A model generated the notes under the pieces. The model was not told where the DNA came from and ran no database searches. It saw only the letters and a list, made by a program, of their open reading frames with translations. Shown here one piece after another: positions 1 through 54,863 of a DNA stretch of 54,863 bases (within the stretch, counting starts at the first letter, position 1; each line of letters starts with the position of its first letter). The position numbers were made by a program, and so were the translations under genes. Origin of the DNA: Acidobacteriota bacterium (lineage in GTDB: Bacteria > Acidobacteriota > Terriglobia > Terriglobales > Acidobacteriaceae); NCBI GenBank assembly GCA_003225055.1, contig QIAU01000204.1, positions 1-54,863 on the forward strand. The letters are read 5' to 3'.

Positions 1-633
1 CGCGCCCGCTATTTGCGGCGGGTGCGCGGACTGAACGCGCCTGCCATCGTGCAGTTACTGAAGCGTGAAGGGGTGCTGCGCGGCGCACAGAATGGCACCG
101 CCAGCGCCGTCGGTGTGCATCTCCGACAACTTCGCAACCAGCGTGGACTCTCTCTCGCCGAAGTCGCCAATGCGGTCGGCATCTCCGTGGGTTTTCTGAG
201 CGCGCTGGAGCGCTCACGGATGGCCGCCTCGATCGGAACGCTGCGCAAACTGACCCGCTACTACAAGACCAACATTCTCGATTTCTTTGATGCTTCGGAG
301 TCGAATTCTCCCCTGGTCAGCCCGGACAAGCGCAAAGTACTGCAAGCTGGACCCGGCGTGCGCATGGAACTGCTGGCGTGGGGTAATACCGTGATGGAGC
401 CGCATCTGTTCCGAATTGCTCCTGAGGCGGGCAGCGGCGAGTCTTATACCCACGAGGGTGAAGAATTTCTTTTCGTGCTCAAGGGCGAATTGCAAATCGG
501 GCTGAACGGCGAAGAATATCATCTGAAACAGGGCGACAGTTTTTATTTCGAGAGCGCCACGCCCCATCATTGGAAAAACCCGGGGCGGGCGGAAACCTGG
601 GTGCTGTGGGTCAACACTCCACCAACGTTTTAG
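1..633 (+). CDS. HTH-cupin transcriptional regulator (5' partial)
   Basis: Transcriptional regulator that probably senses a small ligand through its cupin domain. The reading frame is open to the left edge (reading ARYLRRVRGLNAP), so the true start lies outside the window; a TTG at 13 is only an internal candidate. The first 25 residues resemble the MerR-type first helix. An XRE-type HTH follows at about residues 36-90 (LRNQRGLSLAEVA, VSGFLSALE-like recognition helix). The C-terminal cupin spans about residues 115-205, with THEGEEFLFVLKG and GDSFYFESATPHHW. It ends 23 bases before the likely start of the secreted amidohydrolase on the same strand, so the two are probably cotranscribed. The XRE-cupin pairing is a known regulator architecture; the MerR-like lead-in is an inference from a short stretch. 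Confidence 0.85.
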   Translation, partial: RARYLRRVRGLNAPAIVQLLKREGVLRGAQNGTASAVGVHLRQLRNQRGLSLAEVANAVGISVGFLSALERSRMAASIGTLRKLTRYYKTNILDFFDASESNSPLVSPDKRKVLQAGPGVRMELLAWGNTVMEPHLFRIAPEAGSGESYTHEGEEFLFVLKGELQIGLNGEEYHLKQGDSFYFESATPHHWKNPGRAETWVLWVNTPPTF

Positions 634-656
634 CGCGCACGAGGGGAGGAAGAGAC

Positions 657-2420
657 TTGAACCACGCCATGCGCAGAGGCTGTCTCCTGGCTCTGATTGC
701 GGCCTTTCTCGCCTCCGTTGCTTTCGCGCAGAATCCGTCCGCCGACACGCTGGTAATCAACGCCCGAATTTATACGGTCAACTCGAAGCAGCCTTGGGCG
801 GAAGGGCTGGCGATTCAGAAGGGGAAGATTCTTGCGGTCGGGGCTGCCAAAGACCTGCAAAAGTATCGCGGAGCTACGACCAAGGTTCTCGATGCCAAGG
901 GCCACCTCGTGCTCCCCGGCTTCACCGATTCGCATATCCATTTTCTTGATGGAGCGCTAAGTCTGCTGCGCGTGAACTTGAGCCAGGCCAAAACCATCCC
1001 CGAGGTTCAGAAGCTGGTGAAGGAATACGCCGACAAGAATTCTGCTGAGCCCTGGGTTCTCGGCCGCGGCTGGCAGTATCCGGTTTTTGCGCCCTCCGGC
1101 CTGCCGGACAAAAAGTATCTCGACAAGATTCTGCCCGACCGTCCGGTTTATCTGGAAGCTTTCGACGGTCACACCTGGTGGGCCAACCGCAAGGCGCTGC
1201 AAATCGCAGGAGTAACGGCCAAAACGCCTGATCCGCCGAACGGCAAGATTGTTCGCGATCCGGCCACTGGAGAACCCACCGGCGCCATTCAGGAAGATGC
1301 GGCGGACGCGGTGATACGTCGCGCCATTCCTCTGCCTACGCGTGACGAAAAACTGCGCGCACTCCGCGCCGGGCTGCGGGAAGCAAATCGGGTGGGGCTG
1401 GTACGAGTTCACAGCGCGGGCGGGGTCAACATCGGCAGCAGCGACCTCGAGAACGCTGCTCTTTTCGATGAACTGCGGAAAAGCAGTGAGCTGACGGTGC
1501 GGATGTATCTTGCCTATCGCTTGGACCCGCCCACGCTGACTCGCAAAGAACTGGCAGAAATCGAAGCGGCGCGCCAAAAATATCACGACGACTGGATCGC
1601 GGCGGGCGCGGTTAAATTCTTTCTTGATGGCGTGGTCGAGGGGCACACCGCGGCTATGCTCACCCCTTACAGCGACGATCCGAAACAGATCGGTGCGCTG
1701 TTCTGGGACCCGGCAGAGTACAAGCAAGCGGTGGAACGACTGGATCGCGGCGGATTTCAGGTCTTCACGCACGCGATCGGCGACAGAGCCGTGCGGCTGG
1801 CGCTGGATTCCTACGAGAGTACCGCCAAGGTCAATCACACTCAGGATGCCCGGCACCGTGTGGAACACATCGAGACGGTTGCGGAGGAAGACATTCCGCA
1901 GTTCGGAAGGGTAGGGGTGATTGCCAGCTTCCAGCCGCTGCACGCTTATCCCGACGACGACACGCTCAACATCTGGGCGCGTAATGTCGGCCCGGAGCGA
2001 GCGCAGCGTGCCTGGGCGTGGCACAGCATTGAGAGCGCCGGTGGCGTGTTGGCGTTCGGCAGCGACTGGCCCGTGGTCACGCTCAATCCCTGGCCGGGCG
2101 TACAGAGTGCACTCACGCGTCAGACCGACGAGGGCAATCCGCCGGGAGGATTCGTTCCGAAGGAGCGCATCAGCCTGGAAGATGCCATCCAGGCTTACAC
2201 TTTGGGAGCGGCAATCGCGGGTAGGCGGGAGAAGACGGAAGGCTCCATCGAACCGGGCAGAGTAGCCGATCTGATCATCATTTCCCAAGACCTTTTCAAA
2301 ATTGAACCCAGCGACATTGGCAAGACCGAGGTGATGTTGACCATGGTAGGTGGCACGATTGTCTATCAGTCTCCCCACTGGGCTGAAGCCAAAAGCGCAG
2401 CAGCCGGGAAGGTCGAGTGA
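657..2420 (+). CDS. secreted amidohydrolase, YtcJ-like (amidohydrolase 3 family)
   Basis: Exported metal-dependent hydrolase of unknown substrate. The frame is open from 570, but GGAGGA at 645-650 stands 6 bases before a TTG at 657, which leads into a signal peptide (CLLALIAAFLASVAFAQ) that would otherwise be internal; an ATG at 669 is the alternative. The mature protein begins with the short beta-sandwich typical of the family (LVINARIYTVNS, GKILAVG). It carries the metal-binding HxH in FTDSHIHF, the central VKFFLDGVVEGHT, HAIGDRAV and RVEHIET, and the late GSDWPVVTLNPW. Length of about 587 residues fits the family. It follows a HTH-cupin regulator by 23 bases and may be controlled by it. 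Confidence 0.9.
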   Translation: MNHAMRRGCLLALIAAFLASVAFAQNPSADTLVINARIYTVNSKQPWAEGLAIQKGKILAVGAAKDLQKYRGATTKVLDAKGHLVLPGFTDSHIHFLDGALSLLRVNLSQAKTIPEVQKLVKEYADKNSAEPWVLGRGWQYPVFAPSGLPDKKYLDKILPDRPVYLEAFDGHTWWANRKALQIAGVTAKTPDPPNGKIVRDPATGEPTGAIQEDAADAVIRRAIPLPTRDEKLRALRAGLREANRVGLVRVHSAGGVNIGSSDLENAALFDELRKSSELTVRMYLAYRLDPPTLTRKELAEIEAARQKYHDDWIAAGAVKFFLDGVVEGHTAAMLTPYSDDPKQIGALFWDPAEYKQAVERLDRGGFQVFTHAIGDRAVRLALDSYESTAKVNHTQDARHRVEHIETVAEEDIPQFGRVGVIASFQPLHAYPDDDTLNIWARNVGPERAQRAWAWHSIESAGGVLAFGSDWPVVTLNPWPGVQSALTRQTDEGNPPGGFVPKERISLEDAIQAYTLGAAIAGRREKTEGSIEPGRVADLIIISQDLFKIEPSDIGKTEVMLTMVGGTIVYQSPHWAEAKSAAAGKVE

Positions 2421-2511
2421 CCCGACCCCTGGTATTCTCCAACTGCTCTTGCTGATCAATCCATCGCGACCATCCTCGTTTTTTCACTGATTGCGCCGCG
2501 CATCTTTACTG

Positions 2512-2576
2512 TAGAGACGCGGGTTGCCGCGTCTTAGGAAACGGGGCAGCAAGGCCGGGGCAACCCCCGTATCTAC
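2512..2576. repeat. palindromic repeat pair of the AGACGCGG family
   Basis: AGACGCGG (2515-2522) and CCGCGTCT (2527-2534) form a perfect 8-bp hairpin with a 4-base loop. A degenerate copy in the opposite orientation follows at about 2555-2576 (GGGGCAACCCCCGTATCTAC). The same family recurs near 24758, 30669, 35857, 39851 and 39914. It lies in the gap before typA and probably explains why the typA frame is open upstream of its real start. Confidence 0.7.
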
Positions 2577-2649
2577 CCTGGAGCATCCCGCAGAAGCCGC
2601 AACACATAGTAAAGTGGTAATAGAGCCAAATTGCCAGAGCGGAGTGACT

Positions 2650-4479
2650 TTGAGTTCGGGTATTCGCAACATCGCTATCATCGCGCACGTGGACCACGGC
2701 AAGACCACGCTGGTGGACGCTATGCTGCGCCAGAGCGGCACGTTTCGTGCGAACGAGCAAGTTGTTGAACGAGTGATGGACTCCAACGAACTGGAGCGCG
2801 AGCGCGGCATTACTATCCTGGCCAAGAACACGGCCATCTTCCATCAGGACGTGAAGATCAACATCGTGGACACGCCGGGCCACAGCGATTTCGGCGGCGA
2901 AGTGGAACGTGCACTGAAGATGGTGGATGGTGTGATGCTGCTGGTCGACGCCAGTGAAGGTCCCCTGCCCCAGACTCGTTACGTGCTCAGCAAGGCTCTA
3001 GAAGCTAACCTGCCGCCCATTGTCGTCATTAATAAGATCGATCGCGCCGATGCTAGACCTCAGGAAGTGCTAAACGAAATCTATGATCTGTTTATTGATC
3101 TCGATGCTCATGAGAACCAGCTAGAGTTCCCTGTGCTCTACACCAATGCCAAACTGGGGACTGCGTCGAGCGATAAAAAGGTCGCGGGCGAGGACCTGCG
3201 GCCGCTGTTCGATGCCATCGTGAACACGATACCGGTGCCGAAAGGCGATCCAACAGGAGCGCTGCAGGTCCTGGTAGCCAACTTGGACTATAGCGATTAT
3301 CTGGGACGCATCGCGATTGCGCGCGTGTTCAACGGAGCTTTGCGCACAGGCGAAGAAGTCGGCATTGCGAAGCTGGACGGCTCGGTTCAGAAAACCAAAA
3401 TCACGAAACTATTCTCCTTTGGCGGACTCAAACGCACCGACATTACCGAGACCGAACTAGGCGACATCGTGGCGGTAGCCGGTGTGGAAGGAATTACCAT
3501 CGGCGAAACCATTACGAATGCCGAGAATCCGGCGCCGCTTCCGCATATCGTGATCGACGAGCCAACGATTGCCATGCACTTCACCGTCAATACCTCGCCG
3601 TTTTCAGGCCGGGAAGGAAGCTACGTCACCTCGCGAAATCTGCGCGAGCGGTTGGACAAAGAATTGCTGACCAACGTCTCCATTCGCGTGGAAGGAACCG
3701 GGAGCACAGATTCGTTCAAAGTGATGGGGCGTGGCGAGCTGCAGCTTTCCATCCTGATCGAAATGATGCGCCGAGAGGGTTACGAACTGATGGTAGGCAA
3801 ACCAGAAATTGTGACCAAGCGCATCGAGGGCAAACTGATGGAGCCGGTCGAGAAACTGATCGTAGACGTCCCCGAGGAATTTGTCGGGGTGGTGATGGAG
3901 CAACTCGGAACACGCAAGGCCGAGGTGGTCAACATGCATAACCACGGCTATGGGCGGGTGCGCATGGAGTTTCGTGTGCCCAGCCGCGGACTGATCGGCC
4001 TGCGAAGCCAATTGCTCACCGACACGCGGGGCACCATCGTGATGAACTCACTTTTCGACGGCTACATCGAATGGCAAGGCGACATTCCGCATCGCCCGAC
4101 AGGAGCGCTGATTGCCGACCGTGCCGGCGTGACAACTTCCTATGCCTTATGGAACTTGCAGGAACGCGGCGAGCTCTTTGTGGGACCCGGCGTAGATGTC
4201 TACGAAGGCATGGTCATCGGCGAAAATGCCAAGGACAATGATCTGGATGTGAATGTCGTTCGGGAGAAAAAACTCACCAACATGCGTGCCTCGACCGCCG
4301 ACGAGGCGATCCGCCTGGTTCCTTTCCGCCAGTTGAACCTGGAGCAGGCCATCGAGTTCATCGCGGACGACGAATTCGTGGAAGTCACGCCGAAATCGCT
4401 GCGACTGCGCAAGAAGATTCTGCAGGCCAACAAGAGAAAGAAAAGCGCTATGGCGGTAGTAGAAGAAGCCGGCGCCTAA
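2650..4479 (+). CDS. typA: translational GTPase TypA/BipA
   Basis: Ribosome-associated GTPase of the EF-G/LepA group, involved in ribosome assembly and stress adaptation in the cytoplasm. The frame is open from 2524, but the upstream part is repeat-derived. GGAG at 2641-2644 stands 5 bases before a TTG at 2650, giving [20 protein letters not shown] and 609 residues, the usual length. G motifs are clear: AHVDHGKTT (G1), [12 protein letters not shown] (G3) and [12 protein letters not shown] (G4). The EF-Tu domain 2, EF-G domain III/V and the BipA-specific C-terminal domain follow ([17 protein letters not shown]). Its stop overlaps the stop of the convergent cyclotransferase gene by a few bases. 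Confidence 0.97.
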
Positions 4480-4916
4480 CGCGCCTTGTGGTTCCGCGTT
4501 AGGGGATAGTTGCCGCCTGTTAGCGGACGCGCCCCTCCCAGCGGACGATTGTAGGTATAGATCCAGCAGGCAAGCTTGTGCCCGTTGTGGAGCCGGACCA
4601 GGCATCGCTTTCTTACAAACAGGCTGCCTTGCGGGCGTGAAGGATCGAAGCCCTCGTAATCGTCCAGGCGGGTCAGCACGCCGGGATCATCCGGCAGTTC
4701 GAACACCTGACCCACCACCATGGGACCGCCCCGGCTCAGAATCGCTCCCGGATATTCGCCCAAGTCATAGAGTTTACCCCGGACGAATCCCCGCCCGACT
4801 CGGCGGAAACGCCGTACGGTGGGAGCGATGTCGGGAGGAGCATGCCTGGGCAGCAGGGTACCATAAGAAAACAGGTACCGCTTCCGTCCCTTGGTGGCGC
4901 GCTTGGAGCTACTCAT
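4476..4916 (-). CDS. gamma-glutamylcyclotransferase-like (AIG2/GGCT fold) protein
   Basis: Small cytoplasmic protein of the GGCT/AIG2-like fold. Known members act on gamma-glutamyl amines or peptides; the substrate here is unknown. The signature [10 protein letters not shown] is at residues 14-23, the hydrophobic barrel continues with [13 protein letters not shown], and the acidic residue expected at the active site lies in [10 protein letters not shown] near residue 90. At 146 residues it is a full-length single domain. Its start overlaps the end of the upstream minus-strand gene by 8 bases, which suggests an operon, and its end overlaps the typA stop convergently. Confidence 0.82.
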
Positions 4917-5337
4917 TCAATAATGTCCTTCGCAGGTACTCGTAACCTTTTTCCTTGTTTCTAATATACCCTACCGCATCCGAATGCCTTTTCAAGCATG
5001 CCAGGTAATAGCTGAACAAGGCATCCACATCCTCTTTGTGCAGTTGATTAGATGACTGCAGGTAAGCGACGAATTCGAAGAAGTTCAAATAATCCGTCCA
5101 AACCGACGACTCGGCGGTGACCAGTTGTGACACCTGCGGGTCGCCCACGTCGCAATCGAGCAGGTCGCGGACACGCTTCAACTCTTCTCGCTCATAAAAA
5201 CGCGCATAAAGACTTTCGGCCCATCGGGCTCGTTCCCGGCGAGAGTTGCTCTTGTAAACCCATACTGCCGTCAAAGCGGCAATAGCGCCGGCTAAATAGG
5301 AAACGACTTGCACCGCTCTCACTGCGTCGAGGGGCAT
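4909..5337 (-). CDS. membrane-anchored hypothetical protein
   Basis: Not recognised with confidence. The frame is open from 5526, but ATG at 5337 gives a compact protein of 142 residues that begins with one transmembrane helix (about residues 8-27, VVSYLAGAIAALTAVWVY). A charged cytoplasmic domain rich in alpha helix follows (RRERARWAESLYARFYERE, then DYLNFFEFVAYLQ and FSYYLACLKRH). The pattern of one TM followed by a helical domain with a WxDYLNFFE motif resembles DUF4760-like proteins; this is a weak resemblance. It overlaps the cyclotransferase-like gene by 8 bases and is probably translated together with it. Confidence 0.65.
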   Translation of the reverse strand: MPLDAVRAVQVVSYLAGAIAALTAVWVYKSNSRRERARWAESLYARFYEREELKRVRDLLDCDVGDPQVSQLVTAESSVWTDYLNFFEFVAYLQSSNQLHKEDVDALFSYYLACLKRHSDAVGYIRNKEKGYEYLRRTLLNE

Positions 5338-5382
5338 GGCTAGAGTAGATTGTATATGTATACTGCGCGAAAAAGACCCGGA

Positions 5383-5595
5383 ATGACGGAGAAGCCCCAG
5401 CAGAATCTCAAGATGTTTCTGATCCCGTGCAGTTGTGGAACTACTTTCGCGGTCACGGAGCGGTATGACGAGCACGGCAGCCACCTGCGCGCGTTTCTCG
5501 TCTGTCCGAGTTGTGGGAAGCGTCACGATCCCCGGAACCGGCTGCTGCAGCTTGGCTACGAACGCGAAGGTTATTGGAGAGTGGACAAATGCTAA
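5383..5595 (+). CDS. small zinc-ribbon protein
   Basis: Small protein of about 70 residues with two cysteine pairs, CSC near the start and CPSC in the middle (FLIPCSCGTTF, FLVCPSCGKRHD). This pattern suggests a zinc ribbon. ATG at 5383 gives MTEKPQQNLKMFLIP; the frame is also open from TTG 5350, and no strong ribosome site decides between them. It stands divergent from the membrane-anchored gene at 4909-5337. Function unknown; it could bind RNA, DNA or a protein partner. Confidence 0.6.
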   Translation: MTEKPQQNLKMFLIPCSCGTTFAVTERYDEHGSHLRAFLVCPSCGKRHDPRNRLLQLGYEREGYWRVDKC

Positions 5596-5688
5596 TCTGG
5601 CGCGGAGATTGTGTGGCGCGGTCGATCTTGCCCGTGCGTACTAATTTGTTCGGGGCCCATGCCCGGTGCATTCCATTGGCTTATGGCA

Positions 5689-6647
5689 ATGATTGACCAA
5701 GCTTCTTTTCTCCTCCCGCACGCGTTGCGGTCGTGGGGACCGGCAACGCAGGCGCCACCTTCGCCTATGCCCTTCTGCTCAGTGGCCTAGCTGCGGAAAT
5801 CGTTCTCATCGACGTGAAGCGAGCCAAAACCGAGGGCGAAGTCATGGACCTCAACCATGCCGTTCCCCTCTCCCATCCAGCCAAAATCTTGAGCCGGCGA
5901 CTTCCCGGACTGCGCCCAGGCATCGCTTGTGGTGCTTGCTAGGGCCGCCAACCAGAAGCCAGGAGAAACGCGGCTGGACCTGACCTACGAGAACGCGGCG
6001 ATCTGGTGCCAGACCATCCCCGCGATCGTGAAAACACAACCGCAGCACCATCCTCCTGATTGCGACGAACCCGGGGATGCTTTCACCTACGCAGCCTGGA
6101 GGTTGTCAGGTCCGCTAACCCATCAGGTGATTGGTTCGGGCACGATCCTCGACACCGCCCTCTTCCGCTATTTGCTGACGCAGCAGTTCGGCGTGGACGC
6201 ACGCAGCGCATGCCTACATCATCGGCGAACATGGCGACAGCGAACTGCCGGTGTGGTCGCTGGCCCATATCGCTGGCATGCATCTGAAGGAATTCGCCGC
6301 GGTGCAAGGCCAAGCCCACGATCCCGAGATCATGGACGATACTTTCGCCAGACCCGCGATGCTGCTTATCGCCTCATTGAGAGGAAGGGCGCCACCTACC
6401 ATGCGGTTGCGGCCGGCCTGATGCGCATCACGCAAGCCATTCTACGCAACCGAACGCCGTGTTTTCGGTCTCCAGCCTGATCGAAGAGTATTACGAGGAT
6501 CAGCAATGTCTGCCTGAGCTTGCCGACTGTTGTAAATCGCAACGGTATAGAGAGGGTGTTGCGTATTGAACCAGACAAAAGAAGGAGTGGAGAAGCTGTG
6601 CCGCTCGGCCGATGTTAAAGGCGACAATTTCCAAATTGGGAATGTAA
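5689..6647 (+). pseudogene. ldh: L-lactate dehydrogenase pseudogene, many frameshifts
   Basis: A whole NAD-dependent L-lactate dehydrogenase can be read from one end to the other, but only by changing frame at least six times. Fragments in order are the Rossmann loop VAVVGTGNAGATFAYALL, LIDVKRAKTEGEVMDL, LDLTYENAAIWCQTIPAI, FTYAAWRLSG and VIGSGTILDTA, the catalytic-histidine motif YIIGEHGDSELPVWS, RLIERKGATYHAVAAG, FSVSSLIEEYY, and a C-terminus TISKLGM before a TAA at 6645-6647. Shifts lie near 5720, 5890, 6035, 6060, 6210, 6355 and 6460. Neighbouring genes read cleanly, so genuine decay is more likely than sequencing error. The intact product would have reduced pyruvate to lactate. Confidence 0.9.
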
Positions 6648-6827
6648 GGGTGCGTAGATGCATTAGGATGCACGGTTTTGGCTGCAGGGAGAGCTAAACC
6701 TGCTATACTTCAGCCGCGTTTGAACTGTTCGCCGGTCCGACCACGAGACGCCACCCGCTTCGCAATCGGTCGCGTACCCGCCGAAGACAGACTACATTCA
6801 AATAGCTCACCTGACCGAGGCAACCGC

Positions 6828-7142
6828 TTGAAGAATATCTTCGTTGGGAATCTGGATTTCAATACGGGGGAAGACGAACTGCGACAGTTGTTTGAGCAAT
6901 ATGGACCAGTAGACCGCGTCGCGATCATGACCGATCGCGACACCGGCCGTTCTCGTGGCTTTGGCTTTGTCGAAATGACGAATACCGAAGATGGCGAGAA
7001 AGCCATCGCTGCGCTGAACGGCGCGCAACTGGGGGGGCGCACGCTGAACGTGAACGAAGCTCGTCCCAAGACCGAGCGCGCTGGGAGCGGCGGCGGTGGC
7101 CGCGGTCGTGACCGCGGCGGCCGTGGCGGTGGCCGCTGGTAA
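6828..7142 (+). CDS. RRM-domain RNA-binding protein with glycine-rich tail
   Basis: Small single-RRM RNA-binding protein like the bacterial Rbp/cold-shock type, probably an RNA chaperone. The frame is open from 6678, but GAGG at 6817-6820 stands 7 bases before a TTG at 6828, which starts the domain at once (LKNIFVGNLDF). RNP2 is IFVGNL at residues 4-9 and RNP1 is RGFGFVEM near residues 42-49. After about residue 80 comes a tail of repeated GGGRGRDRGG-type residues, as in cold-induced Rbp proteins. Length is 104 residues. A hairpin with a short T run follows downstream. Confidence 0.92.
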   Translation: MKNIFVGNLDFNTGEDELRQLFEQYGPVDRVAIMTDRDTGRSRGFGFVEMTNTEDGEKAIAALNGAQLGGRTLNVNEARPKTERAGSGGGGRGRDRGGRGGGRW

Positions 7143-7184
7143 TGGCGTGGTCCGGCTGACGTAGAAATCGGGTTACTGAAGAAG

Positions 7185-7218
7185 AGGCTGGGGGAGACTT
7201 TTGCGCCCCGGCCTTTCT
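7185..7218 (+). terminator. rho-independent-type terminator after the RRM gene
   Basis: AGGCTGGGG (7185-7193) can pair with CCCCGGCCT (7206-7214), with one G-T wobble, and is followed by TTCT. It lies 42 bases after the RRM gene stop and before the tRNA. The T run is short, so efficiency is uncertain. Confidence 0.5.
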
Positions 7219-7337
7219 GATTGGAAGCCTTGTCTGGGGCGGCGGGTTCTGACCAGCCGGGGGCGTTCGGTACGTGCGGTGTGCGCGTGCGGCGTTGCTG
7301 GCATCGTATCCAGGATGTAAACTTAAAAATTGTCAGC

Positions 7338-7414
7338 GCGCCCGTAGCTCAGCTGGATAGAGCGATTGCCTCCGGAGCAATAGGTCGGGAGTTCGAATCT
7401 CTCCGGGCGCGCCA
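7338..7414 (+). tRNA. tRNA-Arg (anticodon CCG), CCA encoded
   Basis: A 77-base cloverleaf can be folded by eye. The acceptor stem GCGCCCG pairs with CGGGCGC; the D arm is GCTC/GAGC with AGCTGGATA; the anticodon arm is ATTGC/GCAAT with loop CTCCGGA, which gives anticodon CCG (Arg, codon CGG); the variable loop is AGGTC; the T arm is GGGAG/CTCTC with loop TTCGAAT; the discriminator is G followed by an encoded CCA. Degenerate copies of its last 24 or so bases, together with about six bases beyond the gene, recur downstream as far as 12.1 kb, so it looks like an integration site. Confidence 0.97.
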
Positions 7415-7466
7415 GTTCTGTTTCATTTCACGGAAATCCAGCGCCAGACGAATTGTTCATTGCCAA

Positions 7467-7793
7467 TCAGCGGATTGGAATTTCAACTACGGAGTAGGTT
7501 CCTGGCATGGCTGAGTGGATGACGGCAACGATCTCCGTCATCCTTGGCTTGATCGGGACCCACCGGTTCCTGCTAAGAATCACGCCCGCCAGCTTGCGGC
7601 CTTTCAAACTCTGCTGGTGAGGAAGGTTAGTGTCTGTGGTGAGCAATAGGTCGAAACCCGCCTCTTCCGCAGCGCGCAAGAGTTCTCCGTTCGAGAGCGT
7701 GCTCCGACCCTCCTCCCGTGCAGTCCGCACCGTATGACTCTGCAAGGCATCGTGAATCGCAACTGGAGTTCCCTGGTCGAAGAGAATTCGCGT
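7467..7793 (-). CDS. DUF5615 PIN-like toxin, apparent ACG start
   Basis: Putative toxin partner of the DUF433 gene upstream, of the PIN-like DUF5615 family (predicted RNase). Reading from 7793 gives TRILFDQGTPVAIHDALQ, then VRTAREEGRSTLSNGELL, LLLTTDTNLPHQQ and AGVILSRNRW, which is the normal domain with acidic residues in FDQG, EEG and TDTN; 108 residues. The usual stop-start overlap TAATG is here TAACG (7795-7791), so the ATG appears mutated to ACG. The first normal alternative is TTG at 7745, which would remove the first beta strand and its acidic residue. The toxin may therefore be weakly made or dead. Confidence 0.7.
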   Translation of the reverse strand, partial: TRILFDQGTPVAIHDALQSHTVRTAREEGRSTLSNGELLRAAEEAGFDLLLTTDTNLPHQQSLKGRKLAGVILSRNRWVPIKPRMTEIVAVIHSAMPGTYSVVEIPIR

Positions 7794-8026
7794 TAGCGGG
7801 AAAAAGACGGGGTTGCCAGACTCTGAGCCGTGAACTCCAAGACAGCCTTCACTTGCTCTCGGGTCAGGCCGTCATACAAGGCTACGAGCTCGTCGACAGT
7901 GAGGCCGTCCTCCAAGTTTTCGAAAACGGCCGACACAGGAATTCGCGTCCCGCGGAAAACCCAAGCTCCGCTGAGTCTTCCAGGCACACTTTCTACGGCC
8001 GGGCATTTCGACCAATCCAACGGCAT
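7793..8026 (-). CDS. DUF433 antitoxin
   Basis: Small protein of 77 residues of the DUF433 family, usually the antitoxin and DNA-binding partner of DUF5615 proteins. It shows the family hallmark VFRGTRIPVSAVFENLEDG (residues 23-41), followed by the HTH-like LTVDELVALYDGLTREQVKAVL. ATG at 8026 gives MPLDWSKCPAVES. Its TAA shares one base with the first codon of the DUF5615 reading frame, the usual coupled arrangement. It is the first cassette after tRNA-Arg. Confidence 0.85.
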   Translation of the reverse strand: MPLDWSKCPAVESVPGRLSGAWVFRGTRIPVSAVFENLEDGLTVDELVALYDGLTREQVKAVLEFTAQSLATPSFSR

Positions 8027-8102
8027 TGGTTATTGGCCTCCCGCTCCAACGATAGTCCGCGGTTCGCGGCGAGTACATACGTGGCGTGAGAAACGTACGA
8101 AA

Positions 8103-8136
8103 GAGTTCTGAAATCGTCTCTCAGGGCGCGCCAGTT
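8103..8136 (+). repeat. tRNA-Arg 3'-end repeat, copy 1
   Basis: GTTCTGAAATCG then TCTCTC then AGGGCGCGCCAGTTCT. Relative to the tRNA T-loop and acceptor end it keeps GTTC, GAA, TC, TCTC, GGGCGCGCCA and the six following bases, with four or five extra single bases. Confidence 0.85.
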
Positions 8137-8255
8137 CTCTTCGGGTCGCTCATTCCTGGCGTATTTACCGACCCGCGCCCCAGTGGTATCGTTTCACGAT
8201 GCCAAATGCGCAACGCGCGGCTGAGGGGATTCGCGGCGGTGCGAAGCTGCGCAAG

Positions 8256-8273
8256 TAGGGCGCGCCAGACTCC
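8256..8273 (+). repeat. tRNA-Arg 3'-end repeat, partial copy 2
   Basis: Only the 3' half is recognisable (TAGGGCGCGCCAGACTCC). It lies 151 bp after the matching point of copy 1, and the segment between them contains no gene that can be supported. Confidence 0.6.
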
Positions 8274-8326
8274 TTTGTACGCAACAAACACCGCGAGCAA
8301 TCATCCGTCCTATTCGCTCCATTCCT

Positions 8327-8761
8327 TCAGTGCACATTGGCAAAGGGATTCTCAATCAGGATGCCAGCGATCCGCTGGCCGGCGTTTAAATCCTCCGAGA
8401 GAATCCGGCTCGCGCCGCCCTTGACAGCTGATGAAATGATTAGGGCATCCCAGAAGCCGATTCGCGCCTCATCCTCGATTCGAAACGCGGCAGAGATTTC
8501 GACTAGGGTGGTCTCAACACACCAGATGGCATAGCTGTCTACGACAAGCCGGGCCGAATTCTTTGAAAGCGGCATCGGAATCTTCCGCGTGACGTTGACA
8601 TAGAATTCCTGGAGCACCTGGATGCTAAGAACTCCGATTCGCTCGCTCCAAAGCTCACGGAGAACGGCATTTGCGATCTCATGCTTGCTACCCGCATCCA
8701 GGTTGTGCGCATAGATCAAAACATTCGTATCGACGAATGTCCTACCGCTCGTGAAGTTCAT
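8327..8761 (-). CDS. PIN-domain toxin (VapC-like)
   Basis: Type II toxin of the PIN RNase family. The frame is open from 8806, but ATG at 8761 (MNFTSGRTFVDTNV) fits the family and overlaps the antitoxin by 20 bases. Acidic active-site residues are visible in order: D in FVDTNVLIYA, E in VLQEFYVNV, and D in FWDALIISSA with a later E/D in LSEDLNAG. At 144 residues it is full length and has no visible lesion. It is the intact toxin of cassette 2. Confidence 0.88.
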   Translation of the reverse strand: MNFTSGRTFVDTNVLIYAHNLDAGSKHEIANAVLRELWSERIGVLSIQVLQEFYVNVTRKIPMPLSKNSARLVVDSYAIWCVETTLVEISAAFRIEDEARIGFWDALIISSAVKGGASRILSEDLNAGQRIAGILIENPFANVH

Positions 8762-8996
8762 CTCGGCTGACTCGAACAACCGTACCCAAGTGAAACCCTT
8801 GATCAAGCAAGGTCAATGCTTGCCGTTCCGCGCGTTCGTAAGCCTCTTCGTCGCCGACCAGGATCTCAATCTGATGAGCCAGAAGGCCGCTGATGGACGT
8901 CGAGCGTCGAGCAGCGATAATCTTCGCCTTTCGAATGGTTTGCTTATCGAGACTAATCGTGACGTTTTGCTTTCCGTTGCTCTTTGTAGCCGACAT
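8742..8996 (-). CDS. ribbon-helix-helix antitoxin (CopG/VapB-like)
   Basis: Antitoxin and autorepressor for the PIN toxin that follows. ATG at 8996 gives MSATKSNGKQNVTISLDKQ, with the RHH core NVTISLDKQTIRKAKIIAARR and STSISGLLAHQIEILV (residues 10-45) and a charged C-terminus that should contact the toxin. Length 84 residues. An in-frame extension to 9050 exists, but the start region is a 19-bp tandem duplication that carries the AGAGGG ribosome site and ATG twice. A perfect palindrome upstream is a likely operator. Confidence 0.82.
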   Translation of the reverse strand: MSATKSNGKQNVTISLDKQTIRKAKIIAARRSTSISGLLAHQIEILVGDEEAYERAERQALTLLDQGFHLGTVVRVSRDELHER

Positions 8997-9022
8997 AGCC
9001 CTCTGTAGCCGACATAGCCCTC
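8985..9022. repeat. 19-bp tandem duplication of ribosome site and start codon
   Basis: The 19-base unit TGTAGCCGACATAGCCCTC occurs twice in direct succession (8985-9003 and 9004-9022). On the minus strand each unit holds AGAGGG, ATG and the first codons of the RHH antitoxin. The two ATGs are 19 bases apart, so the upstream one is out of frame with the antitoxin. Confidence 0.9.
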
Positions 9023-9029
9023 TATAGTG

Positions 9030-9044
9030 CACGTAATTTACGTG
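9030..9044. promoter_or_regulatory. palindromic operator candidate for the RHH antitoxin
   Basis: CACGTAA-T-TTACGTG is a perfect 7-1-7 inverted repeat just upstream of the antitoxin start (minus strand), with a further half-site TTACGTGC at 9056-9063. RHH antitoxins commonly bind such repeats to repress their own operon. Confidence 0.6.
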
Positions 9045-9152
9045 TATCACGCTTCTTACGTGCAGTCAAGCCAAAAGCACCGACAATTCTCTAAGTGTCA
9101 AGTACAGGGAGCGCCCGATTCCCCACTGCTGTCGGCAAGTCCAACGTTTCAA

Positions 9153-9186
9153 AAGTTCTGAATCGTCCCCTAGGGCGCGCCATCTT
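9153..9186 (+). repeat. tRNA-Arg 3'-end repeat, copy 3
   Basis: AAGTTCTGAATCG, CCCC and TAGGGCGCGCCATCTT. Together with copy 6 it forms a second subtype, with TAGGG in place of CAGGG and CCAT in place of CCAG. Confidence 0.8.
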
Positions 9187-9330
9187 CGTAGCAGCTCTCT
9201 TGTCAATGGCTTACAAGCATACCCTTCTCGCGGTCTAGAACTCTCCAAGTGCTCCCCTGTCTTGAAGATGGCGGGGGACGAACCAAGCAGGTTGGAACCG
9301 CATTGCCCGCCCAGCTAAAATGATGTAGCA

Positions 9331-9555
9331 ATGAAGGCGGAACCCGTGGGCCAAGTCATCGTTAAAAACCCGTCTGTCCTGAGTGGTGAACCGGTGTTTC
9401 GCGGAACCCGTGTTCCCTTTAAAGCTTTGATCGACTATCTGGAAGGCGGCGAGACTCTGGACCAGTTTTTGGAGCAATATCCCAGCGTCACACGCGAGGC
9501 CGCGATTGCTGCCATCGAAGAAGCTCGGTGCAGTTTGGTGGTGCATCTGGAATGA
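9331..9555 (+). CDS. DUF433 antitoxin, now without an intact toxin
   Basis: DUF433 protein of 74 residues (MKAEPVGQVIVKNPSVLSG). It carries the family motif PVFRGTRVPFKALIDYLEGG (residues 21-40) and the HTH-like TLDQFLEQYPSVTREAAIAAI. Its TGA overlaps the ATG of a DUF5615-like frame (ATGA at 9552-9555), as in working modules. The toxin frame, however, diverges from the family after about ten codons and stops early. It is only distantly similar to the DUF433 of cassette 1 and is on the opposite strand, so this is not a simple duplication. Confidence 0.85.
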   Translation: MKAEPVGQVIVKNPSVLSGEPVFRGTRVPFKALIDYLEGGETLDQFLEQYPSVTREAAIAAIEEARCSLVVHLE

Positions 9556-9641
9556 AAATCCTGATCGACTTGCAGTTCGAAAGCACCATTTTGAGCAATT
9601 TCACCTGTTCCGCCCCATTCTGCCTAACGTATAGACCATAG
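9552..9641 (+). pseudogene. truncated DUF5615 toxin stub
   Basis: Starts as a DUF5615 toxin (MKILIDLQFES) overlapping the DUF433 stop, then leaves the family and ends at a TAG after 29 residues. The stretch 9566-9636 resembles 12010-12075 at the far end of the array, so the truncation may mark a recombination joint and not a point lesion. Confidence 0.6.
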
Positions 9642-9874
9642 AGCGCCTGCAACTCTGGCGTTCTTACTGAGCGAGGTCACGTGCTCCTCCTGACGAGGAG
9701 TTTAGTCGGAGCTACGGGCGAACCGGTAAAACGTTCCGATCCTGCAAGGTTCAGGATGCTCCCTGGGGCGCTTCAATTGGAAGCCGCAGTTTGAGGCTCG
9801 AAGTGCGGAAGATGTTCTTGCCCGGCCCGGACACCATTTTTATACCCGCCGGAATGACACGCAGTCCAGAACCA
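9642..9874. other. intergenic part of cassette 3, no gene seen
   Basis: Between the toxin stub and repeat copy 4 there is no reading frame with recognisable content. A small hairpin CTCCTCCTGACGAGGAG at about 9683-9699 is visible. Confidence 0.5.
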
Positions 9875-9910
9875 AAGTTCTGAAATCGTCTCTCAGGACG
9901 CGCCAGTTCT
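9875..9910 (+). repeat. tRNA-Arg 3'-end repeat, copy 4
   Basis: AAAGTTCTGAAATCG, TCTCTC and AGGACGCGCCAGTTCT; nearly identical to copy 1 (one G to A change in GGGCGCG). Confidence 0.85.
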
Positions 9911-9964
9911 TTTCTCTCTTCCCTTCAGGCATTTGCAACTGAGGGCGTCCTGGCATTTTCAAAC

Positions 9965-9993
9965 CTTGCAATTACCTTCATATTCTGTCATAA
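9965..9993 (+). promoter_or_regulatory. possible promoter of parD/parE
   Basis: TTGCAA (9965-9970) and CATAAA (9988-9993) with a 17-base spacer, 10 bases before the parD ATG. Resembles a sigma-70 promoter; weak evidence. Confidence 0.35.
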
Positions 9994-10002
9994 AATGAAA
10001 CC

Positions 10003-10260
10003 ATGGCAATGACATCACTGAACATCTCGCTTCCGGAGAATCTCAAGGCCTATGTTGAAGGCCAAGTGTCTTCGGGTGATTGGGGCACCCCCAGTGAATA
10101 CATTCGGGAGCTGATCCGTCAGGACAAAGCACGCCGGATGGCCAATCTCGAACAGGAACTGCTCGCGGCGGCGAAAGGGCCAAAGATCGAGCTTTCGATT
10201 TCCGAGATCCGCAAGAAAGGTCTAGTCACAGCGCTACGCGAACGGGCTCGGCGCGCGTGA
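10003..10260 (+). CDS. parD: ParD-family antitoxin
   Basis: Type II antitoxin of the ParD/CopG family, 85 residues. The N-terminal RHH is typical: MTSLNISLPENLKAYVEG, then SGDWGTPSEYIRELIRQDKA (residues 27-46). The C-terminal arm (IELSISEIRKKGL) should wrap the toxin. ATG at 10003 is chosen; an in-frame ATG at 10009 is equally possible. Its TGA overlaps the GTG of the ParE frame (GTGA at 10257), the usual coupling. Confidence 0.92.
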   Translation: MAMTSLNISLPENLKAYVEGQVSSGDWGTPSEYIRELIRQDKARRMANLEQELLAAAKGPKIELSISEIRKKGLVTALRERARRA

Positions 10261-10576
10261 GAGCGCATCGGATTGTCTTCAGCGACGCGGAGCAGTCTGA
10301 TTGGTACGCTGAGAAAGCAGGTCGCAGTTTGGCGAAACGTTGGGAAGCAGGCGTCACTTCAACACTGCTGCAAATCCCAAGCGACCGGGAGCGGGCTCAC
10401 CCTGCGAGTTCGGCGCAGAAGAGCTTGGCGGCACGCATCGCATATCCGTCGCCGGATTTCCCAAATATCTGATCTTTTACCAAGCGCGCGAAGGCGAGAT
10501 TCTCATCCTGCGCGTTGTTCACGGCGCTCGTGACCTTGAGAGCTTGTTTTCCGAAGGCGGGTCGCCCAAGTCATAA
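10257..10576 (+). pseudogene. parE: ParE-family toxin, frameshifted
   Basis: The first half reads from GTG at 10257 (VRAHRIVFSDAEQSDWYAEK, then AKRWEAGVTSTLLQI) and the second half in another frame (NPKRPGAGSPCEFG, GGTHRISVAGFPKYLIFYQ, EILILRVVHGARDLESLF) to a TAA at 10574-10576. Together they make a normal ParE with the RelE/ParE fold, so one base is missing (or two are extra) near 10365-10371. As sequenced, the toxin is truncated after about 71 residues and the ParD is orphaned. Confidence 0.85.
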
Positions 10577-10609
10577 TTGCACAAAGGAAGCCGGGTCGGG
10601 GCCAATCAG

Positions 10610-10645
10610 CGTTCTGAAATCCGTCTCTCAGGGCGCGCCAGTTTT
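10610..10645 (+). repeat. tRNA-Arg 3'-end repeat, copy 5
   Basis: GTTCTGAAATCCG, TCTCTC and AGGGCGCGCCAGTTTTC; the same subtype as copies 1 and 4. Confidence 0.85.
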
Positions 10646-10712
10646 CACTTATGCGTTCCCGCAAAGATCAGGTCTAAGGCTTTCCGTGATATTTGGCTGC
10701 ATTTTTGCCTAT

Positions 10713-11072
10713 TCACGGCTCACCATAAACTCCCAGTGATCGGGCAACTGTTGCGAGGTGCCGGTCGGCAGTCCAGAGCAGTACATTTTCCAATCTTGCC
10801 GACGCCAGCAGATGTACATCGACCCAGCCGACGCCCCGACCCATGAGGCGATGTCGCTCGACGAATGTCATCACTTCCTCATTGTCCACGACCGGAACAG
10901 TTGGCAATCTTCGGAGCAACTGCAAGATCTCAGAGCGGCGGCTTATCGAACCACATGCCAATTCGCCGATGACAAAGGGATGGCACTGGACTTGGGCACG
11001 ATGGAGAAGCGAGACGAGCCCGAGCTGGCCATGGCGCAAATGCTCCACCCAGATCGACGTGTCAACGAGCAT
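10713..11072 (-). CDS. vapC: VapC-type PIN toxin
   Basis: Type II toxin ribonuclease of the PIN family, 119 residues, apparently intact. Active-site acids in order: D4 in MLVDTSIWVEHLR, E in FVIGELACGS near residue 37, D in GVGWVDVHLLASARL near residue 84, and D in LLWTADRHLATVA near residue 102. The ATG at 11072 shares its A with the TGA of the antitoxin (TGATG), so translation is coupled. Confidence 0.93.
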   Translation of the reverse strand: MLVDTSIWVEHLRHGQLGLVSLLHRAQVQCHPFVIGELACGSISRRSEILQLLRRLPTVPVVDNEEVMTFVERHRLMGRGVGWVDVHLLASARLENVLLWTADRHLATVARSLGVYGEP

Positions 11073-11281
11073 CAGCGGTTGGCGATAGGCACGTGAGGAC
11101 GACGTCGCCGGATTTTCCTCAGACGCGGCTCACTGCCGCCTAGCGCCGCCAGCCTCTTAGCACTCTCACGGGCGATAAGGGCTTCCAGTCCGGCGTGAAC
11201 GACAGCCGTTTTCTCCGTGATACCGCTGAGCCGTGCCGCTTGCTTCAGCAGGTCATCGTTGATGTTGAGAGTCGTACGCAT
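11072..11281 (-). CDS. vapB: VapB-type antitoxin
   Basis: Antitoxin of 69 residues for the VapC that follows. ATG at 11281 gives MRTTLNINDDLLKQAARLSG; the frame is open a little further (to 11308), but that part runs into the operator. The N-terminal DNA-binding strand and helix (RTTLNINDDLLKQA) are followed by TAVVHAGLEALIARESA and a basic tail (RLRKIRRRRP). Likely autoregulated through the TATGCAT repeats at its start. Confidence 0.9.
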   Translation of the reverse strand: MRTTLNINDDLLKQAARLSGITEKTAVVHAGLEALIARESAKRLAALGGSEPRLRKIRRRRPHVPIANR

Positions 11282-11310
11282 ATGCATCAGTATGCATAAA
11301 TCAGGCATAC
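11279..11310. promoter_or_regulatory. vapBC operator candidate
   Basis: TATGCAT at 11281-11287 and TATGCATA at 11291-11298, with GGCATAC at 11304-11310, overlap and precede the vapB start codon. The two self-complementary TATGCAT boxes suit binding of a dimeric VapB. Confidence 0.5.
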
Positions 11311-11444
11311 GATTTCAAGGGGGGACAATGGCGGACCAAGCGTAGGCTGCGCCACTTTCCTCCGCAAGCTCTCCAAGCTGGGGCTGTGTCAGTCGCAAAT
11401 TCACTCACTCCTGACGCCGCCAAGGCGCTGCCGGGCGACCTAGC

Positions 11445-11783
11445 TCACTTTTGCTTGAACGGAATCACGGCGCTCGGACGGGCGCCTTCCTGTGTTCTTG
11501 CTGTTTCATGGCCTGATTCAGCCAGTCGCAAGAAGCGCGGAGACACGTTCCAGCGATGACCGTCGTCTGTGATGACGGTGACCGACTTTTTGTTATAGCG
11601 AGTCAGGATTCCGAACACAGGAAGTCCACCCTGAGGCTCGAACGTAACGCGATCTCCGATCCGGAATTGCAGCATGGCTTTGTGGGCCTGCACTTGACTT
11701 AATAGTCTGAGGCGCTGCACGATGCGATGATTCAAGTCTATGAGTTCAGCTTCGGACAGATGATCTATGCTGATGCGATTCAT
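11445..11783 (-). CDS. conserved hypothetical protein with SH3-like core
   Basis: Not assigned a function. ATG at 11783 (MNRISIDHLSEAELIDLN) gives 112 residues; the frame upstream to 11858 looks non-coding. A helical N-terminus (LNHRIVQRLRLLSQV) precedes a beta-rich core with FRIGDRVTFEPQGG, VFGILTRYNKKSVTVITDDG and WNVSPRFLR, which resembles a small SH3-like or Tudor-like barrel. I have the impression of similar short proteins in other bacteria but cannot name the family. It is the only gene of the array that is not clearly a toxin or antitoxin, and no partner is seen beside it. Confidence 0.7.
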   Translation of the reverse strand: MNRISIDHLSEAELIDLNHRIVQRLRLLSQVQAHKAMLQFRIGDRVTFEPQGGLPVFGILTRYNKKSVTVITDDGHRWNVSPRFLRLAESGHETARTQEGARPSAVIPFKQK

Positions 11784-11906
11784 GTTCCTTTGCCGGAGGC
11801 GAAAACTTTTGCGCTGGCCGCATAATTCTGCACGGTTCTCTTGGACAAGCTGGATCATAAGCCAGAATCGAGATGGTCGAAACCGGTGAAATTTCCTCCA
11901 ACGCGA

Positions 11907-11942
11907 GGGTTCTAAAATCGTCCTCTAGGGCGCGCCATTCCT
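11907..11942 (+). repeat. tRNA-Arg 3'-end repeat, copy 6
   Basis: GGGTTCTAAAATCG, TCCTC and TAGGGCGCGCCATTCCT; the same subtype as copy 3. Confidence 0.8.
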
Positions 11943-12009
11943 ACATTTTTCACTCGCTCAAAGATCACGTCGTAGGGCTTTCTGCAAGTAGGCGTGATAT
12001 TTACGGCGT

Positions 12010-12075
12010 TGATCTTGCAGTTCGAAAAAGCACTTGTTTGAGCAATTTCGCCTGTCAGCAGGAGTTTGCTTAACA
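12010..12075 (+). repeat. second copy of the segment at 9566-9636
   Basis: Shares TTGCAGTTCGAAA, AGCAC, TTTGAGCAATTTC, CCTGT and CTTAACATA/CCTAACGTA in the same order and spacing with 9566-9636. It may be the scar of a lost DUF5615 toxin or a conserved cassette end. Confidence 0.6.
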
Positions 12076-12097
12076 TAAGAAAAATACGCCTTATTCG

Positions 12098-12113
12098 CGA
12101 GTTCTAAAATCCG
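12098..12113 (+). repeat. tRNA-Arg 3'-end repeat, 5' half only
   Basis: CGAGTTCTAAAATCCG matches the first half of copies 5 and 6; the acceptor-stem half is missing. It is the last recognisable trace of the array. Confidence 0.45.
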
Positions 12114-12120
12114 AAAGGCC

Positions 12121-12281
12121 GTGAGCGTGGTGATCGCGGGGTTGGTCCCGTTTATGGGCATGATACTGGTGCTTCTCCTGGTCCGAAATACTCATGCGAC
12201 CGACGAAGGGGCGTTTCGGAGAACTCGAGGAGTTGGCAGGCCCGGCCATCTTCCCTTGCCTCCGACGCCGCCAGTTTCGTG
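12121..12281 (+). CDS. possible small membrane protein
   Basis: A GTG-started frame of about 53 residues begins VSVVIAGLVPFMGMILV and holds one convincing transmembrane helix followed by a polar tail (RNTHATDEGAFRRT). The ribosome site is weak, and the tail rich in proline and glycine could be chance. It might instead be the remains of a longer gene. Confidence 0.3.
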
Positions 12282-12292
12282 ACCGGAACGTT

Positions 12293-13909
12293 TTATGGGT
12301 GGGGCATGTTTCTCAACTCCGGTGCAATGGCGAACGCCCGCTCGAACTCCGCGCGTGACTCCGCCTCCTCTCCTTGCTGATGGAGAACCAATGCAAGATT
12401 GTAGTGCGCTTCCGCGTAGCTCGGCTTGAGGCGCAAAGCCTGGACAAACTCCGCTTGGGCCTTGCGGAGTTCGCCCGCCTGCAACAGGACTAGCCCGAGA
12501 TTGTTGTGACCTTCCGCGAAATTCGGATCGCGGCGGACGAGATCCTGCAAGACATTGGCCGCACCAGCATTATCAGAGTTTCGGCTAAGGACCAATCCCA
12601 ATTGGATCCGGGCATCGGTGTAATTAGGATCGAGACTGATGGCTTCCTGTAGCTCGCGCGCGGCCTCGTCCAGGCGCTCCGATTGCGCCAGCGCGAGGCC
12701 TAGGTTGTAATGCGCCTCCGCCAGATCAGGATCGGACATCACCGCCTGGCGGAACTCCTCGACTGCGCGGGTGCGGTCGTTTTGGTTCCAATAGAGCAGG
12801 CCGAGACCGGAGTGGGCCGGTGCGTAGTCGGGTTTGAGTTCGAGCGCTCTTTCAAAGGCCGCCAGAGAGCGCGCATCATCATGTTTGCGCCCCCAGGTGA
12901 CGCCCAGATAGTAATGGCCAGTGGGCAATTCGGGAGCTTGGTCGATAGCCCTTTGAAAAAACACCAGCGCATCGTCGAGCTTTTGCCGCTTGAGTGCGTC
13001 GACTCCCTGCAAGGTAAGAGATTTTGCTTGTGCCAGATGAAAACGGAACTCATGCAGTTGATTCTGCTCGTTGATCTCTTTTCCCCCGACGCTAATTTGG
13101 CCCTGAGCACGCAGGGCAAGGCCCAAGTTGTAGTGCGCCTTTTCGAAATCGGGTTTGAGATCGATCGCGCGGCGGAAGGCAGCAATCGCGCCCGGCAAAT
13201 CGCCCGTAGCCTTGAGTTCCATGCCGAGATTAAATTGCGCCTCGGAATCTTTGGAATTGATTTCGACGGCTTTGCGGAACTCAGTAAGCGCCTCAGCGCG
13301 ATGGCCCTGGCGGCGCAGCGCCACTCCCAGCATCAAATGTGCCGACTCAGACTGTGGGTTGACCCGCAGAACGTGGCGAAACTCGGCGGCGGCGCCATCC
13401 AGGTTCCCGAGCTGCCCTTCGACTAACCCCAGCTCAAAATGCATCGCCGCCGAGGACTTTAACTCGAGAGCCCGCCGTAATTCTCGCTCCGCGGCCGAGA
13501 AATCGTTCTGTTCCGAATAAACACGAGCCAGGAAGCGACGCGCCGCGGCATGGTTGGGATCTAGCTCTACCGCAGTGCGCAGCTCCTTCAAAGCGGCGGC
13601 CTGGTCATGCAGATCGTAGCGGGTTGCGCCTAAACCATAGTGCGCGTCGGCCCATTTAGGTTTGAGCCGCAGGCTGGCCTCGAACTCTTCGGCGGCTTGC
13701 CGCGCGTCGCCCTTGTACTTCAGTGCGAGCGCCAGATTGTAATGCGCGAGCGCATCGTTGGGTACGAGGGCCAGCGCCTTGTGGTAATTGGCGATCGCCT
13801 CGTCCCATGATTTTTTGCGGGAGAGTTCGATCGCCCGTTGCCGATAACTCTCAGCAGTCTGCCCCGAAGAAGGCGCTGCAAAAAGGAGAGCCAGAACCAG
13901 CAGAAACAT
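12293..13909 (-). CDS. secreted tetratricopeptide-repeat protein
   Basis: Exported scaffold protein made almost wholly of TPR units, about 538 residues. ATG at 13909 starts a signal peptide (MFLLVLALLFAAPSSGQ); the longer frame to 13996 adds a polar stretch that would bury it. About 13 repeats of 34 residues follow, e.g. AIANYHKALALVPNDALAHY, EFRHVLRVNPQSESAHLMLG, AIDLKPDFEKAHYNLGLAL and ALRLKPSYAEAHYNLALVL. One linker at about residues 275-305 breaks the period. It lies 130 bases after the TonB receptor on the same strand, an association often seen in Acidobacteriota; it may aid assembly of the outer-membrane system. Confidence 0.9.
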   Translation of the reverse strand: MFLLVLALLFAAPSSGQTAESYRQRAIELSRKKSWDEAIANYHKALALVPNDALAHYNLALALKYKGDARQAAEEFEASLRLKPKWADAHYGLGATRYDLHDQAAALKELRTAVELDPNHAAARRFLARVYSEQNDFSAAERELRRALELKSSAAMHFELGLVEGQLGNLDGAAAEFRHVLRVNPQSESAHLMLGVALRRQGHRAEALTEFRKAVEINSKDSEAQFNLGMELKATGDLPGAIAAFRRAIDLKPDFEKAHYNLGLALRAQGQISVGGKEINEQNQLHEFRFHLAQAKSLTLQGVDALKRQKLDDALVFFQRAIDQAPELPTGHYYLGVTWGRKHDDARSLAAFERALELKPDYAPAHSGLGLLYWNQNDRTRAVEEFRQAVMSDPDLAEAHYNLGLALAQSERLDEAARELQEAISLDPNYTDARIQLGLVLSRNSDNAGAANVLQDLVRRDPNFAEGHNNLGLVLLQAGELRKAQAEFVQALRLKPSYAEAHYNLALVLHQQGEEAESRAEFERAFAIAPELRNMPHP

Positions 13910-14039
13910 GATTATGCACAGCTTACCAGAGTGAAGGTGCGCCTCTACTGCCAAGGCCTTGAACTCCCACTCGGAGCAAGCGCGCTGGCTTTCCAAAGAG
14001 GACAGGCATGTTCACCTGTCCTACTTGAAGCCATGCACT

Positions 14040-17000
14040 TTAAAAGTAGAATTTCGCGCTGATCTGCCCGATGCGGGGATCGCGCGCCGAGGTCACGACA
14101 CCAAATTGGTCGCTGCTGAAATTACCGTTTGGGTTGTAGAACTGAGCATGATTGAAAATATTGAAGAATTCAACGCGCAGCTCAAAGCCGGTTGACTCGG
14201 TAATAGCCGTCCTCTTAATCAGACCCACATCGAAGTTGTTGATTCCGGGACCGTGGAAGAACTGGCGATTGGCATTGCCGAAGCCCCCCAAGGGACCTGA
14301 ATCGAACGCATCTGGGAGGAAGAATGTGTTGGGGCCATTGGGTCCCGGTTTGCGCGGGTCCTGGATGTGGACCGGCCCCACGACGTCGGGCACGTCAGTG
14401 TTGGAGCTACCGGTTAGCGAATAATCTCCGCTTTGCCTGAGCCCAACCGGCAAGCCACCGGTAAAACGGGTAATGCCGGTGAGGTTCCAGCCCTGGGTGA
14501 GACGCTTGGGCAGGCTGGCGAAGGCCCGGTCGAACGGAATGGCCCAGTTGTAACTGAACACGAAGTTGTGGGTAACATCGAACGACGACAGCGAGCGAGT
14601 GAGCCGTGGATTAGAGAAGTTGACCCATTGCCCGAAGCCGGAAGAATTGTCGATTGCCTTGGCGAAGGTATAGGCCGCGAGGAACGTCAAATTCGCCGCC
14701 TTACGCTCCAGTGTTACCTGGGCAGCGTTGTAATTCGAATTGGCGATATTAGCGGTGAAGCTGTTGTTCTGGCTGAAGATGAGGCTCTGGTACTGCTGGC
14801 TGTAGTTGTCGCCGAGATGGTCGCGCGTCCCGTGGACTAGGGTGCCGTCCGGCAAGACATAGTCCGCGTTCTCGCCATTGCGATCGCAGGCAGGTGTGGC
14901 GCTCATTTGGTCGAGCCGCCGAGCCCCCATTTGGTTGAGCCGCAGACAGAGCGCCGGGTCACCCGGATTGGCATCGTACTGCGAAATCAAACGGTGGCCT
15001 TGGGTTCCTACATAAGCCAAGGTCAACACGGTGGACTTGGTCAGCTCCCGCTCGATGGAGAAATCATAGTGTTCCGCATAGGGAAGCCGGTTGTGAATGT
15101 CGTACCCTGGCGAATATGAGATAGGCAAATAGACACCGTAGTTAAGGGTCTTGTTCGCCGGGCTGCCGGGCGTTGGGAAAGTAAAGGGGAAACGCTGCCC
15201 CTGCGGGCTTCCGTCGGAACGGTTCCGGTAGGGTTCGTCGAACATGGTCGGGTTGGGCGCCTGCCAATAGAGGCCAAAAGGTGCATCGCCGACCTCATAG
15301 AAAAGGTTCAGGTCCTCGATCGAGGTGTAGTAAACACCGTAGGCAGCCCGAATGCTGCTCTTGCCATGGCCGCCAAACACCTTGCCCAATACTCCATCGC
15401 TAAAGCTCGGCGAATAAGCGATTCCCACACGCGGAGCAAAGTTGTTATAGCGAGTCGGCGCCAAGGTGCTGGGAATGCCGGGATCTCCCGGAACCACCCA
15501 ACTTGGCGGAGCGGTCGGGAACTGCGTTGATTGCAGACCCGGCACAATGGTTTCAATCTTGCCCTGGGTGTCATACCACGGCATGCTGACTTCCCAGCGC
15601 AAGCCCAGGTTCAAAGTGACATTCGGCCTGACCTTATAGGTGTCCTCGACGTACGCGCCACCATAACGGGTGCGGGAATCCAGGAATTGCTGGCTGCACT
15701 GGTTGAAGCCGACGGGCGCACCGATCAAGAAATCGGCGAAGTCGGTACCAGTCTCGCTGCCGTCAAAGGTGAAGTCGCCATTGGGGGCGCAGGTATTGCG
15801 CTCATTGATTTGCAGGTAGCGAAACTCACCGCCGATCTTAAGGGTATGCAAGCCGACTACCTTCGAGAGACCTTCGGAGAAGTGCCAGGTATTGTTTGGC
15901 TGAAAAGTCGTGAGGGTGGGAACGCCGACGCTGAACGTATTGAAATAGACTGGTGGCACGGTTTCTGGGAATCCCGTCGGTCCGGACGCGTTAATGCCCA
16001 GAGTCGCTGCGCCCGTAACGAAACCAAGGTCGGACAGTTTGGCGAAGCTGCTTGCTGGCTTGTTCGTCACAGTGGCAGTGCGGAAGAAGCTCACGCGCAG
16101 TTGGTTGACGGCGGTCGGGCCAAACGTCTTCGTATTGTTCATCACGAACTGCTGAGCGCGAGAGGGAGTGACGCTGGCAAAGCCTGACACGGGGTTGGAT
16201 ACGGTGGTATTCAGCGCACTCAGTACCGTGGAGTCGTCGTAGTGATAATAAAATGACCAGTTGCCGGTCTTCTGGTTGATTAAGTCGATGCGTTGTCCGG
16301 CTTTGTCATCACGCACTCTGTTCCGTTGCGAGGCGTCCGCGTAAAGACCGTTAACCTTATCCAGATTGGGCAGCGGAATGTACGGCAGTATTGCGATGGC
16401 CGGCTTGGCAAAAGCCGCGGTTGGGATCACGCCCCCCGGAAACACGCATTGGGCCGTGGTGGTGCAAGGCCCCCCGTCCCGGGCGAATGCATATAATTCC
16501 CCATCGCTGCTGACCGGATAGCCCAGCCGGTTTGTCAATACTTGTGCCCAATAGGGTCCTTTGACCGCCAAAGGTGTGCCTTTGGCATCAAGAAAGGCAT
16601 CCGTGCCGAATATACCGTGTCGTTGCGCATCTGTGGGGAGTTGCAGTTGCCCCGTACCCGCGCCGACAACTTCGCGAGTGCCTTGATAGTCTGTGAACGA
16701 GAAGATGTGGTTCTTCCAGAGCGGGCCGCCCACCGCATAGCCGAACTGGTTGCGGCGCAATTCTGCCTTGAGGGGATCGAAATAATTGCGGGAGTCGAAT
16801 TTGTCGTTGCGGATGAACTCGAACCCATCCCCGTGAATGCGGTTGGTGCCGGACTTGGTGATCGCGTTCATCACAGAACCGCTGAATTTTCCGTATTCGG
16901 CATCAAAGCTGTTGGTGATCAGCCGGAATTCTTCGATGGAGTCGAGGTTGGGGATCAACCCGGCGCCCAGGTTGCGTCCCTCGCTGACATCGCCGCCATT

Positions 17001-17606
17001 CACCAGGAAGGCATTTGAGGTCTCCCTCTGGCCATTTACGGAAAGATTGCCGGCTGACAACGTCCCCGAGACCGGACGGTCCTGCTGCATAGAACTGGAC
17101 GTGACCGGGACAACTCCCGCCTGCAGCCCCAGAAGGTCGATGTAGCTCCGACCGTTCAGCGGGAGCGAAAGCATTTTTTTCGAGTCGACCACATCGCCTA
17201 ACTGGGTGCTCTCCGCCTCCACCTGGACGGCGTTGGCGGAAACGCTCACCTGCTCCTGCACACTGCCAACCTGCAGGCTCACGTCAAAGCGCAATTGGTC
17301 ATTTACTTTTAAATCGATATCAGTTGCGGTGAACACAGCGAATCCAGGCGCCGTGGCGGTCAGCTTATAGTTCCCGACCGGCAACGCCAGGATGCGGTAA
17401 GAACCGTCGGGCGCCGAAGTGGCTTCCTGTCTGAGATTGGTTTGGACGTTCGTGACTACGACGTGTGCGCCGCCAACCACAGCCCCCGATCGGTCCCGAA
17501 CTACGCCGAGAATCGAGCCCGTTACGTCGGCGCGCAGGATGCTTGCGCTCAAGAGAGTTACAAACAGCAGCAGAAGAGTGGACGTTACATGTTTATAGCG
17601 GTCCAT
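14040..17606 (-). CDS. Oar-like TonB-dependent receptor
   Basis: Large outer-membrane transporter of about 1188 residues with ligand unknown. ATG at 17606 starts a signal peptide (residues 1-27, STLLLLFVTLLSASILRA). An N-terminal carboxypeptidase-regulatory-like beta sandwich follows (GSILGVVRDRSGAVVGGAHV, residues 30-110). Next comes the plug (LNGRSYIDLLGLQAGVVP, SVNGQRETSNAFLVNGGDV, FDAEYGKFSGSVMNAITKSG at about 150-260) and then the beta barrel, which ends with FELRVEFFNIFNHAQFYNP and the terminal aromatic residue of IGQISAKFYF. This architecture is a hallmark of Acidobacteriota. No anti-sigma or sigma pair stands beside it. Confidence 0.95.
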   Translation of the reverse strand: MDRYKHVTSTLLLLFVTLLSASILRADVTGSILGVVRDRSGAVVGGAHVVVTNVQTNLRQEATSAPDGSYRILALPVGNYKLTATAPGFAVFTATDIDLKVNDQLRFDVSLQVGSVQEQVSVSANAVQVEAESTQLGDVVDSKKMLSLPLNGRSYIDLLGLQAGVVPVTSSSMQQDRPVSGTLSAGNLSVNGQRETSNAFLVNGGDVSEGRNLGAGLIPNLDSIEEFRLITNSFDAEYGKFSGSVMNAITKSGTNRIHGDGFEFIRNDKFDSRNYFDPLKAELRRNQFGYAVGGPLWKNHIFSFTDYQGTREVVGAGTGQLQLPTDAQRHGIFGTDAFLDAKGTPLAVKGPYWAQVLTNRLGYPVSSDGELYAFARDGGPCTTTAQCVFPGGVIPTAAFAKPAIAILPYIPLPNLDKVNGLYADASQRNRVRDDKAGQRIDLINQKTGNWSFYYHYDDSTVLSALNTTVSNPVSGFASVTPSRAQQFVMNNTKTFGPTAVNQLRVSFFRTATVTNKPASSFAKLSDLGFVTGAATLGINASGPTGFPETVPPVYFNTFSVGVPTLTTFQPNNTWHFSEGLSKVVGLHTLKIGGEFRYLQINERNTCAPNGDFTFDGSETGTDFADFLIGAPVGFNQCSQQFLDSRTRYGGAYVEDTYKVRPNVTLNLGLRWEVSMPWYDTQGKIETIVPGLQSTQFPTAPPSWVVPGDPGIPSTLAPTRYNNFAPRVGIAYSPSFSDGVLGKVFGGHGKSSIRAAYGVYYTSIEDLNLFYEVGDAPFGLYWQAPNPTMFDEPYRNRSDGSPQGQRFPFTFPTPGSPANKTLNYGVYLPISYSPGYDIHNRLPYAEHYDFSIERELTKSTVLTLAYVGTQGHRLISQYDANPGDPALCLRLNQMGARRLDQMSATPACDRNGENADYVLPDGTLVHGTRDHLGDNYSQQYQSLIFSQNNSFTANIANSNYNAAQVTLERKAANLTFLAAYTFAKAIDNSSGFGQWVNFSNPRLTRSLSSFDVTHNFVFSYNWAIPFDRAFASLPKRLTQGWNLTGITRFTGGLPVGLRQSGDYSLTGSSNTDVPDVVGPVHIQDPRKPGPNGPNTFFLPDAFDSGPLGGFGNANRQFFHGPGINNFDVGLIKRTAITESTGFELRVEFFNIFNHAQFYNPNGNFSSDQFGVVTSARDPRIGQISAKFYF

Positions 17607-17695
17607 GGCGCCCCCCACCCCAGAATTCGCAATACACTCTCATGAAATCCACAGATAATCAAGCAGATAGCCGTCGACTTTAACACAAATTGGAA

Positions 17696-18923
17696 TCAGC
17701 GCTCTTCGTCACGGGCTGCGATGAGCGACACCTGATCCAGGTCAGGATAGTGGCCTTCTTTGTCGGCTTTGCGCACGGCAGGAGCAATCTGCTGAATGGA
17801 GGGCGCGCGGGCAGCACAGGGCCGAAGTATTGGACATACACTTGATCGAAATCCGCAAGATCGTGCAAATCGTCGAGGTACACGTTGGTAGACACAACCT
17901 AAAAATTCATCCCAGCTTCATCAAGATTGTCGAGGAGGTTGCGCATCACCTGCCGGAGTTGATGTTTTGTTGTTGTGGCTTGTTCGCCGCCGTGAGCCCC
18001 CGGAATGAACCCACTCTTCGCCGAACATAACAAAGTGTCGCCGGCAAAAAGCGCGCGGACTGGCTAAGGGCTGGGAGGCATGTTTTTCAGGCGTATTGCT
18101 TGCCGCTGTTTCAGATCACGCACCGCCACACCGCTGTACTCGATGTGGGCGCCGGCGGGTACGCTTGCTACCTCGATCGTGGCTAGGGCCGGGATGTTGC
18201 TGAAGTCAAACCGCCCAGGCGTAGCGCTCATTCATCACCCCCATAGGTATATCAACGGTTAAAATTAAGGATTGACAAAACCGTGTGGCTGAGCTCGAGG
18301 CTGGCCCCCTTCACCACACTCTGTATGCGGTCGAGCGCGAGGTCCACTTGCATGGCCGGATCATCCGGAACCTTGCCGCTCTGCGGGTCGCTGCCGAACA
18401 TGCCGGAAACAAACAAGCGATCATGGGGGGAATGCCCGCCGCGGCAGAATCATCTGATTTGCGGTTAAGGGGGATAGATTGCCTGCCTGTCGGCCAGATT
18501 GCGCACGGCAATTGCATTCATCTCGATGGGCGCTCGGAAAGCCTGGCGACCCCCAGCACCGCCCGCGCCGGCACGGACTTGCCGAAAACCTGGCGAAAAC
18601 TCAGTTCATTTCGTCATACTTGCCGACGTTGCAGATTCACCTGGGTGTAGACCACATGCTCCGAGCTCAGACCCGCGGCCTGGACCACCGATCGGACATT
18701 CTTAAGCGCCTGACGGCACTGTTCCGCAAAGCTCGCCGGCAAACTGCCGTCGGGCTGGCGAGGGCCTTGCCCGGAAATGTAAACGTAATCTCCCGCACCG
18801 AGCGTGCGAATAGACGCGGTTCGCCTGTACCTGGACGGGAACTACAGGGCGCACTTGCGCCCAGGCTCCCATTGCGGAAAGCAGCAGGCCGACCCACAGC
18901 AATCGCACTCGAAACCCTCCCAT
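17696..18923 (-). pseudogene. secreted triple-RidA-domain protein, heavily frameshifted
   Basis: Reading the minus strand with frame changes recovers three consecutive RidA (YjgF/UK114) domains after a signal peptide (VRLLWVGLLLSAMGAWAQ). Domain 1: GDYVYISGQGPRQPDG, VRSVVQAAGLSSEHV, VFGKSVPARAVLGVARL, NAIAVRNLADRQAIYP. Domain 2: LFVSGMFGSDPQSGKV, IQSVVKGASLELSHTV, TIEVASVPAGAHIEYSGVAV, RLKNMPPSP. Domain 3: FAGDT, RQVMRNLLDNLDEAG, STNVYLDDLHDLADFD, YFGPVLPAR. At least eight frame changes or stops are needed. It starts 10 bases after the SelA-like PLP enzyme stop. RidA proteins deaminate reactive enamines made by PLP lyases, which explains the neighbourhood. Confidence 0.82.
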
Positions 18924-18933
18924 CCGTTCTGAC

Positions 18934-20220
18934 CTATGCGGCGGATGTCTTCTTTTGCGCGGCCCGCAGAATAGCTTTTAATCTCTGTCCCACAATCATT
19001 TCTTCTCCCGGTTTGATGGTCATGGAAACCAGTTCAATGTGGTCGGGCGCCTTGCGTTCCTTCGCCGTTGGATTACGCTCGCGAACCGCCGTCACCAGGC
19101 TTGGATTATCAATGCCGAGCACCTCGATGACCGGGTCGCCCGCGCGCAACTGCTGCACACAATCAGCCAGGCTGTAGCCCCAGGCCTGCTGATCCCAGGA
19201 AACTTTCAGCGTGGGATAACGGTTTCCATCCTCGGGAATGTAGGTCTCGGTCTTCACGCCGGGTACGGTCTCGACCAACCTGCGGATGCGATTGATGCGG
19301 CCATTCCATTCGGCATAAAGCTTTTTCTCGTCCAGTTTGAGCCAGGTCTCGAGCGCGGTCAGGCAACCGATGATTTCTTCTTTCCCAACCTTCATGGGGC
19401 GGCACACTGCGCCTTCTCGTGGAGCGGAATTCAGCAGGGCAGCTTCGATCAGGTCCTTTCGCCCAAGGAGGACACCGCTGCACTGAGGCCCGCACAAGCC
19501 CTTGCCTCCCGAAAAGCAGTACAGGTCAATTCCCATCTTGGCGTAGAGCTTGGCGTTGTCGACCGGAGGTATGCCGGCAGCATCATCCAGTAGCATAGGC
19601 ACCTTCCGGTCTTTCGCAGTCTGCAGCTCCCGCCGCAGCTTCTCCCCGAGGGCGGTGGTGTAGATCATGGCCGTGTTTTCATTGATCGCGTTAGCAAGCT
19701 CTTCCGGGGAATACGCAAGCACCAACTTCGCACCGGTGAGCCGAATAGCGCTGTCGAATGCGCTCCTGCCGCCCATCATGATCACTTCGTGTTTCAGGCC
19801 GGTTGCGTCGGGAAGCTGCCAAATATTTTTATCATCGGTCCCAGCCATGCATCCGGCCGTTGCTGCGGCCATCGCACCGGCGGCCCCTGAGGTAATGATG
19901 CCGGACTCAGCGCCTGTCAGTTCCGACAAACGCCGGCCCACGGCGCGTTGAAGATCGAGCATATTTACGAAGTGTTGCGCCGCTTCCAGCTGAGCTTGGC
20001 GAACTTCGGGGAATTCCAAAGACCCGCTCAAGTAAGTCCATGTGCCCCGGCAATTGATGATCGTTTTGACTCCCAGCCGATTATAGACATTCCGCCGCCG
20101 GTCCCTGCCTATTGCCGAGGCGGCTTGCGCGTAGAGATCGCGGGCCGCGATTTGCCCCAGCAGCGGCGCAGCAGCCGCCAGTTTCATGAAGGATCGCCGG
20201 CTGGAATTCCGAATAGGCAT
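18934..20220 (-). CDS. Tat-exported SelA-like PLP-dependent enzyme
   Basis: PLP enzyme of the SelA/DgaE-like group, probably a periplasmic lyase or aminotransferase acting on an amino acid or amino sugar. GGAGG stands 7 bases before ATG 20220. The N-terminus carries a twin-arginine signal (SSRRSFMKLAAAAPLLG, residues 6-22). Family motifs are RLGVKTIINCRGTWTYLSGS (around 47), the glycine-rich SGAAGAMAAATAGCMAGTDD (near 110), MLLDDAAGIPPVD (PLP aspartate) and the lysine site CFSGGKGLCGPQCSG (near 225). Length 428 residues. A cupin gene lies 59 bases upstream and a wrecked triple-RidA gene directly downstream. True selenocysteine synthase is unlikely because of the export signal. Confidence 0.85.
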   Translation of the reverse strand: MPIRNSSRRSFMKLAAAAPLLGQIAARDLYAQAASAIGRDRRRNVYNRLGVKTIINCRGTWTYLSGSLEFPEVRQAQLEAAQHFVNMLDLQRAVGRRLSELTGAESGIITSGAAGAMAAATAGCMAGTDDKNIWQLPDATGLKHEVIMMGGRSAFDSAIRLTGAKLVLAYSPEELANAINENTAMIYTTALGEKLRRELQTAKDRKVPMLLDDAAGIPPVDNAKLYAKMGIDLYCFSGGKGLCGPQCSGVLLGRKDLIEAALLNSAPREGAVCRPMKVGKEEIIGCLTALETWLKLDEKKLYAEWNGRINRIRRLVETVPGVKTETYIPEDGNRYPTLKVSWDQQAWGYSLADCVQQLRAGDPVIEVLGIDNPSLVTAVRERNPTAKERKAPDHIELVSMTIKPGEEMIVGQRLKAILRAAQKKTSAA

Positions 20221-20279
20221 TCCAATACCTCCTCTGGCGTTTGAGCTACCGCGGCAACTTAGTACCAATTCTGCCGAAT

Positions 20280-21170
20280 CTAATCGTCCTCGTCGGGCAC
20301 GGGAATCCGCGCTCTCACAGCGAGGATGTGGGCCTTGGCACCGGGTTTGTTCTGATTGTAGAACCCCACGGTGCAGTTGGGACGGAAGTAATAAGCATCT
20401 CCCGTTTTGGCGGGATAACGGCCTTCGACGCCGTCCAGGCCACTACCCGCCACCATTTCGCCTTGGCCGTCCATAACCAGGTAGATCTCTTCGGCAGTCT
20501 CATGATGATGCGGGAAGTTTGTGCTTCCCGGAGCAAAGTCAATCCAGAAGAGACTGGTCACGACATATGCCTGGTCGATTGCATCGCGCGTTGCCGTGCG
20601 CGAGCCGAGCAGGAGCCGGTACAGAACTGATGTGGGATGGCCCTCGACCGTTTCTTCTTTCACGTCGTTCAGATTGACGATCTTCGGCGTTGGTGTTGCG
20701 ACAATTGAAATTTGCGGCGGGATCTTGAAACTCATGACTAGCACACGCAAAGCCTGCTGTGAACTGTTCACGATCGAGTGCCTAATACCTGGAGCCAGAT
20801 ACGTGAAATCATTCGTCCGCATCGCATACGCCTGATCCGCGTAGTGAAGAACGGCATTGCCTTCAAGCACGAAATAAATCTCCTCCTGTCGTTCGTAGAG
20901 CTCCGCCCGGCAGTTGCCGTTGGCACCGACCGCAAGTTCCCCGAACCGGGTAACAGTCCGCAAGATTCGGCCATCCGAGTCGCCTTCGCCGAATATTGCT
21001 TTGTAACTGCAAGTCCCAGGCGGCAGGTCTCCTTCTGCCTTACTTGCAAAAGGAATCGACCGGCGCAGCCACGTAGGATCGACTTTACGATCTTGAGCCA
21101 GCAGTCCAGGCGCGAGCAGCAACAATAGCAGCAGATTCTTCAACTTTGTTTTTACGCAGGAGCGATTCAC
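20280..21170 (-). CDS. secreted double-cupin protein
   Basis: Exported protein of 296 residues with two cupin domains. GTG at 21170 starts a signal peptide (KNLLLLLLLAPGLLAQ). Cupin 1 spans about residues 65-140 (YERQEEIYFVLEGNAVLHY, then TNDFTYLAPGIRHSIVN). Cupin 2 spans about 210-290 and has the classical metal ligands (NFPHHHETAEEIYLVMDGQG, then AKTGDAYYFRPNCTVGFYN). Domain 1 lacks the HxH pair, so metal probably binds only in domain 2. It is the first gene of a minus-strand set with the SelA-like enzyme and the RidA pseudogene; it may be a dioxygenase, an isomerase or a sugar-binding protein. Confidence 0.82.
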   Translation of the reverse strand: MNRSCVKTKLKNLLLLLLLAPGLLAQDRKVDPTWLRRSIPFASKAEGDLPPGTCSYKAIFGEGDSDGRILRTVTRFGELAVGANGNCRAELYERQEEIYFVLEGNAVLHYADQAYAMRTNDFTYLAPGIRHSIVNSSQQALRVLVMSFKIPPQISIVATPTPKIVNLNDVKEETVEGHPTSVLYRLLLGSRTATRDAIDQAYVVTSLFWIDFAPGSTNFPHHHETAEEIYLVMDGQGEMVAGSGLDGVEGRYPAKTGDAYYFRPNCTVGFYNQNKPGAKAHILAVRARIPVPDEDD

Positions 21171-21324
21171 GGCGCCTCGCGGCCACGCTCGTATATCACA
21201 GAATATGCTTGACGCAAATCGAAATCTTTCGTTTTTTATTTCGATCCTAAGAGGCTGCCGGCAACGGATGAGAGATGCGCGGCCGTGCTATGCTCGACGC
21301 CCAGCCGTGGGGAGAGGCGCAACT

Positions 21325-22734
21325 ATGGGATTGCGGTGTCCTGTGGTGAGTCTAGTGCGAGCCTTTGCTCTGATTTGTATCTTTGGAGCCATGGAATCAA
21401 CACTGGTTGATGCCGAGACCATGGTTCAATCAAGCCGACCTGTGACTTCCGAATGCCGCATTCAAGCGGTCGATTACAAAGGTTGGGACGCGCAACAACT
21501 CTCTAACCAATGGGTGCAGCTTATGGTGGTGCCGCAGAATGGCGGGCGATTAATGCAGGTGAGTTTCGCCGGACATTCCTACTTGTTTGTCAATCGCAAG
21601 TATGCCGGCAAATATCTGCCGCCAACGCCGGGTAAATGGTTCAATTACGGAGGGGACAAACTCTGGCTCTTACCCGAGGGCAACAACGACGAACAACACT
21701 GGGCGGGCGGGTCGGACATCGTTGATGACGGGCCCTACTCCTTTCGAAAAATTTCGGAGGGCCAAGAATGCGGGATCGAACTTACGGGCCCATCCGATCC
21801 CCAAACTGGTGTGCAGTTTGTACGCACGATTGGCCTGCATGCCGATTCCCCGCGCATCCGTTTTGACGCATCCATGAAGAACGTGACTGGTCATACCATC
21901 GAGTGGTCGATGCAGTCCGTCTCGCAGTACGATACGAGCGAGTCCGGTGCGCAGTCGAAAATTAACCGCAATTTCTGGACTTTTACTCCCGCTAACAAGG
22001 CCAGCAGTTATCTCAATCGCTATCACGTCCGCTTCGGGCCGGCAGAAAATCCTGCAGCATCGGTGAGGGACGACGGGCTGTTCGCCTTGCATTATGTGCA
22101 CATCGCCGCGGAGTTGTGGCTCGATTCGACCGACGGTTGGCTGGCTGTAGTGGATGCCAATACGCAATACGCGATGGTCGAGCGCTTTCGGTATGAAGAA
22201 AATAAATCCTATCCAGGCAAAGCTTCTGTCATTTTTTGGACCAACGGGCGTGAAATAAAGTTGAACGCCGATGGCGAAGCCGCCCTAAGCGAAGGCGAAG
22301 ACGAACAGCTTCCTTACTATCTGGAAGCTGAACTTAACAGCCCACTGTGCCGCTTGAATCCCGGTGAGGCCTGCAGCATGCAGACCGATTGGTTTCCAAC
22401 GCGGGTAGGGGAAGAATTCCATGGCGTTACGGACGCGGGCATCGTAACCCGCCCCCTGCAAGCAACTCGTCTTCACAATGGCCAGATCAAGCTGTCAGGT
22501 TCATTTGGAGTGTTCTTTCCGGGACGCTTGGTGGCGCACTTTTACGACGCTCACGGTTCCGGTCTAGGAAATACGCCCGTCGCAGATGTGAATCCGAGCG
22601 ATCTCGCTTCGCTTGCGGTGGAACTAACTCCCTCCGGAAACCCAACCCGCGTCTCTCTTCACCTGGAAGATGGGAAAGGGCTCGACCGCGGTTCTCTTCA
22701 GGAAATTCGAGTGAGTTCCGGGGAGAATCGCTGA
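21325..22734 (+). CDS. secreted DUF4380 protein (aldose-epimerase-like fold)
   Basis: Exported protein of about 469 residues. ATG at 21325 follows GAGAGG by 8 bases; the open frame from 21205 is not needed. The signal peptide is ALICIFGAMESTLVDA. The body resembles DUF4380 proteins, which look like galactose mutarotases: LMVVPQNGGRLMQVSFAGHS, KWFNYGGDKLWLLPEG, WAGGSDIVDDGPYS, and VKNVTGHTIEWSMQSVSQY-like strands. Activity is not known; binding of an aldose or polysaccharide fragment is a reasonable guess. One base separates its stop from the ATG of the PQQ dehydrogenase, so the two form an operon. Confidence 0.75.
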   Translation: MGLRCPVVSLVRAFALICIFGAMESTLVDAETMVQSSRPVTSECRIQAVDYKGWDAQQLSNQWVQLMVVPQNGGRLMQVSFAGHSYLFVNRKYAGKYLPPTPGKWFNYGGDKLWLLPEGNNDEQHWAGGSDIVDDGPYSFRKISEGQECGIELTGPSDPQTGVQFVRTIGLHADSPRIRFDASMKNVTGHTIEWSMQSVSQYDTSESGAQSKINRNFWTFTPANKASSYLNRYHVRFGPAENPAASVRDDGLFALHYVHIAAELWLDSTDGWLAVVDANTQYAMVERFRYEENKSYPGKASVIFWTNGREIKLNADGEAALSEGEDEQLPYYLEAELNSPLCRLNPGEACSMQTDWFPTRVGEEFHGVTDAGIVTRPLQATRLHNGQIKLSGSFGVFFPGRLVAHFYDAHGSGLGNTPVADVNPSDLASLAVELTPSGNPTRVSLHLEDGKGLDRGSLQEIRVSSGENR

Positions 22735-22735
22735 G

Positions 22736-24385
22736 ATGAACTTGGGCCCTAAGTGGTGTCTGGTTTTCCTGGCCGCAGCCAGTGCCCTCGCCGGATTGCC
22801 CACTGCAGCGGACAAGGGGCAATCTCCTGTGACTGCCGTTCCAGGTGTGAGTGAGGAAGACTTGCTGGTAAACCCGGTCGGCGCTAATTGGCCTTCGTAC
22901 AATGGCGACTATAGCGGGCGCCGCTACAGCAGTTTGCATGAAATCAATACCGCCAATGTTGCCGGGCTCCGAGCCGCATGGGTGTTCCATCCTGGCAACT
23001 CGCAGCTGATTGAAGCCACGCCTGTCGTCGTCCACGGCATTATGTACCTCACTTCGGCCAACGACGCATTCGCTCTTGACGCGCGATCAGGACGCGTCTT
23101 GTGGCACCACCGACGGCCACTAAGCTCAGGGCTGCTCGACGATGCCGCAGCTCACAAGAATCGGGGCGTTGCCGTCTGGAAAAACTTTGTCTACATGGAG
23201 ACCGACGATGCCCACCTGCTCTGCCTCGATGCTCGCTCGGGAGGCTTGCGATGGGATATTGAATACGCCGACAAGACTAAGCACTACGGCGCAACCAGCG
23301 CGCCTCTTGTGATGAAAGGCTTAGTCGTTGTCGGCACCTCGGGAGGAGATTCTGGTGTACGCGGGTTTCTCGCCGCCTTCGATCCGGCCACGGGAAAGGA
23401 GAAATGGCGCCTCTGGACGATTCCCGCCCCGGGCGAATTCGGCTCGTCCAGTTGGCCCGGGGATTCCTACCTGCACGGAGGTGGGACCACCTGGATGCCC
23501 GGTACTTATGATCCCGAGCTCGACACTTTGTATTGGACCACCAGCAATGCCGCCCCTGATTTTGTCGGCGATTCCCGCCCCGGCGACGACCTGTATACGG
23601 CCTCTGTACTGGCTATCGACCCGAACACGGGAAAGTTGAAGTGGTATTTCCAGTTCACGCCCCACGATTTGTACGACTACGACGCGAATGAAACACCTGT
23701 TCTCGTCGATATGCGCGAGAAGGGGCAAGTTCGTCGCGTGCTGGTGCAGGCCAACCGCAACGGCTTTCTCTATGTCCTGGATCGCACCGACGGCAGGTTT
23801 TTGCAGGCGACACGCTTCGTCGAAAAGCTTAATTGGGCCAAGGCTGTGGACGTAACCGGTCGCCCCATACTGTCGGGCCGAATTCCCACCGCACAAGGCA
23901 CGTATATCTGCCCCGGAATCGACGGGGCCACAAACTGGTTTTCTCCCTCCTACAATCCCGACACTGGCTTCTTCTATGTAATGGCTCTGGAGAGCTGCAA
24001 TTTATTGTTCTCCAACCCCAAACCGTTTACCCCGGGTGAGACTTATTACGGCACAGGCACGAAGCTCCCTCCCGATGAGCATGCCCAGAAAATTCTGCTG
24101 GCACTCTCCTTGCCGGATGGGAAGGTGGTTTGGCGCTACCCGCAAGTGGGCCACGCCCGTTCCTGGGGAGGAACTCTGACCACTGCCGGAGGGCTGGTGT
24201 TCTTCGGGGACGATGCCGGTTCTTTCGAGGCGGTGGATGCCAGCAACGGTCGTACTCTCTGGCATTTTTCCACGGGTCAGAGGTTTCGAGCGTCGCCGAT
24301 GAGTTATGCGGTGGATGGCGTCCAATACGTGGCTATCTCGGCTGAAAGTGACCTCTTCAGCTTCAGCTTCTCGCTTCCGGATTAA
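22736..24385 (+). CDS. PQQ-dependent dehydrogenase (quinoprotein)
   Basis: Periplasmic beta-propeller dehydrogenase of alcohols or sugars, 549 residues with signal peptide (LVFLAAASALAGLPTA). The family opening WPSYNGDYSGRRYSSLHEIN is followed by VAGLRAAWVFHPG. Propeller W motifs recur (ALDARSGRVLWHHRRP, AFDPATGKEKWRLW, AIDPNTGKLKWYFQFTPHD, YDYDANETPVLVD, AVDASNGRTLWHFSTG). There is no C-terminal cytochrome c domain (no CxxCH), so an external electron acceptor is needed. PQQ synthesis genes are not in the window. Cotranscribed with the DUF4380 gene. Confidence 0.92.
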   Translation: MNLGPKWCLVFLAAASALAGLPTAADKGQSPVTAVPGVSEEDLLVNPVGANWPSYNGDYSGRRYSSLHEINTANVAGLRAAWVFHPGNSQLIEATPVVVHGIMYLTSANDAFALDARSGRVLWHHRRPLSSGLLDDAAAHKNRGVAVWKNFVYMETDDAHLLCLDARSGGLRWDIEYADKTKHYGATSAPLVMKGLVVVGTSGGDSGVRGFLAAFDPATGKEKWRLWTIPAPGEFGSSSWPGDSYLHGGGTTWMPGTYDPELDTLYWTTSNAAPDFVGDSRPGDDLYTASVLAIDPNTGKLKWYFQFTPHDLYDYDANETPVLVDMREKGQVRRVLVQANRNGFLYVLDRTDGRFLQATRFVEKLNWAKAVDVTGRPILSGRIPTAQGTYICPGIDGATNWFSPSYNPDTGFFYVMALESCNLLFSNPKPFTPGETYYGTGTKLPPDEHAQKILLALSLPDGKVVWRYPQVGHARSWGGTLTTAGGLVFFGDDAGSFEAVDASNGRTLWHFSTGQRFRASPMSYAVDGVQYVAISAESDLFSFSFSLPD

Positions 24386-24509
24386 TCATCATCAATCGTA
24401 CGCAGTGCAACGCGTTCGACGGCGCGGAAGCGCTTGCTGCGACGTTAAACTTCCCCAGTTGTAGACCTGCGCTTCTGCTTGCGATGGATTCTGTAAATAT
24501 CTCGTTCCC

Positions 24510-24757
24510 ATGCAGCCTATTGAAGACAGCAAGCTCCCGAATTGGCTCATTGGCGTTGCAGTCCTTGTTTGCGTTGGTCAGCTTTTGTGGTTCGGATTGG
24601 TTCGGATCAACGTGCTTCAACCGAATCGACTATGACGGCATGGCTTACACGGACGTTGCTCGCCAGGTCAGCCGAGGCGAGTTTCACTCTTCTATCAATG
24701 CTTTTCGCAGCCCACTCTTCTCATGGATCATCGCACTCGCCTTGTGTTCTTTTGGCC
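24510..24757 (+). pseudogene. remnant of a membrane glycosyltransferase (ArnT/PMT-like N-terminus)
   Basis: From ATG 24510 one frame reads MQPIEDSKLPNWLIGVAV, then a TM helix, and stops after LQPNRL. A second frame continues with RIDYDGMAYTDVARQVSRG, FHSSINAFRSPLFSWIIAL, which looks like the first luminal loop of PMT/ArnT-type glycosyltransferases. The coding sense is then lost at the palindromic repeat that begins at 24758. Nothing of the rest of the gene is recognisable. Family assignment is tentative. Confidence 0.5.
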
Positions 24758-24815
24758 GAGACGCGGCTTGCCGCATCTTTGCGCGTCTCTACGGGAGAGG
24801 CCGGGCACGGTCTCT
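24758..24815. repeat. palindromic repeats of the GAGACGCGG and GAGACCGG families
   Basis: CGAGACGCGGCTTGCCGC (24758-24775) and GCGCGTCTCTAC (24781-24792) are followed by GAGAGGCCGGGCACGG and TCTCT (24795-24815). The first is the same element as at 39851; the second resembles the palindrome at 44492. They sit exactly where the glycosyltransferase remnant loses its reading frame. Confidence 0.65.
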
Positions 24816-25181
24816 AAAATTAACGTCACCACTATCACTATCCTTCTGGCTGATTTCATCCTTGACGAATTAGAATGGACAGCCTATTGGGGCGTTCAGG
24901 TTTTTCCTCGCAGGGTTCGCGAATCGTTTTGTTCAAATCCCGGTACCGGGACGGCGAGGTGTGCCGGAACCAGTACATGGTTTTACTGATTGCCTAACGG
25001 CGCGCGAGAACTTACTGTCGACATTCCTGACAAGCCTTACTTTAGCGATTTAGTCATCATTTTGGCAAAAGATGGTACAAGGATAGCCAGGTGTAAACCA
25101 GCGGGAAAACGCTTCCCAGTCGACACGGACTGAAGAGATCGCGGTCGTCTTATGACCACAATATCGATGGGGCCTTGAACT
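24816..25181. other. intergenic stretch, no gene seen
   Basis: Several short frames but none with recognisable domains, good start sites or consistent codon use. It probably holds further remains of the decayed gene to its left. Confidence 0.5.
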
Positions 25182-25838
25182 ATGACTACGTTGCCGAAAA
25201 TCGCCGCGCGATACGACACCCTGCTGGAAGTGAACAGAGTGGCGATCACACAAGACGCACCGGAGAACATTTTTGAAGGAATGTGCGGAGCACTCAAGAG
25301 AGTGTTCCCCTACGATCGGGCTGGGTTGATGCTGTATCAGCCGGAAGTAGATGCGCTGAAAATCGTCGCTCTGCATGGCGGCGTGCCGGGCAGTTTTTTT
25401 CAGATTGGCAGATTGCTCGGAACCAGACAAAGTCCGCACGGACAAGCCTTCTTGAGCCAGAGAATCGTGCTGCGAAGGAATATCGAGACGGAGCGGCAGT
25501 TCGCAGTGGAGGAGCAAACCCTCGCCGACGGCCTGCGTTCCTATTGCGCGGTCCCCCTCGTGGCGCGAGGAAATAGCATCGGAGTGGTCAGCGTTGTCAG
25601 CTTCCGAAAAAACCAGTTCTCCGAGCCGCAAGCCAAATTCCTGCAGGAGATGTGCGACCAGATCGTGCTGGCGGTGAAAACGTTTCTGCCCTACTGTGAC
25701 AAACACCCCCGCTCCAGAATGGTTTGTCCAAAATGTATCGCGTCCGCCGGCGGGAGAATCACGACGGCAAAGTACCGGGAGCAACTGTCAGCTTGGGGAA
25801 AGCAAGGCGGACGAGGAAGGAGAAAGCCGCCAGGCTAA
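25182..25838 (+). CDS. GAF-domain sensor protein with cysteine pair and basic tail
   Basis: Cytoplasmic signalling protein of 218 residues. A GAF domain fills residues 10-170 (YDTLLEVNRVAITQD, FPYDRAGLMLYQPE, LADGLRSYCAVPLVARG, IGVVSVVSFRKNQFSEPQ, QEMCDQIVLAVK). The C-terminus departs from the domain: RMVCPKCIASAGGRITTAKY, with a CxxC pair, followed by LSAWGKQGGRGRRKPPG, a strongly basic tail that could bind nucleic acid. There is no kinase, cyclase or HTH domain. I have the impression that similar tails occur on other acidobacterial GAF proteins, but cannot verify it here. Confidence 0.82.
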   Translation: MTTLPKIAARYDTLLEVNRVAITQDAPENIFEGMCGALKRVFPYDRAGLMLYQPEVDALKIVALHGGVPGSFFQIGRLLGTRQSPHGQAFLSQRIVLRRNIETERQFAVEEQTLADGLRSYCAVPLVARGNSIGVVSVVSFRKNQFSEPQAKFLQEMCDQIVLAVKTFLPYCDKHPRSRMVCPKCIASAGGRITTAKYREQLSAWGKQGGRGRRKPPG

Positions 25839-26185
25839 TTCTACGGCCTACGGTGTGCCAGTCGCAGAGCTGCCACGCTGGTCTTTCCATTCAAGCGCAA
25901 AGATCGCAGAGACCCGAGAGGAAAAAGAAACCTAAGTCGCTCGGTAGTGAGTGACAAAGCCAGCCGGTGACTTTAAAAAAGTGGCGTGGACGGAAAAAAT
26001 AATCGCAGGGTTCTAACATTTTTAAGCTAGTATGCGGGTGATCCCTCCCCCTAATGATCACCGTCGCGATCTGCAATGTTTCCAGAATATTCAGTCGCGG
26101 CGGTGTTTCGTTTTTCCGAATAAATTTCGACCCTGACGCTCGCATCGGCTGCCAAAGACAAATCAATTAAGGGACCAGCATCAGG
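25839..26185. other. intergenic stretch, no gene seen
   Basis: No supported frame on either strand. Two overlapping plus-strand frames that run on from the end of the GAF gene look like out-of-frame read-through. Confidence 0.5.
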
Positions 26186-26392
26186 ATGACGAAGACCTAT
26201 TTCAGGCTTATCGATGTCTCCCAAGAAGAACACGGCGAGAAAGTCGCACCCGCGTTTGCCAGCCTGGCAGCCGCGCAGAAGTATCGCGCCGACATTCTCA
26301 AGGATCCACAGGGACTGAAGTTCTCAATCGTGGAGACCGACGAACGAGGCAGGCCGAGAGCCAACCAGCCTAGAAGACCCAAGGAAGCTTAG
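26186..26392 (+). CDS. small hypothetical protein
   Basis: 68 residues, MTKTYFRLIDVSQEEHGE, with an Ala-rich helix (ASLAAAQKYRADILKD) and a basic, proline-rich end (RGRPRANQPRRPKEA). Composition and length suggest a real small cytoplasmic protein. It ends exactly beside the stop of the convergent guaA. AAGGGA stands 11 bases before the ATG, further than usual. Function unknown. Confidence 0.5.
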   Translation: MTKTYFRLIDVSQEEHGEKVAPAFASLAAAQKYRADILKDPQGLKFSIVETDERGRPRANQPRRPKEA

Positions 26393-27955
26393 CTACTCCC
26401 ATTCGATGGTTCCCGGCGGCTTCGAGGTGATGTCGTAGACCACGCGATTGACGCCTTTTACTTCATTGACGATCCGGATGGAAACTGTTTTCAGCACTTC
26501 GTAGGGCAGCGGCACCCAGTCGGCAGTCATCCCGTCCTCGGAGTGAACGGCGCGGATTGCGCACGTATAAGCGTAGGTTCGCTGATCGCCCATCACGCCC
26601 ACTGTCATCACGGGCAAAAGCACGGCAAACGATTGCCAGATTTTGGTGTACAGGCCGGCGCGCTTGATTTCAGTAATCACGACGTCATCGCAATCGCGCA
26701 AGATGGCCAACCGCTCCGGCGTAACCTCGCCCAGAATGCGCACCGCAAGCCCAGGGCCCGGAAATGGCTGACGCAGCAGAATCTCTTCCGGCATGCCTAG
26801 GTCGCGGCCGATCTTGCGGACTTCATCCTTAAACAAATCCTTTAAGGGCTCGATAAGCTTCAGCTTCATCGTATCGGGCAGGCCGCCCACGTTGTGATGG
26901 GTCTTAATAGTCTGCGATGGGCCGCGCACCGAGCGCGATTCGATGATGTCCGGATACAAGGTACCCTGCACCAGCCAGTCAACCTTGCCTTCTTCCCTCT
27001 CGATGCGGTGAGCTTCCTGGTCGAATACCGCAATGAACTCATTGCCGATTATCTTGCGCTTGGCCTCGGGGTCGGTTACTCCCTTGAGCTTAGTGAGAAA
27101 TCGCTCAGTCGCGTCTACCGCGACCACATGCAAGCCAAGCCTCTCGCGCAGGTTCTGCTGAACTTTCTCGAACTCGTTCTTGCGCAGCACGCCGTTGTTG
27201 ACAAACACGGAGGTGAGGCGGGAATTTCCCTTTTCATCGCGCAGCGCGCGATTCACCAGGGTTGCAGCGACCGAGGAGTCCACTCCCCCCGAGAGGGCAC
27301 AGATCGCACGCCCGTAGCCGACAGCTTGGCGCACGCTGGCAATGGTTTCTTCAATAAAACGCTGGGCGGTCCAGTTAGGCTGGGCTCCGCAGATCTTGAG
27401 GGTGAAATTGCGCAGGATGTCCGTGCCCAGCGGGGTGTGGTGCACTTCAGGATGAAACTGCACCGCCCACATCTTTCGCTTGGGATTCTCGATGGCTGCC
27501 ACCGCGCTGGGCGATTTCGCGGTTAACTGAAATCCGGCAGGAAGCTCTACGGCTTCGTCGCCGTGCGACATCCATACCGCCATCACTTTGGGCAGGCCTT
27601 CGAACAGGCGCGATCCATTGAGCAATTCGACTTTGGCTTGACCATACTCGCGCTTTTCCGCCGGTCGGACTTTGCCGCCCAGCACGTGTACCATGAATTG
27701 CAGGCCATAGCAGATCCCGAGCACCGGTACGCCGAAATCGAAAATCCGTTGGTCGGCGACAGGGGCATCCTTGTCGTAAACCGACGAAGGGCCGCCGGAC
27801 AGCACGATGCCTACAGGCGCATAGCTGCGGATTTCCTCCAGCCCGGCATTACAGGGAAGAACGACGGAGAAGACGTTCTGTTCGCGGATGCGGCGCGCAA
27901 TGAGCTGAGAATATTGCGCACCAAAATCGAGGACGACGATGGATTGGGTTTCCAC
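26393..27955 (-). CDS. guaA: GMP synthase (glutamine-hydrolysing)
   Basis: Converts XMP, glutamine and ATP to GMP in purine synthesis. It has full length (520 residues) and all three parts: a class I glutamine amidotransferase domain (residues 5-195) with SGGPSSVY, the nucleophile cysteine in [10 protein letters not shown] and the His/Glu pair in [11 protein letters not shown]; an ATP pyrophosphatase domain with the P-loop [14 protein letters not shown] near 225; and the C-terminal dimerisation domain ([33 protein letters not shown]). ATG at 27955. No purine neighbour is present. Confidence 0.98.
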
Positions 27956-28003
27956 GAATGAGTCTCTCAGAACGGAAAGATAGTGTAAAGGGGGAAGGAA
28001 GAA

Positions 28004-28039
28004 GTAGCTAGTAGCGGGTAGCTAGTAGCGGGTAGCTAG
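28004..28039. repeat. 14-bp tandem repeat, 2.5 copies
   Basis: GTAGCTAGTAGCGG at 28004-28017 and 28018-28031, plus a partial copy to 28039, in the gap between guaA and the membrane-protein gene. Confidence 0.85.
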
Positions 28040-28053
28040 GACGGGAGGAGCGT

Positions 28054-29121
28054 TCACGGCTTAGGCTTTTCTGGCGGAGGAACCAGGCCAGGGACGTCGC
28101 TGAGAATGTCATCATCAGAGGGAGGTATCGATGGGAAGGTCGTTTTCGACTGAGAACCGAGAACTGACAACTGAGAACTCTCTATCGGGGCTTCCTCCGG
28201 TGTTTGCAAAATGGAAACATATGCCGCCAGCCTTCCCATGTGGAGGAAATCAACCATGGCGAAGTAGACCATCGTCAACAGCAGAACCGCACCCAGCACA
28301 ATTCCGGGCGGCAGCACTCTGACGAACGCCAAAGGCACAAACACCGCGGCGGTGGCCAGCACAAACGCTACAAAATGCAGCAATCCAAATGCGGTACTGC
28401 TCCATGCCACAGCGCTGGCGCGGTTGCGGCAGAATTCCACGGCGCGCGAGATGGAACCAAAAGCATCTTGAGACTCGTGCAGGACGAAAACAGGAGCCAG
28501 GGAGAGAAACCAATTCACTGCCGACCACAAGAGTGCAACCAGGAGCGCCAGGGGTACGAAGATCAGGAACACCCAGCCGGGCCGGGGATAGCTGTCCGAA
28601 GAGGCGAACCCGGCCACAGTCGCTGAAGCCAAAATTCCCAGCACTGCCGCGAGTCCCAGCGTGGCTCGCAGAAAGTTCAGGCCGACGAGAGACCGCAGCC
28701 GCCAGCCTTCCTCCTCGCCGCGCCAGAATCGGGTCCGCAACAGAGTTAGTCCGCCCGAATTCGTCATACCAAAGTAGTCCAGCAAGGGCTTGAGCGTGAA
28801 AGCGCGCCCCAGGGAAGCCGCAAAAATCCAGGAGATGGTAAGAGCCGCGGCCCCGACCAGAGTGGCGGTCACCAGACGTTGCGCACTGCCGCTCAGAATG
28901 TGGGCAATCGCCTGCGAAACCAGCCGAGGATGCCGAGTGTGCAGGAAGAATACATCGCCCGGAGTAACCGGGAGGGTATCCAGATACTCGATGAGCAAAA
29001 AGAGGATGAGCGTCCAAGCAGCCGCGCCAAACGCCCAGCGCCAGGTGATCTCGGCCAGGGCAAAGGCCGGACGCCGGAACACTGCGCGAAAACCGTCAAG
29101 GATGGGCGAAGGCTCGGCCAT
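28054..29121 (-). CDS. multi-pass membrane protein, unknown
   Basis: Integral membrane protein of 355 residues with about six transmembrane helices (e.g. TLILFLLIEYL, ATLVGAAALTISWIFAASLG, GLAAVLGILASATVAGF, VFLIFVPLALLVALLWSAV, LLHFVAFVLATAAVFVPLAF, IVLGAVLLLTMVYFAMVDFL). ATG 29121 (MAEPSPILDGFRAVFRRP). The last 45 residues are cytoplasmic and low in complexity; part (IESSQLSVLGSQSKTT) is encoded by a reiterated ACTGAGAAC-type repeat at 28147-28180, so the C-terminus may be a recent extension. Similar helix-rich proteins occur in Acidobacteriota, but I cannot name a function. Confidence 0.8.
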   Translation of the reverse strand: MAEPSPILDGFRAVFRRPAFALAEITWRWAFGAAAWTLILFLLIEYLDTLPVTPGDVFFLHTRHPRLVSQAIAHILSGSAQRLVTATLVGAAALTISWIFAASLGRAFTLKPLLDYFGMTNSGGLTLLRTRFWRGEEEGWRLRSLVGLNFLRATLGLAAVLGILASATVAGFASSDSYPRPGWVFLIFVPLALLVALLWSAVNWFLSLAPVFVLHESQDAFGSISRAVEFCRNRASAVAWSSTAFGLLHFVAFVLATAAVFVPLAFVRVLPPGIVLGAVLLLTMVYFAMVDFLHMGRLAAYVSILQTPEEAPIESSQLSVLGSQSKTTFPSIPPSDDDILSDVPGLVPPPEKPKP

Positions 29122-29154
29122 GCGTGGGTAGGATAAACCAGCTTTCAGAGTGCG

Positions 29155-29257
29155 AAGGTTTCAAAGTTTCAAGGATTCAGAGTTTCGAGTTTCAGGTTTC
29201 CAGTTTTCTGTCTTCCAAGGACGGTCCCTGTTGGAAACATTGAAACCTTGAAACCTC
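29155..29257. repeat. inverted array of GGTTTCAA words
   Basis: Reiterated GTTTCAAAGTTTCAAGG-type words in the left part and the reverse complement TTGAAACCTTGAAACC in the right part (29238-29254) make a long imperfect hairpin upstream of the membrane-protein gene. Confidence 0.7.
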
Positions 29258-29349
29258 AGCCTAAGGGATTCCACCGAGGGCAGACGGCACTTTAGTTACT
29301 TGTTCTCCTTGGGGACGCAACGCTAGGGTAGGCGCTCGGGAGAGCGGGA

Positions 29350-29982
29350 ATGAGACTCTGGCGCAATCGGCTGCTGCTGGCGGCGATGTGGCTCTGGTTG
29401 TGGCCGGTCACTGTGTCTGGAAACGGGCGCAGCGCCGACGAATTCGCAAGCCGTCACCATGCTCCCGATGTGCGGGACGAATCCGATCCCCAAGACACGC
29501 GCTCCTGCTATGCGATGGGGCAACTGGAAATCTCGTATGGCAGCCAGGAAAACCAATCTCCCACGGTCGGATTGTTGGTGACGGATCCCCGGGGGCGAAG
29601 GATCGGATACGATCCGGCGGGTCCAAACGCCTGGCAGGAACTGCCGCTAGCCCAGGCCTTCCTCGATTGCGCAGACCAGGACGCAAACGGCCAGCCACAA
29701 GCTTGTACGGGCTGGATTCAAATTTGCGGCCCCCTAAGCGGAACCTACAAGCTGGAAGTTGTCGCTTCTGAAAACAGCGAGTATTCGATCGAGGTCTCGG
29801 CAGTGAGCCGGCAGAAGCGCGACGAAAATGGATTTCATACCACGGAATCTCGCGTGAACGCGAGGAACCTGGCGATCAGAAAAGGCTCGCAGAATAAGCT
29901 GTTTCTGGAGTACTCGCGCGAACCCGGTTCGAAGGTGGCGTTGACACCGAGTGAAAACACGCCGCTGGCTGAGAAGCAATAA
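29350..29982 (+). CDS. secreted hypothetical protein
   Basis: Exported protein of 210 residues with an N-terminal signal peptide (LLLAAMWLWLWPVTVSG). The body is beta-rich (YAMGQLEISYGS, SPTVGLLVTDPRGRRIGYDP, GTYKLEVVASENSEYSIEVSAV), which suggests an immunoglobulin- or PKD-like sandwich with four cysteines (SCY, DCAD, ACTG, ICG) that may form disulfides. ATG 29350. No family recognised, and the neighbours (a membrane protein, leuS) do not indicate a role. Confidence 0.65.
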   Translation: MRLWRNRLLLAAMWLWLWPVTVSGNGRSADEFASRHHAPDVRDESDPQDTRSCYAMGQLEISYGSQENQSPTVGLLVTDPRGRRIGYDPAGPNAWQELPLAQAFLDCADQDANGQPQACTGWIQICGPLSGTYKLEVVASENSEYSIEVSAVSRQKRDENGFHTTESRVNARNLAIRKGSQNKLFLEYSREPGSKVALTPSENTPLAEKQ

Positions 29983-30155
29983 AACTGAGGTTCAAAGATA
30001 TTTTCCTTTGGCGGCGACCGGCCCTGCAGCGGCTGGTCACATATTCTTGGGTGGCTTACGGCACGCCTGAAGGCGCACCCTGATACATATCTGACGCTTT
30101 TCGGCAGCCTGGCAAGACACACTCTTCCCAAAACCAGGGGTAAGATCGCAGACCT

Positions 30156-30747
30156 CTACTTCACCACGATATTTACCAACTTCCCGGGCACCACGATCAC
30201 TTTGACCACCTGCTTGCCTGCTATCGCCGCTTTCACTTTTTCGTCAGCCAGAGCGCGTTCGCGGACAAATGTATCGTCCGAATCCGCGGGCACAAGAATA
30301 CGGCTGCGCCGTTTCCCGTTGATCTGCACCGGAATCTCGATCTCTTCTTCTTTGGCCAGCGCCGGATCGGATTTCGGCCATGGCGTCCGCAATAGATTTT
30401 CTTTTTGGCCCAGCATCTCCCAGAGCTCGTGCGCCAGATAAGGAGCAAAGGGAGCGAGCAGGAGCACAAGATCGCGTTGTACTTCCGCGAGCAATGGCCC
30501 CGGGATGGTGTCGCTCTTGTCCTCGACGGCATATAGTTCGTTGACCAACTCCATGATGGCGGCAATCGAGGTATTGAAATGCCACCGCCCCTGGAAGTCG
30601 TCGCTGACCCGCTTGATGGTCTGGTGAAGCTTGCGCTGGATCTTGCGAGCTTCCGGCGGTAGGAACCTGGCTTGCCCCGTCTCACCGGGAGACGCGGGGA
30701 GCCGCTTATCCGCCGAGGCCCCTGTACACGCGCCCGAGGAAACGTTC
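30156..30747 (-). CDS. leuS: leucyl-tRNA synthetase, C-terminal part (+1 frame)
   Basis: Continues LeuRS in the +1 frame relative to the first part. The anticodon-binding domain reads [59 protein letters not shown] and the C-terminal domain ending in [17 protein letters not shown]. The join with the first part lies in a palindromic repeat at 30669-30703. In-frame TTG codons at 30758 and 30749 could restart translation inside the first part, but no good ribosome site precedes them. The upper bound given is therefore approximate. Confidence 0.75.
30669..30703. repeat. palindromic GAGACGCGG-family repeat inside leuS
   Basis: GGCTTGCCCCGTCTC (30669-30683) is an imperfect reverse complement of GAGACGCGGGGAGCC (30689-30703). 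It occupies the linker between the catalytic core and anticodon-binding domain of LeuRS, beside the premature TAA at 30706-30708. Confidence 0.7.
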
Positions 30748-32688
30748 AATTCCTTCAATGCCGGTGTCCTGCCAGTCCAGGTCGCGGTCGGGAGGCGCTG
30801 CGAAGAGGCTGTAGAGCCGCGCAGCATCGGCGCCGTAACGGGCAATCATCTCGTCGGGCGTGACCACGTTGCCCAGGCTTTTCGACATCTTGGCGCCATC
30901 TTTAATCACCATGCCCTGGGTGAAGAGACGCTGCACCGGCTCGTCGTTCTCGACCAATCCCATGTCGCGCATGACCTTGGTCCAAAAGCGCGAATAGATG
31001 AGGTGCAAGATGGCGTGTTCGACGCCGCCGATGTACTGGTCGATGGGAAACCAGTAGTCAATAATCTTGCCGTCAAATGGCGCTTTGTCGTTGAGCGCGT
31101 CGGCGTAGCGGTAGAAGTACCAGGACGAATCTACGAAGGTGTCCATGGTATCAGTCTCGCGCCGCGCCGGCCCGCCGCACTTCGGACAGGTCGTGTTGAG
31201 AAATTCCGGGACACGCGCCAGAGGCGAACCGCCGCTCAAGGTGATCTCGACGTTGTCGGGCAAAATGACCGGCAAATCTTTCTCAGGGACAGGCACGATG
31301 CCGTCTTTTTCGCAGTAGAGCATCGGAATCGGGGTGCCCCAGTAGCGCTGCCGCGAGACCCCCCAATCCTTCAAGCGATAGGTGACGGTTGGCTTGCCAA
31401 AGCCGTGTTTCTGGGCGTACTCCGCCATCTTCGCGATAGCGTCTTCACAGCTCAGACCGTTAAACGGTCCGGAGTTGATGACAACGCCATCCGTCGTGGT
31501 AGAGGGCGCCTTCTGAACGTCTACCGGCTCGCTGGCCGTAGGCGGCTGGTTTACCTGCCGAATTGGCAAGTCGTATTTCTTGGCGAACTCATGGTCGCGC
31601 TCATCATGCGCCGGCACCGACATGATCGCGCCTGTGCCGTAGTCCATCAAAATATAGTTTGCAACCCAGATCGGCAGCTTTTCGCGGTTGTACGGATTGA
31701 TCGCAAACCGCCCGGTATTGACGCCGTGCTTCTCAATCTCGCCAAAATCACCTAGTTCTTTAGCTTTTCGCTGCTCCGCCATCATCTGCGCAACTTTGGC
31801 GCTCAGATCAGCATCGCCCGCATCGAGATCGGCTACCAGCGGATGTTCAGGGGCCAGCTGGACCGAGGTCGCGCCGAAGATCGTGTCCACTCGCGTGGTG
31901 AAGACTGTGATGGTCGAGCCGGCAGGACCGGCCTGACCGTCGAGCTTGAAATCCACCAGTGCGCCCTCGCTGCGGCCGATCCAGTTGCGCTGCATGGTAA
32001 CGACTTTTTCCGGCCAATCGGGGAGCCTGTCCAAATCGCGCAGCAACTCTTCCGAGTAATTTGTGATGCGCAAGAACCACTGCTCCAGGTCACGCTGCTC
32101 CACCGGCGTGTCTTCATGGCGCCAGCAGCAGCCGTCCACAACCTGCTCGTTGGCCAGAACGGTGGCGCATTTCGGACACCAGTTCACCCGGCTTTTTTTG
32201 CGATAGGCCAAGCCACGCTCGTACATTTTCAGGAAGAACCACTGGTTCCAGCGGTAGTACTCGGGGAAGCAGGTGGTGACTTCGCGCGACCAGTCGTAGG
32301 CGAAACCCAGGCGGTTCATCTGCGCCTTCATGTTGGCGATGTTGCGCAGCGTCCACTGGCGCGGCGGGGTGTTGTTCGATATGGCGGCATTCTCTGCCGG
32401 CAGACCAAAGGAATCCCAGCCCATGGGATGGAGCACGTTGTAGCCGTTCATCCACATGTAGCGGGCAAGTGCGTCACCGATGGAGTAGTTGCGCACATGT
32501 CCCATGTGCAGCGCGCCGGAGGGATAAGGCAGCATTTCCAGCACGTAATATTTGGGTTTGGTGGAGGCAGGCTCGGCGCGGTAGAGCGACGGATCCTGCT
32601 GCCAGCGCTCGTACCATTTAGTCTCGAAGCTGTGCGGGTCGAAGCGCTCCTCCCGTGGTGTCTTGTTCACCTGCGTTTCCTGCGGCAT
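30706..32688 (-). CDS. leuS: leucyl-tRNA synthetase, N-terminal 660 residues
   Basis: Catalytic and editing part of LeuRS. ATG 32688 ([20 protein letters not shown]). The class I HIGH motif is [18 protein letters not shown] near residue 57; the zinc-type loop [15 protein letters not shown] and the large CP1 editing domain follow ([35 protein letters not shown]); then the KMSKS loop [17 protein letters not shown] near 610. The frame ends at a TAA after VYRGLGG, about 20-30 residues before the anticodon-binding helices expected next, which are found in another frame. LeuRS is essential, so either there is an indel error, or the enzyme is made in two parts, or another leuS exists elsewhere. Confidence 0.92.
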
Positions 32689-32773
32689 ATGAGAAATTAT
32701 TTGCGCTGCGGATAAACTTTAATTTTACAACGAGGCAGGTGAATCCCCGGAGAGGAAGGCGCGGCTAGCGCGG

Positions 32774-33584
32774 CTATTCCAGTTTCAGGGTAAGCGCCGG
32801 AAAAGCCAGTCCCTCGACTTCGGCGGTCCAACGATCGCCGGGGCCGGTCAGGTGACCAGCCGTAAGCGTCCCGGAGCTGACGATTTTGCCCGCGCTCAAC
32901 GGCTCGTCTGGAAATCGCCGCTGAACGGCGCTGCTGACTTCGGCTAGACACAGCGCGGGACTGCGAAGACAGTTCCTTCCCGACCCCTCTTCGACCAGCT
33001 CGCCATCCTTTTTCATAGGTAATTTTGAAGCGTGCGAGGTCATCGGGGAGCGCGGGAATCAGCACCGAGTGCACGGGCAGGCGCTCGCCAATTACCAGTG
33101 CCGCATGAAGTCTAAAGGCGGCGACGAAGTCGCTCGGCTGAAACTTCCATTCTGGAAAAGGACAGTCAATGATTTCGAAGCCTAGCGCTAGCCAATCCCT
33201 GGCAGCGAGGGCAGCGGGAGCATCGGCGCCGGCAGTGATAGGTTGCTTCAGGCCGCAAACAATTTCCGGTTCGATCTTCAGAGACCGAGCATGAGGGACT
33301 GACCCGGTTGCGGAGTTGGCATCGCTCTGATGGACGGTGTCGTCATACATGTGTCCCCAAACCAGGGTCTCCAGCTTGAGCACGCGCCAGACCGCCTTGT
33401 TGGCATAGCCCACCTTGCTGCCGACTGATTTGTGGCCGGCCGCCTGGCGCCACTGCTTGAGTTTGTTCTCGACTTCATACGCTCGATTGAGGTCAAAGCC
33501 GGGACACGCCGATGGAGGGACAGCAACCATCTGGCCGGTTTCCTAGGCCGACATGAGCTGGCGGGCAAGAGCTTCGATATCCAT
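32774..33584 (-). pseudogene. 2-keto-4-pentenoate hydratase-like gene, broken
   Basis: A fumarylacetoacetate-hydrolase-fold hydratase of aromatic catabolism type can be read from ATG 33584 (MDIEALARQLMSA), but a TAG follows codon 13. It continues in frame with AYEVENKLKQWRQAAGHKSVG, KVGYANKAVWRVLKLETLVW, KIEPEIVCGLKQPI and WLALGFEIIDCPFPEWKFQPSD. Near 33020 it shifts frame and resumes with KKDGELVEEGSGRNCL, LSAGKIVSSGTLTAGHL and GLAFPALTLKLE. The protein would be about 268 residues. One nonsense codon and one frameshift make it non-functional unless translation starts at the later ATG and slips. Confidence 0.82.
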
Positions 33585-33692
33585 GGCGGGACAGGCGTAC
33601 GCACGGTATCTCATTCGGGGGGTGTATGCGTTACAGGTACGAGGTCCTTCGACTCGCAGCCCGATCGAGAAGCGAATCGGTCTGCTCCGCTC

Positions 33693-33793
33693 AGAGTTTG
33701 CGACTTTTTTGGATGTAAGCGATTTTTCCGGGCAGGTAAGCTGCTGGTTTTCAGCGGCAGGCCGTGCGAGAAAAAGAAAAAGTCACAAACTCT
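33693..33793. mobile_element. MITE-like element, 101 bp
   Basis: AGAGTTTGCGACTTTTTT at 33693-33710 and its near-perfect reverse complement GAAAAAGTCACAAACTCT at 33776-33793 are terminal inverted repeats. The interior can form a second small stem (GCTGGTTTTCAGC around 33742-33755). It carries no gene and directly abuts the nfo stop codon. Size and structure fit a miniature inverted-repeat element; a bidirectional terminator is the alternative. Confidence 0.5.
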
Positions 33794-34740
33794 TAGGATG
33801 GCAACGTATGTGGTTTGTCTTTCACTAGAGCCTTCAGCGCCTCGACATTTCTCTTGTCGTCGCCGGGAGCGTCGATGGGAGTTTCCGCGATGAAGGCGGC
33901 ATGAGCAAACTGCGGATCGTTCAACAATCGCTGGAACGGCTCCAGCCCGATGCTTCCCTTTCCGATGTGCTGGTGACGGTCGAGCTTCGATCCGCGTGCG
34001 GCCTTGGCATCGTTGCAGTGCCACACGCGAACATTCTTGAACCCTACGGTGGAGTCCAAATGATCCAGAGTCTTTTTCATTCCAGCCGGGCTCACGATGT
34101 CGTAACCGGAAACATGAACGTGGCAGGTATCCATGCAGGCAGCGATCGGCACCATGTCTCGCAGCAGCTCGAGCAGGTCTGCAACCTGCTCAAAGCTTCC
34201 GCCCAGGGAATATTCCGCTCCGGCAGTGTTCTCGATCAGAATGGTTAATCCTCCCTTCACTACGTCCAGACCTCTGCTGGCAACCGCTATGGAAGCCGCT
34301 ACCCGCGCCAGCCCTTCGTCCCTGCTGGCTCCCCGGAATGACCCGGGATGTAAGACGAGATACTCCGCACAGAGACTCAGCGCCCGCTCCAACTCGCCCC
34401 GAAATGCCTCTACCGACTTCGCCAGAAACTGCTCGGTCGTGCTCGCCAGATTGATCAGGTAGTTGGTGTGGATCACCAGCGGCCTTAATCCATATTTTTC
34501 CCGCAGACGGTTCATCTGGTCGCATTGCGGACGGCTGAGGTCATAGGGCTGCCACTGGCGCGGGCTGCTCGAAAAAACCTGGAATGTGTTGCACCCGAGC
34601 CGGTAGGCGCGTTCAGCGGCGTTCTCCACCCCGCCGGCAATAGAGGTGTGAATGCCGATGCGCCGAGAAGTCAGGCGGGGCGGGCGCTTGGGAGCGGGCA
34701 GCTTGAGGATATCCTGCTCCCGCGCCATCGAACGAGCCAT
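33793..34740 (-). CDS. nfo: endonuclease IV (AP endonuclease)
   Basis: Cuts DNA at abasic sites in base-excision repair; TIM-barrel with three zinc ions. ATG 34740 gives 315 residues, slightly longer than the usual 280-300 because of a basic N-terminal extension (LPAPKRPPRLTSRR). The barrel starts RIGIHTSIAGGVENAAERA. Zinc ligands and family motifs follow: LVIHTNYLINLAS, EYLVLHPGSFRG, ILIENTAGAEYSLGG, ACMDTCHVHVSGYDI, VWHCNDAKAARGSKLDRHQH and GFIAETP-like FIAETPID. The stop is next to the MITE-like element. Confidence 0.95.
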   Translation of the reverse strand: MARSMAREQDILKLPAPKRPPRLTSRRIGIHTSIAGGVENAAERAYRLGCNTFQVFSSSPRQWQPYDLSRPQCDQMNRLREKYGLRPLVIHTNYLINLASTTEQFLAKSVEAFRGELERALSLCAEYLVLHPGSFRGASRDEGLARVAASIAVASRGLDVVKGGLTILIENTAGAEYSLGGSFEQVADLLELLRDMVPIAACMDTCHVHVSGYDIVSPAGMKKTLDHLDSTVGFKNVRVWHCNDAKAARGSKLDRHQHIGKGSIGLEPFQRLLNDPQFAHAAFIAETPIDAPGDDKRNVEALKALVKDKPHTLPS

Positions 34741-34786
34741 GAGAAAAGTATAAGGCCGGCCACGCCCCACGCGGCCCTTGGTGCGG

Positions 34787-35773
34787 TCAGTTTGGCGTGA
34801 TTACCGCCCGGAAGCGTACCTTGCCGTTGGCCACCCGATCATAGGCTTTGGCAATTTCATTGAGGGGATAAGTCTCCTCGACGACCTTGACTTTGCCCTT
34901 AGCAGCATAATCAAGAGCTTCGTAAAGATGTTCGCGCGCGTTCTGGCTCGATCCGATCAAGCTAACCCGTTTGAACATCATCTCCGCGGTAAATGGCAGT
35001 GGCTCGTGCGAGACGCCCATGATGACGATGCGGCCTTCCGGGCGCATACCTTTGGCAGCATCGCTGGTCGCATTCCACGAATTGCTGGTGGCCAAAAGAA
35101 CATCGGCGCCGCCTGAAGCCAGCAGCGCAGCGCCGTCTTGCACAACTTCGTCGGCGCCAAGTTGGCGAATCATCTTCTCTTTGTCTTTCGACTTGGTTAC
35201 CGCGATGGTTTCGAAGCCGGCCGCTTTGGCGTACTGAATCGCGAGATGACCGAGTCCGCCGATGCCAACCACCGCGACCCGATCGTGCGGCTTGGGCTCG
35301 GCAACGCGAAACCCGCTCCACACCGTGTATCCGGCGCAGAAAATCGGAGCTGCCTGCTCATAGCCGAGCCCTTCGGGAATCAACTGCGTCGCATCCGCGA
35401 AGGCGACCATGTACTCGGCGTGGCTGCCCTGGGTCTGAATTCCCGTTCCCACGTTGTTCGGACACAACTCCCGTTTACCGCGCTGGCACCATTCGCATCG
35501 GCCACAGGAAGCCTGCACCCAGGGAACGCCAGCCCGGTCACCGACTCTGCGGGTCGTAACCCCGGCTCCCAGCTCCACAATCTCGCCTACGGGCTCATGA
35601 CCGAGGGTGCGGGGAAATTGAGTCGGCAGATTTCCATTCGTGATGTGCACGTCGGTGTAACACAATCCGCTGGCGTGAATCTTGATGAGAACCTGGTTCG
35701 GTCCTGGTTTGGGGGTGGGAATCTCTTTGACTTCCCATTTACTGGAAACGGCGGGAACAACGGCAGCTTTCAT
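34787..35773 (-). CDS. zinc-dependent alcohol dehydrogenase (AdhP-like)
   Basis: Medium-chain NAD(P)-dependent alcohol dehydrogenase, 328 residues. Catalytic zinc ligands lie in SGLCYTDVHITNG (Cys near 38) and TLGHEPVGEIVELG (His-Glu). The structural zinc lobe has four cysteines in CGRCEWCQRGKRELC (about 90-104). The Rossmann motif VAVVGIGGLGHLAIQYAKA is near 170. The family closest by eye is AdhP/AdhA-type propanol-preferring ADH. ATG 35773. It stands alone between nfo and the divergent aroF. Confidence 0.93.
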   Translation of the reverse strand: MKAAVVPAVSSKWEVKEIPTPKPGPNQVLIKIHASGLCYTDVHITNGNLPTQFPRTLGHEPVGEIVELGAGVTTRRVGDRAGVPWVQASCGRCEWCQRGKRELCPNNVGTGIQTQGSHAEYMVAFADATQLIPEGLGYEQAAPIFCAGYTVWSGFRVAEPKPHDRVAVVGIGGLGHLAIQYAKAAGFETIAVTKSKDKEKMIRQLGADEVVQDGAALLASGGADVLLATSNSWNATSDAAKGMRPEGRIVIMGVSHEPLPFTAEMMFKRVSLIGSSQNAREHLYEALDYAAKGKVKVVEETYPLNEIAKAYDRVANGKVRFRAVITPN

Positions 35774-35856
35774 ACCAGCACTCTCCGATCATTAGGGTTC
35801 ATTAGGATCAGAAATATTGATGCCCATGGAAATCTTGGGATGCATAAATTCCGTGG

Positions 35857-35899
35857 CAGAGACGCGGCTTGCCCTGCGGCTTGCATCTTCCGTGTCTGT
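35857..35899. repeat. degenerate GAGACGCGG-family repeat
   Basis: CAGAGACGCGGCTTGC, then GCGGCTTGCATC and CGTGTCTG: two partial half-copies of the palindrome, in the gap before aroF. It accounts for the open frame upstream of the aroF start. Confidence 0.55.
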
Positions 35900-35948
35900 T
35901 TGCCGACCACGCCTGGGGAGCGATAAACTGGCTGTTTTCGAGGTGGTC

Positions 35949-37040
35949 ATGTTGGTGGTCATGCAGGCGCACGCCACGGAAGAACAGGTGCGCGCCGTCT
36001 GTCAAAAAATCGAGTCGCTGGGCTACCGGGCGCACCCCATTCCGGGGGCACAGCGTACCGCCATAGGCATTACCGGAAACAGGGGCGAAGTCGAGGCGGG
36101 AACGCTAGAAGAAATGACGGGTGTGCAGGAAGTGATCCGGGTCAGCAAGCCCTACAAGTTGGTGAGTCGCGACGTCAAGGAGGAGAACACGCTGATCTCC
36201 TTCCCCGGCACCAATGCGACGTTCGGCGGACCCGGTCTGGCGATTATCGCGGGACCATGCGCGATTGAGAGCCGCGAACAGGCGTTTGCCGTTGCCGAGC
36301 GCGTGTCCCGTGCCGGCGCTCAGTTCTTTCGCGGCGGCGCCTACAAACCCCGTACCTCGCCTTATTCCTTTCAGGGCCTGGGCGAAGAAGCCCTCAGGGT
36401 CATGGCCGACATTCGCGAGAAGCACGGAATGAAGATTGTCACCGAGGCCATTGACAACGAATCGCTGGAACTGGTCGAGGAGTACGCCGATGTCATTCAG
36501 ATCGGCGCCCGAAACATGCAGAATTTTTCTTTGCTTAAGCGCGCCGGCCGTTCTAAGAAACCGGTGATGGTAAAGCGCGGCATGTCAGCCACGCTGGAAG
36601 AATTTCTGATGGCCGCCGAATATGTGATGAGCGAGGGAAATTACAATGTGATCCTTTGCGAGCGCGGCGTGCGGACCTTCGCCGATCACACGCGCAATAC
36701 GCTCGATCTCAGCATCGTCCCTGCCGTCCAACGGCTGAGCCACTTGCCGATCATTGTGGATCCCAGTCACGGGACCGGGAAGCGCAACAAGGTGACGCCA
36801 CTGTCGCGCGCGGCAGTGGCGGTGGGCGCCGATGGCCTGATCGTCGAGGTGCATCACGATCCCGACAAAGCGCTCTCCGACGGCATCCAGTCTCTCTACC
36901 CAGAACAGTTTGAAGAACTGATGGCCCAGGTGCGGCAAATCGCGCCGGTGGTAGGACGCACTGTGCCGGCGATAGGAACCCATGCCGCAGTCGGCAAGAC
37001 AATAGGAGTCCAAGCTGGGGTTCGACCAGCCGCCAGCTAA
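35949..37040 (+). CDS. aroF: 3-deoxy-7-phosphoheptulonate synthase
   Basis: First enzyme of the shikimate pathway, joining PEP and erythrose 4-phosphate. It is the type I-beta form with a regulatory ferredoxin-like N-terminal domain (residues 1-75, [35 protein letters not shown]), which in relatives mediates feedback by tyrosine or phenylalanine. The barrel shows [66 protein letters not shown] and [19 protein letters not shown] at 35940-35943 stands 5 bases before ATG 35949; the upstream open frame from 35817 is repeat-derived. 363 residues. The beta-propeller gene follows after one base. Confidence 0.95.
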
Positions 37041-37041
37041 C

Positions 37042-38256
37042 TTGAGAAAATTCCTTTTAACCGTTATCTTCCTCGGAATCATTGGAGGACTGTCGTGGTG
37101 GTATCTTCGGCCACAGCGGCTGCCCGATTACGGGCCCTCCTATCGCGAATACGCCTATATCACGAATGGCAAGAGCAACACGGTCAGCGTTCTTGACCTG
37201 ACTCCACGTCCCCTGCCCCGCTTCAACGTTCTGAAGACCATTTCCGTGGGCGCGAACCCCACCGGCCTTGCCGCGAATGGCAAAAAAAATGAAATTTACG
37301 TGGTCAACACCGATTCCAGCAACGTCAGCGTAATTGACGCCGAGCATAATCAGGTCGTGGCCACCATCGGTATCCACGGCAAGCCTTATTTCATTGATGT
37401 CTCGCAAGACGGCCAGCGGGCGTACGTAGCCAATTCGGGCTCGGCGAACGTTTCGGTGATTGATCTGGAAAAACGCATTGTGGTCGGTACCGTCCGGGTG
37501 GGCAACGCACCGGGATTGGCCCGCGTAACACCAGACGGGCGCACGGTCGTGGTCAGCAACCGAAACGATAATACAGTGTCCCTGATTGATGCGACCAATC
37601 TAACCGTACGCGCGACCGTGCCGGTTTGTCAGCAGCCCGAAGATATCGCCATACTCCAGGACAGCAGCAAAGCTTTTATCGCTTGCTCGGGCGCCGGCGA
37701 AGTTGCGGCGGTGGACCTGAAGAACGCCAAGCTTCTGACCTCGATGGATGTCGGCCGCACGCCCGTCAATTTGGCCCTCAAGCCAGATGGCGGCGAGCTG
37801 GTTGTATGCAACTTCGATTCCGACAACATCTCCATGATCGAGACGACAACCAACGAAGTGGGCAATAGTTATTTGATCGGAACCCATCCGGCGCGCGGCC
37901 TAGTGACGGCCGACAGTTCCCGCCTGTACGTCAGCAACTTCGGATCGAATACGGTCGCGGTATACGACATCGACAATGGAAGGGTGATTGCCTCGTTGCC
38001 TGCGGGCAGCCGTCCTGATGGATTGGCTCTCTCGGCTAACGAGGAGTACCTGTTGGTTGTGGATTCGGGATCGGGCGATGTCGCAGTCATCGAGAAGCGG
38101 AAAGCGACGAAGGCTGATCCGGCCGAATACGGACTGCTCACGTTAACGCAGGTTGGCTGGCAGCCGAACAATATCGTGGTGAAAGCATTTCGTCTGACGA
38201 AACCAGCAGAGGCTGAGCGGCGACCCGGAAAGAAGATGACACGAGCAATGGATTAG
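37042..38256 (+). CDS. membrane-anchored YVTN beta-propeller protein
   Basis: 404 residues. TTG 37042 starts an N-terminal anchor (LLTVIFLGIIGGLSWWYL) one base after the aroF stop. Repeats of about 42 residues follow, each with a YVTN/YVAN-like motif and NTVSVID ending: YAYITNGKSNTVSVLDL, IYVVNTDSSNVSVIDAE, AYVANSGSANVSVIDLE, VVVSNRNDNTVSLIDA, LVVCNFDSDNISMIET, LYVSNFGSNTVAVYDI, LLVVDSGSGDVAVIE. That makes a seven- or eight-bladed propeller facing the periplasm. Such proteins often bind other proteins or act as lactonase-like folds; no catalytic residues can be assigned. The tie with aroF is likely only transcriptional. Confidence 0.88.
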   Translation: MRKFLLTVIFLGIIGGLSWWYLRPQRLPDYGPSYREYAYITNGKSNTVSVLDLTPRPLPRFNVLKTISVGANPTGLAANGKKNEIYVVNTDSSNVSVIDAEHNQVVATIGIHGKPYFIDVSQDGQRAYVANSGSANVSVIDLEKRIVVGTVRVGNAPGLARVTPDGRTVVVSNRNDNTVSLIDATNLTVRATVPVCQQPEDIAILQDSSKAFIACSGAGEVAAVDLKNAKLLTSMDVGRTPVNLALKPDGGELVVCNFDSDNISMIETTTNEVGNSYLIGTHPARGLVTADSSRLYVSNFGSNTVAVYDIDNGRVIASLPAGSRPDGLALSANEEYLLVVDSGSGDVAVIEKRKATKADPAEYGLLTLTQVGWQPNNIVVKAFRLTKPAEAERRPGKKMTRAMD

Positions 38257-38305
38257 CGACTCCCTGTGGCCAGCACAATCTCGCACAGCCTCCGGCGAGG
38301 GAACT

Positions 38306-38365
38306 GGCGCGGGCGCCTGGCTTCAGCACTCGCTGCATCTCGCCAAGCGCTTTATCAAGTTCCAT
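38306..38365 (-). pseudogene. possible methyltransferase remnant
   Basis: MELDKALGEMQRVLKPGAR resembles the ALxExxRVLKPGG segment of class I SAM-dependent methyltransferases. Nothing before or after it in the 240-base gap can be joined to it. Very short, so chance is possible. Confidence 0.25.
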
Positions 38366-38496
38366 GAAAAACCGGATTCCAAACCGGGAAGGGATACGCG
38401 GCAGCTGAGCACCAGCGCGTGGCGGTCCGGGCACGCGAAGCAAGGGCCCAGGGATCATGATTAGCATGCCAGTCCCCCTCGCTTAACAAATCCGCG

Positions 38497-39810
38497 TTAT
38501 GGTTTGCCGAGCAGTTCCAACACCGCAGCGGTTTCGGCCTCAATCCCGGTTTTCAAGCTAGGCTCGCGATCGGGAGCGAAAAACGGTGAATGCAGACCCG
38601 GGAGCGTTTCGCCGTTTTGTTTTGCGGCGGCGAACTTCGCTGGCTCCACAGCGCCGAGCGCAAAAATCAACCCCGGCACCCCCGCATGGCCGTATTCCGC
38701 AAAATCATCGGAAGCCATGATGGGAGGCTGTTGGGTGACGTTCGCGTCTCCCAGCGTGCGCCGCAGCACCCTAGCTTCGCGCTCCGTCAGCTTGGGATCG
38801 TTGTAGACCGCATTCACGCTTTCGATGACCTGAACCGTGGGCTTCTTCTCGGCGCCAGCAGCGGCGGCTTCGGCATCGGCAATCCGTTCAATAGCAGAGA
38901 GCAGATGTTTTCTTACCTCCTCCTTGTAAGAACGGACCGTGAGCTCGAGGTGGACTTCGTCCGGGATGATGTTGTGCTTAGTGCCGCCGTTGATGGATCC
39001 CACCGTGATGACGGCTGGATCTTGAGGATCGATTTCGCGCGCCACGATGGTTTGCCAGGACAAGACGGTGCGGGCGGCCATCACAATCGGATCGATGGTC
39101 CTCTCTGGCGCTGCGCCATGGCCTCCCTTGCCGAAGATGGTCACGTCTACGCTGTCTGAATTCGCCGCCGCGTAGCCCGGAGTAAAACCGATTTTACCCG
39201 CCGGCAGGTCCGCCGAGTCATGTACGGCGAGTGCAAAGTCAGGCTTGGGAAACCGTGTGAACAGGCCGTCCTTCAGCATGGCGCTGGCCCCACGGATTCG
39301 CTCCTCGGCCGGTTGCCCGACATAAATAAAGGTTCCATGCCAGCGATCTTTGTTCTGGGCGAGCAGCATCGCGGTGCCGACCCCAATCGACAGGTGCAGG
39401 TCGTGTCCGCAGGCGTGCATCACCGGGACTTCGACGCCGCGATCGTCATGAGTCGTCACATGGCTGGCGTACGGTAATCCGGTCTTCTCTGGAACAGGCA
39501 ATGCGTCCAGTTCAGCGCGAATCATAATCGTCGGACCTGCGCCATTGTTCAGGATGCCGACGACCCCAGTCCCACCGACTCCGGTCGTTACATCGAAACC
39601 AATCTTGCGAAGCTGATCAGCAATCTTGGCCGCGGTTTTCTCTTCGTGGAGCGACAGTTCGGGATTGCGGTGGATGTCAATGTAGAGCGCTTCCACCTGG
39701 GGATAGATCTTGTCAATCTGCTCTTTCCAAGCAGCGCTCCAAGGATCGGCAGCAAAGAGCGATCCCGCCACCGCGAAGCAGCAGAAAAACACAGCGCTAA
39801 CATGTCTCAT
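38497..39810 (-). CDS. secreted M20-family amidohydrolase/peptidase
   Basis: Exported metallo-amidohydrolase of 437 residues with signal peptide (VFFCCFAVAGSLFAA). It belongs to the M20D group (hippurate hydrolase/aminoacylase-like): IHRNPELSLHEEKTA near 47, IMIRAELDALPVPE, VMHACGHDLHLSIG (metal-binding Cys-Gly-His-Asp near 138), GQPAEERIRGASAMLKDG, and FGKGGHGAAPERTIDP in the dimerisation lid. The last metal site is GLHSPFFAPDR-like. ATG 39810. It probably cleaves N-acyl or peptide bonds in the periplasm; substrate unknown. Confidence 0.93.
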   Translation of the reverse strand: MRHVSAVFFCCFAVAGSLFAADPWSAAWKEQIDKIYPQVEALYIDIHRNPELSLHEEKTAAKIADQLRKIGFDVTTGVGGTGVVGILNNGAGPTIMIRAELDALPVPEKTGLPYASHVTTHDDRGVEVPVMHACGHDLHLSIGVGTAMLLAQNKDRWHGTFIYVGQPAEERIRGASAMLKDGLFTRFPKPDFALAVHDSADLPAGKIGFTPGYAAANSDSVDVTIFGKGGHGAAPERTIDPIVMAARTVLSWQTIVAREIDPQDPAVITVGSINGGTKHNIIPDEVHLELTVRSYKEEVRKHLLSAIERIADAEAAAAGAEKKPTVQVIESVNAVYNDPKLTEREARVLRRTLGDANVTQQPPIMASDDFAEYGHAGVPGLIFALGAVEPAKFAAAKQNGETLPGLHSPFFAPDREPSLKTGIEAETAAVLELLGKP

Positions 39811-39850
39811 TCGAATTCCCTCGCAGCGGTATTAAAGCACACGCACGGGT

Positions 39851-39935
39851 AGAGACGCGGCTTGCCGCGTCTGCCAGTTGGGAAGACCTCGAGCTCCAAC
39901 CATCGTGATGCTTGAGACGCGGCAAGCCGCGTCTC
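39851..39935. repeat. pair of GAGACGCGG palindromes, facing copies
   Basis: AGACGCGG-CTTG-CCGCGTCT at 39853-39872 and GAGACGCGG-CAAG-CCGCGTCTC at 39914-39935, about 40 bases apart and mirror images of each other. This is the best-preserved example of the family in the window. The second copy reaches the stop codon of the bacilliredoxin gene. Confidence 0.85.
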
Positions 39936-40384
39936 TATCGCGGAGATTTGTTAGCGCGCTGACCTAGCGGTTTGGCGCAGAACTTATCAAACACGGTTTT
40001 GAGTTCGCTGGCCAGGTCCACGGCTTCGCGGTGTTCGATGTCGCTGCGCTGCATCATGTAGAGGAGTTGGCCATCGCGCAGCAACCCGATTGACGGCGAC
40101 GAGGGCGGGTAGCCAACAAAGTAGGAGCGTGCCCGGTCGGTCGCTTCTTTGTCTTGTCCCGCAAAAACGGTGAATGCCTGATCAGGCTTGGTGGAATGCT
40201 CGAGTGCGAGGCGGACGGCTGGACGCATGCGGCCCGCGGCACATCCACACACGGAATTTACCACCAACATGGTTATGCCCGGGCGAGCCAGCGCCTGGTC
40301 GACCTCAACAGCCGTGCGGGCTTCTTTAATTCCCAAACGGGTGAGTTCTTCACGCATGGGAAGGATCATGATCTCCGCGTACAT
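39935..40384 (-). CDS. bacilliredoxin (BrxA/BrxB, YphP/YqiW family)
   Basis: Thiol-disulfide protein that removes low-molecular-weight thiols from proteins in Bacillus; in a Gram-negative phylum the cofactor thiol is uncertain. 149 residues, ATG 40384 (MYAEIMILPMREELTRLG). The catalytic CGC motif is VVNSVCGCAAGRMRP near residue 45. Other family motifs are VFAGQDKEATDRARSYF and YPPSSPSIGLLRDGQLLYMM. The last residues (GQRANKSPR) approach the palindromic repeat that overlaps the stop. Confidence 0.92.
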   Translation of the reverse strand: MYAEIMILPMREELTRLGIKEARTAVEVDQALARPGITMLVVNSVCGCAAGRMRPAVRLALEHSTKPDQAFTVFAGQDKEATDRARSYFVGYPPSSPSIGLLRDGQLLYMMQRSDIEHREAVDLASELKTVFDKFCAKPLGQRANKSPR

Positions 40385-40473
40385 GGTCGCTCCTTAAGTG
40401 GTTTGTATTTTTATATCGCAAATCCTGCGCCGGTGGCACTACCCAAGAGTGCCGTAATCACCCATATATACTG

Positions 40474-41529
40474 ATGCTGCCCATGCACATCCAGGAGAAC
40501 GTTTTGCTGGCGCCGATGACCACGTTTAACATCGGCGGGCCGGCGCGGTATTTCGTTGAGGCGGAAAACATCGACAACGTGTGCCGGGCGGTCGAGTATA
40601 CCGAGTCGCGTAGTCTACCTTTATTCGTCTTGGGCGGCGGAAGCAACCTTGTGATATCGGACTCCGGCTGGCCGGGGTTGGTTCTTAAGATTGCGATTAA
40701 GGGATTCGACCGGCGCAGCCAGAGCGGCAAGACCCTTTTTGAAGTGGGCGCAGGCGATGATTGGGACAACTTTGTGTTCCGGGCGGTGAGCAGCAATTGT
40801 GCCGGCGTCGAGTGCATGAGCGGCATTCCCGGAAGCGTGGGGGCGACCCCGGTACAGAACGTAGGCGCCTATGGGCAAGAAGTCGGCGAGACGATTGACT
40901 CTGTCCAGGTATTCGACCTGAAAATTAAGCGGGTTCGCGAACTGTGCAACGAGGCCTGCGGATTTTCTTATCGCACGAGCATCTTCAACACCAGCGAGCG
41001 TGACCGCTTCATCATCTTGCGGGTAACCTACGCGCTTGAGCCAGGGGGTGCTGCCAGAATCGAATACGCCGACCTGAAAAAGTATTTTGCGGGCCGGAAC
41101 AGGCGTCCGTCACTGGCAGAAACCCGTGAAGCGGTTCGCCAGATCCGTGCTAGCAAGGCTATGCTGATCACGCCCGGCGACGAGGACTGCTTCAGTGCTG
41201 GGTCATTCTTCAAGAATCCCGTGCTCTCCCGCGAGCAGTTCGCGGATCTCACCCAGCGGGCCGCTGCACACAGTCTCGATGTTCCCACTTATCCGGCGCT
41301 GGAAGCGCAGAGAAAAGTTTCCGCGGCGTGGCTCGTCGAGCGCTCCGGGTTTCACAAGGGATACATCCAGGGGCACGTGGGCATCTCTCACAAGCATGCC
41401 TTGGCGATCGTGAACCGGGGCGGGGCGACGGCAGCCGATGTTCTTGCCTTGAAAGAAAAGATCCAGCAGCGAGTAGAAGAGATTTGGGGAATCCGCTTGG
41501 AACCCGAACCGATGTTCGTGGGGTTCTGA
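40474..41529 (+). CDS. murB: UDP-N-acetylenolpyruvoylglucosamine reductase
   Basis: FAD-dependent reductase that completes UDP-MurNAc for peptidoglycan. 351 residues; ATG 40474 or 40483 (MHIQENVLLAPMTTFNIGG). FAD-binding segments are LFVLGGGSNLVISDSGW near 52 and MSGIPGSVGATPVQNVGAYG near 115. Catalytic-site segments are FSYRTSIFN, the Ser-containing SAGSFFKNPVLS near 235 and the C-terminal HVGISHKHALAIVN. The ADLKKYFAGRN loop marks the type I (E. coli-like) form. It stands alone. Confidence 0.96.
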   Translation: MLPMHIQENVLLAPMTTFNIGGPARYFVEAENIDNVCRAVEYTESRSLPLFVLGGGSNLVISDSGWPGLVLKIAIKGFDRRSQSGKTLFEVGAGDDWDNFVFRAVSSNCAGVECMSGIPGSVGATPVQNVGAYGQEVGETIDSVQVFDLKIKRVRELCNEACGFSYRTSIFNTSERDRFIILRVTYALEPGGAARIEYADLKKYFAGRNRRPSLAETREAVRQIRASKAMLITPGDEDCFSAGSFFKNPVLSREQFADLTQRAAAHSLDVPTYPALEAQRKVSAAWLVERSGFHKGYIQGHVGISHKHALAIVNRGGATAADVLALKEKIQQRVEEIWGIRLEPEPMFVGF

Positions 41530-41665
41530 TTTCGCCACGTGGCGGGTCTCCGACTCGCTGGACGGATCAACGACCCGTCCCCACATAGTTCCTACCTCGG
41601 TATCGCTGAAAAAATTCTGAACAAGAATTAGGTTACTCCGGTCTTCTTAGTGTGAGGGCGTAGGA

Positions 41666-42235
41666 GTGGTGGCTGGATCGGTGATCGTGGGTGACGCTAT
41701 AGCAGCGGCACAACCAGGCGAGGATGCCCTGGAAGCTGCCGTCCGCGAGCACGCGCGCCTGGTATATCGCATCGCGTACTCGATGTTGCGCAATCACCAC
41801 GATGCCGAAGACGCCACCCAGGAAACTTACCTGAAGGTGCTCCGCTACGGTCGAAAGTTCGAGGGGGTGCGAAATCGCAAGACTTGGCTGGCAAGAATCG
41901 CGTGGCGGGTGGCCGTGGATCGCCGAAGGAAACATCCGGAGGTCGCGCTGGAGGAGCTGCGTGATTCCGTTGATCATCTGCGCTCGGCAATCGCCGCACC
42001 GGAGGACCTCGTCATCACCGCGGAGATGACTGGCTTGCTGGAGCGACTGATCGCAGGATTGCCAAGTCAGCTTCGTGATGTTGTGACTCTGTCGAGCATT
42101 CACGAGATGACGCCGCAAGATGTCGCGCAGGTGCTGGAAATTTCCGAAGCAGCCGTCCGATCAAGACTGTTTCGCGCGCGACAGATCCTGAAAGAACGGA
42201 TGACGGCCCGGTTAGAAGGCAAGGATGAAATCTAG
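41666..42235 (+). CDS. ECF-type RNA polymerase sigma factor
   Basis: Sigma-70 family regulator with regions 2 and 4 only, 189 residues. GAGGG at 41654-41658 stands 7 bases before GTG 41666. Region 2 is VREHARLVYRIAYSMLRNHHD, AEDATQETYLKVLR and TWLARIAWRVAVDRRRK (residues 25-90). Region 4 is GLPSQLRDVVTLSSIHEMTP and VAQVLEISEAAVRSRLFRAR (130-180). It overlaps by 11 bases the next gene, whose product has a TM helix and is probably its anti-sigma factor. Confidence 0.93.
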   Translation: MVAGSVIVGDAIAAAQPGEDALEAAVREHARLVYRIAYSMLRNHHDAEDATQETYLKVLRYGRKFEGVRNRKTWLARIAWRVAVDRRRKHPEVALEELRDSVDHLRSAIAAPEDLVITAEMTGLLERLIAGLPSQLRDVVTLSSIHEMTPQDVAQVLEISEAAVRSRLFRARQILKERMTARLEGKDEI

Positions 42236-42830
42236 AGATCAACAACTGGACCAACTCCTGGCGAAGACGCTGGCCGAATATGGAAACGCCGAGCCGCGAT
42301 TCGGCCTGGAGAATCGTGTCGTGGCCAGCCTGGAAGCCGAAAGGGCGCGAGTTGCAGGGCGGCGACGCGGGTGGTGGATTCTGGGCACGGTTTCCGTGAC
42401 CGCGGTAGTTGTGGCCAGTGTCTGGATGGGCTACAAAGCAGCGGATTCCCAGGTAAAATTCCAACCGGCAAGCGAAGCGGGGAGAACCCAGTCCGCCGCA
42501 ACGGCGATTGCTAAGGAAGGTCTCCCATCCCGAGACCGTACCGTCTCGCCGGTTGCCACTCCAGCTAGTTCTAAGCACGGGGTGCGGGCAATTCGTACGC
42601 GTGCCGGCGAGCCGCTGGCGAAGTCCGGACCGAGACTGGAGCAATTCCCCTCGCCTGTCCCACTCAGCGAACAGGAGAAGATCCTCGCCCGCTATATCAC
42701 CCAGTATCCCGAACACGCCTTGCTGATCGCCCGAGCGCAGACTGCCCTCGAACAGCAGGACCAGCGAGAGGAGTCGCAGGGAACCCTGGAAGGCTCCGGG
42801 TCGCCCAGATCAACCCACTTAAGAAAGTAA
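42225..42830 (+). CDS. putative anti-sigma factor, single-pass membrane protein
   Basis: 201 residues. The N-terminal cytoplasmic part (MKSRDQQLDQLLAKTLAEYG, NAEPRFGLENRVVASLEAER) is followed by one TM helix (GWWILGTVSVTAVVVASVWM, about 49-68) and a long periplasmic part rich in Ser, Pro and Ala that ends with EQEKILARYITQYPEHALL. It starts inside the end of the sigma gene and lacks the zinc HxxxCxxC motif, so the anti-sigma role is inferred from position and topology only. Confidence 0.65.
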   Translation: MKSRDQQLDQLLAKTLAEYGNAEPRFGLENRVVASLEAERARVAGRRRGWWILGTVSVTAVVVASVWMGYKAADSQVKFQPASEAGRTQSAATAIAKEGLPSRDRTVSPVATPASSKHGVRAIRTRAGEPLAKSGPRLEQFPSPVPLSEQEKILARYITQYPEHALLIARAQTALEQQDQREESQGTLEGSGSPRSTHLRK

Positions 42831-42841
42831 AGGAGAACAAA

Positions 42842-43378
42842 ATGCGCATCAGATACGTGGTCCGGTTGATTCTGCTCTTATTGTTCGTCGTCGCCTGGAG
42901 CGTGCCGCCGAGCTTTGCCCAAAAGTCAAACCCTGCTTTAGAAAGGGCTGAGGCATCGGAAAAGCCGCTAAATGCTTACCGCCTGGATTACGCCGTTAAC
43001 GAAATTGAAGACGGACGGAAGATCAACTCGCGGCAGTACTCAATGAACCTCAACGGCGGAGACGCCAACTCAATCAGAATTGGCACACGCGTCCCAGTTG
43101 AGACGAAACAAGGCGAATTTCAATATCTCGATGTGGGTACGAACATCTGGTCGCGCGTTACGGAACGCGAAAACGGGCTCGGTCTCGAAGTTCGGGCCGA
43201 AATCAGCAACTTTGCTATGAACAATCAAGAGAACAGCGTTCGCCCCCTGTTGCGGCAGATGCAGATCAATGGGAGCACCCTGGCAACGGTGGGCAAGCCG
43301 CTAGTCATCGGGAGCGTAGATGACCCCAATTCCAAGCGCCAGTTTCAGCTGGAAGTCACGGCAACAAAGTTGAGATAG
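42842..43378 (+). CDS. secreted hypothetical protein of the sigma-factor operon
   Basis: 178 residues with signal peptide (VRLILLLLFVVAWSVPPSFA). AAGGAG stands 8 bases before ATG 42842, 11 bases after the putative anti-sigma gene, so it is cotranscribed. The mature part is beta-rich (YRLDYAVNEIEDGRKINSRQ, IRIGTRVPVETKQGEFQYL, GLEVRAEISNFAM, QINGSTLATVGKPLVIGS). I have the impression that similar proteins occur in Acidobacteriota beside ECF sigma genes, but cannot name the family. It may be the envelope target or sensor of the sigma system. Confidence 0.7.
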   Translation: MRIRYVVRLILLLLFVVAWSVPPSFAQKSNPALERAEASEKPLNAYRLDYAVNEIEDGRKINSRQYSMNLNGGDANSIRIGTRVPVETKQGEFQYLDVGTNIWSRVTERENGLGLEVRAEISNFAMNNQENSVRPLLRQMQINGSTLATVGKPLVIGSVDDPNSKRQFQLEVTATKLR

Positions 43379-43592
43379 GCCTAGCGCAATTCCAAACAGA
43401 TTGTCATCCAATCAAGCAAGACCCGCGAGGCGGGTTAAGACTGGAATGACAAGGTTCAAAGCGCGCATTGATTCCATTGAGGTTAGAGGTCTTTGTTAGA
43501 GGTCTTGATCATTGGAAGCGGCCTTGGCCGCGAGGGATCTATTGCCTACGTTCGCAATGCATAGATCTTGCCCTCCGCTGAGGACGACAAGG

Positions 43593-44369
43593 TTAAGAGT
43601 GTCCCGGCGTGCTGGGCGTTCTCGGCGTTGAAATGGTTTTCTTCACCGACCGCGCGGCTTCGCGAAAGATTTCGGTGAACATCCTCTCGTTCAGCTTGCC
43701 GGTGTTGGTGTTCTGGTTAGAGGGGTGGTAGGAAGCCAGAAGAAGGCGACCGTCGGGCATGGTGTACTTGGCGGCATGGGCAAATACATAAGGAGCTTTG
43801 GTCGATATCTGCCCACGTCGCTTGAGATAGTTCAGGTAAGCATCAAAACCGATGCGGCCCAACGCCACGACTACTTTCACGTTCTTTAGCCCGTCAATCT
43901 CGCGATCTAGAAACCGGGTGCAGGCGGCAATCTCCTCGGGAGTGGGCTTGTTCGCCGGCGGAGCGCAGCGCACGGCCGCTGTGATATAGGCATCTTTCAA
44001 GATCAGACCGTCCCCGCGATGTGTGGCGCTTGCCTGGTTGGCAAAGCCGGTCTTGTACAGCACGGGATACATGAAGTTTCCCGAGGAATCTCCGGTGAAA
44101 GGTCTGCCCGTGCGGTTCGACCCGTGCGCCCCTGGAGCTAAGCCAAGAATCAGAACCCGTGCGTCGGGATCACCGAAGCCGGGAACGGGCTTGCCCCAGT
44201 AGTCCCAATCGACGTAGGCCCGCCGCTTCTCGCGGGCAATCTTCTCCCGATAGACCACCAAGCGCGGGCAGCGGATACAGGCGACGACCTCTTCATTCAG
44301 CACTTTTAGCCAGGCCGGAAGGTCGTTGCTCGTTGGTCGTCGCTTGTTGGCCAACCCGCGATTCCCCAT
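43593..44369 (-). CDS. family 5 uracil-DNA glycosylase (UdgB-like)
   Basis: Iron-sulfur base-excision enzyme that removes uracil and related bases. Cysteines for the 4Fe-4S cluster are in VACIRCPRL, AVRCAPPANKP and AACTRFLDREI. Motif A is ILGLAPGAHGSNRTGRPFTG (family 5 type, lacking the usual polar residue) and the second motif is ASYHPSNQNTNTGKL. ATG 44369 (MGNRGLANKRRPTSND) is one possible start. The first 20 residues are encoded by an inverted repeat, so the native start may be nearer LPAWLKVLNEE. About 258 residues. Confidence 0.88.
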   Translation of the reverse strand: MGNRGLANKRRPTSNDLPAWLKVLNEEVVACIRCPRLVVYREKIAREKRRAYVDWDYWGKPVPGFGDPDARVLILGLAPGAHGSNRTGRPFTGDSSGNFMYPVLYKTGFANQASATHRGDGLILKDAYITAAVRCAPPANKPTPEEIAACTRFLDREIDGLKNVKVVVALGRIGFDAYLNYLKRRGQISTKAPYVFAHAAKYTMPDGRLLLASYHPSNQNTNTGKLNERMFTEIFREAARSVKKTISTPRTPSTPGHS

Positions 44370-44420
44370 TCGACTATTATGCCGCCTGGAATCAGCTTCT
44401 TGGCCAACAACCAACGACCG
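44321..44420. repeat. inverted array of GGTCGTTG words
   Basis: GGTCGTTGCTCGTTGGTCG and CTTGTTGGCCAA in the left arm (44321-44355) and TTGGCCAACAACCAACGACC in the right arm (44400-44419) form a long imperfect hairpin across the start of the uracil-DNA glycosylase gene. Confidence 0.7.
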
Positions 44421-44491
44421 GTTTGACGCTGCCCTGCTGTGTCTTTAAACTCAAGTTTAGGGTTTGAACGGGAAAGGCCAGGCGCGGCTTG

Positions 44492-44513
44492 GAGACCGGG
44501 CACGACCGGTCTC
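44492..44513. repeat. GAGACCGG palindrome
   Basis: GAGACCGG-GCACGA-CCGGTCTC is a perfect 8-bp stem with a 6-base loop, 48 bases before the trigger factor start. It is related to the degenerate copy at 24795-24815. Confidence 0.75.
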
Positions 44514-44561
44514 TACCTGGGCTTGTTTCGACCCGTCGGTCCGTTCCGCGAAAGGTTTACC

Positions 44562-45833
44562 GTGAGCCCCACTGAGACAACCGACAGCACCAGGCGCGAG
44601 ATTCAGATCGAAATCCCCGCCGAGGAAGTCACCCGCGCGACGGAGTCCCTGATCCAGAAATATCAAAAGATGGCTCGCCTGCCCGGCTTTCGCCGTGGGC
44701 ATGTCCCGGCGTCGGTCATTCGCCGACGTTTTGCGGAAGACATTAGGAGCGAAGTCGTTGAGACCCTGGTGCCTCGTTATTTCCGGCGGGAAGCGGAAAA
44801 GCAGGGGCTGGTTCCGGTGTCGCAGCCTCGCGTGACGGACCTGCATATCCACGAGGGCGAGCCGCTGCGATTCACGGCCAATTTTGAGGTCATGCCTGAG
44901 ATCAAGGTCGAGGGCTACAAGGAACTGCGCGCCGAACGGGCGGAGACAACGGTCACCGGCGAAGAGGTCAACGAATCGCTCAACAGTCTGCGCGAGCAGC
45001 ATGCCACCTTTACCTCGGTGGAAGGGCGTCCCCTGGCGGAAGGCGACTTTGCCCAAGTTTCGCTGGACGGTACGCCCAAGGAGAGTGAGGGCAAGCCGGT
45101 CCACATGGACGACATCCTAGTGGAGATCGGCGGCAATAACACCATGCCGGAATTCACCGAGAACCTGCGCGGAGCCTCCGCCGGTGAGGAGCGCACGTTT
45201 GACGTGGTCTACCCCAAGGACTTCTCGGATCAACGGCTGGCCGCCAAGACCCTCACCTATACCGTCAAAATTCAGTCCATCAAACAAAAGAATTTGCCCG
45301 AGCTGAACGATGACTTTGCCAAGGAACTCGGCGCCGAGTTCACCAGCCTTGAGGATGTAAGGAAGAGGATTCGCGAAGGACTGGAGGCCGACAAGCGGCA
45401 TCGGGCCGAGCATGAGGCCAAGGACAAACTCCTGGATGAACTGGTCAAGCGGCACGACTTCGCCGTCCCGGCGGCCCTTGTGGAGCATCAAATTGATGTC
45501 CGGCTGGAACGGGGTTTGCGCGCGCTGGCTGCCCAGGGTATGCGGGCCGAGGACATGAAGGAAGTGGACCTGAACCGGTTGCGGGCAGGGCAGCGGGAGC
45601 AGGCGGTGCATGAAGTGAAGGCTTCCCTGCTGCTCGACAAGATTGCTGATACTGAGAAAATCGAGGTCAGCGATCAGGAAATCGATCACGAGATCGAAGC
45701 TTTGGCGAAACAATCGAAACAGACGCCGGAAGCGATCCGAGCTCGATTGACACGGGATGGGGCGCTCGATAGGATTAGGTCGAGAATCCGCAACGAGAAG
45801 ACCCTCAACTTTTTGTATCACCAGTCCGCCTGA
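44562..45833 (+). CDS. tig: trigger factor
   Basis: Ribosome-bound chaperone and peptidyl-prolyl isomerase, 423 residues. The frame is open from 44439 across a repeat, but AAGG stands a few bases before GTG 44562, which opens the protein correctly ([20 protein letters not shown]). The ribosome-binding signature is [18 protein letters not shown] near residue 45. The PPIase domain is at about 150-240 ([31 protein letters not shown]) and the C-terminal helical arms follow. First gene of the tig-clpP-clpX-lon set. The stop codon sits in the loop of a perfect hairpin. Confidence 0.96.
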
Positions 45834-45840
45834 GGCGGAC
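45824..45840 (+). promoter_or_regulatory. hairpin with the tig stop codon as its loop
   Basis: GTCCGCC-TGA-GGCGGAC: a perfect 7-bp stem whose three-base loop is the TGA of tig. There is no T run, so this is more likely a transcript-stability or coupling element than a terminator. clpP starts 57 bases later. Confidence 0.6.
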
Positions 45841-45897
45841 CTTCGATCCTTCCCGGCTGTAAGGCATGCGGTTCGGGCAGGAGTGTGGAAGGCGAAC

Positions 45898-46500
45898 GTG
45901 AAAGAGCCACAAGCAATGCTGGTACCGATGGTCATCGAGCAGACCGGGCGAGGCGAGCGGGCCTATGACATCTACTCGCGCCTGTTGCGCGACAACATCA
46001 TCTTTATAGGCACGCCCATCGACGACAACGTGGCCAACCTGGTGATCGCGCAGATGCTTTTCTTATCTCAGGAGGACCCCGAGAAGGATATCCAGCTTTA
46101 CATCAACTCTCCGGGCGGTTCGATCACGGCAGGGATGGCGATCTACGACACTATGCAGTACGTGAAAAATGACGTCGTGACCATTTGCATCGGGCAAGCA
46201 GCCAGCATGGCAGCGTTACTGCTGGCTTCGGGGGAGAATAAAAAGCGGTTGGCCCTACCCAACTCGCGAATTCTGATCCATCAGCCCTCGATGGGCGGCC
46301 TTTCCGGGCAGGCGACCGACATTGACATTCATGCCCGTGAAATCCTCCGCATGAGGGAGATCACGAACCAGCTTTTGGCCAAGCACACTGGGCAGCGTCT
46401 TGACAAGGTCGAAAAAGACGTAGAACGAGATTTCATCATGAACGCGCAACAAAGCAAAGAATATGGAATCATAGACGATATCATTTACAAGACGAGATAG
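45898..46500 (+). CDS. clpP: ATP-dependent Clp protease proteolytic subunit
   Basis: Serine protease that forms the 14-mer chamber used by ClpX. GAAGG stands shortly before GTG 45898, giving 200 residues ([17 protein letters not shown]); an in-frame ATG at 45916 is the alternative. The catalytic triad is visible: Ser in [15 protein letters not shown], His in [13 protein letters not shown] and Asp in [14 protein letters not shown]. The hydrophobic pocket that binds the ClpX IGF loop is conserved ([18 protein letters not shown]). In the same operon order as tig and clpX. Confidence 0.97.
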
Positions 46501-46506
46501 AGGTAT

Positions 46507-46527
46507 GATCGGGCTTCCGCCCCGATC
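46507..46527 (+). terminator. hairpin after clpP
   Basis: GATCGGG-CTTCCGC-CCCGATC forms a perfect 7-bp stem 6 bases after the clpP stop. No T run follows, so it may only attenuate or protect the transcript ahead of clpX. Confidence 0.45.
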
Positions 46528-46630
46528 AGCTTCCTGGATCTCGGTGAGTAGAGAAGGCTCTTCCGGCCGACCCGGCGAAGGCCGCCAGGGGACCGGTGAG
46601 CGGGGCAAGAGAAGTGAGGAGTAGAGCCGA

Positions 46631-47905
46631 GTGAAAAACAGGTCGGGCACCGAGGAGATTCTGCGCTGTTCGTTCTGCCACAAATCGCAAGATGCGGTCG
46701 CCAAATTGATCTCTTCGCCCAGTGATTATCCGCGCGCTTACATTTGCGATGAGTGCGTGGCCGTCTGCAACTCCATCCTGGAAGATGACCGCGCTGCGAC
46801 CCCGCCCGCGCAGACTCCCAACCAGCTTCCCAAGCCGCAAGAGGTTAAGACCTTCCTCGACGAGTATGTGATCGGGCAGGAGACGACCAAGAAGAAGTTG
46901 GCCGTAGCCGTCTACAACCACTACAAGCGGATTTACATGAACCGGCAACGGGGCGAGGGCGTCGAACTGACCAAGTCCAACATCCTGCTGATTGGGCCGA
47001 CCGGTACCGGCAAAACGCTGCTGGCTCAGACCCTGGCCAAGATGCTGGACGTACCGTTTGCCATCGTAGACGCCACCACGCTGACCGAGGCCGGGTATGT
47101 GGGCGAGGATGTCGAGAATATCATCCTCAAGCTCCTGCAAGCTGCTGAAGGCGACGTAGGGCGGGCGCAGACCGGCATCATCTATATAGATGAAGTTGAC
47201 AAGATCGGCCGCAAAGACGAAAACCCCTCCATCACTCGCGATGTGTCCGGTGAAGGCGTGCAGCAGGCACTTCTAAAGATTCTGGAAGGAACCATTGCCA
47301 ATGTCCCTCCCCAGGGAGGACGAAAGCATCCCCACCAGGAATTCACACCGGTGGACACCACCAACATTCTATTTATTTGCGGTGGCGCCTTCGTGGGGTT
47401 GGACAAGATTATCGGGCGGCGTGCCGGCAGGAAGTCCTTGGGCTTCAAGACGGGCGAGGAGGAAGCCGAGGCCATGGCCGCTCCCAGTAAGAAGAAGCAA
47501 GCCGAACTGATGGCCGAGGTGCAGCCTCAAGACCTGATCAGGTTTGGCCTGATTCCTGAATTCGTCGGCCGCATGCCGGTGGTCGGAGCGCTCGAAGAAT
47601 TAGATGAGTCAGCCCTGATCGACATCCTGACCCGTCCGAAGAACGCCATCGTCAAACAGTACCAGAGACTGTTCGAATTTGAGAACGTGCGCCTGAAATT
47701 CAGTGAGGATGCGTTGCGCGCGGTGGCCCGCCAGGCCATGGCCCGTAAGGTCGGCGCCCGCGGATTGCGCATGATCCTGGAAGAGCTCATGCTCGATTTG
47801 ATGTACCATCTCCCCAGCCAAAAGAAGGTGAAGGAGTTCGAAGTCACGAAAGAAATGGTGGAGAAGCGAGACGTTTCTCTCGCTATGATGGAGAAGGCAG
47901 GGTAA
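46631..47905 (+). CDS. clpX: ATP-dependent Clp protease ATPase subunit ClpX
   Basis: AAA+ unfoldase that feeds substrates to ClpP. GTG 46631 follows GAGGAG by about 10 bases. 424 residues. The N-terminal C4 zinc finger is [10 protein letters not shown] and [11 protein letters not shown] (residues 12-48). Walker A is [15 protein letters not shown] near 120, the pore loop is [11 protein letters not shown], Walker B is [14 protein letters not shown], and the arginine finger and sensor 2 lie in [13 protein letters not shown] and [14 protein letters not shown]. An IGF-type loop is less typical here (VALDK region: [11 protein letters not shown]). Four hairpins separate it from lon. Confidence 0.97.
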
Positions 47906-47907
47906 AC

Positions 47908-47994
47908 GCCGGCGTCTTGCCGGCTGGGGCGAGGGCATGTTGCCTTCGCCGGTGGGGGCGCGAGACGCCCGCACGACAGCCGCCATGACGGCGG
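47908..47994 (+). repeat. four consecutive hairpins between clpX and lon
   Basis: GCCGGC-GTCTT-GCCGGC (47908-47924), GGCGAGGGCA-TGT-TGCCTTCGCC (47928-47950), GGGCG-CGAGA-CGCCC (47956-47970) and CCGCC-ATGA-CGGCGG (47980-47994) follow each other closely and fill most of the 115-base gap. None has a strong T run. Confidence 0.75.
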
Positions 47995-48020
47995 GGTTAC
48001 AAGAATTCTTGGAGAATTAG

Positions 48021-50435
48021 TTGACAACTGCAAAAGAAAAATTCGAGAGCAAGAAACTTCCCATGATGCCCATCCGCGATGTGGTCATCTTTCCCCATAT
48101 GATGACTCCGTTTGTAGTGGGCCGCGAATCCAGCGTTCGTGCTCTTGAAGAGGCCCTGGCCTCCGACAAAAAGATTTTCCTGGCAACGCAGCATGACGCC
48201 AGCATCGACGAGCCCAAGCCCAACGAGATTTACCAGGTCGGTACCATCGTCAACATCGTGCAGAGCCTCAAGCTCCCCGACGGCAATATCAAGGTTCTGG
48301 TCGAAGGTGTGGAGCGCGGCAAGATCCTGCAGATCACGGAGACCGAAGGCTTCATGCAGGCCACGATCCGCACGGTGCGCTACGCCCCGGAGCCCAACCC
48401 GCAACTGGAAGCGGGCATGCAGCGCGTCACATCGCTGTTCGAGCAGTACGTGAAGCTCTGCCAGTCTCTGAACTACGAGACCATGATTGCCGCGGTCCGA
48501 ATGGAAGATCCGGCCAAGCTCACCGACACCATCGCCGCCAACCTGCAGCTCTCGATCGAAGAAAAGCAGGAACTGCTGGAGATTTTTGATCCGGCCGAGC
48601 GGCTAAACCGGATCGGCGACGTGCTCGACATCGAGATTGAAAAGCTGAACATGGACCGCACCATCCAGTCGCGCGTAAAGCGCCAGATGGAGCGCGCCCA
48701 GAAAGAGTACTACCTCAACGAAAAGATCAAGGCCATCCAGAAGGAACTGGGTCGCGGCGAGAAGAGCGAGTTCGACGAACTGAAAAAGAAGATCGAATCC
48801 GCCGGAATGCCGAAAGAAGTCAAAGACAAGGCCATGCAAGAGCTCAAGAAGCTGGAGGCCATGCCTCCGATGTCGGCCGAGTCGACCGTCTCGCGCAATT
48901 ACCTGGATTGGCTGCTGGCGGTGCCGTGGAAGAAGCGCTCCAAAGAGATCCGCAATATCTCGCGCGCCGAGAAAGTTCTGAACGAAGACCACTATGGGCT
49001 GGAGAAGATTAAGGAGCGCATCCTCGAGTTCCTGGCCGTCCGCCAATTGGTGAAGAATCCGAAGGGCTCGATTCTTTGCTTCGTCGGACCTCCCGGCGTT
49101 GGCAAGACCTCACTGGGCATGTCGATCGCCAAGGCCACGGGCCGGAAATTTGTGCGCATGTCGCTGGGCGGAGTGCGCGACGAGGCAGAAATTCGTGGGC
49201 ACCGGCGCACTTACATCGGCGCCCTTCCCGGGCAGATCATCCAAATGATGAAGAAGGCGGGCACCAAGAACCCGGTCTTCATGCTGGACGAAGTGGACAA
49301 GATGTCCATGGACTTCCGCGGCGATCCCTCGGCGGCTCTGCTCGAAGTGCTCGACCCCGAGCAGAATTTCATGTTCGTGGATCACTACCTCGATGTCGAA
49401 TACGATCTCTCGCAGGTCTTCTTCATCGCCACCGCCAACGTGATGCACACCATTCCTCCTGCGCTGCAGGACCGCATGGAAGTGCTCCGCCTGCACGGTT
49501 ACACCGAGCCGGAGAAGGTGGAGATTGCCAAGCAGTTCCTCGTCAAGAAGCAGATGGCGCAAGCCGGCTTGTCGGAAAAGAACGTGAAATTTACCGATGC
49601 GGCTATTACGACCATCATTCGTGCGTATACCCGGGAAGCGGGAGTCCGCAACCTGGAGCGCGAGATCGGCAATGTCTGCCGCAAGGTGGCGCGCAAAGTG
49701 GTGAAAGAGGGCGAAGGCTACAACATCGTCATCACCGGCGAGAACGTGAATGACTTCCTGGGCGTGATCAAGTTCCGCGACACCCTGGCCCACGAGAAGA
49801 GCGAAGTGGGCCTGGTTACGGGTTTGGCCTGGACCGAGGTTGGTGGGTCGATTCTCAGCACCGAAGTCACGGTGGTGGACGGCAAGGGCAAGCTGATGCT
49901 GACCGGCAAACTGGGTGACGTGATGCAGGAGTCGGCGCAAGCCGCAATGTCCTATGTCCGCTCGCGTGCCGTGCGCCTCGGGCTGCCTCGCGACTTCTAC
50001 CGCAATCTTGACATCCACGTGCACGTGCCCGAAGGCGCCATCCCCAAGGATGGCCCCTCGGCGGGTATCACGATTGCGACCGCTATCGCCAGCGCGCTCA
50101 GTAAGATTCCGGTGCGCCGCGATATCGCCATGACCGGCGAAATCACTTTGCGGGGCAAGGTTCTGCCCATTGGCGGACTGAAGGAAAAATTGCTGGCGGC
50201 GCATCGCGCCGGTCTGTTCGAGGTGATTCTGCCCAAGGACAACGAGAAGGACCTGGCGGAAGTTCCCGAGAACCTGCGTAACGAAATGAAAATGCATTTT
50301 GCGGAAAGCATGGATCAGGTGCTGCAGGTAGCCTTGGAGGCACCGCTGCCTGAACCTCTGACGCCGCTGGCCGAAACACCACAGACCATCACGGCGATAT
50401 CCACGCAGACCGAAGGCCCCTCGGCGCACCAATAA
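48021..50435 (+). CDS. lon: ATP-dependent protease La
   Basis: Homo-hexameric AAA+ serine protease, 804 residues. GGAG at 48011-48014 stands 6 bases before TTG 48021. The N-terminal substrate domain (residues 10-200) starts [21 protein letters not shown] coiled-coil region ([17 protein letters not shown]) follows, then the AAA+ module with Walker [15 protein letters not shown] near 357 and Walker [12 protein letters not shown]. The C-terminal protease domain has catalytic Ser in [14 protein letters not shown] (near 680) and Lys in [17 protein letters not shown] (near 722). A good terminator follows. Confidence 0.98.
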
Positions 50436-50462
50436 TTTTGTAGTCCCGTACTCCTCATCGTT

Positions 50463-50489
50463 GGCCCGCGGGAGCCGGGCCTTTTCTTT
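50463..50489 (+). terminator. rho-independent terminator after lon
   Basis: GGCCCG (50463-50468) pairs with CGGGCC (50476-50481) and is followed by TTTTCTTT. It lies 28 bases after the lon stop. Confidence 0.8.
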
Positions 50490-50518
50490 CCCCTGTGTAA
50501 TGCAGATAAAATGGGGTT

Positions 50519-50752
50519 ATGCAGCCACAAGACTGTGAGCCTCGCGGCGGAATATCCTTCAAGGGGACTGCGGGTCTGGTCGTCGCGGTTGGGGTCATCG
50601 TCATTCTGCTCGTCGCTTTGCCGGCCTACCGCCTGTTTTTCCTGATCAGTGTAGCGATCGGAGTGGTAGTAGCCGGCATCCTGTACCTCTGGCACAAACT
50701 GAAACCGGTGAAACCTGAGGACGTGGATAAAAGGCCGCTGAAGCTGGATTGA
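50519..50752 (+). CDS. small membrane protein, unknown
   Basis: 77 residues, ATG 50519 (MQPQDCEPRGGISFKGTAG), with two adjacent TM helices (LVVAVGVIVILLVALPAY and FFLISVAIGVVVAGILYLW) and a basic cytoplasmic end (HKLKPVKPEDVDKRPLK). It lies between the lon terminator and engB. I recognise no named family. Confidence 0.65.
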   Translation: MQPQDCEPRGGISFKGTAGLVVAVGVIVILLVALPAYRLFFLISVAIGVVVAGILYLWHKLKPVKPEDVDKRPLKLD

Positions 50753-50756
50753 AGCC

Positions 50757-50920
50757 AGGTATCAGGTCTCAGGTGGCAAATCTCAGGCTGCGGGCGCGGG
50801 GACAGGTCGCAGGGTGCGGGTCGCAGGGCACAGGGAGAATACCGGAGACTAGTCCCTCGGACGCGTTAGCTGGGACCTGCCACCTGGCACCGGATACCTG
50901 ATACCTGATACGTGACACCT
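50757..50920. repeat. inverted array of GGTATCAGGT/TCAGGTGGCA words
   Basis: Left arm: AGGTATCAGGTCTCAGGTGG and repeated GGTCGCAGGG words. Right arm: CTGCCACCTGGCACCGGATA and CCTGATACCTGATAC. The outer parts are reverse complements, so the 160-base gap before engB could fold on itself. Confidence 0.7.
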
Positions 50921-50959
50921 CTGCTTGCAACCTCGTTCGAGAGCCGCCAAACTAGGTCC

Positions 50960-51592
50960 ATGCGCGTCCTGGCACGATTCATGATTGCGGTGAGCGATGC
51001 CCGCCAATTCCCCGCCCCCGACCTGCCGGAAATTGCGTTCCTGGGCCGCTCCAATGTGGGCAAGTCGAGCGTCATTAATTCCCTACTGGGCAGCAAGGTG
51101 GCCAAGACCAGCTCCACGCCGGGACGGACGCGCAGCATCAATTTCTTTGAAGTACGCTGGCCCGGAAAACCGCGTCCGGAGCTGGTTTTCACCGACCTGC
51201 CCGGCTACGGATATGCTCACGTTTCCCGCCAGGTGTCGCAAGAATGGCCGAAGTTCATTGAGCCCTATCTCAAGGAGCGCCCATCTCTCGCGCTTTGCCT
51301 GGCGCTGATTGACGTAAATGTCCCACCCCAAGCGAGCGATGGGCAGTTGCTGGAATTCTTGATGGCAGCCCGCAGGCCATTTCTGGTGGTTGGAACCAAG
51401 AGCGATCGGCTCTCGGGCAATCAACTCAGGAATTCCCTCCAGACCTTGTCGCAGGAATTTCACAACGCGCGGGTGCTTCCCTACTCCGCCAAAACCGGCG
51501 CGGGACGAGATGATTTGTGGCGTGAGATACGGGCAGCTGCCGAGTCCGCGCAAACCCAAACCCGGACTAAGCCCCAGAACGGAACCCGCTGA
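50960..51592 (+). CDS. engB: ribosome-biogenesis GTPase EngB (YsxC/YihA)
   Basis: Essential GTPase for assembly of the large ribosomal subunit, 210 residues. The frame is open from 50912, but ATG 50960 (MRVLARFMIAVSDARQFP) fits the family; 50981 is a further option. G1 is EIAFLGRSNVGKSSVINSL, G2 is TPGRTRSINFFE, G3 is FTDLPGYGYAHVS, G4 is LVVGTKSDRLSG and G5 is PYSAKTGAG. The C-terminal tail of about 15 residues (SAQTQTRTKPQNGTR) is not part of the fold. Confidence 0.95.
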   Translation: MRVLARFMIAVSDARQFPAPDLPEIAFLGRSNVGKSSVINSLLGSKVAKTSSTPGRTRSINFFEVRWPGKPRPELVFTDLPGYGYAHVSRQVSQEWPKFIEPYLKERPSLALCLALIDVNVPPQASDGQLLEFLMAARRPFLVVGTKSDRLSGNQLRNSLQTLSQEFHNARVLPYSAKTGAGRDDLWREIRAAAESAQTQTRTKPQNGTR

Positions 51593-51639
51593 ACCTGGTT
51601 GCCGCTTTGCCTGAAACCTTCGTGCGCTTGCCGAGAGGA

Positions 51640-52230
51640 CCGCCACGCTGGCATGAGACAGGAATACGCCAGACCATACTCTGGACGAGAAGCCACTGCC
51701 CAAGTACCTGAAAACCTTGCGCTCACCCGATGTACCTGGCGGTGAAGGCGGAGGCGATCCACCTTTACTGCTGTGCAGGCAACGTGTAACTGCGCCCGCA
51801 GGGCGATGCGCACGCTCACGGGGACTTTCACCGATATCAGCCGAAGCGGCTGCTATGCGGAGGTGCAAGCTACTTTCCCGCCCGGAACGAAGGTGTACCT
51901 GTCCACCGCAGCTCTATGAGTGTCGCCTAGACGTCAAGGCTGTGGTTACGAGTCGCTTACCCGTATCGGGATGGGCCTCGAGTTCACCGAAATGACGGAG
52001 GACAAACATGGCCAAGGCGGAGCGCACGCTCAGCATGCTGGCAGGCGCAGCGCAGCCAAGCCCGAACCAGCGAAGATGAAGCCGGGAGACTCGGAATGGA
52101 ACGACCCCCGATTACCGACACGGTGGCGGCGCTCGATGCGGTAATAAAAACCTTTTCACCAGAGCGACCATCTCTCGCGGGAAGAATTTCTCGCCCTGAT
52201 CCTGGGCAACCAAACCCGCTCCAATCTGTA
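51640..52230 (+). pseudogene. PilZ-domain protein pseudogene
   Basis: Pieces of a PilZ (cyclic-di-GMP-binding) protein can be joined only across frames: GTFTDISRSGCYAEVQATF and PPGTKVYLS in one frame (51826-51906), DVKAVVTSRLPVSG in the next, then GMGLEFTEMTED in a third. A C-terminal piece is ERPPITDTVAALDAVIK and LSREEFLALILGNQTRSNL to a TAG near 52232. The D-x-S-x-x-G motif of PilZ is present, but the frame is broken at least three times. An intact PilZ protein is encoded 2 kb further on. Confidence 0.72.
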
Positions 52231-52343
52231 GGCCTCGACAGGCAAGCCAAGGGCGGCTGTGTCTCCGCGCAGCCTCTCCTGTGAGCTTCTAAAAGGTATA
52301 GACTTGATTCAGCAAGCCTCCTTGGTGAAGGGAGGTGGCCGTT

Positions 52344-52664
52344 GTGAAACGTCTCCTGTCAGTTCTCGTGGTTTCTGCGCTTTTCCTCTCGCTCTCGGGC
52401 TGCGGCAGCCAGTTCTTTATTCGCGGTGCTCTCAACACCGCCACCGTAAGTGGAACGGTCAGCGTGGTGCAGTTCTCTACGATTGAGGACGGTGGAACTT
52501 CGCTGACGGTCACCCTGGTGACGTTCCTCGAAGGCGGCACCTCCCGTGGTGTAAGTTTCTGTGGCGATCAGCGAACGCAATTTCCCCTGAACCGGTTGGT
52601 GAATGCCACGTTCACGCCGGGGCCGCTCTGCGGCACGGTGGTGCAGATTGTGATCGTCATTTGA
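52344..52664 (+). CDS. small lipoprotein
   Basis: 106 residues with a lipoprotein signal (LLSVLVVSALFLSLSGCG; the lipobox LSGC places the acylated Cys at about residue 20). GGAGG at 52331-52335 stands 8 bases before GTG 52344. The mature part is beta-rich (TATVSGTVSVVQFSTIEDGG, SLTVTLVTFLEGG, CGDQRTQFPLN, LCGTVVQIVIVI) with a cysteine pair. No family recognised; membrane-attached, small and probably structural. Confidence 0.7.
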   Translation: MKRLLSVLVVSALFLSLSGCGSQFFIRGALNTATVSGTVSVVQFSTIEDGGTSLTVTLVTFLEGGTSRGVSFCGDQRTQFPLNRLVNATFTPGPLCGTVVQIVIVI

Positions 52665-52774
52665 GCTTCCGTCTTCGATCTCCGATCTCAGCTGCTGGAT
52701 TCCAGTTTTTTTCAGCAGATACTGCAGTCGTGCCCTGATACAAGCCCAGCCAATATTCGTTATCATGATCCAAT

Positions 52775-53749
52775 ATGTCTACCTATCTAATTACGGGCGT
52801 TGCGGGATTCATTGGATCGTCATTGGCGCGGGCAGTTCTGAAGCAGGGCGATCGGGTGCGCGGCATCGACAACTTCTCCACCGGAAAACCGGAGAACTTG
52901 CAAGAAATTTTCAAACAGATTGATTTTCGAGAAGCTGACATTCTGGACTTAGACGCCATGAACAAAGCCTGCGAGAGCGTGGATTATGTGCTCCACCAGG
53001 CTGCCATTCCTTCCGTCCCAAAGTCCGTGCTGGATCCTCTGGGCAGCAATCGGGCGAATGTGGATGGCACAGTCAATGTGCTGGTAGCCGCGCGAGACGC
53101 GAAGGTGAAGCGTGTCGTCTACGCGGCCTCGTCCTCTGCCTACGGCGACACTCCTACGCTTCCCAAGCACGAAGAGATGGCTCCCCATCCGCTCTCTCCG
53201 TACGCGGTCGCCAAGCTTGCCAGCGAATACTACATGGTTTCGTTTTTCCATTGCTACGGGCTGGAAACTGTCTGCTTGCGCTACTTCAACATCTTCGGTC
53301 CGCGCCAGGATCCGACGTCGCCGTATTCCGGCGTTTTGGCGAAGTTCATCACTCAGATGCTGAAAGGCGAGCCGCCCACCATCTTTGGCGACGGCGAGCA
53401 GAGTCGCGATTTCACCTATATCGACAACGCGGTCAGTGCCAACCTTCTGGCGTGTAAAGCACCCAAGAACGTCGCCGGGGGCGTATTTAATGTGGCCACC
53501 GGGCGCCGCGTCAACCTGAAAGAAAGCTTTCGGATTTTAAAGAAGTTGACCGATTATGAGGGCGAGGTGAAATTCGGGCCGGAGCGCGCGGGTGACGTGA
53601 AGCATTCTCTCGCCGACATTTCCAATGCAGAGAAACATCTCGGCTACAGGCCAATCGTCGACTTCGAAGAAGGACTGAAGAAAACTGTGGAGTGGTATCG
53701 GGTGAAGTCAGTAGACAGTGGGCGGTGGTCCGTGGTTACTAAGCCGTAG
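52775..53749 (+). CDS. NAD-dependent sugar epimerase (UDP-GlcNAc/glucose 4-epimerase type)
   Basis: Extended short-chain dehydrogenase that acts on nucleotide sugars, probably for surface polysaccharide, 324 residues. The NAD motif is YLITGVAGFIGSSLARAVL at residue 4; substrate and catalytic motifs are LHQAAIPSVPKSVLDP, YAASSSAYGDTP and SPYAVAKLASEYY (Tyr-x-x-x-Lys). Further motifs are LRYFNIFGPRQDPTSPYSGV and GDGEQSRDFTYIDN. It resembles WbpP-type 4-epimerases. The last 15 residues (VKSVDSGRWSVVTKP) come from an AGTAGACAGTGGGCGGTGG-type repeat that extends the reading frame. Confidence 0.93.
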   Translation: MSTYLITGVAGFIGSSLARAVLKQGDRVRGIDNFSTGKPENLQEIFKQIDFREADILDLDAMNKACESVDYVLHQAAIPSVPKSVLDPLGSNRANVDGTVNVLVAARDAKVKRVVYAASSSAYGDTPTLPKHEEMAPHPLSPYAVAKLASEYYMVSFFHCYGLETVCLRYFNIFGPRQDPTSPYSGVLAKFITQMLKGEPPTIFGDGEQSRDFTYIDNAVSANLLACKAPKNVAGGVFNVATGRRVNLKESFRILKKLTDYEGEVKFGPERAGDVKHSLADISNAEKHLGYRPIVDFEEGLKKTVEWYRVKSVDSGRWSVVTKP

Positions 53750-53843
53750 GAGCCGGCAAAAGCGGAGCGGCTTCAGGCGCTGTCGGCGCTGTCATTACCT
53801 TGGTGACCTATCTGCCCGTTACGGGTAAAGCTACGATCACTCT

Positions 53844-54521
53844 ATGACACTTGAATCGGTGCTGGTCTCCCGCGATTGGCAAGAAATCAGCGTCCTGGAA
53901 TGTATCCTGGGCAGTCTTCATATTGGGGTCGCCGTCGAGTCCGATCCCGAGCGAGCTAGCGCCAAGCTTTCCAAATCTAAAGTGGATGCCGTGATCATTG
54001 ATCGAGACCTCCGGGGAACTGAGAGCTTAGCCGCCAGCCTGTGCTCGTCGCAATCGAATGGGGACTCGGTGCCACTGCTCCTGCTGAGCGGCTCGCCCGG
54101 GCGTCACGACCTGCCGGCCACGGGCGCTACGTTTTTTTTCGAAAAACCAATCTCCGTAGAACAAGCGGTGCGCACACTTTCCGCCGCGCGCAATATGATG
54201 CTGACGGGCCGGCTGCGCTACTACCGCCAAACGCTCGCTATTCCCGTATCCCTTACGTTCGGCGCTCGCACGAAATGGAGCGTCCAGCTCACGAATGTCA
54301 GCCGGGGTGGAATTGGAGTTCGGACGCGGCGTCCCATCGATATCAGCGGCCCTATAAAAGTGCGCTTTTCCCTACCCGGCATGAAGGGTTCGGTTCAGGC
54401 AAAGGGGGAACTGGCTTGGACGGACGATGCGGGAAATGCGGGAATTCGTTTTGTCGAAATTCCTGAGCACCTCGGGCGCAACATGCAACTTTGGCTGGAA
54501 AAACAGTACTTTGCGCACTGA
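53844..54521 (+). CDS. receiver-like plus PilZ domain protein
   Basis: 225-residue signalling protein. The N-terminal half (1-110) looks like a degenerate response-regulator receiver: VDAVIIDRDLRGTESL holds the usual Asp site region, VPLLLLSGSPG the Thr/Ser strand, and FFFEKPISVEQAV the conserved Lys. The C-terminal half is a PilZ domain (120-222) with RYYRQTLAIPVSLTF (Arg motif), the N-x-S-x-x-G motif in LTNVSRGGIGVRTRRPI and WTDDAGNAGIRFVEIPE. It should bind cyclic di-GMP and act on motility, secretion or polysaccharide. ATG 53844. Confidence 0.85.
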   Translation: MTLESVLVSRDWQEISVLECILGSLHIGVAVESDPERASAKLSKSKVDAVIIDRDLRGTESLAASLCSSQSNGDSVPLLLLSGSPGRHDLPATGATFFFEKPISVEQAVRTLSAARNMMLTGRLRYYRQTLAIPVSLTFGARTKWSVQLTNVSRGGIGVRTRRPIDISGPIKVRFSLPGMKGSVQAKGELAWTDDAGNAGIRFVEIPEHLGRNMQLWLEKQYFAH

Positions 54522-54649
54522 CACAATCCTGCCACCACCTGCTCTTAATTAAAGCTAGTGTAGTGTCCCTTACTAGCTACTGTTTTCCGGCCAATCCTGT
54601 CGTTTGCGGCTATTCCTCTGCAGTAATACGAGCTGAGTTATCCTTCTTT

Positions 54650-54808
54650 CGGAATGGTGGGGGCTCGGCTAGCTTCTTCCCGGCTTTCTCCCTGCCTTAC
54701 ACCCATTACAGCCTGGTGGCGCGTAGCGAGGTGCTACGGCGGCGCTTTGTGGAGGGCCGTTCCTGGGAAGATGCCGCCCCGCCGCTCAAAGATCCCGAAT
54801 GGTTTTGA
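54650..54808 (+). pseudogene. DUF6431-like (transposon-associated zinc-ribbon/HTH) fragment
   Basis: FFPAFSLPYTHYSLVARSEV and LRRRFVEGRSWEDAAPPLKD, ending at a TGA near 54808, resemble the middle of DUF6431 proteins, which are frequent in Acidobacteriota and look transposase-related. The N-terminal zinc-ribbon part is not intact upstream (54522-54650 reads as noise), and the C-terminal part is lost after PEWF. Recognition is from memory of the motif. The region 54522-54863 holds no other feature. Confidence 0.4.
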
Positions 54809-54863
54809 CCGCGCGGCGCAGAAAGGAAAAGGCGGGCTGCGAAGCATCCAAGCTGTGGCACCA

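Follow-up and report, generated by a model that had tools for sequence, protein, structure and literature searches.

An apparent split of leuS at a domain border

In the window, as we call the whole 54,863-nt stretch of DNA analysed here, which comes from a soil acidobacterium, the gene leuS appears to be cut in two at a palindromic repeat, which raises the question of whether this is a true two-piece LeuRS or a fault in the assembled sequence. LeuRS is essential, a point of an earlier sequence-only reading of the window that we accept as established knowledge. That reading also held that the LeuRS frame (minus strand, 32688..30706, 660 aa) closes with a TAA at 30706-30708 and that the anticodon domain lies in the +1 frame, and both observations are borne out by the ORFs and by Pfam: the first ORF has PF13603 and PF00133, the editing and catalytic domains, and the +1 frame ORF at 30845..30156, which overlaps it by 140 nt, carries PF08264 (Anticodon_1). 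The site is confirmed as an inter-domain linker, at the border of the catalytic core and the anticodon-binding domain (Table 1). The same reading proposed looking for a second leuS; we find none in the same assembly (7.41 Mb in 301 contigs, 98.73% complete), in which five further matches, all weak and partial, presumably represent other class I synthetases.

Table 1. Positions of the leuS parts, the REP-like repeats and a frameshifted neighbouring gene in the window.
Feature	Position	Strand	Basis
leuS part 1, catalytic and editing domains, 660 aa, TAA end	30706..32688	-	ORF, PF13603 and PF00133
leuS part 2, anticodon-binding and C-terminal region, +1 frame, 162 aa from KIQRKL	30159..30644	-	ORF list, PF08264; listed ORF reaches 30845
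Inter-part linker, 88 nt, no multiple of 3	30645..30732	-	linker extraction
Frame-loss interval; hydrophobic residue after RVYR absent	30711..30723	-	comparison with relatives
REP-like unit 1, GTAG tag at 30659-30662, TT loop, one arm degraded	30659..30683	+	core match
REP-like unit 2, degraded, without tag; contains TAA, read GAT AAG in anticodon-domain frame	30689..30710	-	core match
REP family copy	2511..2535	+	core match
REP family copy	24758..24779	+	core match
REP half copy	35854..35873	+	repeat listing
Inverted REP pair; outer arms 23 nt, fully complementary; GTAG kept left, altered right	39849..39937	.	core match
FAA-hydrolase-like gene beside leuS, frameshifted near A5 run	32697-33530 and 32774-33043	-	domain search and homologue

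The frame is lost upstream of the repeat

The sequence-only reading described an inverted repeat at the join. Its arms, GGCTTGCCCCGTCTC (30669-30683) and GAGACGCGGGGAGCC (30689-30703), are present and pair at 12 of 15 positions as counted by eye, but they are the inner halves of two separate palindromic units of 22 nt (30662-30683 and 30689-30710), each of which differs by three mismatches from the family core GAGACGNGGCNNGCCNCGTCTC. The offsets of the two units in the 88-nt linker, 22 and 49, place both in the anticodon-domain frame. The loss of frame must then fall after the Arg codon of RVYR and before the first REP base, at 30711-30723, just upstream of the unit 2 that holds the TAA. Judged from these frames, the lesion can be placed in the 13 nt before the REP pair and not as an indel within the hairpin, and the REP would not itself have shifted the leuS frame.

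Comparison with relatives indicates that more than the frame has gone. The residue right after RVYR is Phe in 79, Leu in 15, Tyr in 4 and Ile in 1 of 99 distinct in-frame linkers, with Val in one (L271) of eight further linkers; the window has Gly. Along with the frame, the window lacks the helix end that is usual in these linkers, commonly FxxRN (RN in 53 of the 99). Two candidate accounts of the lesion were tried and set aside: a 31-nt deletion, drawn from an alignment of GASAD with GTSAD of L007, is suggestive only, with a net length difference to L007 of 2 nt, and there is no gene-level chimera of the contig, because L070, L057 and L056 keep the gene order of the window on both sides of leuS. 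Quick trees group the N part of leuS with L070 (support 0.97) and the C part with L008, L052 and L053 (support 0.77).

Repeated occupation of the leuS linker

A comparison of the linker in relatives had been proposed along with the split. We extracted 109 linkers from 115 loci (of the remaining six, L082 is truncated and the rest are not leuS); the contig scan for leuS loci took the best 80 of 100 loci. The linker is in frame in 106 of the 109, and dropping seven duplicate genomes leaves 99 in-frame linkers, all distinct in sequence. The three out of frame are those of the window, L038 and L115, the last with an N run ahead of the linker. One or two REP cores (up to two mismatches) are present in 13 of the 99, and the frame is unbroken across the repeat in each of these linkers; L047 and L050, counted here as REP-bearing, have N-run breaks elsewhere in leuS. 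In 12 of the 13 the repeat is read in the codon phase (V)ET..A.SL, as in the window, and L096 has another phase. Thirty further leuS loci gave eight new linkers, one of which (L269) has a REP pair.

The repeat is strongly concentrated in this linker. Across 101 loci, and allowing up to two mismatches, we find 16 matches in 9,512 nt of linker versus 2 in 238,862 nt of the rest of leuS, 11 in 349,871 nt of flanking coding sequence and 28 in 100,744 nt of flanking non-coding sequence (Fisher p = 3e-21, 6e-19 and 4e-7, respectively, values that take the matches as independent though some share descent). The reversed control pattern, at up to three mismatches, gives none in the linker, one in the rest of leuS and four in the flanks. 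On a tree of 94 rows the REP label (13 rows including the window) requires 10 gains or losses, at least 7 of them forced by well-supported branches, and shuffled labels require 12.4 changes on average, with 13 of 500 shuffles as low as the observed number. This tree excluded L115, L038, L082, L025, L034, four loci with short upstream sequence (including L060) and the seven duplicate genomes, and the position of L050 in it is unsure because the segment crosses an N gap. The REP-like repeat recurrently settles in the leuS linker.

The in-frame REPs are well supported by sequence and should be translated into protein. The REP-bearing LeuRS of L074, modelled with AlphaFold2, has a mean pLDDT of 80.7, and values fall below 50 at residues 667-674 and 676-686. 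These residues take in REP unit 1, the spacer and the beginning of unit 2, and confident helices flank them at 643-662 and 691-712. This model suggests that the linker carrying the REPs is probably disordered.

A second synthetase linker in argS

The argS gene provides another example. In the genome of the window, one further REP falls in the middle of a conserved domain, in frame inside the DALR domain of argS (G000:C13:33536-33557, which is L121:1501-1522), and the same holds for L190, L199, L200, L202, L221-L224, L241 and L242, among others. Across 55 argS loci, a set nearest to two REP-bearing queries whose REP frequency is not family-wide, 4,074 nt of linker contain 21 REP matches (up to three mismatches) in 20 loci, versus none in 91,080 nt of other argS sequence and two in 158,451 nt of flank, and the linkers are in frame in all 55. 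In most cases the argS REP occupies a single fixed codon position in different genera, and its stems differ yet remain palindromic more often than in shuffles. In the 24 argS linkers of 78 nt with the fixed site, palindrome pairs are complementary in 68% of cells, compared with 57% when the 3' letters are redealt (maximum of 2,000: 63%) and 17-34% when the registers are slid by 1-9. This pattern would fit an old insertion that decays and is restored by gene conversion or by inserting anew, and a function of the putative hairpin is possible.

A dispersed palindromic family

The sequence-only reading had placed the repeat family at five other sites in the window, which fits the copies at 2514, 24758, 39852, 39914 and 44492, plus the half copy at 35854. 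Together with the two leuS units, the first five make seven core matches (up to three mismatches) in the window, versus 0.10 expected. The genome has 46 sites within two mismatches of GAGACGNGGCWWGCCNCGTCTC, versus none for the reversed pattern, and the palindromic family is beyond chance. Among 51 copies taken with their flanks, 17 have GTA at the 5' side only, 6 have TAC at the 3' side only, 2 have both and 26 have neither, and, of the 23 copies with a single tag, 14 have a TT loop when read from the tagged end. Close pairs (up to two mismatches) number seven, and inspection by eye shows more that are degraded. The 53 rows, of which two repeat window sites, divide under a crude ORF caller into 41 in intergenic DNA, 7 within a called ORF and 5 at an edge.

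Some neighbouring observations concern other repeats. The match at 44492-44513 is a divergent palindrome, GAGACCGGGCACGACCGGTCTC, with its own arm sequence, close to where the trigger factor ORF starts. In the family members G004 and G019 there are many exact matches to GTAGAGACGNNGCNNGCNNCGTCT (20+26 and 16+7 on the two strands), and the same-genus G001 has none. At 7398-11946 of the window, a family of direct repeats of 23-39 nt (GTTCTGAAATCGTCTCTCAGGGCGCGCCAG and variants) lies in a stretch with small ORFs that look, by eye, toxin-antitoxin-like.

Artefact or real lesion

A REP-like palindrome pair lies in a probably disordered linker between the LeuRS catalytic core and the anticodon-binding domain, and we propose that the repeats in the same linker of relatives, being in frame, should become protein sequence. 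In the assembled sequence of the window, a small out-of-frame lesion in the 13 nt upstream of the REP pair leads the frame to a stop inside the repeat. This lesion would most likely be absent from the working gene of the population and would reflect faulty assembly, or the collapse of a minority variant, at a place rich in hairpins. The repeat itself is probably a non-autonomous mobile element, copied by some enzyme, and may persist where it is because the linker can accommodate additional residues.

Several observations bear on whether the lesion is real. Relatives carry the same repeat in an unbroken leuS, and the break in the window is therefore most likely an error of the assembled sequence. 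An artefact is also favoured because leuS is essential and single, because relaxed constraint past the break is not seen in the anticodon domain (mean residual +0.035, which ranks 93 of 101 when counted from the lowest), because the neighbouring FAA-hydrolase-like gene is frameshifted as well, and because other drafts are broken. The homologue of this neighbour in G007 (L188) is in one frame, the gene being present in 2 of 25 genomes searched, own genome included. Frame breaks occur in 7 of 102 other leuS loci at scattered positions, three at N runs and four without N there. One of these four, L038 (L038:4100-4206), lacks the repeat and has its leuS linker broken by a different deletion, likewise out of frame.

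Other observations count against an artefact. The lesion exceeds a plain one-base homopolymer slip, with the conserved residue and the helix end lost too, and leuS breaks are rare in species-representative genomes. In a survey of 130 family genomes (125 with a match), in which the remaining short or partial rows were checked only in part, a linker-broken leuS is found, among the matches listed, in the window only; among these matches, leuS is interrupted by N runs in G065 and G110, and G107:C36 (L277) has a lone in-frame TGA at about residue 191 (L070 numbering), without N runs. The N runs and the lone TGA weaken the base rate of N-free breaks in representative genomes and so lower the odds of an artefact. 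The argS rows listed are nearly stop-free, with no internal stop among the matches listed except in one 25-aa fragment. Reasoning from base rates, we consider it moderately probable that the leuS split is an assembly lesion or a collapsed minority variant; the lesion, if real, is probably recent. The suggestion of a sequencing indel in the hairpin thus stands in one part, in that a fault of assembly or sequencing has to be reckoned with, but not in the other, as the lesion lies in the 13 nt before the hairpin and a conserved residue is gone.

If the lesion is real, leuS may be an inactivated allele, either a dead minority-strain copy that entered the contig or one accompanied by a functional leuS in the unassembled part. 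An assembly of 301 contigs at 98.73% completeness and a second frameshifted gene next door speak for this reading, but with no second leuS found and no relaxed constraint seen after the break we regard it as unlikely. It is distinctly improbable that a real out-of-frame deletion beside the REP pair left a two-piece LeuRS that assembles, the second piece starting inside the first ORF. Both parts do retain their domains and conservation, no other leuS was found, and the excerpts of PMC4975002 offer the precedent of a split LeuRS in Aquifex. Candidate starts for the second piece exist at ATG 30827, TTG 30758 and TTG 30749, besides the TTG at 30845 that opens the listed ORF. However, these candidates overlap conserved catalytic-domain codons, the AGGA seen by eye upstream of TTG 30758 may be chance, and no ribosome-binding site is apparent by eye ahead of ATG 30827. 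The conserved residue after RVYR is also lost, and a single genome shows the split: all 99 distinct in-frame linkers, including that of the same-genus L070, are fused, and L038 is broken by another deletion. REP hairpins might provoke real deletions, but that the REP pair provoked one here which cut LeuRS, with both pieces made and assembling as a gene fission caught in the act, is very doubtful.

We likewise consider it very improbable that ribosomes get past a real lesion by a +1 frameshift ahead of the REP hairpin. The 140-nt ORF overlap is followed by a hairpin, and the 60-nt REP pair folds at -28.9 kcal/mol (z = -1.84), but in a 76-nt context the z-score is -0.42, so that the hairpin is unexceptional in its wider context, and the arrangement is found in no relative, so that no slip site is demonstrably conserved. 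The sequence-only reading had offered a two-piece LeuRS and frameshifting as outcomes, and neither gains positive support, given one genome, no clear restart site and fused relatives. Its mechanism, in which insertion of the REP itself broke the leuS frame, is hardly credible: the stop codon does fall within the second unit, but the disruption precedes both units, which stand in the anticodon-domain frame and share the phase of 12 of the 13 relatives with an intact REP-bearing linker; with the repeat in 13 of 99 unbroken linkers, we disfavour insertion as the cause of the split. An artefact in the assembled sequence is the reading that we prefer.

Relation to known systems

The notable result is that two essential synthetase genes each have a linker which, across a bacterial family, is occupied repeatedly by one REP-like family, and the preference of the repeat for the leuS linker is a real finding even with the split an artefact. 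Recurrent linker REPs are a natural experiment in which small mobile palindromes would turn into protein sequence. They also call for caution, as draft-genome linkers with repeats can mimic gene fission.

In the literature on REPs in Acidobacteria, on Rickettsia palindromic elements (RPEs) and on REPs in synthetase linkers, PMC3733652 is relevant, and the present case is not described in its excerpts. These excerpts report GTAG and CGTC REPs inside ORFs, including tRNA synthetases of three species, and propose that they are tolerated in flexible linkers. The putatively translated repeats found here are a fresh instance of such intragenic REPs. Like the GTAG REPs of the same excerpts, the present family has GTAG at one end (25 of the 51 copies carry GTA 5' and/or TAC 3'), a short stem, a dispersed, multicopy and mainly intergenic distribution and sometimes opposed pairs. 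In contrast to the REPs excerpted there, it has other hosts and another stem, and it recurs in one leuS linker and at one argS site across many genomes. It also differs from GTAG REPs in that the tag is absent from 26 of the 51 copies. Only one of the seven close pairs has both outer tags, which may set them apart from GTAG REP dimers, and for the RAYT transposase associated with GTAG REPs, none of the 30 loci examined of 42 genomic Y1_Tnp matches has the repeat nearby. By the same excerpts, Koribacter has transposases with terminal inverted repeats, and those of PMC6006769 place one class of such transposases partly in Acidobacteria. RPEs are likewise dispersed palindromes that lie in frame within genes, but they differ in host and sequence, and RPE-4 and RPE-6 of R. 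conorii are CGTC and not GTAG repeats (PMC3733652, excerpts).

For the split itself, the comparison is with Aquifex aeolicus, in which LeuRS is likewise in two pieces (PMC4975002 and PMC9976931, excerpts). The sequence-only reading was right that Aquifex is cut at another point: the cut there is in the leucine-specific domain, going by the title of Ma et al. 2006 as cited in PMC4975002, whereas here it falls after KMSKS and before the anticodon domain. Unlike that of Aquifex, the apparent split in the window comes without a clear restart signal and without a supporting relative. If true, it would add a further kind of LeuRS in two pieces, divided where two domains meet.
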